DNA of 46,840 nucleotides from an uncultured Bacteroidota bacterium (GTDB lineage Bacteria > Bacteroidota > Bacteroidia > 2-12-FULL-35-15): NCBI GenBank assembly GCA_903926385.1, contig CAIYIS010000018.1, positions 1 to 46,840 on the forward strand, given 5' to 3'. The notes beneath the pieces are model-generated. The model did no database searches, was not told the DNA's origin, and saw nothing but the letters and a program-made list of their open reading frames with translations. Position numbers and translations under genes: made by a program. This document shows positions 1 through 46,840 of the stretch, piece after piece (positions within the stretch are counted from its first letter, which is position 1; each line of letters opens with the position of its first letter).

Positions 1-23
1 AGTCCCAAACAATGTCTGGGACT
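1..23. repeat. Inverted repeat at window edge
   Basis: Seven-bp inverted repeat (AGTCCCA ... TGGGACT) at the very start of the window. It may be the stem of a terminator or leader of a gene lying to the left. A TATATTTG motif on the minus strand at 77-84 could be the promoter of such a leftward gene. Confidence 0.3.
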
Positions 24-127
24 AAACAAGATAAACATCCATCGAAATATCGCTGTATGCCTTCTTTCGGTTGATGCAAATATAGGAAAAAAATAAATGA
101 GGTTTTATTTGTTTTTTAAGACAGTAC

Positions 128-143
128 CTCCCGCCTGCGGGAG
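128..143. repeat. GC-rich palindrome CTCCCGC-CT-GCGGGAG
   Basis: Perfect 7-bp stem with a 2-base centre, just past the stop of the T9SS gene at 147. In minus-strand RNA it could act as a 3' hairpin, but no clean T-run follows. It resembles other CCTC/GAGG palindromes at 1213-1233 and 37696-37715. Confidence 0.4.
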
Positions 144-146
144 AGG

Positions 147-1091
147 TTATTCTTTAATAAACTTCTTTCTCATCACGCCTTTCTCCGCACTCATCTCCAC
201 AAAGTAAATCCCATTTGCCTCACTACTCATATCTATTGTTGTCTGTGGATTTGCTGTAGTTGTTGTAAAAACAACTTCTCCCAATACATTATATATATTT
301 ATGTTTTTTACTTTCTGCTTTGTACTTACAGTAAACACGCCTCTTGTAGGATTTGGTGAAATAGAAATATTATTATCACTTAACTCATCAACCCCCAACC
401 CACTTCCTGTACAATCCCAAACACTCACATCATCGATGTAATAATAGGAGTCTGTGTTGTTATTTACAATTATAGTACTTGTAGTAGCATTCGTATTAAA
501 ATTACCAATTATAATAAATTGTTCTCCGCCTGATGCAATGTATTCTCCTGAAACTAATGTCCAGTTGGTTGTATCAGTTATTATAGTAGTATCAAGTATC
601 TGAGGTGTTAACCCAATCAAGATACCAGAACTAGTGTGAGTGTTAGAAAAGTACATTCCTATATTATTACAGGCAAGTGATACAATATCAGACAAATTTA
701 CATAAAAGGTTACACAATATTTATGATTTACAATTAATAAAGAATCTAGTTGAGTTTGTATATATTCTCTACCACTACCAAAACAAGCTTCGCCAACATA
801 AGCATTGCCGGTACGTGCTTTTTGATATCCTAAGACATTTGTAGGCACATCGCAGTAAGGTGCAGAAGAACACGACATGTATAAGTCAGAAGTACTACCG
901 TTAGGAGAATCCCAAAAAAGAACCTTGCCATTATAAACCCCACCACTGCAATTCACACCAGAAAAATAACATGTGTCAAATTGCTCGAAACTTGGATTTG
1001 GTACAAGGTTTTGAGCAAATATATTTAGACGTTGAAAAGAACCGTTCAGAATTAAGATAAAACACAAAATAATTTTTACTTTCCCTGCCAT
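147..1091 (-). CDS. Secreted protein with type IX sorting domain
   Basis: Predicted to be exported by Sec, cross the outer membrane by the type IX system and be released or surface-anchored. The start chosen is ATG at 1091, giving a basic N-terminus (MAGKVK), a hydrophobic signal segment and an AQ cleavage site before NLVPNPSFE. An in-frame ATG at 1148 lies only 4 nt past a TATATTTG promoter and is the alternative. The middle looks like a beta-rich carbohydrate-binding-like module (NxVPNPSFE, then a Trp-rich region, then YYIDDVSV). The last ~75 residues are a T9SS type A sorting domain: ISPNPTRG, NIYNVLGEVV, GIYFVEM, and a terminal KKFIKE. It is a paralogue of the protein at 32276-33229, and both genes share an upstream module. 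Substrate unknown. Confidence 0.85.
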   Translation of the reverse strand: MAGKVKIILCFILILNGSFQRLNIFAQNLVPNPSFEQFDTCYFSGVNCSGGVYNGKVLFWDSPNGSTSDLYMSCSSAPYCDVPTNVLGYQKARTGNAYVGEACFGSGREYIQTQLDSLLIVNHKYCVTFYVNLSDIVSLACNNIGMYFSNTHTSSGILIGLTPQILDTTIITDTTNWTLVSGEYIASGGEQFIIIGNFNTNATTSTIIVNNNTDSYYYIDDVSVWDCTGSGLGVDELSDNNISISPNPTRGVFTVSTKQKVKNINIYNVLGEVVFTTTTANPQTTIDMSSEANGIYFVEMSAEKGVMRKKFIKE

Positions 1092-1152
1092 TGCAGGTGT
1101 TTTTTCACTTGCAAACGAACCACTAATTATGTTCGGAGTTTTTTCCATTAAG

Positions 1153-1198
1153 CAAATATAGTACATATATATATATGTATAATTAAAACTTACCTCAA
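1153..1198 (-). promoter_or_regulatory. Shared upstream module, copy A
   Basis: Minus-strand sequence running from TTGAGGTAAGTTTTAATT to TATATTTG. It matches modules at 30862-30905, 33315-33358 and 36375-36418 at both ends; the middle is replaced by an AT dinucleotide run. TATATTTG fits the Bacteroidota -7 box (TAnnTTTG). Confidence 0.6.
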
Positions 1199-1212
1199 CC
1201 GTAACGCTACTC

Positions 1213-1233
1213 CCCCTCTCTTGCGGAGAGGGG
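1213..1233. repeat. GC-rich hairpin CCCCTCTC-TTGCG-GAGAGGGG
   Basis: Perfect 8-bp stem with a 5-nt loop between the T9SS gene and array 1. The surrounding run of C/T then G/A bases is typical of short palindromic intergenic repeats in this genome type. Confidence 0.5.
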
Positions 1234-1279
1234 CAGGGGAGAGGTGATATTTTTTCAAAACCATGAGCCAAGTCATTGT

Positions 1280-1306
1280 TTGGAAATAAGTAGTGTTTTA
1301 CTTTTG
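1280..1306 (+). promoter_or_regulatory. Promoter reading into array 1
   Basis: TTG at 1280-1282, 16 nt, then TACTTTTG at 1299-1306, a good match to the Bacteroidota -33/-7 consensus. A transcript starting near 1312 would run through array 1 and into the gene at 1854, giving a leader of about 540 nt. Confidence 0.55.
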
Positions 1307-1523
1307 CGCCTGATAATTTCGATACTACATCTTATGAATGGAAATATTTCGGCTATCTTTTTACTCTTGCTCGGGTGTACATTTACACTCTACAGGGCAT
1401 TTCGCATACTCTCACCAAGCCCGTATTTTTTATTTCCTTCTGTTCGTTTCAGCTTTCGTTTCCAAAAATTATATTTTAGCCTTAGGGGCAATTTCTCTAA
1501 AAACGCAAAAAAAGTGTTTCATG

Positions 1524-1789
1524 CAATCTGTTCCTTCGGATTGCATCAAACGAAAACTTTTAACCCAATTCGGACCTTTGGATTGCATCAAACGAAATGT
1601 TTTAACCCAATTCGGACCTTTGGATTGCATCAAACGAAATGTTTTGACCCAATTCGGACCTTCGGATTGCATCAAACGAAATGTTTTAACCCATTTCGGA
1701 GCTTCAGATTGTATAAAACGAAATATTTTGACTCAATTCGGACCTTCGAATTGGGTAAAACGATTTTTTTTGACAATAAAGTAAGTTTA
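1524..1789 (+). repeat. 42-bp tandem hairpin array 1
   Basis: Six units at an exact 42-bp step (GGATTGCATC-type anchors at 1538, 1580, 1622, 1664, with diverged copies at 1706 and 1748). Each unit can fold on the + strand as a 7-bp stem, 6-nt loop hairpin (1524-1543, 1566-1585, 1608-1627, 1650-1669, 1692-1711, 1734-1753) separated by 22 nt. Five of six stems pair fully although pairs 5-7 change sequence, with G-U pairs that hold only on this strand. The unit is a multiple of three, so reading frames stay open; the frame 1338-1784 gives a 14-residue repeat (PSDCIKRNVLTQFG) with several synonymous changes. A small repetitive peptide therefore cannot be excluded. Confidence 0.85.
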
Positions 1790-1853
1790 AACATCAATTT
1801 AAAATTCAACAACAATATATAATATAACAACAAACCTTTAAAATTAAATTATT

Positions 1854-2825
1854 ATGGCAAATTCATGGCATTACTTCGTAAATCAAATGGACAACTGTAC
1901 AAAAAACAGTTTCAAAAAAGCAAAAAAACTATCGGATTATCATGATGCTGCTCTGTTGAGAGCCAAAAACGATAACCCTACCGACACCGATTATGCAACT
2001 GCATATTCCCGTTATCACATCTTGCATTTAGCATTTGTGGCTGCTTACATTTTGTGGCAAAGCAAAGGCGGAGCGCAAGAATCGGGCACATTAAACATCA
2101 AACAACTCATGTCGCTGATGACAGCAAAAATAAACCGTTGGTGGGGGCAAATAATAGTGATTTATGCTGCCGATACAACACGGTTTAAAGCCATTTTTCC
2201 CGATTTAAGAAATCCATTCAGAGTAGGCCCGCGCAATAGCCGCATAGCTGCAGTGGGCACTTTGAGCGCTAATATTGGTGCAGATGTAGCCCTATCGGCT
2301 ACCAAAACAGAAGTAGATGCTTATTATGCCCAACTGAACACCGCTAATACAGGGCAAACGGGAGACAAAACGGCTGTAGATACAGCCAGTGCAGCTTGCG
2401 AAGCAGCTCGCAAAGCAGCTATGGTAGGGCAGTTTCAAAACGTAGGGTTATTTATTAATAAAACACCCGACAATCCTTCTATCTATGCACATTTGTGGGA
2501 TGTAGAAACCATTACCAATCCGGCTCAAACCATTTGGAAAGGTCATTTGGATGTAAACGAAAATCATCAGGTATTTATTCACACATTTACTCCCGGTGAC
2601 GACCTTCGCCTGAAATGCGTTGGCGTTACATCGACAGATAAAATAGTGTTTTACCTGGCCAGCACACCCGGTGGCACCGACAGCGACCCTGTTACTGTTT
2701 TAATCAATCATCAACAAACCATAAATGTAACGGCTTTTAATGTTACCGATTACAGCACACATCGCTATTTAACCGTTGTAAACCAAAGCACAGGCGAAAC
2801 TCGCTTTATGGTGCAAATGTATTAA
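1854..2825 (+). CDS. Unknown protein, hairpin-array-associated family, member 1
   Basis: Function not recognised. It is 323 aa, with no signal peptide and no clear catalytic motif. The N-terminal ~100 residues are helical and Trp/Tyr-rich. A central segment (about 95-215) reads INRWWGQIIVIYAA ... FKAIFPDL ... YYAQLNTANTGQTGDKTAV ... AARKAAMVGQFQNVGLF. The C-terminal ~100 residues look beta-rich (VFIHTFTPGDDLRLKC, INVTAFNVTDYS). The order of features matches the 318-aa protein at 33428-34384 (MWRQMISNVYMP ... FTNLFPHG ... FYGLISSARGNQEGEKTLV ... YGVIVNLYPNEPTI), so I infer a remote homologue. ATG 1854 follows an A-rich leader about 65 bp after array 1. The gene probably shares the 1280-1306 promoter with the array. 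Confidence 0.8.
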   Translation: MANSWHYFVNQMDNCTKNSFKKAKKLSDYHDAALLRAKNDNPTDTDYATAYSRYHILHLAFVAAYILWQSKGGAQESGTLNIKQLMSLMTAKINRWWGQIIVIYAADTTRFKAIFPDLRNPFRVGPRNSRIAAVGTLSANIGADVALSATKTEVDAYYAQLNTANTGQTGDKTAVDTASAACEAARKAAMVGQFQNVGLFINKTPDNPSIYAHLWDVETITNPAQTIWKGHLDVNENHQVFIHTFTPGDDLRLKCVGVTSTDKIVFYLASTPGGTDSDPVTVLINHQQTINVTAFNVTDYSTHRYLTVVNQSTGETRFMVQMY

Positions 2826-2883
2826 GTAGCGATAGGCTTTTTTGATTGTTGATTGGCGAAGGTTTATTGTTGATTGCCCTTTT

Positions 2884-3015
2884 GAGATTCCTCACTTCGT
2901 TCGGAATGACAGGAAAACTTTAGGGTTGGGGAAGGAAAAAAGTCGGCTTTGCCGACTTTTTTCCTTTTCATTTCTCCTCACGATGCTTGTCATTCCGAAC
3001 GCAGTGAGGAATCTC
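2884..3015. repeat. Inverted 28-bp repeats flanking a terminator
   Basis: Left arm 2884-2911 (GAGATTCCTCACTTCGTTCG...) and right arm 2988-3015 are reverse complements with one mismatch in 28. This is a common type of intergenic element in Bacteroidota. Around it are partial direct repeats (GATTGGCGAAGG at both sides) and a TTTATTG run at 3047-3080, so the 315-bp gap holds only repeats and a terminator. Confidence 0.7.
2936..2962. terminator. Bidirectional intrinsic terminator
   Basis: AAAAAA-GTCGGC-TTT-GCCGAC-TTTTTT: a 6-bp GC stem flanked by A and T runs, usable on both strands. It separates the + gene ending at 2825 from the - gene ending at 3141. Confidence 0.8.
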
Positions 3016-3106
3016 TTTCGATTGGTGATTGGCGAAGGTTGATTGTTTATTGATTATTGTTTATTGTTTATTGTTTATTGCCTTTATGGCTACCTTCCCG
3101 TCTCTC

Positions 3107-3139
3107 AATTTGAAATCTGAAATCTGAAATTTGAAATTA
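3107..3139. repeat. AAATCTGAAATTTG simple repeat
   Basis: Short degenerate repeats of GAAATCTGAAATTT, self-complementary in part, directly after the stop of the gene at 3141. A similar stretch occurs at 36501-36528. Confidence 0.5.
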
Positions 3140-3140
3140 A

Positions 3141-5021
3141 TTACTGTGTCGGCAGAGCAGCTAATCCTTGCTGAGCTTGCTGATTGGCTGGATTGAGCTG
3201 AATGGCCTGTGTCCATGCGGTGCGAGCTTTGGCAAAATCGCGGATGGTGTAATAGGCTCCGCCTAAATTGTACCAATAACTATCGTTTTGAGGGGCCATT
3301 TCTACAGCCTTTTCGAGGTATGCCACGGCAGTTTGGGGTTGTTTGTTGCCAATGAGCATAGCATTGTTATAATAAATTTGCGCCAGCAGCCCGAGGTTGC
3401 GAATAACAAAAGGATTGTTAGGATAAATCTCTTTGGCTTTGTCCCACTCTATTTTGGCGCTATCGTAGTCGGCCAGTTTGTAATAAGCCACACCCAGATT
3501 GAGGTATCCGTTTACATATTCGTTGTGAATGCTAACCGATTTACTGAGGTGATAAATAGCTTTTCGAATGTATTCTTTTTCGAAGGCTTTGTTTTCGGGC
3601 ATATCGGTAAGGTCGAGATAAGCCTTGCCTGCATTACCGTTGATAAGAGCGCTGTTTGGCATGGTTTGAGCATCGGCAATAAAAAGTGAGGTGTCGTTTT
3701 TCCATTGAAAATTACGAGGAATAACCACTGCTGCCGAAGTAATCGTGATGAGAAGAGTAAAGATGACAAGCACTGCCTGACGAGGAAGTGATGCATTTAT
3801 TTTTTGCAAAAGCCAGTTGATGCCTATGGCAAGGATGATGGCAAAGCCAAAAGAGGAATGGTAAATGAGTCGTTCGCCCATGGTGGCACCCAGATTCATC
3901 AATAAATTGGACACAAGCAAGAGGTGCAACAAATAAAATGCAAGGGCAAAAGCAATAATGTTTCGTTTGAGGAAAAGAAACACAGTGGCTGCAATGGCCG
4001 ATAAATGAAAGAGTATGGAGAACCACACAAGCGGATTGGCAAAATTGGTATACGGAATGGCATTGTAAGAATAATCGCTGGAAAGCGGATGAGGATAAAA
4101 CAACAAGCGCAGATAATGATTGAGAATTTCGAGTTTGGTAGCCAATCGCTCGGGGCCGGTGGCAAACTTAAACGGATTGTTGAGCACATCTGGATTGTCG
4201 CCCGAAGCACCTGTTTTTACAATAGTATAACGAATGTAGAGATAAAAGGCCGCAACACAAAGATAAGGAAGAATAGCTAGGAGAGATTTCTCGAACGAAT
4301 CGCCCGTAACAATATAAAACAGCATAGGCAGGAGTACCACCAGAGTTACTGCGTATTCTTTAGAAAGTAAAGCAAAGAAATAACAAACCAGAGCAAAGAA
4401 AAGCGAAAGCAGCTTTTTATTTTCGCGATAGCGAAAGGCCGAAATAAAGGTAAGGACAATAAAAAGAAAGGAAAGTATTTCGTCACGACTTTTTATATTC
4501 GAAATAACTTCGGTGTGTACCGGATGAATGAGAAAAAGCAAACACGTAAGGAATGCCACCACAGGAGCCTGTTTGAACAGGTAGGTTCGAAGAAAATAAA
4601 GCAGAAGCACAACCGACAAAATATAAAACAGAACATTGAATACATGACGAACTGTAGCCACATCGGTTTCGATATTGGGTTTGGTTTTGTTGCCAAACAA
4701 TTGTTGTTCGATAGCAAATGTAACTACCGACAGCGGACGATAACGACCTCCGGAAAGTTGCTGTTTGGAGTTCATGGATTTGTAAAAACTATCGTAAGCA
4801 TCGGTTTTTAGAATTTTACCAATGCCGCTAAAGCCTTTTTGAACGTATTCGTTTTTCTGAATCACTATGCCATCATCCAATGCATATTGATTTTGAAAGG
4901 AGTTAGCATACAAACCAAATCCAATGATGATAAGTACTACAGCTTGCAGCCAAAAAGAGTGCAAGATGTTTTCTTTTGGTGATGTTGGTTTGTTATGTTT
5001 CGAGTTGTTTTGCTTTGCCAT
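3141..5021 (-). CDS. TMTC-like GT-C membrane protein with TPR repeats
   Basis: Likely a polytopic glycosyltransferase of the GT-C fold. Start chosen at ATG 5021 (MAKQNNSKHNK) because the promoter box at 5059-5066 would leave the upstream ATG at 5057 without a leader. The first hydrophobic segment is followed by YALDDGIVIQKN, where the acidic pair is typical of GT-C first loops. HPVHTEVISNIKSRDE is the signature seen in eukaryotic TMTC and bacterial TPR-containing relatives. About ten membrane segments follow. The C-terminal ~190 residues hold several TPRs (YVNGYLNLGVAYYKLADYDSA, NDSYWYNLGGAYYTIRDFAKA). Acceptor unknown; protein O-mannosylation-like activity is inference from the family. Divergent from the histidine kinase at 5143. 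Confidence 0.85.
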   Translation of the reverse strand: MAKQNNSKHNKPTSPKENILHSFWLQAVVLIIIGFGLYANSFQNQYALDDGIVIQKNEYVQKGFSGIGKILKTDAYDSFYKSMNSKQQLSGGRYRPLSVVTFAIEQQLFGNKTKPNIETDVATVRHVFNVLFYILSVVLLLYFLRTYLFKQAPVVAFLTCLLFLIHPVHTEVISNIKSRDEILSFLFIVLTFISAFRYRENKKLLSLFFALVCYFFALLSKEYAVTLVVLLPMLFYIVTGDSFEKSLLAILPYLCVAAFYLYIRYTIVKTGASGDNPDVLNNPFKFATGPERLATKLEILNHYLRLLFYPHPLSSDYSYNAIPYTNFANPLVWFSILFHLSAIAATVFLFLKRNIIAFALAFYLLHLLLVSNLLMNLGATMGERLIYHSSFGFAIILAIGINWLLQKINASLPRQAVLVIFTLLITITSAAVVIPRNFQWKNDTSLFIADAQTMPNSALINGNAGKAYLDLTDMPENKAFEKEYIRKAIYHLSKSVSIHNEYVNGYLNLGVAYYKLADYDSAKIEWDKAKEIYPNNPFVIRNLGLLAQIYYNNAMLIGNKQPQTAVAYLEKAVEMAPQNDSYWYNLGGAYYTIRDFAKARTAWTQAIQLNPANQQAQQGLAALPTQ

Positions 5022-5058
5022 ATTTTTATTGGTATAATTTATGGAGCTATGTCGCATC

Positions 5059-5066
5059 CAAAATTA
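5059..5066 (-). promoter_or_regulatory. -7 box TAATTTTG
   Basis: Minus-strand TAATTTTG matches TAnnTTTG and is placed to start the TMTC-like gene with a leader of about 30 nt to ATG 5021. Confidence 0.5.
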
Positions 5067-5073
5067 ATTTATT

Positions 5074-5081
5074 TACTTTTG
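5074..5081 (+). promoter_or_regulatory. -7 box TACTTTTG
   Basis: Plus-strand TACTTTTG only 8 bp from the opposing box at 5059-5066. It makes the TTG at 5083 an unlikely start for the kinase and favours TTG 5143. Confidence 0.5.
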
Positions 5082-5142
5082 TTTGGTTTGTAAAAATAAA
5101 CTTTATTACAATCAAAAATTAACTGATTACAGAATTCTTTCA

Positions 5143-8100
5143 TTGAAAAATATTTTCAAAAATAAATTATTTTTAATTACGCTGGCAAGTGTATTGTTTT
5201 TGTCGGCTTATTTTCTTCATCATTCGTACACCGATAGTGCTGCATCGGAGATACACAATGTAGAAAATGAGTTGCATAAAAAAGAACTGCGCCTAACCGA
5301 AGAGATGAAGGCATTGGCTGTGCGTGCCGAAACACAAAGCTATAATCAAATGTTTGCCGAAAAGCCGGCTTACTATAATGAGTTGCTGGAAGAGCAAGGT
5401 TTGGCTTTGCTGATTTATGAAAATGACACCTTAAAATTCTGGAGTGATAATTCTATAGCGGTTGAAAATTGGGTGAAGGAAGTTTGTCTGGATACCAAAA
5501 TGGCCAAGTTGCACAATGGCTGGTTTGAAGTAATGCGCCCTCCGACCAATGCCAAAACAACTAAAACAGTGGTGGGATTGGTGCTTATCAAAAGTGAATA
5601 TCCTTATCAAAATAAATATCTGGTAAACGAATTTCAAAAAGGTTTTTCTGTTTCGTCCGATGCCAAGCTGATGATAGAGAACGCTACCTCTAAGAATGCT
5701 GTAACCAACATGTCGGGAGACTATTTGTTTTCGCTGGAGTTTAACCCGGCCAATTATTATGCCTCGGTTACATCTTATTTTGTTGTGATGATGTGTCTCA
5801 TTGCATGTCTGCTGGTGGTATTATTTCTTAAAGCTATGTTTTTTGACTACAAGCATAAGAAGGATAAAAACTATTCCATACTTATGTATGTTGGCTCGAT
5901 TATACTGCTTCGGTATCTTTCCATAAAATTTACTTTCCCCGAAAGTTTTTACGGCTTCGAGTTGTTCAGCCCAAAAGTGTTTGCCGATGCAGGTTCGGTA
6001 TGGTTAACTTCCCTGGGCGATTTGTTGATTAACGCTGTTCTGTTGTTTTATATTTCATTCTTTATTGTAACCGAAAGTAAACCGGAAGCATGGCTCCTGC
6101 GAATGAAAGAAACAAGTAAAATTATTTTAGCTTTTGTAGTATTCATTTGTTTCTTTTGGTTTTCGTGGGTAATCACCGAAGTGTTTATCGGGTTGATTAA
6201 AAACTCCAATATACCTTTTAGTATAAACAATCTGTTTAGTCTAAATGGCTATAGCTATGTAAGCATCTTTATTATTGGAGTATTGCTTTTTGTTTATTTC
6301 CTCTTTGCCGATAAGATGGTGGCTTTACTGAAAGTACTGAAATTAGAGAATAAACAATATGTGCTGGTGTTTCTGATTTCGTCTTTACTTCATGCAGCAG
6401 TATCGCATTTACTGGGCACACTGGATTTGATTGTTATTTTTCTGCCCTTTGTAATAGTACTATCCATCGTACTTATCAAAAGGAAACAGGAGGTGTATCC
6501 TTTTTGGGGAATTATTTTGGTAGTGTTTGTTTTTTCTGTTTATGCCGTACATATTTTTATTAAACACACCGCCATCAAAGAAAAAGAAACGCGAAGTGTG
6601 TATGCCGAAAAATTATCTGCTGAGCAAGACCCGATGGCTGAATTGCTTTTTCAGGATATTGAAGAGGTTATTCAAAGTGATGCAGAACTTATCGGGTATG
6701 TGAATAAAGCAGAAAAGCAACCGGCAGAATTCGAGAAACGAATAAAGCAACATTACTTCAGTGGCTTTTGGGAAAAATATGATGTGCATGTGGCCCTGTT
6801 CGACAGCATGTGTGTGCCGGTTATTAAATCTCAAAATAGTTTGTTCGATAACAATTATTATTTTGATGAACTCATTGCCAAGAAAGGAAAACCTACCACT
6901 TGTGAGCATTTTAATTTTATCAATAATGAGTCGGGTAAAATAAGTTATCTGGCAAAACTTGCCTTTTACCGCGAACCGAAAACGAAACAACGCTACGGCA
7001 CATTATATATAGAACTGGATGCTAAATTTATTTCGGATGAAATAGGTTTTCCGGAATTATTACTCGACAGAAGTATTGGGTTGTCGGAAGAGTTGACTAA
7101 TTATTCGTATGCAAAGTATAAGCACGATGAGTTAATCAATCAATATGGAAAGTATTCGTATGGCATTACCAGCCGCAGTTTTGAGAAATCGAAAGATGAA
7201 TTTTCGTTTGTGGATAAGGATGGATACAATCATTTGTTGTATCGCCCCAACTCAGATACTTTAATAGTGCTCAGTTTTAAAAATGAAGGATTGATTGGCA
7301 CCATTACTACCTTCTCCTATCTGTTTGCTTTCTTCTGTTTATTGCTTATTTCATTTCTTGCCTTGAGGCAAATATCACTCGGAAGTTTATTGGATAATTT
7401 TAGTTTTAAATACCGAATACAAGTGGTGTTGGTATTAATAGTGCTATTGTCGCTAGCCTTGTTTGGAGGAGGAACTATTTTTTATATCAAACAACAATTC
7501 GAAACTCAGAATCATAAAAATATTTCTGAAAAGATACATTCCGTTTTAATAGACTTAGAAGAAAAGCTTTCGGGTGAACGTATATTGAATAAAGGTATTA
7601 CGGAGTATGTTTCGTTTAATTTAAAAAAAGCATCTTCGATATTTTTTACAGATATTAGTTTTTATGATTCGAAAGGTAATCTCTATGCATCCTCGCGTAC
7701 AAAGCTGTTTGACGAAGGGTTGACATCTCGCAAAATGAATCCGGAGGCTTATCTACAAATAGCTGTACTTGGAAAAACAGAGTTTATACATGATGAACGA
7801 ATCGGGAAATTAAATTATTTATCGGCTTACATTCCTTTTAAAAACAAGGATGGAAAATTGTTGGCTTATCTCAATCTGCCTTATTTTGCGAAGCAAAGCG
7901 AGTTGGAAAAAGAAATTTCCGGATTCTTGGTAGCGCTTATAAATATTTATGTGTTGTTATTTGCCTTGTCTATTATAACAGCCATTTTTATTTCCAATTA
8001 TGTTACCAAGCCATTAAAATTAATACAAGACAAATTGAGTAAGATTAAACTTGGTAAAACGAATGAACGTATCGACTGGAAAGAAAATGATGAAATAGGA

Positions 8101-8853
8101 AGTTTGGTAAGCGAATATAACCGGATGATTTCTGAACTTTCGAAAAGTGCTGATTTGCTTGCCAAATCGGAAAGAGAGGGAGCGTGGCGAGAGATGGCCA
8201 AGCAAGTGGCTCACGAAATAAAGAATCCGCTTACGCCAATGAAACTATCAGTGCAGCATCTACAACGAACCTGGCAAGATCATGCTCCGGATATGGATGT
8301 AAAGATGGAACGATTAACGAAGACAATCATCGAGCAGATTGATACCCTATCTTCCATAGCCACGGAGTTCTCTAACTTTGCCATGATGCCAAAAACAAAT
8401 TTGAAGAAAATTAACTTAAACGAAATATTGCTCAACAGTATTGGTTTGTATAATAACACGCATGGAATTCACATCGAATTTCTGAAGGAAGAAGAAGACT
8501 TCATTTATTATGTAATGGGCGACAAAGAGCAATTACTGCGGGTATTTAACAATCTTCTGAAAAATGCGATTCAGGCTATACCAGATACACGCCAAGGTGA
8601 GATTAAAGTATATATAAGGAAAGACACAGAGAACATTGAAATTAGTATTGAAGACAATGGAAGTGGTATTGCTACTCAGGAACAAGACAAAATATTTTCG
8701 CCTAATTTTACAACAAAAACAGGAGGTATGGGTCTAGGTTTAGCGATGGTTAAAAACATTGTAGAGAATATTAACGGAAAAATATGGTTTACTACCATGA
8801 AAGGTGAAGGAAGTACTTTCTTTGTTTCTCTTACAAAATATACAGAAGAATAA
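5143..8853 (+). CDS. NtrY-like membrane sensor histidine kinase
   Basis: Autophosphorylating sensor of a two-component system, about 1236 aa from TTG 5143. No ATG exists upstream in frame; TTG 5083 is the other option but lies on the promoter. An N-terminal anchor (LFLITLASVLFLSAYFL), several central membrane segments and two large extracytoplasmic regions precede a HAMP domain (~950-1005). The H-box is VAHEIKNPLTPMKLS (His ~1024), the NtrY/NtrB-type variant. The N-box NLLKNAIQAI (~1136), G1 EDNGSGI and G2 GGMGLGLAMV complete the ATPase domain. No response regulator lies beside it, so the partner is unknown. It converges on the PhoR-like gene with one base between the stop codons and no visible terminator. 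Confidence 0.85.
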   Translation: MKNIFKNKLFLITLASVLFLSAYFLHHSYTDSAASEIHNVENELHKKELRLTEEMKALAVRAETQSYNQMFAEKPAYYNELLEEQGLALLIYENDTLKFWSDNSIAVENWVKEVCLDTKMAKLHNGWFEVMRPPTNAKTTKTVVGLVLIKSEYPYQNKYLVNEFQKGFSVSSDAKLMIENATSKNAVTNMSGDYLFSLEFNPANYYASVTSYFVVMMCLIACLLVVLFLKAMFFDYKHKKDKNYSILMYVGSIILLRYLSIKFTFPESFYGFELFSPKVFADAGSVWLTSLGDLLINAVLLFYISFFIVTESKPEAWLLRMKETSKIILAFVVFICFFWFSWVITEVFIGLIKNSNIPFSINNLFSLNGYSYVSIFIIGVLLFVYFLFADKMVALLKVLKLENKQYVLVFLISSLLHAAVSHLLGTLDLIVIFLPFVIVLSIVLIKRKQEVYPFWGIILVVFVFSVYAVHIFIKHTAIKEKETRSVYAEKLSAEQDPMAELLFQDIEEVIQSDAELIGYVNKAEKQPAEFEKRIKQHYFSGFWEKYDVHVALFDSMCVPVIKSQNSLFDNNYYFDELIAKKGKPTTCEHFNFINNESGKISYLAKLAFYREPKTKQRYGTLYIELDAKFISDEIGFPELLLDRSIGLSEELTNYSYAKYKHDELINQYGKYSYGITSRSFEKSKDEFSFVDKDGYNHLLYRPNSDTLIVLSFKNEGLIGTITTFSYLFAFFCLLLISFLALRQISLGSLLDNFSFKYRIQVVLVLIVLLSLALFGGGTIFYIKQQFETQNHKNISEKIHSVLIDLEEKLSGERILNKGITEYVSFNLKKASSIFFTDISFYDSKGNLYASSRTKLFDEGLTSRKMNPEAYLQIAVLGKTEFIHDERIGKLNYLSAYIPFKNKDGKLLAYLNLPYFAKQSELEKEISGFLVALINIYVLLFALSIITAIFISNYVTKPLKLIQDKLSKIKLGKTNERIDWKENDEIGSLVSEYNRMISELSKSADLLAKSEREGAWREMAKQVAHEIKNPLTPMKLSVQHLQRTWQDHAPDMDVKMERLTKTIIEQIDTLSSIATEFSNFAMMPKTNLKKINLNEILLNSIGLYNNTHGIHIEFLKEEEDFIYYVMGDKEQLLRVFNNLLKNAIQAIPDTRQGEIKVYIRKDTENIEISIEDNGSGIATQEQDKIFSPNFTTKTGGMGLGLAMVKNIVENINGKIWFTTMKGEGSTFFVSLTKYTEE

Positions 8854-8854
8854 C

Positions 8855-9895
8855 TTAAGCTTTTTTCAATGTAAACGAAAACACAGTGCCTACACCTTCG
8901 GTGCTCATTACATTTATGCTTTGGTTATGTGCTTCTATAATATGTTTAACGATAGCAAGCCCTAATCCAGTTCCTCCCTGTTCTCTTGAACGACTTTTAT
9001 CAACCCTATAAAACCTTTCGAATAATCGCGGTAAATGTTCTTTGGCAATTCCAATTCCATTATCCGAAATCTCTATTGAAATATTGTCTCCTGCATCAAA
9101 TATCCTGACTTTTGTTTCACCGTATTCTTTTCCATATTTCACAGAATTTACAATAAGGTTTACAATTACCTGGCGAATTCTGAAACGGTCGGCAAATACA
9201 AAGAAAGGTTTGGTTTCTTCAGGAAAGGTGATGATTATTCCCCTTGCAGTAGCTTTCAATTCTTGAGCTTCTACCACATCTTTTATCATATGAGTGACAT
9301 CAAACCGTTCAGGTTCTATTTGCAACTCTCCCGTTTCTAATTGGGAGATGGCCTCAAGGTCATCAATGATAGCAATCATTCTGTCTACACTTTTTTCAGC
9401 TCGAGTCAGATAATTTCTGTTTATTGAAGGGTCTTCTAGTCCGCCATCCAGTAGCGTTAGCACATACCCTTGAATATTGAAAATGGGAGTCTTTAATTCG
9501 TGAGAAACATTTCCTAAGAATTCCTTACGATACACTTCCAGTTTTTTTAATCTTTCAAATTCGTTTTTTCGATCCGTTGCCCATGCTATTATTTCACTGT
9601 CCAAGTTATCAATTTCATTAGGACTGTATTCAACCAAAACTGAAGGGTAGTCGCTTTGAGAACGGAAGTTTTTTACATTCAACAATAGTGTCTGTATTTT
9701 TTTAAATATTAAAACATTTACAGCAAGTAATAATAATAGAAGAGAAAGAATAGAGATAATAAAGCTTAATGCTATAAAACTCCAACTAACACTGCCATCC
9801 GAATTCAAGTTAAAGAATCCGATAACTATTGAAACAATAGCACAAATTAGAAATGCGATAATCAATAATAAAATTCGAGGAGAAAGTTTTTTCAT
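8855..9895 (-). CDS. PhoR-like sensor histidine kinase
   Basis: Compact 346-aa sensor kinase. Start chosen at ATG 9895 (MKKLSPRILLLII), since the upstream frame extension is not signal-like and overlaps the previous gene's end. Two membrane segments near the N-terminus (~8-30 and ~40-65), a short linker, then HisKA with FLGNVSHELKTPIFNI (His ~132). The ATPase domain shows NLIVNSVKYG, DNGIGI, LFERFYRVDKSRSREQGGTGLGLAIVKHI, the usual PhoR/WalK pattern. It follows the SpoIIE sensor gene by 20 nt, so the two are probably co-transcribed. A TATATTTG box 2 nt before the ATG could also give a near-leaderless transcript. No regulator gene is adjacent; calling it PhoR proper would be inference. Confidence 0.85.
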   Translation of the reverse strand: MKKLSPRILLLIIAFLICAIVSIVIGFFNLNSDGSVSWSFIALSFIISILSLLLLLLAVNVLIFKKIQTLLLNVKNFRSQSDYPSVLVEYSPNEIDNLDSEIIAWATDRKNEFERLKKLEVYRKEFLGNVSHELKTPIFNIQGYVLTLLDGGLEDPSINRNYLTRAEKSVDRMIAIIDDLEAISQLETGELQIEPERFDVTHMIKDVVEAQELKATARGIIITFPEETKPFFVFADRFRIRQVIVNLIVNSVKYGKEYGETKVRIFDAGDNISIEISDNGIGIAKEHLPRLFERFYRVDKSRSREQGGTGLGLAIVKHIIEAHNQSINVMSTEGVGTVFSFTLKKA

Positions 9896-9915
9896 TTCAA
9901 ATATAGAAGGACACC

Positions 9916-12900
9916 TTAAACTCTGATTCCTATCACCAACACATCGTCCACTTGTTCCAGCGAACCTCTCCATTCGTCAAAGCGAGTTTCCAAAATCTTT
10001 TTTTGTTCAACCATTGGCTTTTTATGATTATCGAGAAGCATTTTCTGGAATTCCTTGTACTTAAACTTTTTCCCTTTAGGCCCGCCAAACTGGTCTGCAT
10101 AACCATCGCTAAAGATGTAAATATAATCACCCTTTTGCAGTTCCCATTCGTGGTTTGTGAACTTTTGCAATTCTTCACCAACAAAAACACCAATCGGAAA
10201 TTTATCTCCGTTAATTTCTATCACTTCATTGTTTCTTACTATCCACACCGGATTATTGGCTCCCGCAAATTCCATGGTGTTTTTGGTATAGTTAATTGCA
10301 CAAAGAGCTATGTCCATTCCATCTCTCACAGTATCTTCATCCGGGTTTTGATTTAATTTTCGAGATAACTGTTTGTTTGTTTCATTTAAAATCAAAGATG
10401 GTTTAGTGAGACCAAGCACGTTTACTGCGTGAGACAATATATTATGACCAACGATACTCATAAAAGCTCCAGGTACACCATGTCCGGTACAATCTGCCGA
10501 AGCGATTAATGTTTGATGACCCCATTGTTCCATCCAATAAAAGTCACCGCTAACAATGTCCTTGGGTCTGAAAAACACAAACGAATCTGGAAACATTTGA
10601 AGCATCAAGGCATCTGTAGGTAGTAATGCTCTCTGAATCCGTTTTGCGTAATGAATACTGTCGGTAATGGACTTGTTTTTTTCGTCAATTTCAGAGTACA
10701 CTATCTGAAGTTTTTCTTTTTCTTCAAATAACTCTTTAGTACGGAAAGTTACCTGTCTTTCCAACAGTTTCTGAGAATAACGCATTCTCCGTTCACGAAT
10801 CTTTATGGTCATGTAAATTGCAGAAATTCCGAGTAAAATAAGCGAAAGGTAAAACCAAGGACGTTTCCAGATAGGAGAAATAATTTCAAATGAAAAGGAT
10901 AGTGGCTTTGAATTCCAAACACCATCACTGTTTTTAGCTTTTAATATAAACGTATATTTTCCCGGAGGAAGGTTGGAATAGGTTGCATTTGTTTCATGCG
11001 TTTCGGGCGACCAATCGCTGTCTTCTCCTTCTAGTTTAAATTTATATCTTACGTTACCAGGATCAGTTTGTGAAATTCCGATAAAATCAAAAGTGACATG
11101 GTTTTTATTATAAGGGAGGGAAAAGTTTACCGGTAGTCCATTTACGAGACTGTCTGAATAGCTACTTAAATCAACAGTCTCGAGAAACAATCTGATTCCT
11201 GTTATCTGTGTCTGAGGTTCTATTGTGCTTTTCTTGTCTTCCAGTTTTGGATTGTAAATCATAATGCCATTGGTAGTACCTATCCATAACCTTCCATCTT
11301 CGGCAGCGTAAAATGAATTTTGGTTACACTCTACAGCGAAAAAACCTTCTTCTTTACCATAGTGTTTTAGGTTAATTTCTTTCTGGTCTATGTAGCTTGT
11401 TAAATCAAGTTTGTCAATTCCCTTATTAGTACCAATCCATAAATTGCCTTCTTTGTCGGCTTGAATGAAATTAGCGGTATTAGAAACCAATCCATCATTT
11501 TCTGTAATGGTACCGAAAAGTTTGCCGTTATAAACAATTATGCCTGCATCTGTACTGAACCACATGTAGCCATAACGGTCTTTTAGGATATTTTTTATAT
11601 GAGGGAATCCTTCAGTACGAATTATCGTTGTAAATATTCTGCCATCAAACTTAACGATTTTATCAGACGAACCAAACCATAAATTCCCCAAATCATCTTC
11701 GTAGATAGTGCTTACTCCCTGAGCAGAAAAGCCATTCTGCCGGCCATACAATGTGAATTTCTCACCATCCCATTTATCAACTCCAGCTTCGCTTCCAATC
11801 CAAATGTTTCCTTTTTTATCTGCAAGTATTGCCTGATTTCTTAATCCATCCAGCCCATTGCGAATATCGTAATTCGTAAATTTTACTCCGTCATATCGGC
11901 TCACACCTGAAACAGAAGTAGCAAACCAGATGTCTCCATTTTTATCTTCGCACATTCCGTATATAGTGTTCGAAGCAAGTCCATCTTTTTGTTGAATAAA
12001 ATTTTTGAAGAAGGCGGTATCTTTTAACTTAAATGTTTTGTAGTCTAGTTTAGACACCCCTCCGCCCCAGGTAGCCACCCATAGATTGTCTTTTTTATCT
12101 TTCAGAAACGACATAACATTGTCGTTGGTTAAACCATGCTGTTCGTTCAGGTTTATAAATAAATTATTTCGATACCTGCTCAATCCTCCCCCAAACGAAC
12201 CCAGCCACATGTTACCTTCATTATCCTGAGTAATGGCATCTATTATTGAATTACATAGCCCATTCTTTTTTGTAATCAGGGTAGCTTTGTTGTTTTCAAT
12301 TTTAGTGACACCAGCGTTATTACCTATCCACAACACACCTCTGTTATCTTTGAAAAAACGGTGAGTGGTTTCCAAATAGGGTTTGCCATTTACCTTTAAA
12401 GTATCAAATTGTTTTCCATCCCCAATAATTGGTTTCGAAATATTAAGCACATTCACCCCTCGATACGTAGCTACATAAAGTTTACCATCTGAAATCAGCA
12501 AATCACGATTCTTTAAATCGTTCAACCCTTCATCAATTCCAAAATGTCTGATTTTTTTTCCGTCAAAGCAAAACACTCCGTTCATTAGCGTGGCAATCCA
12601 TGTATTGCCCATTCCGTCTTCATTTATGCTCCATACTTGAAAATTGCCAAGTTCATGGTTAAAGGCAAATTTTTTGAAGGTCTTACCATCAAATATTATT
12701 ATACCTTTATTCGTGCCAATCCAAATTGTTCCGTCTTGGTGTTCTTGAATAGCGTGAACGGTTACCAAATTTACCAGCGAGTCATTATAGCTGGTCAATA
12801 CTTTATTCTCGTATTTGTTCAGTCCTTTAGCAGTGCCTATCCAGATACGTTTTTTTGAATCTTCGAATACAGTAAAAACATGATTGTTGTTCAGTCCCTC

Positions 12901-13155
12901 CTTTGTAGTCAAGGTGGTAAATTTAGTGCCGTCATATTTGCTAACTCCACCTCCATTTGTAGCCAGCCACATCACACCTTCGTGGTCTTGCATCACATCG
13001 AATATTTGCGACTGAGGCAAACCGTCATCTACAGAATAATTTTTAATATTCAGCTTCTGAGCTTGTGTTGGTGCAACACGCAGCAACATAACAATAATTA
13101 ATAGAATCCCGAATATCTTTTGTTTGCCCACTTCCTTCTTATAATAAATCGACAC
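9916..13155 (-). CDS. Two-component propeller sensor with SpoIIE phosphatase
   Basis: Predicted periplasmic sensor that drives a cytoplasmic PP2C-type serine phosphatase, probably acting on a partner-switch protein not in this window. GTG start at 13155, with signal segment KIFGILLIIVMLLRVAPTQAQ. Residues ~30-640 are repeated Reg_prop blades (DGLPQSQIFDVMQDHEGVMW, GNMWLGSFGGGLSRY, GNLWIGTNKGIDKL), forming two propellers as in hybrid sensors. A Y_Y_Y domain follows (~690-760; YKFKLEGEDSDWS ... YSNLPPGKYTF), then one membrane helix (~770-790) and a coiled coil. The C-terminal SpoIIE domain contains DIVSGDFYW, SADCTGHGVPGAFMS and GDYIYIFSDGYADQFGG with the metal-binding Asp residues. 1079 aa is usual for this architecture. 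Confidence 0.9.
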   Translation of the reverse strand: MSIYYKKEVGKQKIFGILLIIVMLLRVAPTQAQKLNIKNYSVDDGLPQSQIFDVMQDHEGVMWLATNGGGVSKYDGTKFTTLTTKEGLNNNHVFTVFEDSKKRIWIGTAKGLNKYENKVLTSYNDSLVNLVTVHAIQEHQDGTIWIGTNKGIIIFDGKTFKKFAFNHELGNFQVWSINEDGMGNTWIATLMNGVFCFDGKKIRHFGIDEGLNDLKNRDLLISDGKLYVATYRGVNVLNISKPIIGDGKQFDTLKVNGKPYLETTHRFFKDNRGVLWIGNNAGVTKIENNKATLITKKNGLCNSIIDAITQDNEGNMWLGSFGGGLSRYRNNLFINLNEQHGLTNDNVMSFLKDKKDNLWVATWGGGVSKLDYKTFKLKDTAFFKNFIQQKDGLASNTIYGMCEDKNGDIWFATSVSGVSRYDGVKFTNYDIRNGLDGLRNQAILADKKGNIWIGSEAGVDKWDGEKFTLYGRQNGFSAQGVSTIYEDDLGNLWFGSSDKIVKFDGRIFTTIIRTEGFPHIKNILKDRYGYMWFSTDAGIIVYNGKLFGTITENDGLVSNTANFIQADKEGNLWIGTNKGIDKLDLTSYIDQKEINLKHYGKEEGFFAVECNQNSFYAAEDGRLWIGTTNGIMIYNPKLEDKKSTIEPQTQITGIRLFLETVDLSSYSDSLVNGLPVNFSLPYNKNHVTFDFIGISQTDPGNVRYKFKLEGEDSDWSPETHETNATYSNLPPGKYTFILKAKNSDGVWNSKPLSFSFEIISPIWKRPWFYLSLILLGISAIYMTIKIRERRMRYSQKLLERQVTFRTKELFEEKEKLQIVYSEIDEKNKSITDSIHYAKRIQRALLPTDALMLQMFPDSFVFFRPKDIVSGDFYWMEQWGHQTLIASADCTGHGVPGAFMSIVGHNILSHAVNVLGLTKPSLILNETNKQLSRKLNQNPDEDTVRDGMDIALCAINYTKNTMEFAGANNPVWIVRNNEVIEINGDKFPIGVFVGEELQKFTNHEWELQKGDYIYIFSDGYADQFGGPKGKKFKYKEFQKMLLDNHKKPMVEQKKILETRFDEWRGSLEQVDDVLVIGIRV

Positions 13156-13316
13156 TAAAGTAAATTAAAAAATTATACATACTTAATAAATTGCTTACAT
13201 ATTTCAACAATTCTTTGTTTACATCCCTAATTCTCCTAATCAGTGTGCTATTCAAAGCATCATTCATTCCGCGTGATATGTCAAGTTTTTTGTAAATCGA
13301 AGTTCTTATATTTTTT

Positions 13317-13324
13317 TACTTTTG
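13317..13324 (+). promoter_or_regulatory. -7 box TACTTTTG
   Basis: TACTTTTG about 35 bp upstream of the aminotransferase-fold ATG. A TTG at 13290-13292 could be the -33 element with a slightly long 24-nt gap. Confidence 0.45.
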
Positions 13325-13359
13325 ATGTCTGAATATTTGCAAAACTAAATTATCAAACA

Positions 13360-14535
13360 ATGAACAATACCACCACCTTAAAGTCACAATTTCTATTACG
13401 ACCTGATATTACATTCCTCAACTTCGGTTCGTTTGGAGCGTGTCCCAAACCTGTGTTTGACGACTATCAGCATTGGCAATTGATGCTGGAGCGCGAACCC
13501 ATTCAGTTTTTCGCTTTTCAGTCGGCCGAAAATTTAAAAAAGTCGAGAGAGGCGCTCTCCTCGTTTGTTCATTGCCATGCCGATGACATTGTGTTTATGA
13601 GCAATCCCACCACAGCCATCAACACGATTGCTAATAGTTTTCCATTAAACAAAGGTGACGAAATACTTACTACTGACCTGGAGTATGGCGCTATGGACCG
13701 CACCTGGCAGTATTACTGCGACAAAAATGGTGCATCTTATATTCGCCAGCACATTTCATTGCCTTTGGTATCGAAAGAAATTTTTATAAAACAATTCTGG
13801 GAAGGATATACTCCAAACACCAAAGCCATTTTTATTTCTCAGATAACAAGCTCAACAGCCCTCAAGCTTCCGGTTGAAGAAATTTGTCTCGAAGCCAAAC
13901 AAAGAGGACTTATTACTATTGTTGACGGAGCCCATGTTCCTGCTCAAATGCCATTAAATTTAAATCAACTTAATGCCGATATTTACACAGGGGCATGCCA
14001 CAAATGGATGATGGCTCCCAAGGGTTGTTCGTTTTTATATGTGGCCAAACATATTCAAAACCTTATCAATCCTTTAATCGTTAGTTGGGGATATAAAAGC
14101 GCTGCTCCATCTCACTCTCAGTTTTTGGATTATCATCAAATGAACGGAACACGAGATTTGGCTCCCTATCTTTCACTTCCCCGTGCCATTCAGTTTATGA
14201 GCGATAATAACTGGGCAGAAGTTTCGGCCAATTGCCGTAAGCTGGCCCAAAGCAACTACCAGCGGTTTTGTACGCTGCTTGGCTCTCTTCCCAATTGCCC
14301 TATTAGCGATGAATTTCTGGGGCAGATGTGCAGCATTGCCATACGCACCAGCGCTCCCGAACAACTTCAACGCCTGCTTTACGATAAATACAAAATAGAA
14401 ATACCCGTGATGCGACACGACAAGGCAGTTTACATACGGTATTCCATTCAGGCTTTCAACTCTCCATCCGATTTGGATGTGCTTTACAATGCCCTTGCCG
14501 AAATTATTGATACTACAGATTTAATTACCATATAG
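13360..14535 (+). CDS. Aminotransferase class V, isopenicillin N epimerase-like
   Basis: PLP enzyme of fold type I, 391 aa, usual length. The N-terminus FLNFGSFGACPKPV is the signature seen in isopenicillin N epimerase-type and cysteine desulfurase-like proteins. FMSNPTTAINTIANSF contacts the cofactor phosphate, IVDGAHVPAQ provides the Asp-x-x-His pair, and GACHKWMMAPKGCSFLYV carries the Schiff-base Lys. MNGTRDLAPYLSLPRAI is also typical of this subgroup. The true substrate cannot be read from sequence; in Bacteroidota such genes are usually not in beta-lactam pathways. It is monocistronic with its own promoter, and array 3 begins about 60 bp after the stop. Confidence 0.85.
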   Translation: MNNTTTLKSQFLLRPDITFLNFGSFGACPKPVFDDYQHWQLMLEREPIQFFAFQSAENLKKSREALSSFVHCHADDIVFMSNPTTAINTIANSFPLNKGDEILTTDLEYGAMDRTWQYYCDKNGASYIRQHISLPLVSKEIFIKQFWEGYTPNTKAIFISQITSSTALKLPVEEICLEAKQRGLITIVDGAHVPAQMPLNLNQLNADIYTGACHKWMMAPKGCSFLYVAKHIQNLINPLIVSWGYKSAAPSHSQFLDYHQMNGTRDLAPYLSLPRAIQFMSDNNWAEVSANCRKLAQSNYQRFCTLLGSLPNCPISDEFLGQMCSIAIRTSAPEQLQRLLYDKYKIEIPVMRHDKAVYIRYSIQAFNSPSDLDVLYNALAEIIDTTDLITI

Positions 14536-14596
14536 AGATTTACTGTTTTCACCATTTTACTTTTTCTATTCTCCCCTTCTGGTGAAGATTTATAAA

Positions 14597-14867
14597 ATAA
14601 GGAAAGAGCTACTCAAATTGTAGCAAGAGAGGTTAAAATTGAGGAAAGATCGTCATGAAATTAAGAAAAAAAGGCCTTAATTTAGGAAAGAGCATCATAA
14701 AATTAAAAAGGAGAGGAATAAAATGAAGAAAGAGCGACCTTAATTTTAGAAAGAGAGGCTTAAATTCTAGAAAGAGAGGCTTAAATTCTAGAAAGAGCGA
14801 CATAAATTTATGAAAGAGCGACATGAATTTTGGAAAGAGAGACACAAAATTGGTCATAAAAGAGGTC
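14597..14867. repeat. 21-bp tandem array 3
   Basis: Roughly twelve units with a 21-bp step, drifting by a base in places. The best units are at 14750-14850, of the form AATTCTAGAAAGAGAGGCTTA, with variants GAGCGACAT for GAGAGGCTT. Minus-strand translation gives a 7-residue repeat (EFKPLFL, KFMSLFH), but there is no credible start, promoter or downstream gene in that direction, so I treat it as non-coding. It lies between the PLP enzyme and priA. Confidence 0.75.
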
Positions 14868-15539
14868 TTTATATTTTACTTGCTGTTGTTGAAAGTTATT
14901 CGAATAGAGTTCTTTAATAAAGTTTTGAGTATTGGTTTTTACTCTTAATTGTTGGGTTAAGGAAATACACAGAATAGTTGAAAAATGAAAAGTATATTTA
15001 GAATTGTGCTATTGTTCGGTTATTCTATTGTTAAGGTTCTACTCTGATTCTTTGGAACAGAAAAAATCGTCTCCACATAGACACATAGAAATATAGTTTT
15101 TTTACACGGTTTAATTTTTAAATATCCTCTTTTTTCTATTTGTCTTTGTGGTTAAAAATGAGGTGCTGTTTAACTTGCCTGAAAATTATTTTTACCCAAA
15201 GGATTCAGAGTATAACCATTGTTAATTTAATATTTATCCTTTTCAGGGTTGTTGTTCTACAATTTTTCATTTACCCCAAATTTCATTGGGAGGGCTCCTA
15301 TTTGACTTCTTCGGTGTGATAGACAATTTGCCTTAGTTGACGTCCATTAGATTTAGGGGTCACGTTAAAGTTATTGATAAATAATGCGAAGGTTAGGGGG
15401 GAAAATCTTAATAAGGAAAGACGAAAACCTCTATTCAAGGCTTCTCAAGAGGGATATATTAAAATTTATTTTAGGCTTACATTTAGAACAAAAAATAAGA
15501 AGTGGAAATAAAATAAACCGAAATTGGTGAAAAATTATG
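14868..15539. other. Gene-free stretch before priA
   Basis: No convincing gene in 670 bp. A 20-codon frame at 14985-15047 starts MKSIFRIVLLFGYS and stops, looking like a bare signal-peptide remnant. Imperfect inverted repeats CCACATAGACACATAG (15073-15088) and its partner (15136-15151, 14 of 16 matching) resemble a decayed short palindromic element. The rest is AT-rich with many stops on both strands. Confidence 0.5.
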
Positions 15540-15547
15540 TAGGTTTG
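15540..15547 (+). promoter_or_regulatory. -7 box TAGGTTTG next to the priA start
   Basis: TAGGTTTG matches TAnnTTTG and ends 4 nt before the ATG at 15552. If used, the priA transcript would be leaderless or nearly so. Confidence 0.4.
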
Positions 15548-15551
15548 TAAC

Positions 15552-18080
15552 ATGAGTCGTACCACCCTTTTTGTAGATGTAATTGTGCCATTGTCGGTTC
15601 CCAACCTTTATACTTACAGGGTTCCGTTCGAATGGAATGAGGCAGTGCGTGTGGGCAAACGGGTGGTGATACAGTTTGGCAACACCAAATTATATAGAGG
15701 GGTGATAAAATCGATACACGAGACTCCGCCAAAGGCGTATCAGGCTAAATACATAGAAAGCATATTGGACGAACACCCTATAGTAAATGAGCGCCAACTC
15801 TCACTTTGGGAATGGATGGCGGGTTATTATATGTGCACAGTAGGCGAAGTTATGGTGGCGGCATTGCCCGGAGGGCTGAGGCTGGCAAGCGAAAGTAAGG
15901 TGGTACTTAATCCGGCTTTCGATAAAACCGGTGCTGGAGCAACGCTTACCGACAAAGAATATCTGATAGCCGATGCGCTGGAGGTAAGAATGGTGCTTAC
16001 ATTAAAAGAAGTTTCGGATATAATAGAGCAGAAAACGGTGTATGCGGTAATCAAATCAATGATAGAAAAAGGAGTGGTGCTGGTAGAAGAGGAACTAAAA
16101 GAAAAGTTTAAACCTAAGATGGCCACTTTTGTTCATATTACTGACCATGCCGATGATGAGACTACTCTGAAAACAATTTTTGATACATTGGAGAAAAAAG
16201 CTGCGAAGCAACTGGAGGTGGTGATGGCATACATAACCTTGTCCAAGCGATATTCCAAAGAAAGGGTCGCAGTAAAAAAATCGGACATCGTGAAAATGGT
16301 GGTAGGGGGAGAAGGGGCACTGAATGCACTGGTAAAGAAAAATGTTTTTACCCTCGCAGAGCGAGAAGTAGGCAGGTTTGGAAGTGTTGAAAACGAGAAT
16401 AAGATTTCGGAGTTAAACCATGTGCAGCAAGAGGTGCTCGACAAAATAACTAAGGATTTTGGCTTAGAAAAAAAAGTTGCGAACGGGGAGAAGCGGATAG
16501 AGAAAGAGGCAGAGCAAAAGGATGTGATATTGCTGCATGGGGTTACTTCATCGGGTAAAACAGAAATTTATGTAAAATTGATTGAACGCACGTTGGCAGA
16601 AGGTAAGCAGGTGCTCTATCTGTTGCCCGAAATAGCGTTGACTACACAAATAATTAGCAGGCTGCGAAAATATTTTGGAGATGCTGTTGGAGTATATCAC
16701 AGTAAATTCAACGAAAGCGAAAGAGTAGAAATTTGGAATATGGTTAATAAGTCGGATCCGAAATGCAAACTTGTTATCGGTGCACGTTCGGCTCTGTTTC
16801 TGCCTTTCAGCAATTTGGGACTGGTGATAGTGGACGAAGAACACGATTCGTCATTTAAGCAATACGACCCAGCACCTCGTTATAATGCGCGTGACGGAGC
16901 CATTTACCTAGCTCATATTCATAAGGCCAAAACATTGCTCGGTTCGGCCACACCAAGTATCGAAAGTTACTTTAATGCTATGGAAGGCAAGTATGGTTTT
17001 GCTGAAATTACTCAACGTTTCGGAGGAGTGCAGATGCCGGAAATATTAATAGCGGATGTAAAAGATGCACAAAAAAGGAAGGAGATGAAATCGCATTTTA
17101 CTCCTTTGCTCCTTGACACAGTTACGCTAGCTCTGGCAAAAAAAGAACAAGTTATTTTATTTCAAAACCGCAGAGGATTTGCCCCACAACTGGAATGTAA
17201 TATGTGTGCATGGGTGCCACAGTGCAACAACTGCGATGTGAGTTTAACTTTTCATAAAGCCACCAATCAATTACGCTGTCATTACTGCGGCTATGCTGTA
17301 AAACCTCCCAGCAAATGCGCTGCCTGTGGTGATACTGATTTGCGCATGAAAGGTTTTGGAACTGAAAAAATAGAAGAGGAGTTGCAAATATTTTATCCAA
17401 AGGCTCGCATTGCCCGAATGGATTTAGATACCACCCGGTCTAAGTTTGCTCATCAGCATATCATCCAGGATTTCGAAGAGCGGAATGTGGATATTTTGGT
17501 AGGAACACAGATGGTAACTAAGGGGCTTGATTTTGACAATGTATCTATGGTTGGAATTTTGAATGCCGACAGTATGCTCAATTTTCCCGACTTCCGTTCG
17601 TTCGAAAGAAGTTTCCAGCTGATGTCTCAGGTGTCGGGTAGGGCAGGCCGAAAAAACAAAAGAGGAACAGTGATTATTCAGACCCATAATCCGGGGCACG
17701 GTATCATACAAGAAGTGATGGAAAATAATTATCTGTCAATGTACACTACTCAACTCCTCGATAGGAAAACATTTAACTATCCGCCTTTTTACAGACTGAT
17801 AGAAATAACCGTAATTCATAAAGATGTGAATTTGGTGAACGATGGCTCCAAACATCTTGCCGATAATTTGCGACATCATTTTGCGAAACGTGTGCTAGGC
17901 CCCGAGTTTCCTATCGTATCGCGAATGAGGAATCTGTATCATAAAACTATTCTGTTGAAAATAGAACGCGAAGCATCGGTGGCTCAGGCAAAAAAAATAG
18001 TGAGCGAAGTGATTACAAAATTCAAAATAATTCCCAGCTATAAATCGGTACGAATTCGAATAGATGTAGACCCGTTGTAG
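15552..18080 (+). CDS. priA: Primosomal protein N' (PriA helicase)
   Basis: Replication-restart 3'-5' helicase that loads the replisome at stalled forks. 842 aa. The N-terminal 3'-DNA-binding domain starts VDVIVPLSVPNLYTYRVP. Walker A is GVTSSGKTE (~330) and Walker B VIVDEEHDSSFKQYDP. The zinc-binding insert has eight Cys in four pairs (CNMC, CNNC, CHYC, CAAC, ~548-595). Motif VGTQMVTKGLDFDNV, then SGRAGR with the arginine finger region, closes the helicase core; the C-terminal domain completes the protein. It is slightly longer than enterobacterial PriA, in line with Bacteroidota versions. Single gene; ftsK follows after 156 bp. Confidence 0.95.
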   Translation: MSRTTLFVDVIVPLSVPNLYTYRVPFEWNEAVRVGKRVVIQFGNTKLYRGVIKSIHETPPKAYQAKYIESILDEHPIVNERQLSLWEWMAGYYMCTVGEVMVAALPGGLRLASESKVVLNPAFDKTGAGATLTDKEYLIADALEVRMVLTLKEVSDIIEQKTVYAVIKSMIEKGVVLVEEELKEKFKPKMATFVHITDHADDETTLKTIFDTLEKKAAKQLEVVMAYITLSKRYSKERVAVKKSDIVKMVVGGEGALNALVKKNVFTLAEREVGRFGSVENENKISELNHVQQEVLDKITKDFGLEKKVANGEKRIEKEAEQKDVILLHGVTSSGKTEIYVKLIERTLAEGKQVLYLLPEIALTTQIISRLRKYFGDAVGVYHSKFNESERVEIWNMVNKSDPKCKLVIGARSALFLPFSNLGLVIVDEEHDSSFKQYDPAPRYNARDGAIYLAHIHKAKTLLGSATPSIESYFNAMEGKYGFAEITQRFGGVQMPEILIADVKDAQKRKEMKSHFTPLLLDTVTLALAKKEQVILFQNRRGFAPQLECNMCAWVPQCNNCDVSLTFHKATNQLRCHYCGYAVKPPSKCAACGDTDLRMKGFGTEKIEEELQIFYPKARIARMDLDTTRSKFAHQHIIQDFEERNVDILVGTQMVTKGLDFDNVSMVGILNADSMLNFPDFRSFERSFQLMSQVSGRAGRKNKRGTVIIQTHNPGHGIIQEVMENNYLSMYTTQLLDRKTFNYPPFYRLIEITVIHKDVNLVNDGSKHLADNLRHHFAKRVLGPEFPIVSRMRNLYHKTILLKIEREASVAQAKKIVSEVITKFKIIPSYKSVRIRIDVDPL

Positions 18081-18236
18081 TTATTGTTTCCATTTACCAT
18101 TGTTTCGGTATTTCGCTTCTTATCTTTATTCACAATCCAAAGTTTATAATATTCCTTTTACAAGTATTCTGCTATAGTTTATAAGTACTAATTTCGATTT
18201 TTAAATAAACACGGATAGTTACTATTCACACTAAAA

Positions 18237-20750
18237 ATGGCTGAGCCAAAAAAAAATACATTAAAGAATACATTCAAAGAACCCAAGCCGGAAGCTAAAG
18301 CGTCTGAAACAAAGGCAAAGAAAGAGAAGCCAGTGGCTGATGTTGCCGAACCTAAAGTTGGTTTCAGAGCGAGAATAACCGATTTGTTTTCGTTTTTGAG
18401 CAATTCACGATTTCAGAAAATATTTGCATTAACTCTATTGCTTTTTTCGGTGTATATGGCTATTGCGTTTACTTCGTATATGTTTACTTGGAGCAACGAC
18501 CATAGCGAAGTGATGGGCAACATGTTTTCGAACGAACAGCGTGTAGAGAACTGGCTTGGTAAGTTTGGGGCGCTTATTTCTTACATTTTTATTTATAAAT
18601 GGTTTGGTTTTGCCTCGTTTATTTTTCCGATTTTGTTCTTCGTTATTGGTGTTAGAATTTTATTTGATGTAGAAAGATTAGATATGGATATGGGGTATAA
18701 ACACGGTTTTTTTTGGCTCGTGTTTTCTTCAATCGGATTAGGCTTTTTATTTCACGATTCAACATTGTTTCCGGGAGGTGCATTCGGTTATTCGGTGAGC
18801 AATCATTTAAATCTATGGCTCGGAAATGTGGGGACTGCGGTTTTACTTGGATTTGTATTTATCGTATTTCTTGTGGCTGTTTTTAATATTGCCTTTATCC
18901 GAACAAGAAAACCAAAAGAGATAACTCCGGAAGCAGAACCAGCGGCAAGTGAGGTGGAGATAGAAGTGAAGGAGCAGCCTGTAAATAAATTCAAAGAAAA
19001 GAATGAAAACGATGATGGGTTAAATGCGGAAGCAAAAAACTCATTCGAAATAACTAACGATTCCCGACATGAGATAGTAGAAGAGGTGGAGAAACCAATG
19101 GAAAAAGAAGCATTGGTACTTTCATCAGAAAGCGATGCAGTGCCCTTTACACTTGAGAATGCCGATATCATCGAAAATAAAGAAGAAGAGTTTTCTCCGG
19201 AGCAAATAGCTGAAGCCCTCAAAATGCAGGTAGGAGAATACGACCCCACTCTCGATTTATCATCCTATCAGTTTCCTCCTATTGATTTACTCGAAGATTA
19301 TGGAGGTTCTAAAGACATTGTAATAAATACTGATGAGCTGAATGCAAACAAGGATAGAATTCTGAAAACTCTTGGTGATTACGGTATAGAAATAGAAAAG
19401 ATAAAAGCTACCGTTGGCCCAACTGTAACTTTATACGAAATAATACCAGCAGCTGGTGTGCGGATTTCGAAAATAAAAAATCTGGAAGATGATATTGCAT
19501 TGAGTTTATCGGCACTTGGAATTCGTATCATAGCGCCTATTCCGGGCAAAGGAACCATCGGTATTGAGGTGCCAAATCTGAATCCGGAAATTGTCCCGAT
19601 GCGAACCTTGCTGGCCTCCGAAAAATTTCAGAACACCACCATGGATTTGCCGATTGCTCTTGGTAAAACAATAAGCAACGAAACATTCATTGCCGATTTG
19701 TCAAAAATGCCACACTTATTGATGGCAGGAGCCACAGGACAAGGAAAGTCTGTAGGGTTGAACGCTGTGTTGGTTTCTTTGTTATATAAAAAACATCCTT
19801 CGCAGATTAAGTTTGTATTGGTCGACCCGAAAAAAGTGGAGTTGACTTTATTCAATAAAATAGAAAGGCATTATTTGGCCATGCTGCCGGATAGTGCAGA
19901 AGCAATTATTACCGACACCAAAAAAGTGGTGCACACGCTTAATTCTCTTTGTATAGAAATGGATCAGCGTTACGATTTGCTGAAACTTGCTGAGGTGAGA
20001 AACCTTAAAGAGTACAATGCAAAATTTATTGCCCGAAAACTCAACCCGAATAACGGACATAAGTTTTTGCCTTATATCGTGCTTGTGGTGGATGAGTTTG
20101 CCGATTTGATAATGACAGCTGGCAAAGAGGTGGAAACTCCCATTGCTCGATTGGCTCAGTTAGCCAGGGCTATCGGTATACATTTAATTATTGCCACACA
20201 AAGACCGTCTGTAAATATTATTACCGGTACCATCAAAGCCAATTTCCCGGCACGTATTGCCTTTAGGGTTACTTCCAAAATAGATTCACGTACCATTCTC
20301 GACTCGGGTGGGGCTGACCAGTTAATAGGAAGAGGAGATATGTTGCTTTCTACCGGAAATGATTTAATTCGTTTGCAATGTGCTTTTGTGGATACACCAG
20401 AAGTGGACAAGATATGTGACTTCATAGGTAATCAGCGTAGTTACCCAACTGCATTTATGTTGCCTGAATATATTGATGAAAACGGTGAAGGTTCCGCTAA
20501 AGAAGACGACCCTACTCAGCGAGACAGCTTTTTTAAGCAAGCTGCTGAAATAGTAGTTCAAACTCAACAAGGTTCTGCATCGCTGTTGCAGAGACGACTT
20601 AAATTGGGCTACAACCGAGCTGGCCGAATAGTCGATCAGTTGGAGTCTGCCGGTATCATTGGCCCTTTCGAGGGCTCAAAAGCAAGAGAAGTATTAATAA
20701 AAGATATGTTATCTTTGGAACAGTTTTTGAAAGATAGCGACAATAAATAA
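18237..20750 (+). CDS. ftsK: DNA translocase FtsK/SpoIIIE
   Basis: Septal ATP-driven DNA pump that clears and resolves chromosome termini at division. 837 aa. A charged, Lys-rich N-terminus is followed by about four membrane helices (~60-220), an acidic linker (~225-340), an alpha domain, and the RecA-like motor with Walker A GATGQGKSVGLNA (~498), VLVDPKKVEL and Walker B IVLVVDEFADLI. ATQRPSVNIITGTIKANFPARIAFRV is a family signature. The C-terminal gamma winged helix (ASLLQRRLKLGYNRAGRIVDQLE) reads KOPS-type sites. The downstream lolA-like gene begins 12 nt later, a pairing common in Bacteroidota. Confidence 0.95.
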   Translation: MAEPKKNTLKNTFKEPKPEAKASETKAKKEKPVADVAEPKVGFRARITDLFSFLSNSRFQKIFALTLLLFSVYMAIAFTSYMFTWSNDHSEVMGNMFSNEQRVENWLGKFGALISYIFIYKWFGFASFIFPILFFVIGVRILFDVERLDMDMGYKHGFFWLVFSSIGLGFLFHDSTLFPGGAFGYSVSNHLNLWLGNVGTAVLLGFVFIVFLVAVFNIAFIRTRKPKEITPEAEPAASEVEIEVKEQPVNKFKEKNENDDGLNAEAKNSFEITNDSRHEIVEEVEKPMEKEALVLSSESDAVPFTLENADIIENKEEEFSPEQIAEALKMQVGEYDPTLDLSSYQFPPIDLLEDYGGSKDIVINTDELNANKDRILKTLGDYGIEIEKIKATVGPTVTLYEIIPAAGVRISKIKNLEDDIALSLSALGIRIIAPIPGKGTIGIEVPNLNPEIVPMRTLLASEKFQNTTMDLPIALGKTISNETFIADLSKMPHLLMAGATGQGKSVGLNAVLVSLLYKKHPSQIKFVLVDPKKVELTLFNKIERHYLAMLPDSAEAIITDTKKVVHTLNSLCIEMDQRYDLLKLAEVRNLKEYNAKFIARKLNPNNGHKFLPYIVLVVDEFADLIMTAGKEVETPIARLAQLARAIGIHLIIATQRPSVNIITGTIKANFPARIAFRVTSKIDSRTILDSGGADQLIGRGDMLLSTGNDLIRLQCAFVDTPEVDKICDFIGNQRSYPTAFMLPEYIDENGEGSAKEDDPTQRDSFFKQAAEIVVQTQQGSASLLQRRLKLGYNRAGRIVDQLESAGIIGPFEGSKAREVLIKDMLSLEQFLKDSDNK

Positions 20751-20762
20751 AAAATAGACAAA

Positions 20763-21401
20763 ATGTTTTCAAAGAAATTAAGTATCGTATTGTTTTTATC
20801 ATTAGGAACAATTGTAAGTAATGCACAAAACGACCCTCAGGCGAAGAAAATTCTGGATGAATTGAGCGCAAAGACTAAGGCATATACTACTATTAAGGCG
20901 GAGTTTTCGTTTACAATTGAAAAGAAAGATAAAAGTAAAGACACTCAAAACGGGAAAATAGCAACCAAAGGAGCTAAGTATAAATTAGAAATTCCAGGAC
21001 ATGAAATTTACTGCGATGGTAAAACAGTGTGGGATTATATTAAAGATGCAAATGAAGTGCAGATAAAAGAGATGGAAAAAGGTGGCGATGACGCTGTGAA
21101 TCCGTCTACCATTTTTACTATCTATGAAAAAGGATACAAATATAAGTTTGAAGGTGAAGATGCCTTAACACAAACCATCAGCTTGTTTCCCGAAAACCCA
21201 GACAAGAAAAAATTCCATACTTCAAAATTGTTTATTGATAAAAATAAGAAACAAATTTCGAGTGTAAAGATGATGATGAAAGATGGCTCCACACAAACCT
21301 ATGCTATTAAAACATTCGAGGCAAATGCGGTTATTGCAGATTCAGAATTCACCTTCAATACCAAAGCTCATCCGGGAATTTCTGTAGAAGATTTACGATA
21401 A
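20763..21401 (+). CDS. lolA: LolA-like outer-membrane lipoprotein carrier
   Basis: Periplasmic chaperone predicted to ferry lipoproteins from the inner to the outer membrane. 212 aa with a signal peptide (KLSIVLFLSLGTIVSNAQ). The body matches the LolA barrel pattern: repeated beta strands such as TTIKAEFSFTIEKKDKS, GKIATKGAKYKLEIPGHEIYCDGKTVWDY, and the C-terminal FTFNTKAHPGISVEDLR. Position right after ftsK supports the call, since ftsK-lolA is a conserved pair. A strong terminator follows. LolB is not present here and is usually absent from this phylum. Confidence 0.85.
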   Translation: MFSKKLSIVLFLSLGTIVSNAQNDPQAKKILDELSAKTKAYTTIKAEFSFTIEKKDKSKDTQNGKIATKGAKYKLEIPGHEIYCDGKTVWDYIKDANEVQIKEMEKGGDDAVNPSTIFTIYEKGYKYKFEGEDALTQTISLFPENPDKKKFHTSKLFIDKNKKQISSVKMMMKDGSTQTYAIKTFEANAVIADSEFTFNTKAHPGISVEDLR

Positions 21402-21413
21402 CTAAATAACAGC

Positions 21414-21454
21414 AAAAAGGCTCACCATGCAATTTTTCATGGTGAGCCTTTTTT
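21414..21454. terminator. Bidirectional terminator after lolA
   Basis: AAAAAGGCTCACCATG, 8-nt loop, CATGGTGAGCC then TTTTTT. The long perfect stem flanked by A and T runs serves lolA (+) and the small membrane protein gene (-), which converge here. Confidence 0.9.
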
Positions 21455-21466
21455 ATTTGTGTAGTT

Positions 21467-21880
21467 TTATTTCTTTTTAGTTGAAATTTTCAATCCTAAA
21501 AGCCCGGCTAAATAGGCAAATGGAATAAATGCAAACAGTCCGCAAATTATGGCCCATGTAGGATGAGAAAGGGAGACTAAATTAAAAACACCTAATCCCA
21601 TCAATATTCCTCCCACTGTAATGGCATTGGTCATTTTTTTATTAATCGTAATTACGGATGCCATAAAAGCACCTATAAAACTGGAAATGCAGTATAATAC
21701 AAGAATTATAATGTGAAAAGCCGCAGGAGCATTCATTATGTAATTCTTCATTACATCAGGATCGCTCAAATTATTAGAAGCCGGTAGGGGAAAAATATTG
21801 TAAGATATTCCCTCTCCTAACATTATTACCACGAAGCTGACTAATAGTCCTATTGTTACTGAAAGTATATTTCTTAGCAT
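21467..21880 (-). CDS. Small integral membrane protein
   Basis: 137 aa, four predicted membrane helices (ILSVTIGLLVSFVVIMLGEG; FHIIILVLYCISSFIGAFMAS; AITVGGILMGLGVFNLVS; WAIICGLFAFIPFAYLAGLLGL) and a basic C-terminal tail (KISTKKK). An acidic residue in the first helix and a polar loop after it are the only distinctive points. I do not recognise a functional family beyond a general small membrane protein. It is flanked by two terminators, so it is a single-gene unit. Confidence 0.75.
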   Translation of the reverse strand: MLRNILSVTIGLLVSFVVIMLGEGISYNIFPLPASNNLSDPDVMKNYIMNAPAAFHIIILVLYCISSFIGAFMASVITINKKMTNAITVGGILMGLGVFNLVSLSHPTWAIICGLFAFIPFAYLAGLLGLKISTKKK

Positions 21881-21910
21881 TGGTTATGAATTAGAAAAAC
21901 AAAGGAACAA

Positions 21911-21942
21911 AAAAAACTCCGGTAGTAGCTACCGGAGTTTTT
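21911..21942 (-). terminator. Terminator for BNR-repeat T9SS gene
   Basis: CTCCGGTAG, 3-nt loop, CTACCGGAG with T-runs on both strands. It is 11 bp past the stop at 21953 of the minus-strand gene. Confidence 0.9.
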
Positions 21943-21952
21943 GAGGAGAATA

Positions 21953-23920
21953 TTATTCTACAACTAGTTTTTGAGAATATGATTTTCCATCAACCAGTGT
22001 ATTTACAAAATAAATTCCAGAATTGTAATTAGCAAGATTAATGTTAAGTATAGTTCCGTTTGCAATCGATTGGTTATCGAAAGACCCAACTTCTTTACCC
22101 ATTACATTATATAGTTTAACAACCGCCTTAGAAGATTTATTTACATTAAACTTCACGCTAACTGAATTGTTTGCCGGGTTAGGGAATAAGTTTATTGCAT
22201 TAAATGTAGAAGCCTTATCATTCACTCCGATTCCACAAGCAAGGTCGTTAACAGGAACTTTATAATAATTAATGTAAGCAGGTCCAGTCTGCGGGTCGGG
22301 AGTTGTCGTTGTTGAAACACCATGTCCAACAGAATAGTCTTCTTCAACAATTAAATGGACAAAACCGTCAACGTCTTTTGTTACTGCACCAAAAACACCT
22401 TCGGTGTTATCGTAAAGACCAGAAGCTAGGTCAGGGTCTGTAATGTCAATTGGTGGGCACCATGTTGTTCCTCCATCGTCAGATCGCATTAGATAAGTGT
22501 GTCTGTAACTTTTCCCCGGAGTAGCGCTTCCTGCTCCCGGTAATGTTGTTGACTGGCCGTTTGTATTTGGTCCTTCAAACAAACCACTATATGATAAATA
22601 AATTTTGTTGTTAGCATCAACTCCTGCACTTGGATGTGAAGTAAGAGAAACTTGATAGGAACCAAAACCTAATAAAGTTCCTGATGGATCCCAATCCATA
22701 TTAATAACACCATCGGCAGGATGACCAGCGTAATCAAGGTCAAGTACAGATGTTATCATAACAGGAGCCGTAGAACCCATATTTTCGTTCCAGTACATTA
22801 AGCCCTGCGTGGATGGAAAATAACTAAGGGCTGTTCCTCCAATATCTTCAACCACTTTCATTCTTCCGTACCAAACGTGAGCAATGTTATTTCTATCCAA
22901 CAACACCTCAACGGAAGCGTCATTTGATTCAATTGTATCAACCACTCCATCACTATTTATATCAGTATTCATATTAGCTCCGTCATACATTGGAATAGGG
23001 AATTGATGAACAATTGTTTTTGTCCATGTAGAACCATTATCAACCGATTTCAATAAAATAACGTCTACATCAAAACCTCCAACGGCAATTGCAACAGTAT
23101 CTCCTCTCGAATCAATAGAATATGAATCACCACCAAAACCTAAATAGTGAGAAGAATCGATAGCTGGAATTATATATCTTAAAATATCCCAAGTTAATCC
23201 TCCATCTAGCGAACGAGAATAATTAATTGAGCCTGTTTGACCATGGTAATTTATCATAGTAGTTCCACCTCCCAATCCAGAGTTAGATATAACGTGAAGT
23301 GTGTGACCATTTGCACCACCTACAGCCAAACGAGCCCATGTGTCGGGAAGTCCGCTAATTGCTGCATCAGTCCAGGCACCTGTACCTTTTGTTGCTCTTG
23401 TATCTATATGAAGAGCGGCAACAGCTGTTTCGTGACTAACAACGACTTCTGCACCAGCATTCGTAACTCCAATATTAACAAATCCAGTTCTTACTCCTTC
23501 GATTCTGACAGTTGGTGCAGTGCCCCATGTTGTATTATCAAAATAATTGTATCCGGTTCCTCTATCTGTCCATGTAGGATCCTGGGCCATTGTCCATGTT
23601 GCAGAAATAGTTCCGTCAGGATTTTTTACAATTCTGTTACAAATTGATGCATTTGATTGCATCTGATATTGGGTTGTTCCTATCGTTATTGGAGCTGAAG
23701 ATCTTGATACATTTTGGTGAAGGTTTGGTTGCAAACTATTCACCATTGTTTCAAAAGAGTTACCACCCAATTGTTGGTTTTTTTGATAAGGGAAAGCTTG
23801 TCTGGCTGCAGCCGGATTGATTTTTGGAGGCGTTACTCCATTGGGCAAAGTAGCGGTGTTTTGAGCAAAAGCAAAAGCACTAATACCGATTGTTAGTCCT
23901 AATAGTAAATGTTTTTTCAT
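21953..23920 (-). CDS. Secreted BNR/sialidase-like protein with T9SS domain
   Basis: Predicted extracellular beta-propeller. 655 aa, signal peptide MKKHLLLGLTIGISAFAFAQ. Three Asp-box motifs (SLDGGLTWD, SVDNGSTWT, SDDGGTTWC) mark sialidase/BNR blades across ~225-510. I see no clear catalytic arginine triad, so it may bind rather than cleave glycans. A calcium-loop-like NTDINSDGVVD lies around 315. The C-terminal ~75 residues (INLFPNPANNSVSVKFNV, VKLYNVMGKEVG, GIYFVNTLVDGKSYSQKLVVE) are a T9SS type A sorting domain. A good promoter and a terminator show a single-gene unit. Confidence 0.88.
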   Translation of the reverse strand: MKKHLLLGLTIGISAFAFAQNTATLPNGVTPPKINPAAARQAFPYQKNQQLGGNSFETMVNSLQPNLHQNVSRSSAPITIGTTQYQMQSNASICNRIVKNPDGTISATWTMAQDPTWTDRGTGYNYFDNTTWGTAPTVRIEGVRTGFVNIGVTNAGAEVVVSHETAVAALHIDTRATKGTGAWTDAAISGLPDTWARLAVGGANGHTLHVISNSGLGGGTTMINYHGQTGSINYSRSLDGGLTWDILRYIIPAIDSSHYLGFGGDSYSIDSRGDTVAIAVGGFDVDVILLKSVDNGSTWTKTIVHQFPIPMYDGANMNTDINSDGVVDTIESNDASVEVLLDRNNIAHVWYGRMKVVEDIGGTALSYFPSTQGLMYWNENMGSTAPVMITSVLDLDYAGHPADGVINMDWDPSGTLLGFGSYQVSLTSHPSAGVDANNKIYLSYSGLFEGPNTNGQSTTLPGAGSATPGKSYRHTYLMRSDDGGTTWCPPIDITDPDLASGLYDNTEGVFGAVTKDVDGFVHLIVEEDYSVGHGVSTTTTPDPQTGPAYINYYKVPVNDLACGIGVNDKASTFNAINLFPNPANNSVSVKFNVNKSSKAVVKLYNVMGKEVGSFDNQSIANGTILNINLANYNSGIYFVNTLVDGKSYSQKLVVE

Positions 23921-23965
23921 AGCATTATTAAATTAAAGTTAGGTATGCGTTATTTTTTCGATGGA

Positions 23966-23996
23966 CAAATGTATATAAATCAAAATTGGAATCCAA
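23966..23996 (-). promoter_or_regulatory. Promoter of BNR-repeat T9SS gene
   Basis: On the minus strand TTG (23994-23996), 20 nt, TACATTTG (23966-23973). Spacing and sequence fit the Bacteroidota -33/-7 consensus well, leaving a leader of about 40 nt. Confidence 0.65.
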
Positions 23997-24031
23997 AAAA
24001 ATAAATTAAAATACGATGGAAAGGGGAAGTT

Positions 24032-24841
24032 TCAAGTAATACTTTTAGTTTTAACCGAAATGCTGAAATACTTATTAGGTTCAGAATAGAGTTTTCGATG
24101 CTCCGCTTTCACAAGTTGTGTGGTGTATATTGCACATAGGGTATTCGATACCCTGCATAAATGTTGATGTTTTTCGGTTGGTGTTCCGTCCAGGATTCCG
24201 TTTAGTACATCCCAACGAATATTGTTAGGGGTATTTCCATAGTCGTGCCATACAATTACCGAGCTATCGTCTTTTAGGAGCTTAAATGCATTTTGAGTAT
24301 CTGATTTTACACTTCGGTAATGGTGGTCTCCATCAATAAACACCACATCATATTTTTTGTGATGTTCGCTGAAATCATACGTTTGAGAATTCGCCTGCAG
24401 GTGAATAATATTATTCATCTTTTTTGAAAAAAAACGATGAAGGCCAACATATTCTTTATCCATACCCATTTGTATCATTTCTTCATCCGGCAGGTTAAGC
24501 GTTACACATAGTTTTGCCAAACTTGCCGCATTAGCGGCACTTTCTCCTCTCCATGTGCCTATTTCAAAATACATACAATCCTTTTTGTTTCTCACTAGTG
24601 CTTTAAGCAAAGCAAGGTCGATAGGAGTAGAGCCCCCGTCCATAGCACAAAACGGTTCAACTGTTTCATCAAAATCGGGAAACAGGGTGTTAATATCAAC
24701 TGTTTTTAATCCTTTGGTAAGGCCATATTTTGAAATCACTTCCTGTCTGTTTACATCAGCATCATCCAATACTTTGTTGAGCAGGGCGGGCTGTTTGATG
24801 ATTAATGAAAGTGCTTTAAATAATTTAGAAATTTTACTCAT
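24032..24841 (-). CDS. Class I SAM-dependent methyltransferase
   Basis: 269 aa. The Rossmann motif I is MYFEIGTWRGESAANAASLA, followed by the acidic motif YDVVFIDGDHHYRSVKSDTQNAFKLLKDDSSVIVWHDYGN, the pattern of the Methyltransf_24/cephalosporin-hydroxylase-like group often found with surface-glycan genes. No signal or membrane segment, so cytosolic. Its ATG overlaps the stop of the glycosyltransferase by 4 bases (ATGA), showing translational coupling and a shared pathway, probably methylation of a glycan or its precursor (inference). Confidence 0.8.
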   Translation of the reverse strand: MSKISKLFKALSLIIKQPALLNKVLDDADVNRQEVISKYGLTKGLKTVDINTLFPDFDETVEPFCAMDGGSTPIDLALLKALVRNKKDCMYFEIGTWRGESAANAASLAKLCVTLNLPDEEMIQMGMDKEYVGLHRFFSKKMNNIIHLQANSQTYDFSEHHKKYDVVFIDGDHHYRSVKSDTQNAFKLLKDDSSVIVWHDYGNTPNNIRWDVLNGILDGTPTEKHQHLCRVSNTLCAIYTTQLVKAEHRKLYSEPNKYFSISVKTKSIT

Positions 24842-26034
24842 CGTAGCGTTTGAGTTTTTAATATTTGATTATACAGAGTATTAAATTTTTTGCCTACACT
24901 TTCGTAGCTAAAATTGTTTTTAGCATAATTTGACAGTTCATCAGTGTCATATTTACCTGAGCGGATATTGTCTATTATTTTATTCAACGATTCCAATAAA
25001 GCCTTTTCGTCTAATGGAGCCACTAGCAATCCCATGTTTTCGGTGATGTGTTCGGGCACTCCTCCAGCTGTAGACGATACCACAGGTAATCCACTGGCAA
25101 GTGCTTCAATTATTACGCAAGGCAGATTCTCGTAATTACTGAACATAACAAAGCAGTCCGAAGAGCGCATCAGTACTGCCACTTCGGTAGTGGTTTTTGT
25201 TCCATCAAAAAAAGCAAACGTATTATAAATACCCATTTCTGTGGCAGTTTTTATGTGTGGTGTAACATCACCATCTCCCACAAACCAAAACTCAAAATCG
25301 TTTCTTTGATTCTTCAATTGGGCTGTTACACGAAGCATTCCCGAAATGTTTTTATGCGCTTCATCTAATGTTGATATGTGTAGGAGCCTTATTTTTCTGT
25401 CTTTTGATTTCTGTGTGGTAGGAAAAAATAATTTGGTGTCAGCCACATTATAAATAATTTCATAGTTGGAATTGAATCCAAGATGAATCATCGCATCGCG
25501 CAAATCTTTTGATACCGGGGTGATGTAACTTGCATTTGCTGCAATTTTTTTTGAAAGAAATGTTTGGATAAAACCAAATTTCATTTTCTTGGATGGTAAA
25601 TATCCTGTCCAGTTTTCGGTAATGATATAAGGTATTCGGTATTTGTTTTTCAGATATAACGCTATCACACCGGCCGGATACAAAATATTGTGGTGAAGAA
25701 AATCAGGTTTGCCCCAGTTTTTTAATATTACGTTTAATCCCAATAAGTGAGCACGAAAGTACCGATTGGCTTTTTGTAGTTGAGCAATCACCGGAATCGA
25801 ATGTTCCACCTTTTTATAATAGACGTTAACCGTGTACACATTCTTAAGTGTACTCTCTGTTATTTCATATTTCTGTTTGCAATTTGCATCCGAACAAACA
25901 AACAAGGCTGAAACATTCGATTTTAAAGCAACAGCTTCGGCATGCTTTTGAACAAAGTTTCCCAATGTGGGCGAAACTCTGTTTGGATACCAGCTCGAAA
26001 GAAAAAGGATGTTTAGTTTTTTTTCGCCTGCCAT
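24838..26034 (-). CDS. Glycosyltransferase family 4-type
   Basis: Retaining GT-B glycosyltransferase, 398 aa. The N-terminal domain starts LNILFLSSWYPNRVSPTLGNFVQKHAEAVA, typical of GT4. HHNILYPAGVIALYLK and PYIITENWTGYLPS fit the acceptor side. The C-terminal nucleotide-sugar domain has RLLHISTLDEAHKNISGMLR, FWFVGDGD and IIEALASGLPVVSSTAGGVPEHI, with the E-x7-E-like region. Sugar donor and acceptor unknown. The gene begins 3 nt after the stop of the copper ATPase, an odd operon partner, and overlaps the methyltransferase. Confidence 0.88.
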   Translation of the reverse strand: MAGEKKLNILFLSSWYPNRVSPTLGNFVQKHAEAVALKSNVSALFVCSDANCKQKYEITESTLKNVYTVNVYYKKVEHSIPVIAQLQKANRYFRAHLLGLNVILKNWGKPDFLHHNILYPAGVIALYLKNKYRIPYIITENWTGYLPSKKMKFGFIQTFLSKKIAANASYITPVSKDLRDAMIHLGFNSNYEIIYNVADTKLFFPTTQKSKDRKIRLLHISTLDEAHKNISGMLRVTAQLKNQRNDFEFWFVGDGDVTPHIKTATEMGIYNTFAFFDGTKTTTEVAVLMRSSDCFVMFSNYENLPCVIIEALASGLPVVSSTAGGVPEHITENMGLLVAPLDEKALLESLNKIIDNIRSGKYDTDELSNYAKNNFSYESVGKKFNTLYNQILKTQTLR

Positions 26035-26037
26035 GCC

Positions 26038-28197
26038 TTATTTCAGCTTTTTTGTTTTTAAACGAATGGAATTTCCAATCACAATCAAATCGGAGAGGGC
26101 CATGGTAAGTGCCCCGAAAGCAGGACTCAGAAAGCCCATTGCCGCTATGGGAATAGCAATAACATTATAAATAAATGCCCAGAATAAATTCTGTTTGATA
26201 GTAATCAGTGTATGTTTACTTATCAAATGAGCTTCGGTAAGCACCGAAAGGTCGTTGCTTTTTAAGAGTATAATTTGTGCCGACTGAATAGCTACTTGTG
26301 TGGCATTGCTTAGCGAAATGCCCACTGTAGCTTTTGCCAGAGCTGGTGCATCATTCACTCCATCGCCTACCATAGCAGTTGGAGCTTGTTTTACCAGCGC
26401 ATCTATCAGGTCTAGTTTTTGTGCCGGCAATTGCTCTCCATATACTTTATCAATATTTAGTTTTTTGGCCAGTGCTTCACATTTTGCATTGTTATCTCCA
26501 CTTATCATTAACGAGGAGATGCCCTGTTTATGCAAGTCGCTGATGAGTTCGGAGGCATTGGTTTTTATTTCGTCCTCCATATCAACAGTTGCAATCAGGG
26601 TATCGTTTTTTACAACATAAATTGAGTGCTCGTTTTCTTTGGTGAGGTGTGTAGCTATTTTATACGAACCTATCTGATACGCATTATCGTCTTTATCCGT
26701 GGCCGATACACCTAATCCTTTTTCTTCTTTAATATTTAGAAGTGTAAGGTTAGCTTCTTCTGCTGTTCCATGCAATGCCTGTAGTATTGATTTTGCGATG
26801 GGGTGAGACGAGTGCTGTTCCATTTGAACCAGTATACTTTTTACCTCAGCTTCACTACTGTTATTATAAACGCTTATGTTTTTTATTTTAAAATTGCCTG
26901 TAGTCAGTGTTCCTGTTTTATCAAAAAGGATGTTCTTAATCTTGGCAAATTCTTCAAGTGTGCTTCCTCCTTTTATTAATATGCCTTTTCGTGCAGCACG
27001 TCCTATGCCCACCATCACAGCAGTTGGAGTAGCAAGCCCCATAGCACAAGGGCAAGAAATAACCAGTACAGCTATTGCTCTCATCATCGATTCGCACACA
27101 GCATTTGCAGCATCAAAATCAATAAAAAAGTAATTGACAAAAAAAGTGATTATAGAAATGCCGAGTACTACCGGCACAAATATGGCCGATATTTTATCTC
27201 CTAATTTCTGAATATTCGGTTTGTTTTGTTGAGCCTTTTTTACAAGTTCTATTATTTTGGCAAGCACTGTTTGGTCGCCTACTGTTTCGGCTCGCATTCT
27301 CAAACTGCCATTAACTACAATCGTTCCGCCAATCACTTTATGCCCTGTACTTTTTTCGGCAGGCACACTTTCCCCGGTTATCATCGACTCATCTATCGAT
27401 GCATCGCCCGAAATAATTTCTCCATCCACAGGCACTTTGTCCCCGGTGTTTACCTGTAATATCGCTCCAACATGAATGTTTTTGTATTCTATATCTGTAA
27501 TCACTTCTTTTCCCAATTGCAAACTTACTATTCGGGCAGTAGTAACCTGTATGGCGCTCAACTCGCGGATGGCAGTAGTAGTTTGTTTAACCGACCGGTG
27601 TTCGAACACATTGCCCAGCAACACCAGGGAAATGATAGTAGCTGTTGTTTCAAAAAACAGATAATTATGCACCAAATGCGCATCGCGATACATCCACATA
27701 CCAATTATACTATAAATAAATGCAGAAGTGGAGCCAATAAAAATAAGTACATCCATATTAGGAACGCCCGATTTAAGACTGCCCCATGCACTTTTGCCAA
27801 ACTGCATAATGCCGATAATAAATACCGGAAGACATATCAATAACTGCACATAAGCCTGATTGAGTATAAAATCGTGGGGGAGGACCATGTGAGAGAAAAA
27901 CAAAATAGCTGTAAACGGGAGCGTAAAATAAAAGCGCTTTTCAATGGGAGATAGTTTACCTTCTTGCTCCGCCCGGTACTTACTGTCCACCACTTTGTAG
28001 CCCAAACCCTGAATAGAATCAATAATCTGCTTCAATTTCGATTTGTCTTTCATCAAAAACACAGCTTCGCCAGTGGCGAAATCCACATACACATTTTCCA
28101 TCCCGTTTTTTTGCAGGTTTTTGGTTATGCCTAGTGCGCAGTTGGCACAGTCCATGCCTTCTACATGCAGTGTGGTATTCGTATCTTTATTTTCCAT
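26038..28197 (-). CDS. copA: Copper-translocating P1B-type ATPase
   Basis: Inner-membrane pump expelling Cu(I) from the cytosol, 719 aa. N-terminal HMA domain with GMDCANC (14-20). Eight membrane helices are expected. TGES (274-277) is in the actuator domain, the CPC metal site is SCPCAMG (382-384), the phosphorylation loop DKTGT is at 426-430, SSHPIAKS is the P1B-specific HP motif (~462), and GDGVNDAPALAKA forms the hinge. CPC with a single HMA domain fits Cu(I) export. It heads a minus-strand operon with a glycosyltransferase and a methyltransferase. YHS and Sco genes about 3-4 kb away suggest a copper-handling neighbourhood. A weak TAACTTCG box lies upstream. Confidence 0.93.
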   Translation of the reverse strand: MENKDTNTTLHVEGMDCANCALGITKNLQKNGMENVYVDFATGEAVFLMKDKSKLKQIIDSIQGLGYKVVDSKYRAEQEGKLSPIEKRFYFTLPFTAILFFSHMVLPHDFILNQAYVQLLICLPVFIIGIMQFGKSAWGSLKSGVPNMDVLIFIGSTSAFIYSIIGMWMYRDAHLVHNYLFFETTATIISLVLLGNVFEHRSVKQTTTAIRELSAIQVTTARIVSLQLGKEVITDIEYKNIHVGAILQVNTGDKVPVDGEIISGDASIDESMITGESVPAEKSTGHKVIGGTIVVNGSLRMRAETVGDQTVLAKIIELVKKAQQNKPNIQKLGDKISAIFVPVVLGISIITFFVNYFFIDFDAANAVCESMMRAIAVLVISCPCAMGLATPTAVMVGIGRAARKGILIKGGSTLEEFAKIKNILFDKTGTLTTGNFKIKNISVYNNSSEAEVKSILVQMEQHSSHPIAKSILQALHGTAEEANLTLLNIKEEKGLGVSATDKDDNAYQIGSYKIATHLTKENEHSIYVVKNDTLIATVDMEDEIKTNASELISDLHKQGISSLMISGDNNAKCEALAKKLNIDKVYGEQLPAQKLDLIDALVKQAPTAMVGDGVNDAPALAKATVGISLSNATQVAIQSAQIILLKSNDLSVLTEAHLISKHTLITIKQNLFWAFIYNVIAIPIAAMGFLSPAFGALTMALSDLIVIGNSIRLKTKKLK

Positions 28198-28303
28198 TTC
28201 AGGGGTGCGAAGTTAGGAATATTAAATGATTTGGATATTGCCCTGCCAAACACATAAAAAATGATAAAATCAAAATAAAATATCTGCATTTTATAAAAAA
28301 ACA

Positions 28304-28311
28304 TATATTTG
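28304..28311 (+). promoter_or_regulatory. tRNA promoter box TATATTTG
   Basis: TATATTTG ending 17 nt before the tRNA 5' end, consistent with a short precursor leader. Confidence 0.55.
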
Positions 28312-28328
28312 CACCCTCAAAAATACAC

Positions 28329-28404
28329 GGTGGCTGTAGTTCAGTTTGGTTAGAGCATCGGTTTGTGGTACCGAGTGTCGTGGGTTCGAGTCCCATCAGC
28401 CACC
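28329..28404 (+). tRNA. tRNA-His (GTG)
   Basis: Cloverleaf with acceptor GTGGCTG/CAGCCAC, D-arm AGTTCAGTTTGGTTAGAGC, anticodon loop with GTG, and T-arm GTGGGTTCGAGTCCCAT. The extra 5' G at 28329 (G-1) facing C at 28404 is the histidine identity feature. CCA is not encoded. Confidence 0.95.
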
Positions 28405-28411
28405 CTAAAAC

Positions 28412-28445
28412 AAAAAAACTCTCCTGATTTCAGGAGAGTTTTTTT
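28412..28445 (+). terminator. Terminator after tRNA-His
   Basis: ACTCTCCTG, loop ATTT, CAGGAGAGT then a T-run; the A-run on the other side makes it usable for the minus-strand gene ending at 28506 only weakly, since that stop lies on the far side. Confidence 0.85.
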
Positions 28446-28505
28446 GTTTACAGTTCATGCAGTTTAGCGCATGGTATACCCAAATGTCATTTTTCGAGTG
28501 TTATT

Positions 28506-30020
28506 TTATTCCTTCACTACTTTTATCGTTTTACTTTGCCCTTCTTTATTGGTTAATGTGGCGAAATAAATTCCGGGCGATAGTTTAGAAATATCAATGG
28601 TTTGTTCTTTGTTGTTCAACTGAACAGTCATTATTTGTTGTCCTACAATATTGGTAATAGTTAACACAGAAGTCCAACCCATATTTTGCTTAATCAACAC
28701 AAGCCCGTTACTAGGGTTAGGCGCTAGTTCAAAAAGTATGTTTTCGCTGTGCAACTGATTTATTCCCGTAGTTGTTCCCGGATAATAATTGCTTCGGATA
28801 ACAAGCGTATCAATGGTTGTCATGGCCGGAACTCCGTTATCTGTAGCCGTTACATATATATAATGTAATCCTGTTGCTAATTGTGTAACTTTAAACTTGC
28901 ACAAAAAGCTTTGGTAAGTGGGAGTATTCATCACAGTGTCGTAACTGAACGACAGTGTATCGGGAGAGGTAAAAGTTGTATTTACAGTTTGACTTATTTC
29001 CGGAGTGCTTGCCCCTATGGTAAAATAAACCGAATCAATCAGAACAGAATGTGTTGTATCGCCTGTGTACACATCTATTGTATCGCAAATATTGTTGTTG
29101 ATTATAATTGGTGCAATATTGCCCGAAGATGCAATGTCAAAATACATTCCTTGATTATCCAACCAATCTACAGCATCTACACCATTATAAGGACCATCAA
29201 AAGTAACTCCCGGATAAGCAAATGTTCCAACCTGAAAATAATCAAAGCCATTACCCTGATTTACCCCAACTGTAGCCGGTATTCCTCCCCAGCCTCCTCC
29301 TCCTCCCGAAGCATCGCCCGAGGTCCATTGCATATCGCCATAACAAAACCCAACATTTTTTCCGGCAGGCAAAATAGGGTCGCTACCATTGGTAATAATT
29401 AACTGAAACGTATTAATAAGGTTAAAGTGCATATCGAAGTAACCCACATTTTCCCATTTCACAATCATAGCCGTTGGTGTTATTTTATAATAAACCAGGC
29501 AGCTCGGGTTTCCCGAAAAATCGCGGGTATCCACATCGCCCCAAAAAGGTGCAAGCATATTATAACCCGCCATCGGAAACATAGTGGCATTGTATTGCGA
29601 ATAGGGCTGGTTAAACGAGATGTTTCCGTTGTTATTAATAAAAACCTGCGAATACATGGCTCCGTAAAAATTAAAGCTAAAAGGCATTGGAATAAGAATG
29701 GACGATGCATCGTCATTACGGTTGTCTTGATAAACACTCGAATTAGCGCCTCCGTAACTCACCATCGGAACTTCTGTAAATGTAGTATCCAGCGGAATCA
29801 TACAACTGCAAATAGAACTTTGAGATTTATTTTGAACCCCGTGATATTTTACCGGTGCACCTGTGGGAGCCACAGCATCTGTAAAAAGATAGTTTTTTGA
29901 CGTGTTTAACTGACCATTTGCTTTCATAGTTGTGTAGGTAGCATGGTCTATGTAAATATTGTTTTGAGCCAGGGCCGAAACAGAAATAATACACGATAAC
30001 AGCAGTAATTTTGATTTCAT
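28506..30020 (-). CDS. Secreted NIDO-domain protein with T9SS domain
   Basis: Extracellular protein, 504 aa, signal peptide MKSKLLLLSCIISVSALAQ. Residues ~100-300 resemble a nidogen-like (NIDO) domain: FSFNFYGAMYSQVFINNNGNISF, LAPFWGDVDTRD, VYYKITPTAMIVKWENVGYF, NTFQLIITNGSD, GFCYGDMQWTSGDASGG and GIPATVGVNQGNG. NIDO domains occur in adhesion and matrix proteins. A possible Ig/cadherin-like segment follows (VTATDNGVPAMTTIDTLVI). The C-terminus (FELAPNPSNGLVLIKQN, LTITNIVGQQIMTVQL, GIYFATLTNKEGQSKTIKVVKE) is a T9SS type A sorting domain. Likely surface adhesion role (inference). Single gene; promoter not clear. Confidence 0.87.
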   Translation of the reverse strand: MKSKLLLLSCIISVSALAQNNIYIDHATYTTMKANGQLNTSKNYLFTDAVAPTGAPVKYHGVQNKSQSSICSCMIPLDTTFTEVPMVSYGGANSSVYQDNRNDDASSILIPMPFSFNFYGAMYSQVFINNNGNISFNQPYSQYNATMFPMAGYNMLAPFWGDVDTRDFSGNPSCLVYYKITPTAMIVKWENVGYFDMHFNLINTFQLIITNGSDPILPAGKNVGFCYGDMQWTSGDASGGGGGWGGIPATVGVNQGNGFDYFQVGTFAYPGVTFDGPYNGVDAVDWLDNQGMYFDIASSGNIAPIIINNNICDTIDVYTGDTTHSVLIDSVYFTIGASTPEISQTVNTTFTSPDTLSFSYDTVMNTPTYQSFLCKFKVTQLATGLHYIYVTATDNGVPAMTTIDTLVIRSNYYPGTTTGINQLHSENILFELAPNPSNGLVLIKQNMGWTSVLTITNIVGQQIMTVQLNNKEQTIDISKLSPGIYFATLTNKEGQSKTIKVVKE

Positions 30021-30101
30021 TTTATACAGATTTAATTTGTTCTACTTTAATAGACGACATAAATACAAGATAGGTTGCACGAAGATTTAATATTTTTTGA
30101 T

Positions 30102-30857
30102 TTAAAAATTGTAAACACATGCAAAGTTAAATGATGAAAAATCGAAGAAGGTAAATTTTGTGATAGTGTTATGTTGACTATACATAGTTGGAAAGTCCAA
30201 CGAACCGTAATAGATAAATCCGATTTTTTTTCCTTCTGTATTGAGTATTCCTCCCACATTTATGTATGGGGTCATAGAAGTATATTTCATTCCTTTGTAT
30301 TCTTTGTTCACCATTTCTTCAATGGGGGTGCCACTGTAAGAGCTGTAGTTTTGCACAAATGAAGTGATATGATAACCGTTGATCTGTTCGTAAGAAATGA
30401 AATTAGCTTTCAGCCCAAAGTTTAAATATAATGCACTCATTTCGTCAGGACAATAAGTAACCGAAAGGGGCACTTGAATATAGTTAGACCGATATGAATA
30501 AGAAACGGTGTATTTGTACACTCCTTTTGGAGTAGATGTTTCTCCGTCTGCCAGTTCTTTTATATTGTGTTCCAAAAAGCAGCCTCCGGTTTGAATATAG
30601 AAATCGTCTAAAACTCTGACTCCAAAAGTAACTCCAAACTGGTTGAGGTAAGAAAAAGCGAGCTTGCTCGAGTTAACTTTGCCCGAACTTAACATCATTA
30701 AACTGTCGGTGTTTTTCCATTTGGTGATTGAAATGGGACAAAAGGAGACTCCTACTCTGAATCTTTTTTCACCATTTGGTAAATCGTGAAAAGGGAAAAA
30801 TGCCTTTGCCGAAACAAACCATAAGCTAAGGAATGATATTAAAAGCCATTTTTTTAC
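30102..30857 (-). CDS. Outer-membrane beta-barrel protein lacking a normal start codon
   Basis: The first in-frame ATG is 30698 (198 aa), but the same frame stays open another 53 codons upstream and encodes a signal peptide (KKWLLISFLSLWFVSAKA) and a first strand (KRFRVGVSFCPISITKW). The codon in the start position, 4 nt past the TATATTTG box, is GTA at 30855-30857, not ATG or GTG. The nearby ATG at 30849 is out of frame and stops after seven codons. The body has alternating beta strands (FGVTFGVRVLDDFYIQTGGCFLEH, SNYIQVPLSVTYCP, LYLNFGLKANFI) ending in FACVYNF, as in PorT/OMP_b-brl barrels. It is either translated from a near-cognate codon, from 30698 without export signal, or recently inactivated. 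Function unknown. Confidence 0.65.
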   Translation of the reverse strand, partial: VKKWLLISFLSLWFVSAKAFFPFHDLPNGEKRFRVGVSFCPISITKWKNTDSLMMLSSGKVNSSKLAFSYLNQFGVTFGVRVLDDFYIQTGGCFLEHNIKELADGETSTPKGVYKYTVSYSYRSNYIQVPLSVTYCPDEMSALYLNFGLKANFISYEQINGYHITSFVQNYSSYSGTPIEEMVNKEYKGMKYTSMTPYINVGGILNTEGKKIGFIYYGSLDFPTMYSQHNTITKFTFFDFSSFNFACVYNF

Positions 30858-30861
30858 TCTA

Positions 30862-30905
30862 CAAATATACTACTAATCTATTTATTAAATAAAATCTTAC
30901 TTCAA
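30862..30905 (-). promoter_or_regulatory. Shared upstream module, copy B
   Basis: Minus-strand TTGAAGTAAGATTTTATTTAAT ... TAGTATATTTG, 44 bp end to end, nearly the same as copies C and D. It lies directly before the beta-barrel gene. Confidence 0.65.
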
Positions 30906-30977
30906 GCTTCCAGCACACGCTCGCGCACGTTTCATCGAAAGTGATATTCAAACCAAGCGATTACTTATTAGTATCAC

Positions 30978-31286
30978 TTACAATTTGGTTTTTTGAGAAT
31001 ACTCTTCGGGCTTTTTTAGAAATTCGTCTTTACATCCTTTGCCGCAAAAGCCATAAATATTTCCTTTGTATAGGGTAGTATCCGTTAAATATTTCCAAAC
31101 AGGCATTCGGCAAACGGGGTCTCTCTTTGTAGCAAGTTGTTCTTGCTTAATTACCTTTTTAATTTCACTGTTTTCGCCAGTAGGTTGCATCATAGTAGGT
31201 TTTTTTTCTTCTGACGGAGCATTAGTACAGCCTACCATCGAAACCACTATTGCAAAGGTTATAATTATCTTATTTCTCATCCTCAA
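30978..31286 (-). CDS. YHS-domain lipoprotein
   Basis: Small 102-aa predicted lipoprotein: signal segment NKIIITFAIVVSMVGC with the lipidated Cys at 20. The C-terminal half is a YHS domain, a metal-binding module: RDPVCRMPV (Cys 59), YKGNIYGFCGKGCKDEFLKKPEEY (Cys 81 and 85). YHS proteins accompany copper ATPases and Sco proteins, and both lie nearby, so a periplasmic copper-binding or delivery role is likely (inference). Its promoter overlaps a perfect 12-bp palindrome. The ATG two codons further in (MRNKI) is an equally good start. Confidence 0.8.
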   Translation of the reverse strand: MRMRNKIIITFAIVVSMVGCTNAPSEEKKPTMMQPTGENSEIKKVIKQEQLATKRDPVCRMPVWKYLTDTTLYKGNIYGFCGKGCKDEFLKKPEEYSQKTKL

Positions 31287-31318
31287 TTTCTTTTTAATAA
31301 ATTTCTTGCTTTATACTG

Positions 31319-31336
31319 TGCAACGTTGCAAAAGTA
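31319..31336 (-). promoter_or_regulatory. Promoter with operator-like palindrome for YHS gene
   Basis: Minus-strand TACTTTTG (31329-31336) overlaps the perfect 12-bp palindrome TGCAACGTTGCA (31319-31330) at the expected transcription start. The layout suits a repressor site; a metal-responsive regulator is a guess from context. Confidence 0.5.
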
Positions 31337-31403
31337 GTTTTTATTTTTTGCTATTCGTGTGTGCTGATAATAACACCTGCCTATGTTAAAATGAATTCGC
31401 TAT

Positions 31404-32114
31404 TTAATTTTGGGGAGACTTATTACTTTTAAGTAAGATGGCAATATCCCCTATGAGCCTATCCACATCCTTCGGATTAAGGCCATCGTATATGCCTCGT
31501 ATATGTCGGTCGGTATCTACCAAGGCAAGCTTTTGTGTATGCACAAAATCCTCACTACCACCATCACCATTATCAGAAGAAAGTAAATAACTATTTCGAG
31601 CCATATCATAAAGCTCTTTTTTGCTACCGGTAACAAAATGCCAGCGACTTACATCGGCATTTTGAGTTTCTGCATAAGCTGCCAATACACTCACCGAATC
31701 GTTTTCGGGATAAACAGTGTGAGATAAAAAAAGAACGCTTGGCTCCTGCTTATATGCCTCCACTACTCGTTGCATTTGATTATTCATAACAGGACAAATG
31801 GATACGCAGGTAGTAAAGAAGAAATTGGTAACGTATATTTTTCCTTTAAAATCATTTTCTGTAATTGGTTTTCCGGTTTGATCAATAAAAGAAAAGTCTT
31901 TTACAATATGATGAACACTATCTATCATAAAGGAACCATCTTTTTTAACAGAATCGTAGCGGCACTGTCCTAAAAACGGCAGTTTCGGTTGGTTGTTGTA
32001 TCTGGAAGAAATAAAGTAGCCCAAGCCTACAAAGAACAATGTAAATACAATTAAAAATGGATACCCAATTTTACTGTTTTTTGTTTCAGTTTTTTGGGGT
32101 TCTTCTGGTGTCAT
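31404..32114 (-). CDS. Sco1/SenC-family copper chaperone
   Basis: Membrane-anchored thioredoxin-fold protein that delivers copper or reduces the CuA site of cytochrome c oxidase. 236 aa. One N-terminal helix (~19-35, PFLIVFTLFFVGLGYFIS) acts as anchor. The copper site is CVSICP (Cys 103 and 107) plus His 192 in VHTQKLALVD. DFSFIDQTGKPITENDFKGKIYVTNFFFTTC is the usual Sco strand/turn. Same direction as the YHS lipoprotein, 117 nt upstream of it, but that gene has its own promoter. No oxidase genes in the window. Confidence 0.9.
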   Translation of the reverse strand: MTPEEPQKTETKNSKIGYPFLIVFTLFFVGLGYFISSRYNNQPKLPFLGQCRYDSVKKDGSFMIDSVHHIVKDFSFIDQTGKPITENDFKGKIYVTNFFFTTCVSICPVMNNQMQRVVEAYKQEPSVLFLSHTVYPENDSVSVLAAYAETQNADVSRWHFVTGSKKELYDMARNSYLLSSDNGDGGSEDFVHTQKLALVDTDRHIRGIYDGLNPKDVDRLIGDIAILLKSNKSPQN

Positions 32115-32174
32115 TTCTTTTTCCGGTTTTTTGTATAATTAATTTCAATATTAGCTTTCTTTCGCCACCTTATT

Positions 32175-32192
32175 TTGTGTTGTAAAACACAA
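32175..32192. promoter_or_regulatory. Inverted repeat upstream of Sco gene
   Basis: TTGTGTT-GTAA-AACACAA, a perfect 7-bp inverted repeat 60 bp before the Sco start. The TTGTG/CACAA arms recall CRP/FNR-type half sites, which is only a likeness. Confidence 0.4.
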
Positions 32193-32275
32193 TGCAAAGC
32201 AATGGAGTATTAATAGGGTAAACTATGATGAAAATCAGAGGATGTATTACCTGCAAACGCACTCGCGCTTGCGGT

Positions 32276-33229
32276 TTATTCTTTAATTAATTTACCGTTC
32301 TTAATTATTCTGTTTGTCCTGCTGAGCTTGTCGAAGCATCGCACTTCATAAAAATACATTCCTTTTGCAAGTTGTTCGGTGTTTAGGGTTGTTGTGTTTG
32401 TAAAGGTTTGCTGTAATAGTTTTCTTGATGAAAGGTCGTAAAGAGTTATTTCTGTTGGGTCGTAATTGTTTGCTTGAACATTAAGTTCGTCAATAATTGG
32501 ATTGGGGTAAATGGTTATCTCTTCTTTTGCTAATTCATTTATGCCACTGTGATTAACGCTATCACAACTACAGCAATGTACATTCACATCATCAATGTAA
32601 TAATATGCAGGTACGAAAGCACCTGTATGAAATTGAATAGAATCAGTTACGGCATCAGAAAAGAAATTACCAATAATTATATATCTTTCTCCACCGTGTG
32701 CAATATACTGTCCATAAATCAAAGTCCAGTTCGTGGTGTCGGATACAATATTAGTATCATTAATTTGAGGCGTAAAATTTAGTAGGTTACTTGTTGTATC
32801 GTGAACCATTGTATCTGAAATATAAAGCCCAATATTGTTATGTGCCCATAATGCTTTGCTTGCAAGGTTTACATAAAAGCTAATACAATAATGTTCTTGG
32901 TAAGTCATAATGCTGTCTAATTCTATTTGCAAATATTCTTTATAAACGTCACCCCAAAAACATCCCCCTGCATAGCCGTTACCAGAATGTGGATATTGAT
33001 AACCTGCCCAATTGTTTGGCATCATTGTAGTCGTATTTGTTGAACAACTATTAAATAAATCTGCTGTTCCCGTGTTAGGACTATTCCAAGGGTGAGCATA
33101 CTCCGCCCAAATTCCACCAATCAAACGATTACAAGAATCTAAAACTTCAAATGAATTGTTAGGCACAAGATTCTGCCCTTCACAAATTCCATAAGTCAGT
33201 AAAAGTAATATTGTAAAAAGTTTCTTCAA
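32276..33229 (-). CDS. Secreted protein with type IX sorting domain (paralogue)
   Basis: 317 aa, signal peptide KKLFTILLLLTYGICEGQ, then NLVPNNSFEVLDSC, matching the N-terminus of the protein at 147-1091. The two share a run of motifs: a Trp-containing first module, GNGYAG/YVGEACF, YCxxFYVNL, NNIGLYIS/NNIGMYFS, DTTNWTLIYGQYIAHGGERYIIIGNF and YYYIDDVNV. These are clear paralogues, probably with a carbohydrate-binding-like fold. The C-terminal EITIYPNPIIDELNV ... ITLYDLSSRKLL ... GMYFYEVRC is a T9SS type A domain, with an unusual extension (DKLSRTNRIIKNGKLIKE) carrying an inserted stretch. It is driven by shared module C. Confidence 0.85.
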   Translation of the reverse strand: MKKLFTILLLLTYGICEGQNLVPNNSFEVLDSCNRLIGGIWAEYAHPWNSPNTGTADLFNSCSTNTTTMMPNNWAGYQYPHSGNGYAGGCFWGDVYKEYLQIELDSIMTYQEHYCISFYVNLASKALWAHNNIGLYISDTMVHDTTSNLLNFTPQINDTNIVSDTTNWTLIYGQYIAHGGERYIIIGNFFSDAVTDSIQFHTGAFVPAYYYIDDVNVHCCSCDSVNHSGINELAKEEITIYPNPIIDELNVQANNYDPTEITLYDLSSRKLLQQTFTNTTTLNTEQLAKGMYFYEVRCFDKLSRTNRIIKNGKLIKE

Positions 33230-33314
33230 GGTACTGCTTTTTTCTTTTCGGTTATGTTCGTTCTCCTTTACAAATTATTCCTCCCCTCCATACCTCCCCT
33301 TAAATTTCCTCCTA

Positions 33315-33358
33315 CAAATATACTACAAAAATACTCATTAAATAAAAACTTACTTCAA
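33315..33358 (-). promoter_or_regulatory. Shared upstream module, copy C
   Basis: Minus-strand 44-bp module from TTGAAGTAAGTTTTTATT to TATATTTG, about 85 bp before the ATG at 33229. Here and in copy D a second box, TATTTTTG, lies 22 nt after the TTG, so two overlapping promoters are possible. Confidence 0.65.
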
Positions 33359-33373
33359 TTGCCAATCAACAAT

Positions 33374-33400
33374 AAAAAAGCCCCGCATTGCTGCGAAGCT
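33374..33400 (-). terminator. Terminator of array-associated gene 2
   Basis: In minus-strand RNA: AGCTTCGCA, loop GCAA, TGCGGGGCT, then TTTTT. The two wobble pairs hold only on this strand. It ends the gene at 33428. Confidence 0.8.
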
Positions 33401-33427
33401 TCTCATATCTCAATACTCAAATCTAAT

Positions 33428-34384
33428 TTACAAAAACTCCACCGAATAATGTCCTTTGGTGTTTAAATCTAAATTATGGATTTGATACACACGATTTAGG
33501 AAATTACCAAGGTCGGGGAAAGCGGCTGTAGTAGGGGTGTTGGCAGGAATAAAAACTCCAACGGGATGTGCTTTGTTTTTGGCCGAATCGTTAACCCACA
33601 CTTGGCAATCTACATCGCAGGTAACTTTAATTTTAGTGGTTGGTGTCGATTTTTTAGTTGCTACCATTTTTATTTTATCACTATTTACAGTGCCTTCGTA
33701 CACATTGCTATGAACATGTGCCTGCATGGTAGCCACATCCACAAAGCTTTTGATTATGGTAGGTTCGTTTGGATACAGGTTTACGATAACGCCATAATCG
33801 GCAAAATGCTGAATACACATGGCTTCTATGGCAGCCTTTTGGTCGGCAATAGCCACACCTACCAGTGTTTTTTCGCCTTCCTGATTGCCTCGCGCAGAAC
33901 TTATTAATCCATAAAATGTAGTTATTAAAGTGGCCACAGCTGTTAAAGCCGCATCCAGATTGCATTTGTCGCGCAGCGTTTTTAGATGTAATAATTTATT
34001 TTCGATAGTTCCTTTGTAAAAATCGTCCATTCCGTGAGGGAAAAGATTAGTGAAGCCGGGAGTTCCGGGCATATACACATTGCTAATCATTTGTCGCCAC
34101 ATGGGCATTTTTTCTTGTGTCATTATCAAAAACAACTGGTCTTTGGCCTGAGTATCGCTCTTTCGGCTGCCGGCAGCACCATCTTTGGTGGACGAAGTAT
34201 TAACCACATTGGTATGAAAGGGAGTAAAAATAACTAATTGAGCGGCTATTGTAGTGTTCGAAGGCGCGGCTGCTGTTAGTGCATTAAAATGAAAAGTACT
34301 TACTTTAAGTGCAATGGTGTAGTTAGTACCTACTGCGCTGCGGACGAAATTTACGGCTGGTAGCCATTGATTAATTGCTGGCAT
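33428..34384 (-). CDS. Unknown protein, hairpin-array-associated family, member 2
   Basis: Function not recognised. 318 aa, no signal peptide. An N-terminal ~85-residue part is polar/beta-like. The helical centre (~88-215) reads MTQEKMPMWRQMISNVYMP, GFTNLFPHGMDDFYKGT, LDAALTAVATLITTFYGLISSARGNQEGEKTLVGVAIADQ, YGVIVNLYPNEPTIIKSFVDV. The C-terminal beta part is KIKVTCDVDCQVWVND ... VYQIHNLDLNTKGHYSVEFL. Order, lengths and spaced matches (WxQxI, FP, F..GT, YY/FYxxL, G.K..V, GLF/GVIV, P) align it with the 323-aa protein at 1854, at low identity. It is preceded by array 2 by about 80 bp, and followed by its own terminator. No adjacent enzyme gives a clue to function. Confidence 0.8.
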   Translation of the reverse strand: MPAINQWLPAVNFVRSAVGTNYTIALKVSTFHFNALTAAAPSNTTIAAQLVIFTPFHTNVVNTSSTKDGAAGSRKSDTQAKDQLFLIMTQEKMPMWRQMISNVYMPGTPGFTNLFPHGMDDFYKGTIENKLLHLKTLRDKCNLDAALTAVATLITTFYGLISSARGNQEGEKTLVGVAIADQKAAIEAMCIQHFADYGVIVNLYPNEPTIIKSFVDVATMQAHVHSNVYEGTVNSDKIKMVATKKSTPTTKIKVTCDVDCQVWVNDSAKNKAHPVGVFIPANTPTTAAFPDLGNFLNRVYQIHNLDLNTKGHYSVEFL

Positions 34385-34466
34385 ATTTATAAGTATTAGT
34401 TAATGTTAATTATTAATTGTTTTTTATTATTTGATGTTGTTACTATTTAAAAACTGTACTCCTTTT

Positions 34467-34702
34467 ACCTCCCTAAATGGGGAGGTGAGCAAAAATGTAT
34501 TTTTATTAACCTCTCTAAATGGGGAGGTGAGCAAAAACGTATTTTTATTAACCTCTCTAAATGGGGAGGTGAGCAAAAACGTATTTTTATTAACCTCCCT
34601 AAATGGGGAGATGAGCAAAAATCTATTTTTATTAACCTCTCTAAATGGGGAGGTGAGCAAAAATGTATTTTTATTAACCTCTCTAAATGGGGAGGTGAAT
34701 AA
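34467..34702 (+). repeat. 42-bp tandem hairpin array 2
   Basis: Six units at an exact 42-bp step (anchors 34468, 34510, 34552, 34594, 34636, 34678). Each has a 7-bp stem and 6-nt loop, ACCTCYC-TAAATG-GGGAGGT, then a 22-nt spacer with a weaker AAAAACGTATTTTT palindrome. On the + strand five of six stems pair fully (four with a U-G pair); on the - strand only two of six do. The + strand, antisense to the neighbouring gene at 33428, is therefore the better RNA strand. Both strands are open in frame (e.g. VNKNTFLLTSPFRE on -), a by-product of the length. Confidence 0.88.
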
Positions 34703-34780
34703 AACTCATTTTCCCCTCATTTTCCTTCAGAAATTTCTTTTCAAAACTCAAAGAACAGGTGTCGATTTGAAAAGATGATG

Positions 34781-34788
34781 CAAAGGAA
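34781..34788 (-). promoter_or_regulatory. Possible -7 box TTCCTTTG
   Basis: Minus-strand TTCCTTTG, one base from TAnnTTTG, upstream of array 2. If real, the array would lie in the leader of the gene at 33428. No good -33 element is seen. Confidence 0.3.
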
Positions 34789-34810
34789 AATAATTTTTTA
34801 ATAGCTTTTA

Positions 34811-34841
34811 CATTAGTGCGTTTGGCACTAATGTTTTTTTT
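34811..34841 (+). terminator. Orphan + strand terminator after array 2
   Basis: CATTAGTGC, loop GTTTG, GCACTAATG, then eight T. Perfect 9-bp stem. The T-run is only on the + strand side. No + strand gene precedes it, so it should end a transcript coming out of array 2. Confidence 0.85.
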
Positions 34842-34876
34842 ATTTAAAAACTATTTATCTTTATTGCATCAATCTA

Positions 34877-35263
34877 ATGGCTATGAAAAAAATTGAAATT
34901 GATGTTAACAATCCGGAGGTACAAAAATTAAAAAAAGAATGTGCAAAACTTAAATTGATTTGGGATTCGCACGATACTTGTGCCAAGGCAGGGGTATTAG
35001 ATATAGTAGCAACCGGCAAAAAAAAGTTTACAGAAATAAAATATTTTTCCGAATTATCGTCCCGTGTAATTATAAAAACACTCGACCTGCTTATAGAAGA
35101 AAAAATGGTGACCACAGAAGTGCCTGACCCTTCCAACCCAGCTATATTTGATTACCTGATAACAGATAAAGGCAGAAAAATGATACCCTTAATTAAAAAG
35201 GTGGTTATATTAATTGATAAAGATACTCAAGATGCTCTAGATAAATTGAAGCATGAAATTTAA
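34877..35263 (+). CDS. HxlR-like winged-helix transcription regulator
   Basis: 128-aa DNA-binding protein, divergent member of the HxlR/MarR-type winged-helix group. ILDIVATGKKKFTEIKYFSELSSRVIIKTLDLLIEEKMVTTEV is the helix-turn-helix plus wing, and IFDYLITDKGRKMIPLIKKVV matches the YxLTxxGxxLxP end of HxlR proteins. The usual N-terminal Cys-Pro is shifted (DTCAKAG, Cys ~38), leaving a possible redox Cys. It lies just after the orphan terminator, so it has its own promoter in 34842-34876. It may regulate array 2 or the gene at 33428 (inference from position only). Confidence 0.7.
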   Translation: MAMKKIEIDVNNPEVQKLKKECAKLKLIWDSHDTCAKAGVLDIVATGKKKFTEIKYFSELSSRVIIKTLDLLIEEKMVTTEVPDPSNPAIFDYLITDKGRKMIPLIKKVVILIDKDTQDALDKLKHEI

Positions 35264-35308
35264 AGTGTCGAACATGTTAAACCCCTCGTAAAGCGAATAA
35301 AGGGTAAA

Positions 35309-36301
35309 CTAATTTTTATAATTCATTATCCAATTTTCTGCTGCATGGATAACGGGGTCATAAGGTTCATTAATATCAAAGGGATGGTGAACAATGCTGT
35401 CAGGAACTATCGCTTTACCATATATCTTACCTGTTCTATCAACATCAATTAGCGTGGTTAGATGCAAAAAGCAACTATCGGGTAAAAGGAATAATTCCTT
35501 TGCAGTAGAAACACCATAGGTTTCTGCACCAAAACTTCTTGAATTAATTTTTCCTCTGAATGCAATTACAACCATTTCTCCTGCACTCGCAGTAATGTGG
35601 GAAGTTAATATAGCAATAGGTCTATTGTTAAAAAAAAGATGATATGGTTTTCTAATTCTAAATCCTTTTTTGAAATCAATTTTTAAATCTCCATTTTCAT
35701 AAGAAAATGGCACTTTTTTATGATTAATATCCATTAAGTATTCAAATACACCGTCACCCAATAAAGGTCCCAAACCGCCAAGCATAGCCCAGCCATTACC
35801 ACCGGTATCATTTCTTAAATCCAAAATCCACCCTTTAATTTTTATATTATCAATAGATTTTATAAGTATTTGTAGACTGTCGATGTATTCCTTGGTGGTA
35901 ATTGAATCAGCCGTATTCAAGCCGTCAATTCTTAGAAATCCAATATTTGTTTTCAATAATTCTCCATCAAACGTAAATATACTCCTTTGGATTTCATTCA
36001 CACTGGGGGCAAATAGATGCTTATAATATGATTTTTCAAGAAATGCACTATGATTATCACCTAATTTATGAAGAACAGACGCTACAATTGAATGGCATTC
36101 TTTTAAGCTCTTAATGTTTTTAATTTCAGCATAAGCATCCTCTTTTATTTTAGTTAAATCTATAGAATCTCTCATGATTGAGTGCTTCTCTATGATTTTA
36201 AAAACAGTATCCAGATACGTTTTAGGAGAGTTTTTGTAATCTCCAGCATTTTGACAACCAAAGGTAAAAAGTAAAAATGTAATAAAAAATAGATTTTTCA
36301 T
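35309..36301 (-). CDS. S41-family peptidase lipoprotein
   Basis: Predicted outer-membrane or periplasmic serine protease of the C-terminal-processing/tricorn core type. Start at ATG 36301 (MKNLFFITFLLFTFGC), which gives a lipoprotein signal with Cys 16; the longer frame adds 17 non-signal residues. 330 aa. IKGWILDLRNDTGGNGWAML is the S41 signature, and PIAILTSHITASAGEMVVIAFRG carries the catalytic Ser (~239) in TASAGE. GAETYGVSTAKELFLLPDS follows as usual. No PDZ domain is apparent. Driven by shared module D. Substrate unknown. Confidence 0.85.
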   Translation of the reverse strand: MKNLFFITFLLFTFGCQNAGDYKNSPKTYLDTVFKIIEKHSIMRDSIDLTKIKEDAYAEIKNIKSLKECHSIVASVLHKLGDNHSAFLEKSYYKHLFAPSVNEIQRSIFTFDGELLKTNIGFLRIDGLNTADSITTKEYIDSLQILIKSIDNIKIKGWILDLRNDTGGNGWAMLGGLGPLLGDGVFEYLMDINHKKVPFSYENGDLKIDFKKGFRIRKPYHLFFNNRPIAILTSHITASAGEMVVIAFRGKINSRSFGAETYGVSTAKELFLLPDSCFLHLTTLIDVDRTGKIYGKAIVPDSIVHHPFDINEPYDPVIHAAENWIMNYKN

Positions 36302-36374
36302 TTCAATTATTATTAGACCGCTCGTGTTTCTTATTCTGTGGCGTCCCGCCACAACACATCATTTTTTCCTCCCA

Positions 36375-36418
36375 CAAATATACTACAAAAATAGTTATTC
36401 AATAAAAACTTACTTCAA
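36375..36418 (-). promoter_or_regulatory. Shared upstream module, copy D
   Basis: Minus-strand 44-bp module, TTGAAGTAAGTTTTTATT ... TATTTTTGTAGTATATTTG, the closest relative of copy C. It gives the S41 gene a leader of about 65 nt. Confidence 0.65.
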
Positions 36419-36422
36419 GCAT

Positions 36423-36464
36423 CACATCTCAATACTCACATCTCAATACTCACATCTCAATACT
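36423..36464. repeat. 14-bp direct repeat, three copies
   Basis: CACATCTCAATACT three times in tandem, 42 bp in all. A single related copy lies at 33402-33418. The remainder of the 389-bp gap up to moxR has AAATCTGAAATTTG repeats (36501-36528) and a weak AAAAAGT/ACTTTTT hairpin (36581-36600). Confidence 0.7.
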
Positions 36465-36636
36465 CCTCCATTTATCATTCTAAAAATCTAAAATTCTGCA
36501 AATCTGAAATCTGAAATTTGAAATCTAAAAACCCCTCCCAAACCCTTGTTATTATTGATTTCTTAAAAATTCTTAATTCGAAAAAGTCTTAACACTTTTT
36601 AACAGCACAAAGCCCGCATACGGGGTCATTGTAGGT

Positions 36637-36644
36637 TACTTTTG
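36637..36644 (+). promoter_or_regulatory. -7 box of the bat operon
   Basis: TACTTTTG 47 bp upstream of the moxR ATG. No clear -33 TTG at the standard distance. Confidence 0.5.
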
Positions 36645-36690
36645 CACCCTGAAAAATAGTACTAGTTTTATCAACTAAAATTACAAAACA

Positions 36691-37677
36691 ATGACTGATA
36701 TAAAAGAATTAAACGAACGAATACAGCGCGAATCGGCATTTGTAGATTTGCTAACGCTGGAAATGGACAAGGTGATAGTGGGCCAGAAATACATGGTAGA
36801 ACGATTGCTGATAGGCTTGTTGTCCAATGGTCATATATTGCTGGAAGGTGTTCCGGGATTGGCTAAGACGCTTGCCATAAAATCGCTTGCATCTACTATT
36901 CACGCTAACTTTAGCCGTATTCAGTTTACACCCGACTTGTTGCCTGCCGACTTGATAGGAACAATGATTTATAGTCAGAAAAAGGAAGAGTTTACCGTAA
37001 AACACGGGCCTATCTTTGCTAATTTTATATTGGCAGATGAGATTAACCGTGCTCCGGCAAAGGTGCAAAGTGCCTTGCTCGAAGCCATGCAGGAAAAACA
37101 AGTAACCATAGGCGAACAAACCTTTAAGTTGCCTAATCCGTTTTTGGTATTGGCTACTCAAAACCCGATAGAGCAGGAAGGAACCTATCCATTGCCCGAA
37201 GCTCAGGTGGATCGTTTTATGTTGAAAGTAGTAATTGGATATCCTAACAAAGAGGATGAGCGTAAAATTATTCGTCAGAATTTGGCTGCCGAATATCCAA
37301 ATGTAAATCAGATATTGAAAACAGACGACATTCTGAATGCCCGCAAGGTGGTTAAGGATGTATACATGGACGAAAAGATTGAGAAATATATTGTAGACAT
37401 TGTGTTTGCTACTCGTTTTCCTGCCGAATATAAATTGAACAAATTTGCCGGACTGATTAGTTTCGGAGGTTCGCCACGTGCAAGTATTAATTTGGCAATG
37501 GCAGCTAAAGCGTATGCATTTATCAAACGCAGAGGTTATGTTATTCCGGAAGATGTGCGTGCTATTTGTACCGATGTGCTTCGTCACCGTATTGGTTTGA
37601 CATACGAAGCCGAAGCCGAAAACATTACTTCGGAAATGATAGTGAATGAAATATTAAATACGATAGAAGTACCTTAA
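36691..37677 (+). CDS. moxR: MoxR-family AAA+ ATPase
   Basis: AAA+ chaperone-like ATPase that works with VWA proteins in cofactor or complex maturation. 328 aa. Walker A GVPGLAKTLAIKS, Walker B FILADEINRAPAKVQSALLEAMQE, sensor 1 LATQNPIEQEGTYPLPEAQVDRFMLKV, and sensor 2 GGSPRASINLAMAAKA. First gene of the moxR-DUF58-bat operon, whose gene order is well conserved in Bacteroidota. A GC-rich hairpin lies in the 53-bp gap before the next gene. Confidence 0.93.
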   Translation: MTDIKELNERIQRESAFVDLLTLEMDKVIVGQKYMVERLLIGLLSNGHILLEGVPGLAKTLAIKSLASTIHANFSRIQFTPDLLPADLIGTMIYSQKKEEFTVKHGPIFANFILADEINRAPAKVQSALLEAMQEKQVTIGEQTFKLPNPFLVLATQNPIEQEGTYPLPEAQVDRFMLKVVIGYPNKEDERKIIRQNLAAEYPNVNQILKTDDILNARKVVKDVYMDEKIEKYIVDIVFATRFPAEYKLNKFAGLISFGGSPRASINLAMAAKAYAFIKRRGYVIPEDVRAICTDVLRHRIGLTYEAEAENITSEMIVNEILNTIEVP

Positions 37678-37695
37678 GTGCCCCTCTCCTTTATC

Positions 37696-37715
37696 CCTTC
37701 CCCGAAAGGGGGAGG
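37696..37715. repeat. GC-rich hairpin between moxR and the DUF58 gene
   Basis: CCTTCCCC-GAAA-GGGGGAGG, 8-bp stem with a GAAA tetraloop and no T-run, so not a terminator. It could stabilise or process the operon message, or be another copy of the genome's CCTC/GAGG palindrome. Confidence 0.5.
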
Positions 37716-37730
37716 TTTAAGGGCTGAATT

Positions 37731-38594
37731 ATGGAAACAAGCGAGCTATTAAAAAAAGTAAGAAAAATAGAGATTAAAACACGTGGTCTCTCCAACCAGA
37801 TATTTTCTGGGGAGTATCACAGTGCTTTTAAAGGCCGAGGTATGACCTTTAGCGAGGTTCGTGAATATCAGCCTGGCGATGATATACGTTCTATCGACTG
37901 GAATGTTACGGCACGATTCAATACTCCTTTTGTAAAAGTGTTTGAAGAGGAAAGAGAAATGACCGTGATGTTGCTCGTGGATGTAAGTGCTTCGGGCGAG
38001 TTTGGAACTCAGAAACAACTCAAGCAGGAACTCATTACCGAACTGTGTGCGGTGCTTGCCTTCTCGTCAATTCAGAACAATGATAAAATAGGCATCATCT
38101 TTTTTACAGATAAAATAGAAAAGTTTATTCCTCCTAAAAAAGGAAAAAGCCATGTATTGCGCATTATTCGCGACCTTATTGAATTTAAGCCAGAACATAA
38201 AAAAACAAACATCGAACTGGCGTTGAAATACCTTACCGGTGTTATTAAAAAACGAAGCATTGCGTTTATCATTTCCGATTTTATGGACGATAATTTTACA
38301 GACGCTTTGAAAATAGCTAATAAAAAGCACGATCTGGTGGCGCTTCGCATTTACGACAAACGCGAACAGGAATTGCCGAATGTGGGTCTTGTTAAATTTA
38401 AAGATGCCGAAAGTGGTGCCATTAAATGGATAGATACGGCTGATAAGAATGTGAGAATACATTTTGCGGCTTCGGCCAAAAGACGTGAAGCGTTTTTGAA
38501 AGAAGCATTTAATAAAAGCGGTGTAGATACTGCTAATATTAACACAGCCGAGTCCTACATTCAGCCTTTAACAAATTTATTTAAGAGAAGATAA
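37731..38594 (+). CDS. DUF58 domain protein
   Basis: 287 aa, cytosolic, with a VWA-like fold. The hallmark YQPGDDIRSIDWNVTARF is at ~46-63, and the MIDAS-like VMLLVDVSASGEFG follows. GEYHSAFKGRGMTFSEVREY is the N-terminal family motif. It sits between moxR and the bat genes as usual. Role in the MoxR-assisted assembly system is known only in outline. Confidence 0.9.
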   Translation: METSELLKKVRKIEIKTRGLSNQIFSGEYHSAFKGRGMTFSEVREYQPGDDIRSIDWNVTARFNTPFVKVFEEEREMTVMLLVDVSASGEFGTQKQLKQELITELCAVLAFSSIQNNDKIGIIFFTDKIEKFIPPKKGKSHVLRIIRDLIEFKPEHKKTNIELALKYLTGVIKKRSIAFIISDFMDDNFTDALKIANKKHDLVALRIYDKREQELPNVGLVKFKDAESGAIKWIDTADKNVRIHFAASAKRREAFLKEAFNKSGVDTANINTAESYIQPLTNLFKRR

Positions 38595-38638
38595 TATCCA
38601 AAACAGCAATCAGTATTGTTGCGAAAAGAAAAAAGAGA

Positions 38639-39661
38639 ATGAAATTAAAAGGGAAAATAAAATTAATACCATCAGTACTTCTGCTGTGCGCGTTGATGTT
38701 TGTTTCGTTTTCCGGTTTTGCTCAAGATATAAAAGCTACTGCTACCCTCGATAGCAATACCATTAAAATCGGGCAGCAGGTAAAACTGAAACTGAGCATA
38801 CAGTATCGTGCTGACAAAGGAAAGCAGATAAAAGTGCAATGGCCCGAAATAGCCGATACGCTCAGAAAAGAAGTGGAAGTGGTAGGTCAGTCGAAACTGG
38901 ATACACTTATTCCGGATAAAAATAATCCGTTTCAGTTTGTTCAGTCCAAAACACTTTATGTAACTTCATTCGATTCGGGATATTGGGCCATACCTCCTAT
39001 TAAGTTTATGGTAAATGGCGATACCAACGGAATATTTACCGAGCCTTTATTGCTTCATGTGGGTGGTGTGGCGGTAGATACCACAGCAGCTATAAAAGAT
39101 ATTAAAGCTCCTTTTGCCGAAACGTATACTTTCGTTGATTGGTTGAAAGATAATATGTGGGTGGTGTGGACAGCAGTAGCTGTGTTGGTTTTAACCCTGT
39201 TGATTATTTATTTTGTAAGAAAAATGAATAAGATAAAACCTGTGGTGCCCGAAGTGGAAGTGCCGAAAATACCTGCCCACATTATAGCTTACGAAAAACT
39301 GGAAAAGCTCAAGAACGAAAAACTTTGGCAGGAAGGCAAAATGAAATTGTACTACAGTTCGCTAACGGATATTGTAAGAGAGTATATCGAAAACAGATTT
39401 AAAATTCAGGCACTGGAGCAAACCACTGACGAAATTATTCATGGGTTTCGCAATGTGGCAATAGATGAAGAGAGCAAATCGAAATTGAAACAAGTGCTTG
39501 TATTATCCGACTTGGTTAAGTTTGCCAAAGAACAGCCAACTGCTGCGGAAAATGACTTGTGCTTGTCGAATAGTTACGACTTTGTGACCGGAACGAAGAA
39601 AGATGAATGGACAGTAAATACTAACGCAGGAGCTAATGCTGCAAATCAAAACAAAGCATAA
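38639..39661 (+). CDS. Bat-operon single-pass membrane protein
   Basis: 340 aa. Signal peptide (SVLLLCALMFVSFSGFAQ), a beta-rich periplasmic part (~30-165; TATLDSNTIKIGQQVKLKLSIQYR ... GYWAIPPIKFMVNG), one membrane helix (~178-195; WVVWTAVAVLVLTLLIIYFV) and a cytoplasmic helical tail with LYYSSLTDIVREYIENRFKIQALEQTTDEI. The arrangement resembles a short BatD. It occupies the fixed place between the DUF58 and batA genes in Bacteroidota. Exact role unknown. Confidence 0.8.
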   Translation: MKLKGKIKLIPSVLLLCALMFVSFSGFAQDIKATATLDSNTIKIGQQVKLKLSIQYRADKGKQIKVQWPEIADTLRKEVEVVGQSKLDTLIPDKNNPFQFVQSKTLYVTSFDSGYWAIPPIKFMVNGDTNGIFTEPLLLHVGGVAVDTTAAIKDIKAPFAETYTFVDWLKDNMWVVWTAVAVLVLTLLIIYFVRKMNKIKPVVPEVEVPKIPAHIIAYEKLEKLKNEKLWQEGKMKLYYSSLTDIVREYIENRFKIQALEQTTDEIIHGFRNVAIDEESKSKLKQVLVLSDLVKFAKEQPTAAENDLCLSNSYDFVTGTKKDEWTVNTNAGANAANQNKA

Positions 39662-39666
39662 TAAGA

Positions 39667-40677
39667 ATGTTTGATTTTTTCAGAGATATAACTTTTGCAA
39701 ATAAAGAACTGCTATGGCTGTTGTTGCTCATTCCGGCAATAGTGGCTTGGTATATTTGGAAAAACAAAACGTATACAGCCGAGCTTAAAGTGTCATCTGT
39801 TGGTGGTTTTGAAGGAGTGAAAGTTTCTTACAAGCAGTATTTGCGTCATGCAGTTATCGCATTGCGAGTTATTGCTGTGGGGTTGCTTATCATTGTGCTG
39901 GCTCGTCCTCAGTCTCGTTCGAGTTATAAGGATGTAAAAACAGAGGGCATTGATATCGTAATGTGTTTGGATATTTCGGGAAGTATGTTGTCGAAAGATT
40001 TTAAACCAAACCGTATTGAGGCGGCTAAAGAAGTGGCTCAGGATTTTATCGACAGCCGTCCGAACGATAGAATAGGTCTTGTTATCTTTTCGGGCGAAAG
40101 TTTTACTCAATGTCCGCTTACCACTGATCATGCAGTGATAAAGAATTTGTTTTCGGGAATTCATACCGGAATGGTGGCAGATGGAACAGCCATAGGTAAC
40201 GGACTTGCTACAGCTGTTTCGCGTGTTAAAGACAGCAAAGCCAAAAGTAAAGTGGTTATTCTTTTAACAGACGGGATAAACAATCAAGGGTCAGTAGCAC
40301 CGCTTACGGCAGCCGAAATAGCAAAAGCTTTTGGTGTGAGAGTGTACACGGTTGGTGTGGGAACAATGGGAAAAGCCCTTGCTCCGATAGCTATGTATCC
40401 TGACGGAAGTTATCAATACGGTTATGTAGATGTTCAAATAGATGAAAAGACATTAGGCGAAATAGCGGATGGAACAGGTGGTAAATATTTCCGGGCTACT
40501 GATAATGATAAGTTGAAAAGCATTTACAAAGAAATAGACCGATTGGAAAAAACCATTTTTGAAGAAAAGAATTTCACCAATAAAGCAGAACATTTTTTAC
40601 CGTTTGCTTTAGCTGCAGCGGTATTGTTAGTACTTGAGTTTTTAATTAAAAATATTTTATTTAAGAGTATTCCATAA
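39667..40677 (+). CDS. batA: BatA, VWA-domain membrane protein
   Basis: 336 aa. N-terminal helices (ELLWLLLLIPAIVAWYIW; AVIALRVIAVGLLIIVLARP), a von Willebrand A domain with MIDAS DISGS (CLDISGSMLSKDF) and supporting TDG (ILLTDGINNQG), and a C-terminal membrane helix (FLPFALAAAVLLVLEFLI). The VWA domain faces the periplasm. Bacteroides fragilis bat genes are linked to aerotolerance (family knowledge). Five nt separate it from the previous gene and 3 nt from batB. Confidence 0.93.
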   Translation: MFDFFRDITFANKELLWLLLLIPAIVAWYIWKNKTYTAELKVSSVGGFEGVKVSYKQYLRHAVIALRVIAVGLLIIVLARPQSRSSYKDVKTEGIDIVMCLDISGSMLSKDFKPNRIEAAKEVAQDFIDSRPNDRIGLVIFSGESFTQCPLTTDHAVIKNLFSGIHTGMVADGTAIGNGLATAVSRVKDSKAKSKVVILLTDGINNQGSVAPLTAAEIAKAFGVRVYTVGVGTMGKALAPIAMYPDGSYQYGYVDVQIDEKTLGEIADGTGGKYFRATDNDKLKSIYKEIDRLEKTIFEEKNFTNKAEHFLPFALAAAVLLVLEFLIKNILFKSIP

Positions 40678-40680
40678 AAG

Positions 40681-41721
40681 ATGTTTCAATTAGAAAATAA
40701 ATATTATTTATACGCATTCGGCCTGATACCAGTGTTTATCATCATTTACATGGTGATTAACATTTGGAGAAAGAAGGCACTGAAAACGTTTGGTGATATG
40801 ACAGTGATTCAGATATTGTTTCCTGATGTTTCCAAATCGAAACGTTTCTGGAAATTTATTTTATTCTGTGTGGCATTTGCTTTTGTGGTAATGGGAATTG
40901 TAAACCCTCAGGTAGGAACCAAACTGGAAGAAGTAAAGCGCAAAGGTGCCGACTTGATGATATGTCTGGATGTATCGAACAGTATGAAGGCAGAAGATTT
41001 GCAACCGAATCGACTGGAAAAAGCAAAGCAGGCTATTTCGAAATTGCTGGACAAACTCGAAGGCGACCGTATCGGGATAGTTGTGTTTGCCGGACAAGCA
41101 TACGTGCAATTGCCTATTACCACCGATTACTCGGCAGCTAAATTGTTTTTAGAAAGTATAAGTACCGATTTAATTCCTAATCAGGGTACAGATATAGGTG
41201 CAGCTATCGATCTTGCTATGGAATCGTTTGGTAAGGATGAAGGAAAAAATAAAGCCATTGTTGTAATAACAGACGGAGAAGATAACGAAGCAGGTGCTGT
41301 AAAATCGGCTGAAGCAGCAGCAGAAAAAGGAATTGCGATACATACCATTGGTATGGGTTCGGCAGAAGGAACTCCAATTCCGATGTACAGAGGCACGGTG
41401 CGCGAAGGGTTCAGAAAAGATAAACAGGGTAACACCATTGTAACAAAACTAAACGAACAAACCCTGGAACAGATTTCGGCTGCAGGTAATGGAATATATG
41501 TACGAGCTTCTAATTCCGATGCAGGATTAAACAATGTATTAGACGCGATAAATAAATTAGAGAAAAAACAATTCGATAGTAAAATGTACAGCGATTACGA
41601 AGACCGTTTTCAGTGGTTCATTTCGGCTTCGTTGTTATTGTTAATCATCGAAACATTTTTGACAGAAAGAAAAAGCAAGTTGTATCAGCGTTTAAATTTA
41701 TTTGGAAATGAGAAACAATAG
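40681..41721 (+). CDS. batB: BatB, VWA-domain membrane protein
   Basis: 346 aa, paralogue of BatA with the same layout: two N-terminal helices (LYAFGLIPVFIIIYMVINIW; FWKFILFCVAFAFVVMGIV), VWA with DVSNS (MICLDVSNSMKAEDL) and VVITDGEDNEAGA, and a C-terminal helix (WFISASLLLLIIETFL). Its 3' end overlaps batC by 14 nt. Confidence 0.93.
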   Translation: MFQLENKYYLYAFGLIPVFIIIYMVINIWRKKALKTFGDMTVIQILFPDVSKSKRFWKFILFCVAFAFVVMGIVNPQVGTKLEEVKRKGADLMICLDVSNSMKAEDLQPNRLEKAKQAISKLLDKLEGDRIGIVVFAGQAYVQLPITTDYSAAKLFLESISTDLIPNQGTDIGAAIDLAMESFGKDEGKNKAIVVITDGEDNEAGAVKSAEAAAEKGIAIHTIGMGSAEGTPIPMYRGTVREGFRKDKQGNTIVTKLNEQTLEQISAAGNGIYVRASNSDAGLNNVLDAINKLEKKQFDSKMYSDYEDRFQWFISASLLLLIIETFLTERKSKLYQRLNLFGNEKQ

Positions 41722-42478
41722 GCTATTGATATCGGGTGTGAAAAGGGTGAAGGGCATGGCTCTGTTCGTTATGTTTTTGCTTTGTTCTTTTGGCTTAAAT
41801 GCACAAGAAGAGAAAAAATACATTCGTGATGGAAACAAAGATTACGATAGTAAAAAGTATGTGGAGGCAGAAAAGAACTATAACAAGGCATTGGGCAAAA
41901 ATAAAGATTCGTATAAAGGAGCATTTAATCTTGGTGATGCTTATTACAAACAAAAGAAATACGAAGAGGCTGCAGAGCAGTTTCAGGCCGCCACACACAG
42001 AGCTACTTCGAAAGATACGTTGGCAAAGGCTTATCACAATCTGGGGAATTCGTTGATGAAAACGAAGAAATATCAGGATGCTTTGGATGCATATAAAAAT
42101 GCGCTGAAGAACAATCCGAATGACGAGGATACCCGTTATAATTATTCGTATGCTCAACAAATGTTGAAGCAACAGCAGCAACAGCAAAAGAAAGATCAGG
42201 ATAAAAAAGATAACAAGGACAAGAAAGACGATAAGAAAAAAGACGATCAGAAAAAGGACGACAAAAAAAATAAGGATAAAGACAAAAAAGAAAACAAGGA
42301 AAAACAGGATAAAGACAAGGAGAATAAAGACAAGGAGAAAAAAGAGCAAAAGCAAATTTCGAAAGAAGATGCAAAACGCTTGTTAGACGCTTTGCAGAAC
42401 GATGAGAAAAATCTTCAGGACAAAATGAAGAAAGCAAAAGTGAAAGGTGCGAAGGCACAGATTGAAAAAGATTGGTAG
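41708..42478 (+). CDS. batC: BatC, TPR protein with charged tail
   Basis: 256 aa. Start placed at ATG 41708 (MRNNRLL); the TTG two codons earlier is less likely. Signal peptide (MALFVMFLLCSFGLNAQ), three TPRs (~30-145; YVEAEKNYNKALGKN, YKGAFNLGDAYYKQKKYEEAAEQF, KAYHNLGNSLMKTKKYQDALDAYKNALKNNP), then a ~75-residue low-complexity run of Lys, Asp, Gln and Glu, and a short terminal helix with a KDW end. The charged tract also opens long spurious frames on the other strand. Periplasmic partner of BatA/BatB by operon context. Confidence 0.9.
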   Translation: MRNNRLLISGVKRVKGMALFVMFLLCSFGLNAQEEKKYIRDGNKDYDSKKYVEAEKNYNKALGKNKDSYKGAFNLGDAYYKQKKYEEAAEQFQAATHRATSKDTLAKAYHNLGNSLMKTKKYQDALDAYKNALKNNPNDEDTRYNYSYAQQMLKQQQQQQKKDQDKKDNKDKKDDKKKDDQKKDDKKNKDKDKKENKEKQDKDKENKDKEKKEQKQISKEDAKRLLDALQNDEKNLQDKMKKAKVKGAKAQIEKDW

Positions 42479-42522
42479 TTTTGTTTAAAGTTAGAATGTT
42501 AAAAGTTTAAAGTTAACCAAGA

Positions 42523-44340
42523 GTGAAAAAAATAGCTTACATATTACTTCTGTTTGTTGCGATGGCCCATACCTCCATTGCGCAAAAGTTCACTGCATCG
42601 GCCAGTAAAACCAAGGTAGCTGTTGGTGAAACATTTCAGGTTACGTTTTCATTAAATGCAAATGGCGCTAATTTTAAAATGCCGGCATTAAATGAATTTG
42701 ATGTGTATTCGGGGCCAAACCAGAGCACATCCATGTCGTTTGTGAATGGTGCTATGAGCCAATCTATCACTTTATCCTACATTTTAGCAGCAAAAAAAGA
42801 AGGGAAATTTACCATTGCTCCGGCAAGTGTAACGGTAAATGGAGCCAATATTCAATCGAATGCAATTGCCATTGAAGTGGTGAAAGGTTCGGCTCAGGCT
42901 AACCCAAATCAAAACCAGGGCAACCCTCAGCAAAATACATCAGCGCCTTCGAACGATGATGTAAGCGATAATCTGTTTATAAAAACTACAGTAAATAAGA
43001 CCAAAGCCTATCAGGGAGAACAAATAACCGTTAGTCATAAAGTATATACTCGTTATCAATTACGAGGTTTTCAGGATATCAAATTCCCTGACTACACTGG
43101 TTTCTGGTCTCAGGATGTTCCTTCTAACAGTCAGCAGATACAGCTGACCAATGAGAACATAAACGGAGTAGTGTATAGTGTTGCTGAATTGAAGAAATCG
43201 TATTTGTTTCCACAACGTACCGGAAAATTAACCATTGAACCAATGAAGGCAGAAGTGGTGGTAAGGAAACAATCGAACAAACGACCACGCGATATTTTTG
43301 ACCAGTTTTTTGGAGGAGGATACGAAGACGCTACTTACTCTGTAAAAAGTAAAGGAGTTACCATTGATGTAACCGCACTTCCCGAATCGGGAAAACCTGC
43401 CGGTTTTGCAGGTGCTGTGGGTGAGTATTCGTTCAAAGCAGAAGTGAACAAAGATAAGGTGAAAGCGAATGATGCGATTAATCTTACGGTAACCATTACC
43501 GGTAAAGGAAACATAAAACTTGTTGACCCGTTAAAGGTTAATTTTCCCGAAGATTTTGAAACATACGACCCGAAAACAAAGGATAACATTACTGCAGGTG
43601 CTACCGGAGTTAGTGGAAGTAAAACATTCGATTACCTTGTAATCCCTCGTCATGAGGGCGATTATCAAATAGACCCGATTAGCTTCAGCTATTTTGACCC
43701 TGAAAAGAAACAATACATCACTTTGCCTTCGGCTGAGTTCAAAATCCATGTGGATAAAGGTAAGGATGGCGATGCAGGAGCCAATGTGTTTAATCCACGC
43801 AGCAAGGAAGATGTTAAAGTATTGGGTAATGATATTCGATACATCAAAACAAATAATATTAAACTAATGCCTGGCGAGAATTATTTCTTCGGTTCAGGTT
43901 TGTTTTATGCAGGTTTAATAAGTCCTCTGGTTCTGTTTATTTGTTTCGTAATTCTAGTACGTAAACGCAGAGAGCAGAACAAAGATGCCGTGGCTGTGAA
44001 AAGCAGGAGAGCAACCAAAATGGCGAAGAAGCAATTGCTTCTGGCTGAAAAACATTTGTCGGCTAACAATAAAGAGTTGTTTTATGTTGAAATATTTAAA
44101 GCTCTATATGGTTACATAGGCAATAAATTAAATATACCAACCGCTAATCTCAATAAAGAAACCATCACCGATTCGTTGAGGATTAAGAGTGTTTCTGAAG
44201 CTACCATTCAGCAGTTGTTAGCCACACTTGATAACTGTGAGTATGCACACTATGCTCCGGCTGCTGTTTCTGGCGATTTAAAAGGGATTTACGATAACAC
44301 AGTTCAATTAATTACTAAAATAGAAGATGAAATTAAATAA
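42523..44340 (+). CDS. batD: BatD, oxygen-tolerance membrane protein
   Basis: 605 aa from GTG 42523 (reads as MKKIAYILLLFVAMAHTSIAQ, a signal peptide). Several Ig-like beta domains fill ~25-440 (FTASASKTKVAVGETFQVTFSLNANG; LFIKTTVNKTKAYQGEQITVSHKVYT; FKAEVNKDKVKANDAINLTVTITGKG), separated by a Gln/Asn/Pro linker (~126-147). One membrane helix (~460-480; FYAGLISPLVLFICFVILV) and a cytoplasmic helical tail complete it. The stop overlaps the start of batE by 14 nt. Confidence 0.92.
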   Translation: MKKIAYILLLFVAMAHTSIAQKFTASASKTKVAVGETFQVTFSLNANGANFKMPALNEFDVYSGPNQSTSMSFVNGAMSQSITLSYILAAKKEGKFTIAPASVTVNGANIQSNAIAIEVVKGSAQANPNQNQGNPQQNTSAPSNDDVSDNLFIKTTVNKTKAYQGEQITVSHKVYTRYQLRGFQDIKFPDYTGFWSQDVPSNSQQIQLTNENINGVVYSVAELKKSYLFPQRTGKLTIEPMKAEVVVRKQSNKRPRDIFDQFFGGGYEDATYSVKSKGVTIDVTALPESGKPAGFAGAVGEYSFKAEVNKDKVKANDAINLTVTITGKGNIKLVDPLKVNFPEDFETYDPKTKDNITAGATGVSGSKTFDYLVIPRHEGDYQIDPISFSYFDPEKKQYITLPSAEFKIHVDKGKDGDAGANVFNPRSKEDVKVLGNDIRYIKTNNIKLMPGENYFFGSGLFYAGLISPLVLFICFVILVRKRREQNKDAVAVKSRRATKMAKKQLLLAEKHLSANNKELFYVEIFKALYGYIGNKLNIPTANLNKETITDSLRIKSVSEATIQQLLATLDNCEYAHYAPAAVSGDLKGIYDNTVQLITKIEDEIK

Positions 44341-45085
44341 TATTTTAGCTCTTATTCTTTTGTTTATAGGGATGTCGTTTTCTGCATCCGGGGCTGATGC
44401 TGTGCTCGACAGTGCCAATGATGCATACGCTAAAGCTAATTACGAAAAGGCAATTAAGCTATATGAAAGTATTCTGAACAAAGGCGAAGTGGCTCCCGAA
44501 ATATATTTTAATCTGGGCAATGCCTATTACAAATCGAATTCGCTTGGTTTTGCTATTTTAAATTACGAACGTGCCAAAAAACTTGCTCCGGATGATGATG
44601 ATATTATTGCGAATCTAAAACTTGCAAATCAGAAAACCGAGGATAAAATAGAATCGGCTCCGCAAATGTTTTTAACTACCTGGAAAAACGGGATAGTGGA
44701 TATGATGAGCGAACGCAGCTGGTCAGTGCTATGTATTGTGCTCATTACATTGGCTCTTGGTTTATTTGCTATGTATCTTTTTACATCATTACGAACCTTG
44801 AAACAAATAGGATTTTTCGGAGGAAGTATATTAATTTTATTGGCAGTCGTTATCTTTTTTATTGCCAAACATAAATACGAAAAGACAAAAAACAGCGCAA
44901 CCGGTATCATTACTACTCCATCTGTAACTGTTACCGGCTCGCCAAGCGATAAGGGTACTAAATTATTCATACTTCACGAAGGAAGTAAAGTGAATATTAT
45001 GGAAAACGATGGTGTTTGGACAGAGATAAAAATTGCTAATGGTAATGTAGGCTGGATTCAGACTAAAAATATTTCTGCTATTTAG
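44327..45085 (+). CDS. batE: BatE, TPR and SH3 membrane protein
   Basis: 252 aa. Signal peptide (NILALILLFIGMSFSASGA), two TPRs (~25-105; NDAYAKANYEKAIKLYESIL, PEIYFNLGNAYYKSNSLGFAILNYERAKKLAP), two membrane helices (~133-152 and ~160-180), and a C-terminal bacterial SH3 domain (~195-250; LFILHEGSKVNIMENDGVWTEIKIANGNVGWIQTKNI). Last gene of the operon; a strong terminator follows. Confidence 0.92.
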   Translation: MKLNNILALILLFIGMSFSASGADAVLDSANDAYAKANYEKAIKLYESILNKGEVAPEIYFNLGNAYYKSNSLGFAILNYERAKKLAPDDDDIIANLKLANQKTEDKIESAPQMFLTTWKNGIVDMMSERSWSVLCIVLITLALGLFAMYLFTSLRTLKQIGFFGGSILILLAVVIFFIAKHKYEKTKNSATGIITTPSVTVTGSPSDKGTKLFILHEGSKVNIMENDGVWTEIKIANGNVGWIQTKNISAI

Positions 45086-45121
45086 GGTATTGGTTTATTA
45101 GTTTATTTGTTGTTTTATTAT

Positions 45122-45158
45122 AAAAAAACCTCCGAACAATTTTGTTCGGAGGGTTTTT
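45122..45158. terminator. Terminator of the bat operon
   Basis: CCTCCGAAC, short loop, GTTCGGAGG, then TTTTT, with an A-run on the left so it also serves the convergent gene at 45232. Confidence 0.9.
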
Positions 45159-45231
45159 GTTATAAGAGCGAATTATTAATATTTCAATCTACCCAATACA
45201 ACAGCTTATACTATTGTCCGTGGATGTTTTT

Positions 45232-46284
45232 TTATTTCGCTATATCATCAAACTGAGAATATGTTTTGGTTTTATATCCTGGAAAACTTTGCTCAGTGCT
45301 CGTACCATAAAGAATGGCTCCGTCCGAAAAACGAGTTATAAGATAAAATGTTTCTCTGCCATAAACACTTTGTTGCAAAAGGGCATATTTCGATTCTTTA
45401 TCATTTTTAAGATATTCCTTAATCTTATCCACATTTTCTATTTTTACAGTATTTTTATAATGTTTTTTAAATTCATTTATTTCAAAATTCTTTCCCCAAT
45501 AATCAGGACTTTCCATCTTTTTTGTGTCAAATGTGGTAACCAATAGGGTCATTTTTTTCAATTCACTTGAATTGGAATTATAGATATTACGGGCTGCATG
45601 CATAGGTCCTGTACCGTTCTTTTTATCAAAATATTTTCCGTCATTATTATTCAATAACCAATCTGTGGTTTTAATATTTAGCATTACCATTATATCAAGT
45701 ATCTCTTTAGGTTGAATGGAGTTTGCTGAACTGCCTTTTAAATTAATAGTAATACCTGATGCACCGCTAAGATTGAAGTTAACAAGTTGTGGGTCGAACA
45801 GGGCTTCTGTTAATTCGCCTCTGCCCATAATTTTTAATATAAGCGCATCTTTTACATCATTATTTTTATTTTTTGCTTCTTTATATTTTTTAAATGCTTT
45901 TGTTAAATCTTTTTCTGGAATTCCAAAACTTGTGTAGGCATAGTTAGTAGAAGCGCCCGAGCTGCTGGAGCCGGAAAAAACTCTAACTAATAAGTAATAA
46001 TCTCCTAATTTTTCTTTTTCTGCAATTTCATCTAATGTAGCAAACTCATATTTGCATTTTTTCCAATTTAACTTTACTCCTTCTTGTAGAGCGTCATTTG
46101 TATTTTCGTTCGATAAAATAACTGTAACTGTTTGCTCAGACGAAATAGTAGTTGCCGAAAGTTTGTCATTCACCATTTGAGCACTGCCTTTATTAATAAT
46201 ACTAATAAGTATCACCATACAAATAATAGTTGTTTTAATTAAATTAATGGGTAATGCTTTTTTGTTTGTAGTATTCTTTTTCAT
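45232..46284 (-). CDS. Secreted protein of unknown function
   Basis: 350 aa, not recognised. A basic N-terminus and hydrophobic segment (LIKTTIICMVILISIINKGSAQ) indicate export. The mature part is mixed alpha/beta with a Ser-rich spot (SGSSSSGAST), several Lys-rich helices (LTKAFKKYKEAKNKNNDVKDA) and a C-terminal section YALLQQSVYGRETFYLITRFSDGAILYGTSTEQSF. No sorting domain, lipobox or catalytic motif is seen. The 5' side faces repeat arrays 4a/4b, which run in the opposite direction. A TAATTTTA box near 46303 is a weak promoter candidate. Confidence 0.75.
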   Translation of the reverse strand: MKKNTTNKKALPINLIKTTIICMVILISIINKGSAQMVNDKLSATTISSEQTVTVILSNENTNDALQEGVKLNWKKCKYEFATLDEIAEKEKLGDYYLLVRVFSGSSSSGASTNYAYTSFGIPEKDLTKAFKKYKEAKNKNNDVKDALILKIMGRGELTEALFDPQLVNFNLSGASGITINLKGSSANSIQPKEILDIMVMLNIKTTDWLLNNNDGKYFDKKNGTGPMHAARNIYNSNSSELKKMTLLVTTFDTKKMESPDYWGKNFEINEFKKHYKNTVKIENVDKIKEYLKNDKESKYALLQQSVYGRETFYLITRFSDGAILYGTSTEQSFPGYKTKTYSQFDDIAK

Positions 46285-46377
46285 ATTTCCAGTTTTTCGT
46301 AAAATTAAAATTTATTTCTATTCCTCTCTAAAAAAACAATCATAAAAGTGGAAGTGTATTAACCGGAATCATGGTAG

Positions 46378-46385
46378 TAAATTTG
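46378..46385 (+). promoter_or_regulatory. -7 box TAAATTTG before array 4a
   Basis: TAAATTTG matches TAnnTTTG and would start a + strand RNA at about 46391, just ahead of the array leader. No clear -33 element. Confidence 0.45.
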
Positions 46386-46397
46386 TAGTTGAAAATA

Positions 46398-46415
46398 TTT
46401 CGAGGAGGATGTGAA
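46398..46415 (+). repeat. Array leader, copy 1
   Basis: TTTCGAGGAGGATGTGAA, identical to 46705-46722. It contains AGGAGG, a perfect Shine-Dalgarno core, 2 nt before a GTG. Confidence 0.75.
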
Positions 46416-46701
46416 ACCGGGTAAGGAGTCTTCCTTACCCGGTTTACCGTTCGCCTTACCCGGTTTACCGTTCGCCTTACCCGGTTTACCGTCTTCCTTA
46501 CCCGGTTTACCGTTCGCCTTACCCGGTTTTCCGTTCGCCTTACCCGGTTTTCCGTTCGCCTTACCTGGTTTTCCGTTCGCCTTACCTGGTTTTCCGTCTT
46601 CCTTACCCGGTTTTCCGTCTTCCTTACCCGGTTTTGCGTCCTCCCCGATCGGTTTTCCATTCTTTTCTTGGGAATTAAAAGAAGTGTGTGAGGGAAACTA
46701 A
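46411..46701 (+). CDS. Possible repeat-peptide ORF (low confidence)
   Basis: Starting at the GTG after AGGAGG, 96 codons encode MKPGKESS followed by ten 7-residue repeats, LPGLPFA or LPGFPSS type, and a unique tail (FFSWELKEVCEGN). A Shine-Dalgarno core is rare in this phylum, and the duplicated leader supplies the same signal to the next array. Against coding: the repeat length keeps frames open by default, and the spacing to GTG is too short for ideal initiation. Confidence 0.3.
   Translation: MKPGKESSLPGLPFALPGLPFALPGLPSSLPGLPFALPGFPFALPGFPFALPGFPFALPGFPSSLPGFPSSLPGFASSPIGFPFFSWELKEVCEGN
46414..46445. repeat. 14-bp inverted repeat at array 4a head
   Basis: AAACCGGGTAAGGA, loop GTCT, TCCTTACCCGGTTT: a perfect 14-bp stem formed by the first repeat and its reverse complement in the leader end. 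Confidence 0.85.
46432..46665 (+). repeat. 21-bp tandem array 4a
   Basis: About eleven units of 21 bp, CCTTACCCGGTTTACCGTTCG form. Each unit carries one of two variants at the same place, GTTCGCC or GTCTTCC, in the order second, first, first, second, four times first, second, second, then a degenerate end. Confidence 0.9.
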
Positions 46702-46704
46702 AAT

Positions 46705-46722
46705 TTTCGAGGAGGATGTGAA
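46705..46722 (+). repeat. Array leader, copy 2
   Basis: Identical 18 bp to 46398-46415, 307 bp away and directly ahead of array 4b. The GTG at 46718 opens a frame to the window end with a LGLPFAF/LGLPSSF repeat. Confidence 0.75.
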
Positions 46723-46840
46723 TCTTGGATTACCGTTCGCCTTTCTTGGATTACCGTCTTCCTTTCTTGGATTACCGTTCGCCTTTCTTGGATTACCGTC
46801 TTCCTTTCTTGGATTACCGTCTTCCTTTCTTGGATTACCG
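46721..46840 (+). repeat. 21-bp tandem array 4b (cut by window end)
   Basis: At least five and a half 21-bp units, CTTGGATTACCGTTCGCCTTT form, differing from array 4a at five of 21 positions throughout. The same two variants, GTTCGCC and GTCTTCC, occur in the order first, second, first, second, second. Confidence 0.85.

Follow-up and report, generated by a model that had tools for sequence, protein, structure and literature searches.

Members of one bacterial protein family are accompanied by a tandem DNA array with a step of 41 or 42 bp: a strong array of this kind lies upstream of 83 of 97 family genes and a strong array lies downstream of 4 of 106. The association of the family with the array, and the geometry of the array, are solid. 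The family–array pair points to an undescribed protein-plus-DNA module. Two of the genes, each with its array, lie in the window, which here means the whole stretch of DNA analysed, 46,840 nucleotides from an uncultured Bacteroidota bacterium. The features concerned are as follows.

1533–1753, plus strand: array 1, TRF period 42, 5.3 copies; the 1854–2825 gene starts 101 bp away
1854–2825, plus strand: paralogous family gene, 323 aa, 26% identical to the 318-aa protein
14592–14850, strand not given: array with a 21-bp step (42 and 63 also reported by TRF), a possible related element outside the core claim
33428–34384, minus strand: family gene, an open reading frame for 318 aa, with a helical N-domain containing an internal duplication (about residues 10–224) and a C-terminal beta-sandwich (about 228–318)
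34385–34466, minus strand: 82-bp gap from array to start codon, in which no promoter box is seen
34467–34698, minus strand: 42-bp array upstream of the 33428–34384 gene, TRF period 42, 5.5 copies, 95% matches
46428–46840, strand not given: arrays with a 21-bp step, similar to the array (contig C45, 289258) that lies downstream of a member of a second protein family

The preliminary description of this DNA had placed a 42-bp array before the gene at 33428–34384, and TRF bears this out, with the gene-proximal end 83 bp from the start codon. It had presented the two loci as unknown genes with arrays of unrelated sequence; the genes are in fact distant homologues (E 5e-19), and the sequence of array 1 has no second copy in its own genome at E ≤ 0.001. 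Read by eye, the unit of the window array is ACCTCyC-TAAATG-GGGAGGT followed by a 22-base spacer, that is, stem 7, loop 6, stem 7, and most units have one stem pair that is G-T or its A-C counterpart. The stem, loop and spacer first described are thus correct for this array, whereas array 1 yields a 7-bp stem and 6-nt loop by eye only if two G-T pairs are permitted. Copy number and distance to the start, noted as shared by these two loci, vary across the family.

Elsewhere in the window, the 14592–14850 array is purine-rich and directional, has no adjoining family gene or recognised partner and shows no dyad (P 0.99). It lies between open reading frames that we take, by eye, to be aminotransferase-like and PriA-like. 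The last 118 bp of the window recur unchanged at the beginning of contig C61, and the two contigs may join there. An Rfam scan of the window at gathering score returned a tRNA at 28330–28404 only, the array being without a match.

Distribution of the family and its arrays

Searched with the 318-aa protein, the own genome yields eight matches, the array 1 gene included, and profile searches bring the count there to 11. The first eight members all have an upstream array of TRF period 42, and most of these arrays look mutually unrelated. Nine of 36 genomes of the genus have the family; across the class it occurs in 25 of 395 genomes, from 10 of 196 genera, and weak matches come from three more genomes in other classes of the phylum. 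Some genomes carry at least 10 copies. The 395-genome searches took the best five candidates per genome (seven for PQLLE, treated below), so that copy numbers are lower bounds, and matches were collected in part. The resulting collection holds 110 distinct genes or fragments.

The upstream test covered 97 of these 110 after deduplication, two rows for locus L042 and 11 genes with less than 400 bp upstream being left out. All lags from 15 to 129 were scored over the upstream 900 bp, and a score of 0.70 or more was called strong. The best lag is 41, 42 or a near multiple in 90 of the 97 genes, including the strong cases counted above. The two-part system of gene plus array that had been proposed from the two window loci is upheld at this scale, with the amendment that the array can lie on the other side of the gene: at L125, L131, L138 and L139 a strong array is downstream and none is upstream. 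Ten of the 97 genes lack a strong array both upstream and downstream; eight of them retain a weak 21/42 step (0.54–0.65), and the lag test finds no such step, even weak, at L053 (a fragment) and L093. The family search and array tabulation that had been recommended show the same association in the further genera examined within the class, and a weaker one in other classes of the phylum.

No conserved neighbour gene accompanies the pair: the largest cluster of neighbours has 20 members in mixed positions. Upstream neighbours are divergent in 47 cases and co-directional in 48; downstream neighbours are co-directional in 59 and convergent in 49. Carriage by phages or plasmids was considered and rejected. 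Protein P0001 had no match in phages, two scans of viral contigs found no relative, and the L135, L143 and L142 proteins had no match in plasmids. Two scans of contigs from named organisms gave no relative either.

Equal frequency beside random genes had been named as the result that would speak against such a system. In 841 kb of the own genome, a 42-type array lies within 500 bp upstream of nine of nine family genes and of nine of 605 other genes of at least 100 aa (Fisher P 1.5e-15), and five of the latter nine merely face a family array from its far side. The same 841 kb contain 40 arrays of at least 100 bp with such a step, 14 of the 42-type and 26 of the 21-type, so that the geometry extends beyond the two window loci. 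Nine of the 42-type arrays are family-linked, two resemble a family array in sequence, one precedes a 220-aa protein with no Pfam or NCBIfam match and two fall outside these groups. Of the 605 non-family genes, 23 have a 21-type array upstream, and some arrays of this type sit between convergent genes. A candidate partner is seen for about six of the 26, namely three members of a second family and three single proteins, both listed below, the remainder having none; three of the 26 have 22/44- or 41/62/103-bp steps. These counts beside family and non-family genes link the 42-bp type to the family, the 21-bp step being distributed more widely in the genome.

L153:11444–11718 and L153:19270–19400: intergenic arrays slightly off 21 bp, with 41/62/103-bp and 22/44-bp steps
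L183:5940–6632, L164:8522–9223 and L150:958–1620: members of a second own-genome family, 220–233 aa
L151:13301–13933, L162:3165–3830, L160:15863–16771 and L178:13205–13867: single proteins with an upstream array

The second family has a 21-bp array directly downstream in three of three members sampled (at 33, 35 and 148 bp). The single proteins, of 210–302 aa and one with an fn3 domain, each have a 21- or 42-step array upstream and may represent further partner families.

The wider occurrence of the 21-bp step bears on the possibility that the arrays are a platform for some other host protein, nucleoid-associated or regulatory, which reads shape or phased repeats and for which the family gene is a regulated passenger. 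This is an unlikely explanation, though one to be taken seriously. It accommodates the 21-type arrays before non-family genes and between convergent genes, the cases in which very similar proteins have different arrays, and a protein of near-zero net charge in which no DNA-binding domain is seen. It does not lead one to expect the concentration of 42-type arrays beside the family, nor a window of the protein that predicts array similarity, nor the state of family-free genomes: G014 (same genus, 130 kb) and G074 (200 kb) contain no array of at least 100 bp with a 21/42-bp unit, and G014 has one two-copy duplication of 105 bp. Several 21/42-type arrays are present in G120 and G218 (200 kb each), where the family occurs. 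In G120, two of these arrays precede remote members (E 6e-9 and 7e-5); the other G120 arrays and those of G218 have no detected family member alongside.

The nearest named family is PQLLE (NCBIfam NF052641), which is a name only. Remote members from other classes match it (L143, E 2e-13; L142, E 6e-5), L143 with 50.4 bits against a curated cut-off of 80. The family and PQLLE profiles align over 160 columns (hhalign Prob 87.6, E 3.5e-6), with L142 and L143 as a bridge, and may share a remote ancestor. The PQLLE model itself matches none of 47 family members at E ≤ 1 and nothing in the own genome; because the model is not reached, the family is not filed under PQLLE. PQLLE-like genes occur in nine of 395 genomes of the phylum. 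An upstream array with a 21-, 41-, 42- or 63-bp step is found at 11 of 17 PQLLE-like loci, three of these arrays being short, and at five of the eight loci above the curated cut-off. In the literature searched, which mostly excludes subscription papers and preprints, no paper on 'PQLLE' was found and none was recognised as describing such arrays.

Array structure, pairing and turnover

Among 81 upstream arrays the unit is 42 bp in 69 and 41 bp in 12. A coding repeat (42 bp being 14 codons) was rejected as a general reading, since a 41-bp unit would shift the frame with each copy. The arrays have a median length of 244 bp (5–95% range 121–334 bp) and a median distance to the start of 95 bp. Such variation in copy number between loci, in repetitive DNA near a start codon, could suit a cis-acting switch in which slippage alters the number of units to tune or toggle expression, with the constant step serving only to hold the upstream DNA in helical phase. 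A switch of this kind is decidedly unlikely: it explains neither the half-unit dyads nor the resembling solo arrays described below.

Each unit contains a dyad, with pairing that peaks 2–7 bases from an unpaired centre. Taken singly and compared with column-shuffled units, it reaches P ≤ 0.05 in 32 of 69 42-bp arrays and 6 of 15 41-bp arrays, and in only 5 of 23 non-family 21-bp arrays. A second dyad lies at exactly 21.0 bp in the 69 42-bp arrays (pairing 0.489 versus 0.263, s.d. 0.021, at other offsets) and at 20.5 bp in the 41-bp class of 15 arrays (0.388 versus 0.239, s.d. 0.046). The dyads of the window array are likewise 21 bp apart. With dyads half a unit apart, the 42-bp unit amounts to two 21-bp half-units placed head to head; the 21-bp arrays are head-to-tail repeats. 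Since 21 bp corresponds to two turns of B-DNA, the half-sites fall on one side of the helix. The earlier suggestion that spacing matters while sequence is free is retained, and its single hairpin shape is replaced by a different invariant, a 21-bp half-step with dyads. A weak common consensus can be extracted from 70 arrays (score 371 versus 232–254 shuffled), part of which comes from related arrays.

The character of the pairing is informative. Stem mismatches divide almost evenly between G-T and A-C, at 73:77 (a count in which the broken locus L042 was entered twice) or 81:89 by column, and there is no skew between loci (P 0.88). A stem formed by RNA from one or the other strand would be expected to prefer one of the two mismatches. 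As there is no G-U bias on either strand, the pairing looks like that of double-stranded DNA rather than RNA. Double changes at dyad pairs restore pairing in 51 of 80 cases. One third is expected by counting, as three of the nine double changes of a Watson–Crick pair do so; this is a fairer yardstick than slid controls (18–37%), which lack the paired-column filter applied to the real dyad. Because double changes mostly restore pairing, pairing is kept, perhaps by palindrome-templated mutation.

Promoter boxes were sought by the consensus TAnnTTTG. They are enriched in the interval from array to start (17 versus 5.3 shuffled), though found there at only 15 of 80 loci, and show no enrichment upstream of the array (4 versus 6.0). 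Enrichment is also seen in the 300 bp that follow the genes (28 versus 13.0).

In type III toxin–antitoxin systems such as ToxIN, an array of about six repeats stands before the gene. An RNA module of this type, in which the array would be transcribed and the repeat RNA would bind the protein, is suggested by a like layout at the family loci, where about six short units in tandem precede a gene. Folded as RNA, the window array is also well structured (z −5.6 for the gene strand and −8.4 for the opposite one), as tandem palindromes are. The family departs from this model in the absence of an RNA pairing signature, in having no match to a PADLOC defence model among 47 members and in arrays that may be downstream. 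Further, recognisable promoter boxes come after the array rather than before it, the dyad is significant in few 21-bp arrays, and the gene strand has no terminator-like site in the interval from array to gene. An RNA module is accordingly the least probable explanation, and very improbable.

Array sequence changes much faster than the protein. Array similarity exceeds the shuffled 99% point in four of five pairs of proteins more than 90% identical, in 26% of 50 pairs at 50–70% identity and in 3–7% of pairs below 40%. Even very similar proteins differ in their arrays: the paralogues L133 and L135 (91% identical) have an array similarity of 0.63, which is partial, and L107 and L108 (94%) one of 0.57. 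L084, L107 and L108 are all about 94% identical. L084 and L108 have the N-terminal 60 residues and the array unit in common; L107 is as L108 in the remainder, with both its N-terminus and its array different, a pattern in which linkage and specificity are inseparable.

Arrays without a family gene can resemble gene-linked ones. A solo array on contig C39, between two divergent genes, is 78% alike over 249 bp to the window array and 76% over 308 bp to the array of a paralogue, so that neither of the two is closer to it. The arrays at window positions 46428 and 46723, on C61 and at C48 106936 are 75–94% alike to the second-family array at C45 289258; C48 135720 is 69% alike to C45 242827, and C45 62584 is 88% alike to C45 97048. 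Flanks were compared for seven pairs. The solo array C48 36587, 86% alike to the L002 array, has about 100–125 bp of flank in common with it on one side; the C45 pair has a common flank of only 10–20 bp. Just upstream of the L002 array, L002:2795–3205 holds a 168-bp repeat in 2.4 copies, part of which is common to C48 36587.

These resemblances, with the one common flank, would be natural for a repeat of selfish or mutational origin, such as a minisatellite or a MITE-like sequence, which spreads, homogenises and has come to lie near the family genes by accident; palindrome-templated mutation could then be the source of the compensatory changes. A precedent is BrickBuilt of Porphyromonas gingivalis, a minisatellite within a MITE (PMC4596501). 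Its 23-nt repeat with inverted-repeat ends occurs 19 times in one genome (PMC4596501). The likeness lies in intergenic tandem repeats at many sites of one genome; the difference is that BrickBuilt has one repeat sequence and inverted-repeat ends and, in the abstract, no named partner gene. Intergenic tandem repeats are also treated for Planctomycetota (PMC9426551). An element of this sort leaves unexplained both the association with the family over 10 genera and the single step shared by unrelated sequences, and is improbable, a shade more so than the cis-acting switch.

The protein and its covariation with the array

Searches against Pfam (eight members, E 0.1), NCBIfam and PADLOC (47 members each) gave no usable family match. 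No DNA-binding domain is recognised in the family. A replication initiator domain has no Pfam match in eight members at E 0.1, and a tyrosine transposase (Y1) domain has none in Pfam or NCBIfam. For a ToxN-type toxin there is no PADLOC, Pfam or NCBIfam match, and the fold search is dominated by the beta-domain. Matches among PHROGs are single-member groups (best E 0.004) and were set aside, as were viral fold matches of low coverage or to the beta-domain only.

An AlphaFold2 model built from eight own-genome sequences (pLDDT 83.6, pTM 0.55) predicts a bundle with long helices at 44–103 and 145–203, followed by the beta-sandwich; a model from the two window proteins alone (pLDDT 39.8) was left out. 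The two bundle halves are related (hhalign Prob 90.8, E 1.2e-6, 76 columns). Structural matches to the beta-sandwich include PirA and further jelly-roll-like domains (Z 11.3, 89 residues, rmsd 2.3), which speaks to fold and not to function. In the PDB the helical bundle matches the ligand-binding domain of McpS (Z 9.4, 194 residues, rmsd 4.8), at a level that helical bundles reach by chance. Some relatives have a different C-terminal tail or none. Two further ideas were discarded: a basic DNA-binding surface, the median net charge of the N-domain being just +1, and a rule by which half-size proteins go with 21 bp and full-size proteins with 42 bp, L141 and L142 being full-size with 21-bp steps.

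Given overall identity, array similarity is best predicted by residues 185–208 (partial correlation 0.38; permuted 95% point 0.30) in 151 pairs of at least 40% identity, which are not independent because of phylogeny. Lower peaks, none significant singly, occur at residues 1–32, 81–104 and 121–160. A period of about 108 residues, close to the internal duplication, is seen in the covariation profile (r 0.59 at that offset; 0.33–0.50 with other cut-offs), and covariation is somewhat higher in fast-changing windows (correlation −0.38 with conservation). These patterns give a modest hint that matching ends of both bundle halves may meet the array.

A proposed protein–DNA module

The single likeliest reading, adopted tentatively, is that the array is a helix-phased platform of double-stranded DNA bound by the product of the neighbouring gene. 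One gene and one DNA array would form a self-contained two-part module, with the following steps. (i) The array would present sites 21 bp, or two helical turns, apart, all facing one side of the helix. (ii) In the 42-bp class adjacent half-sites would be oppositely oriented, as for symmetric protein pairs lying side by side. (iii) The gene's own product, through its duplicated N-domain, would most likely bind the array cooperatively and form an ordered row near the promoter. (iv) This row would control expression of the gene, and the protein would also bind the solo arrays that resemble its own. Computation shows the association, the 41/42-bp step, the half-unit dyads, the rapid turnover of sequence, the lack of an RNA-type mismatch bias and the resembling solo arrays; binding by a protein, its identity as the gene's product, the row and the regulatory effect are inferred from these.

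Binding by the gene's own product is favoured because of the association itself, the dyads at 21.0 bp, the mismatch symmetry, the placement of promoter boxes, the signal at residues 185–208 and the absence of a conserved neighbour gene. Counted against it are the missing DNA-binding domain, the net charge of +1, the differing arrays of L107 and L108, the downstream arrays and the partnerless 21-type arrays, together with the few gaps that contain a box, the box enrichment after genes, the significance of the dyad in 32 of 69 arrays and the single significant window of the protein.

A bolder version, rather unlikely, takes these pairs to be a widespread class of self-addressing nucleoprotein modules. 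Each helical protein would recognise an array sequence of its own within a locked geometry of 21-bp half-steps, direct or alternately inverted, and would assemble there as an ordered row. Solo arrays would be further addresses, and the up to 13 paralogues of a genome would constitute separate DNA-marking systems.

Two other known arrangements invite comparison. Autoregulated DNA-binding proteins can have operator or iteron arrays, helix-phased repeats of about two turns upstream of the gene. The family differs in having no known DNA-binding or replication domain, in the locus-specific sequence of its arrays and in reaching at least 10 copies in some genomes. A gene beside palindromic DNA, with further copies elsewhere, is also the arrangement of REP elements with RAYT genes; in the family no transposase domain is found, and the DNA takes the form of six-unit arrays, not single palindromes. 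No system known to us combines an array of free sequence, locked to the helix, with a protein of this kind.

Protein and array are each too little conserved in sequence to have been noticed alone. If the protein reads the array, the family would provide a large, undescribed set of protein–DNA pairs with a fixed spacing and a freely varying sequence, and with it a test of how specificity changes under a constant architecture and a supply of orthogonal pairs. Should some other protein be the reader, the arrays would bring to light a regulatory or chromosome-organising system not known before. In both cases a first testable context is provided for this uncharacterised family and for PQLLE, so far a name only.
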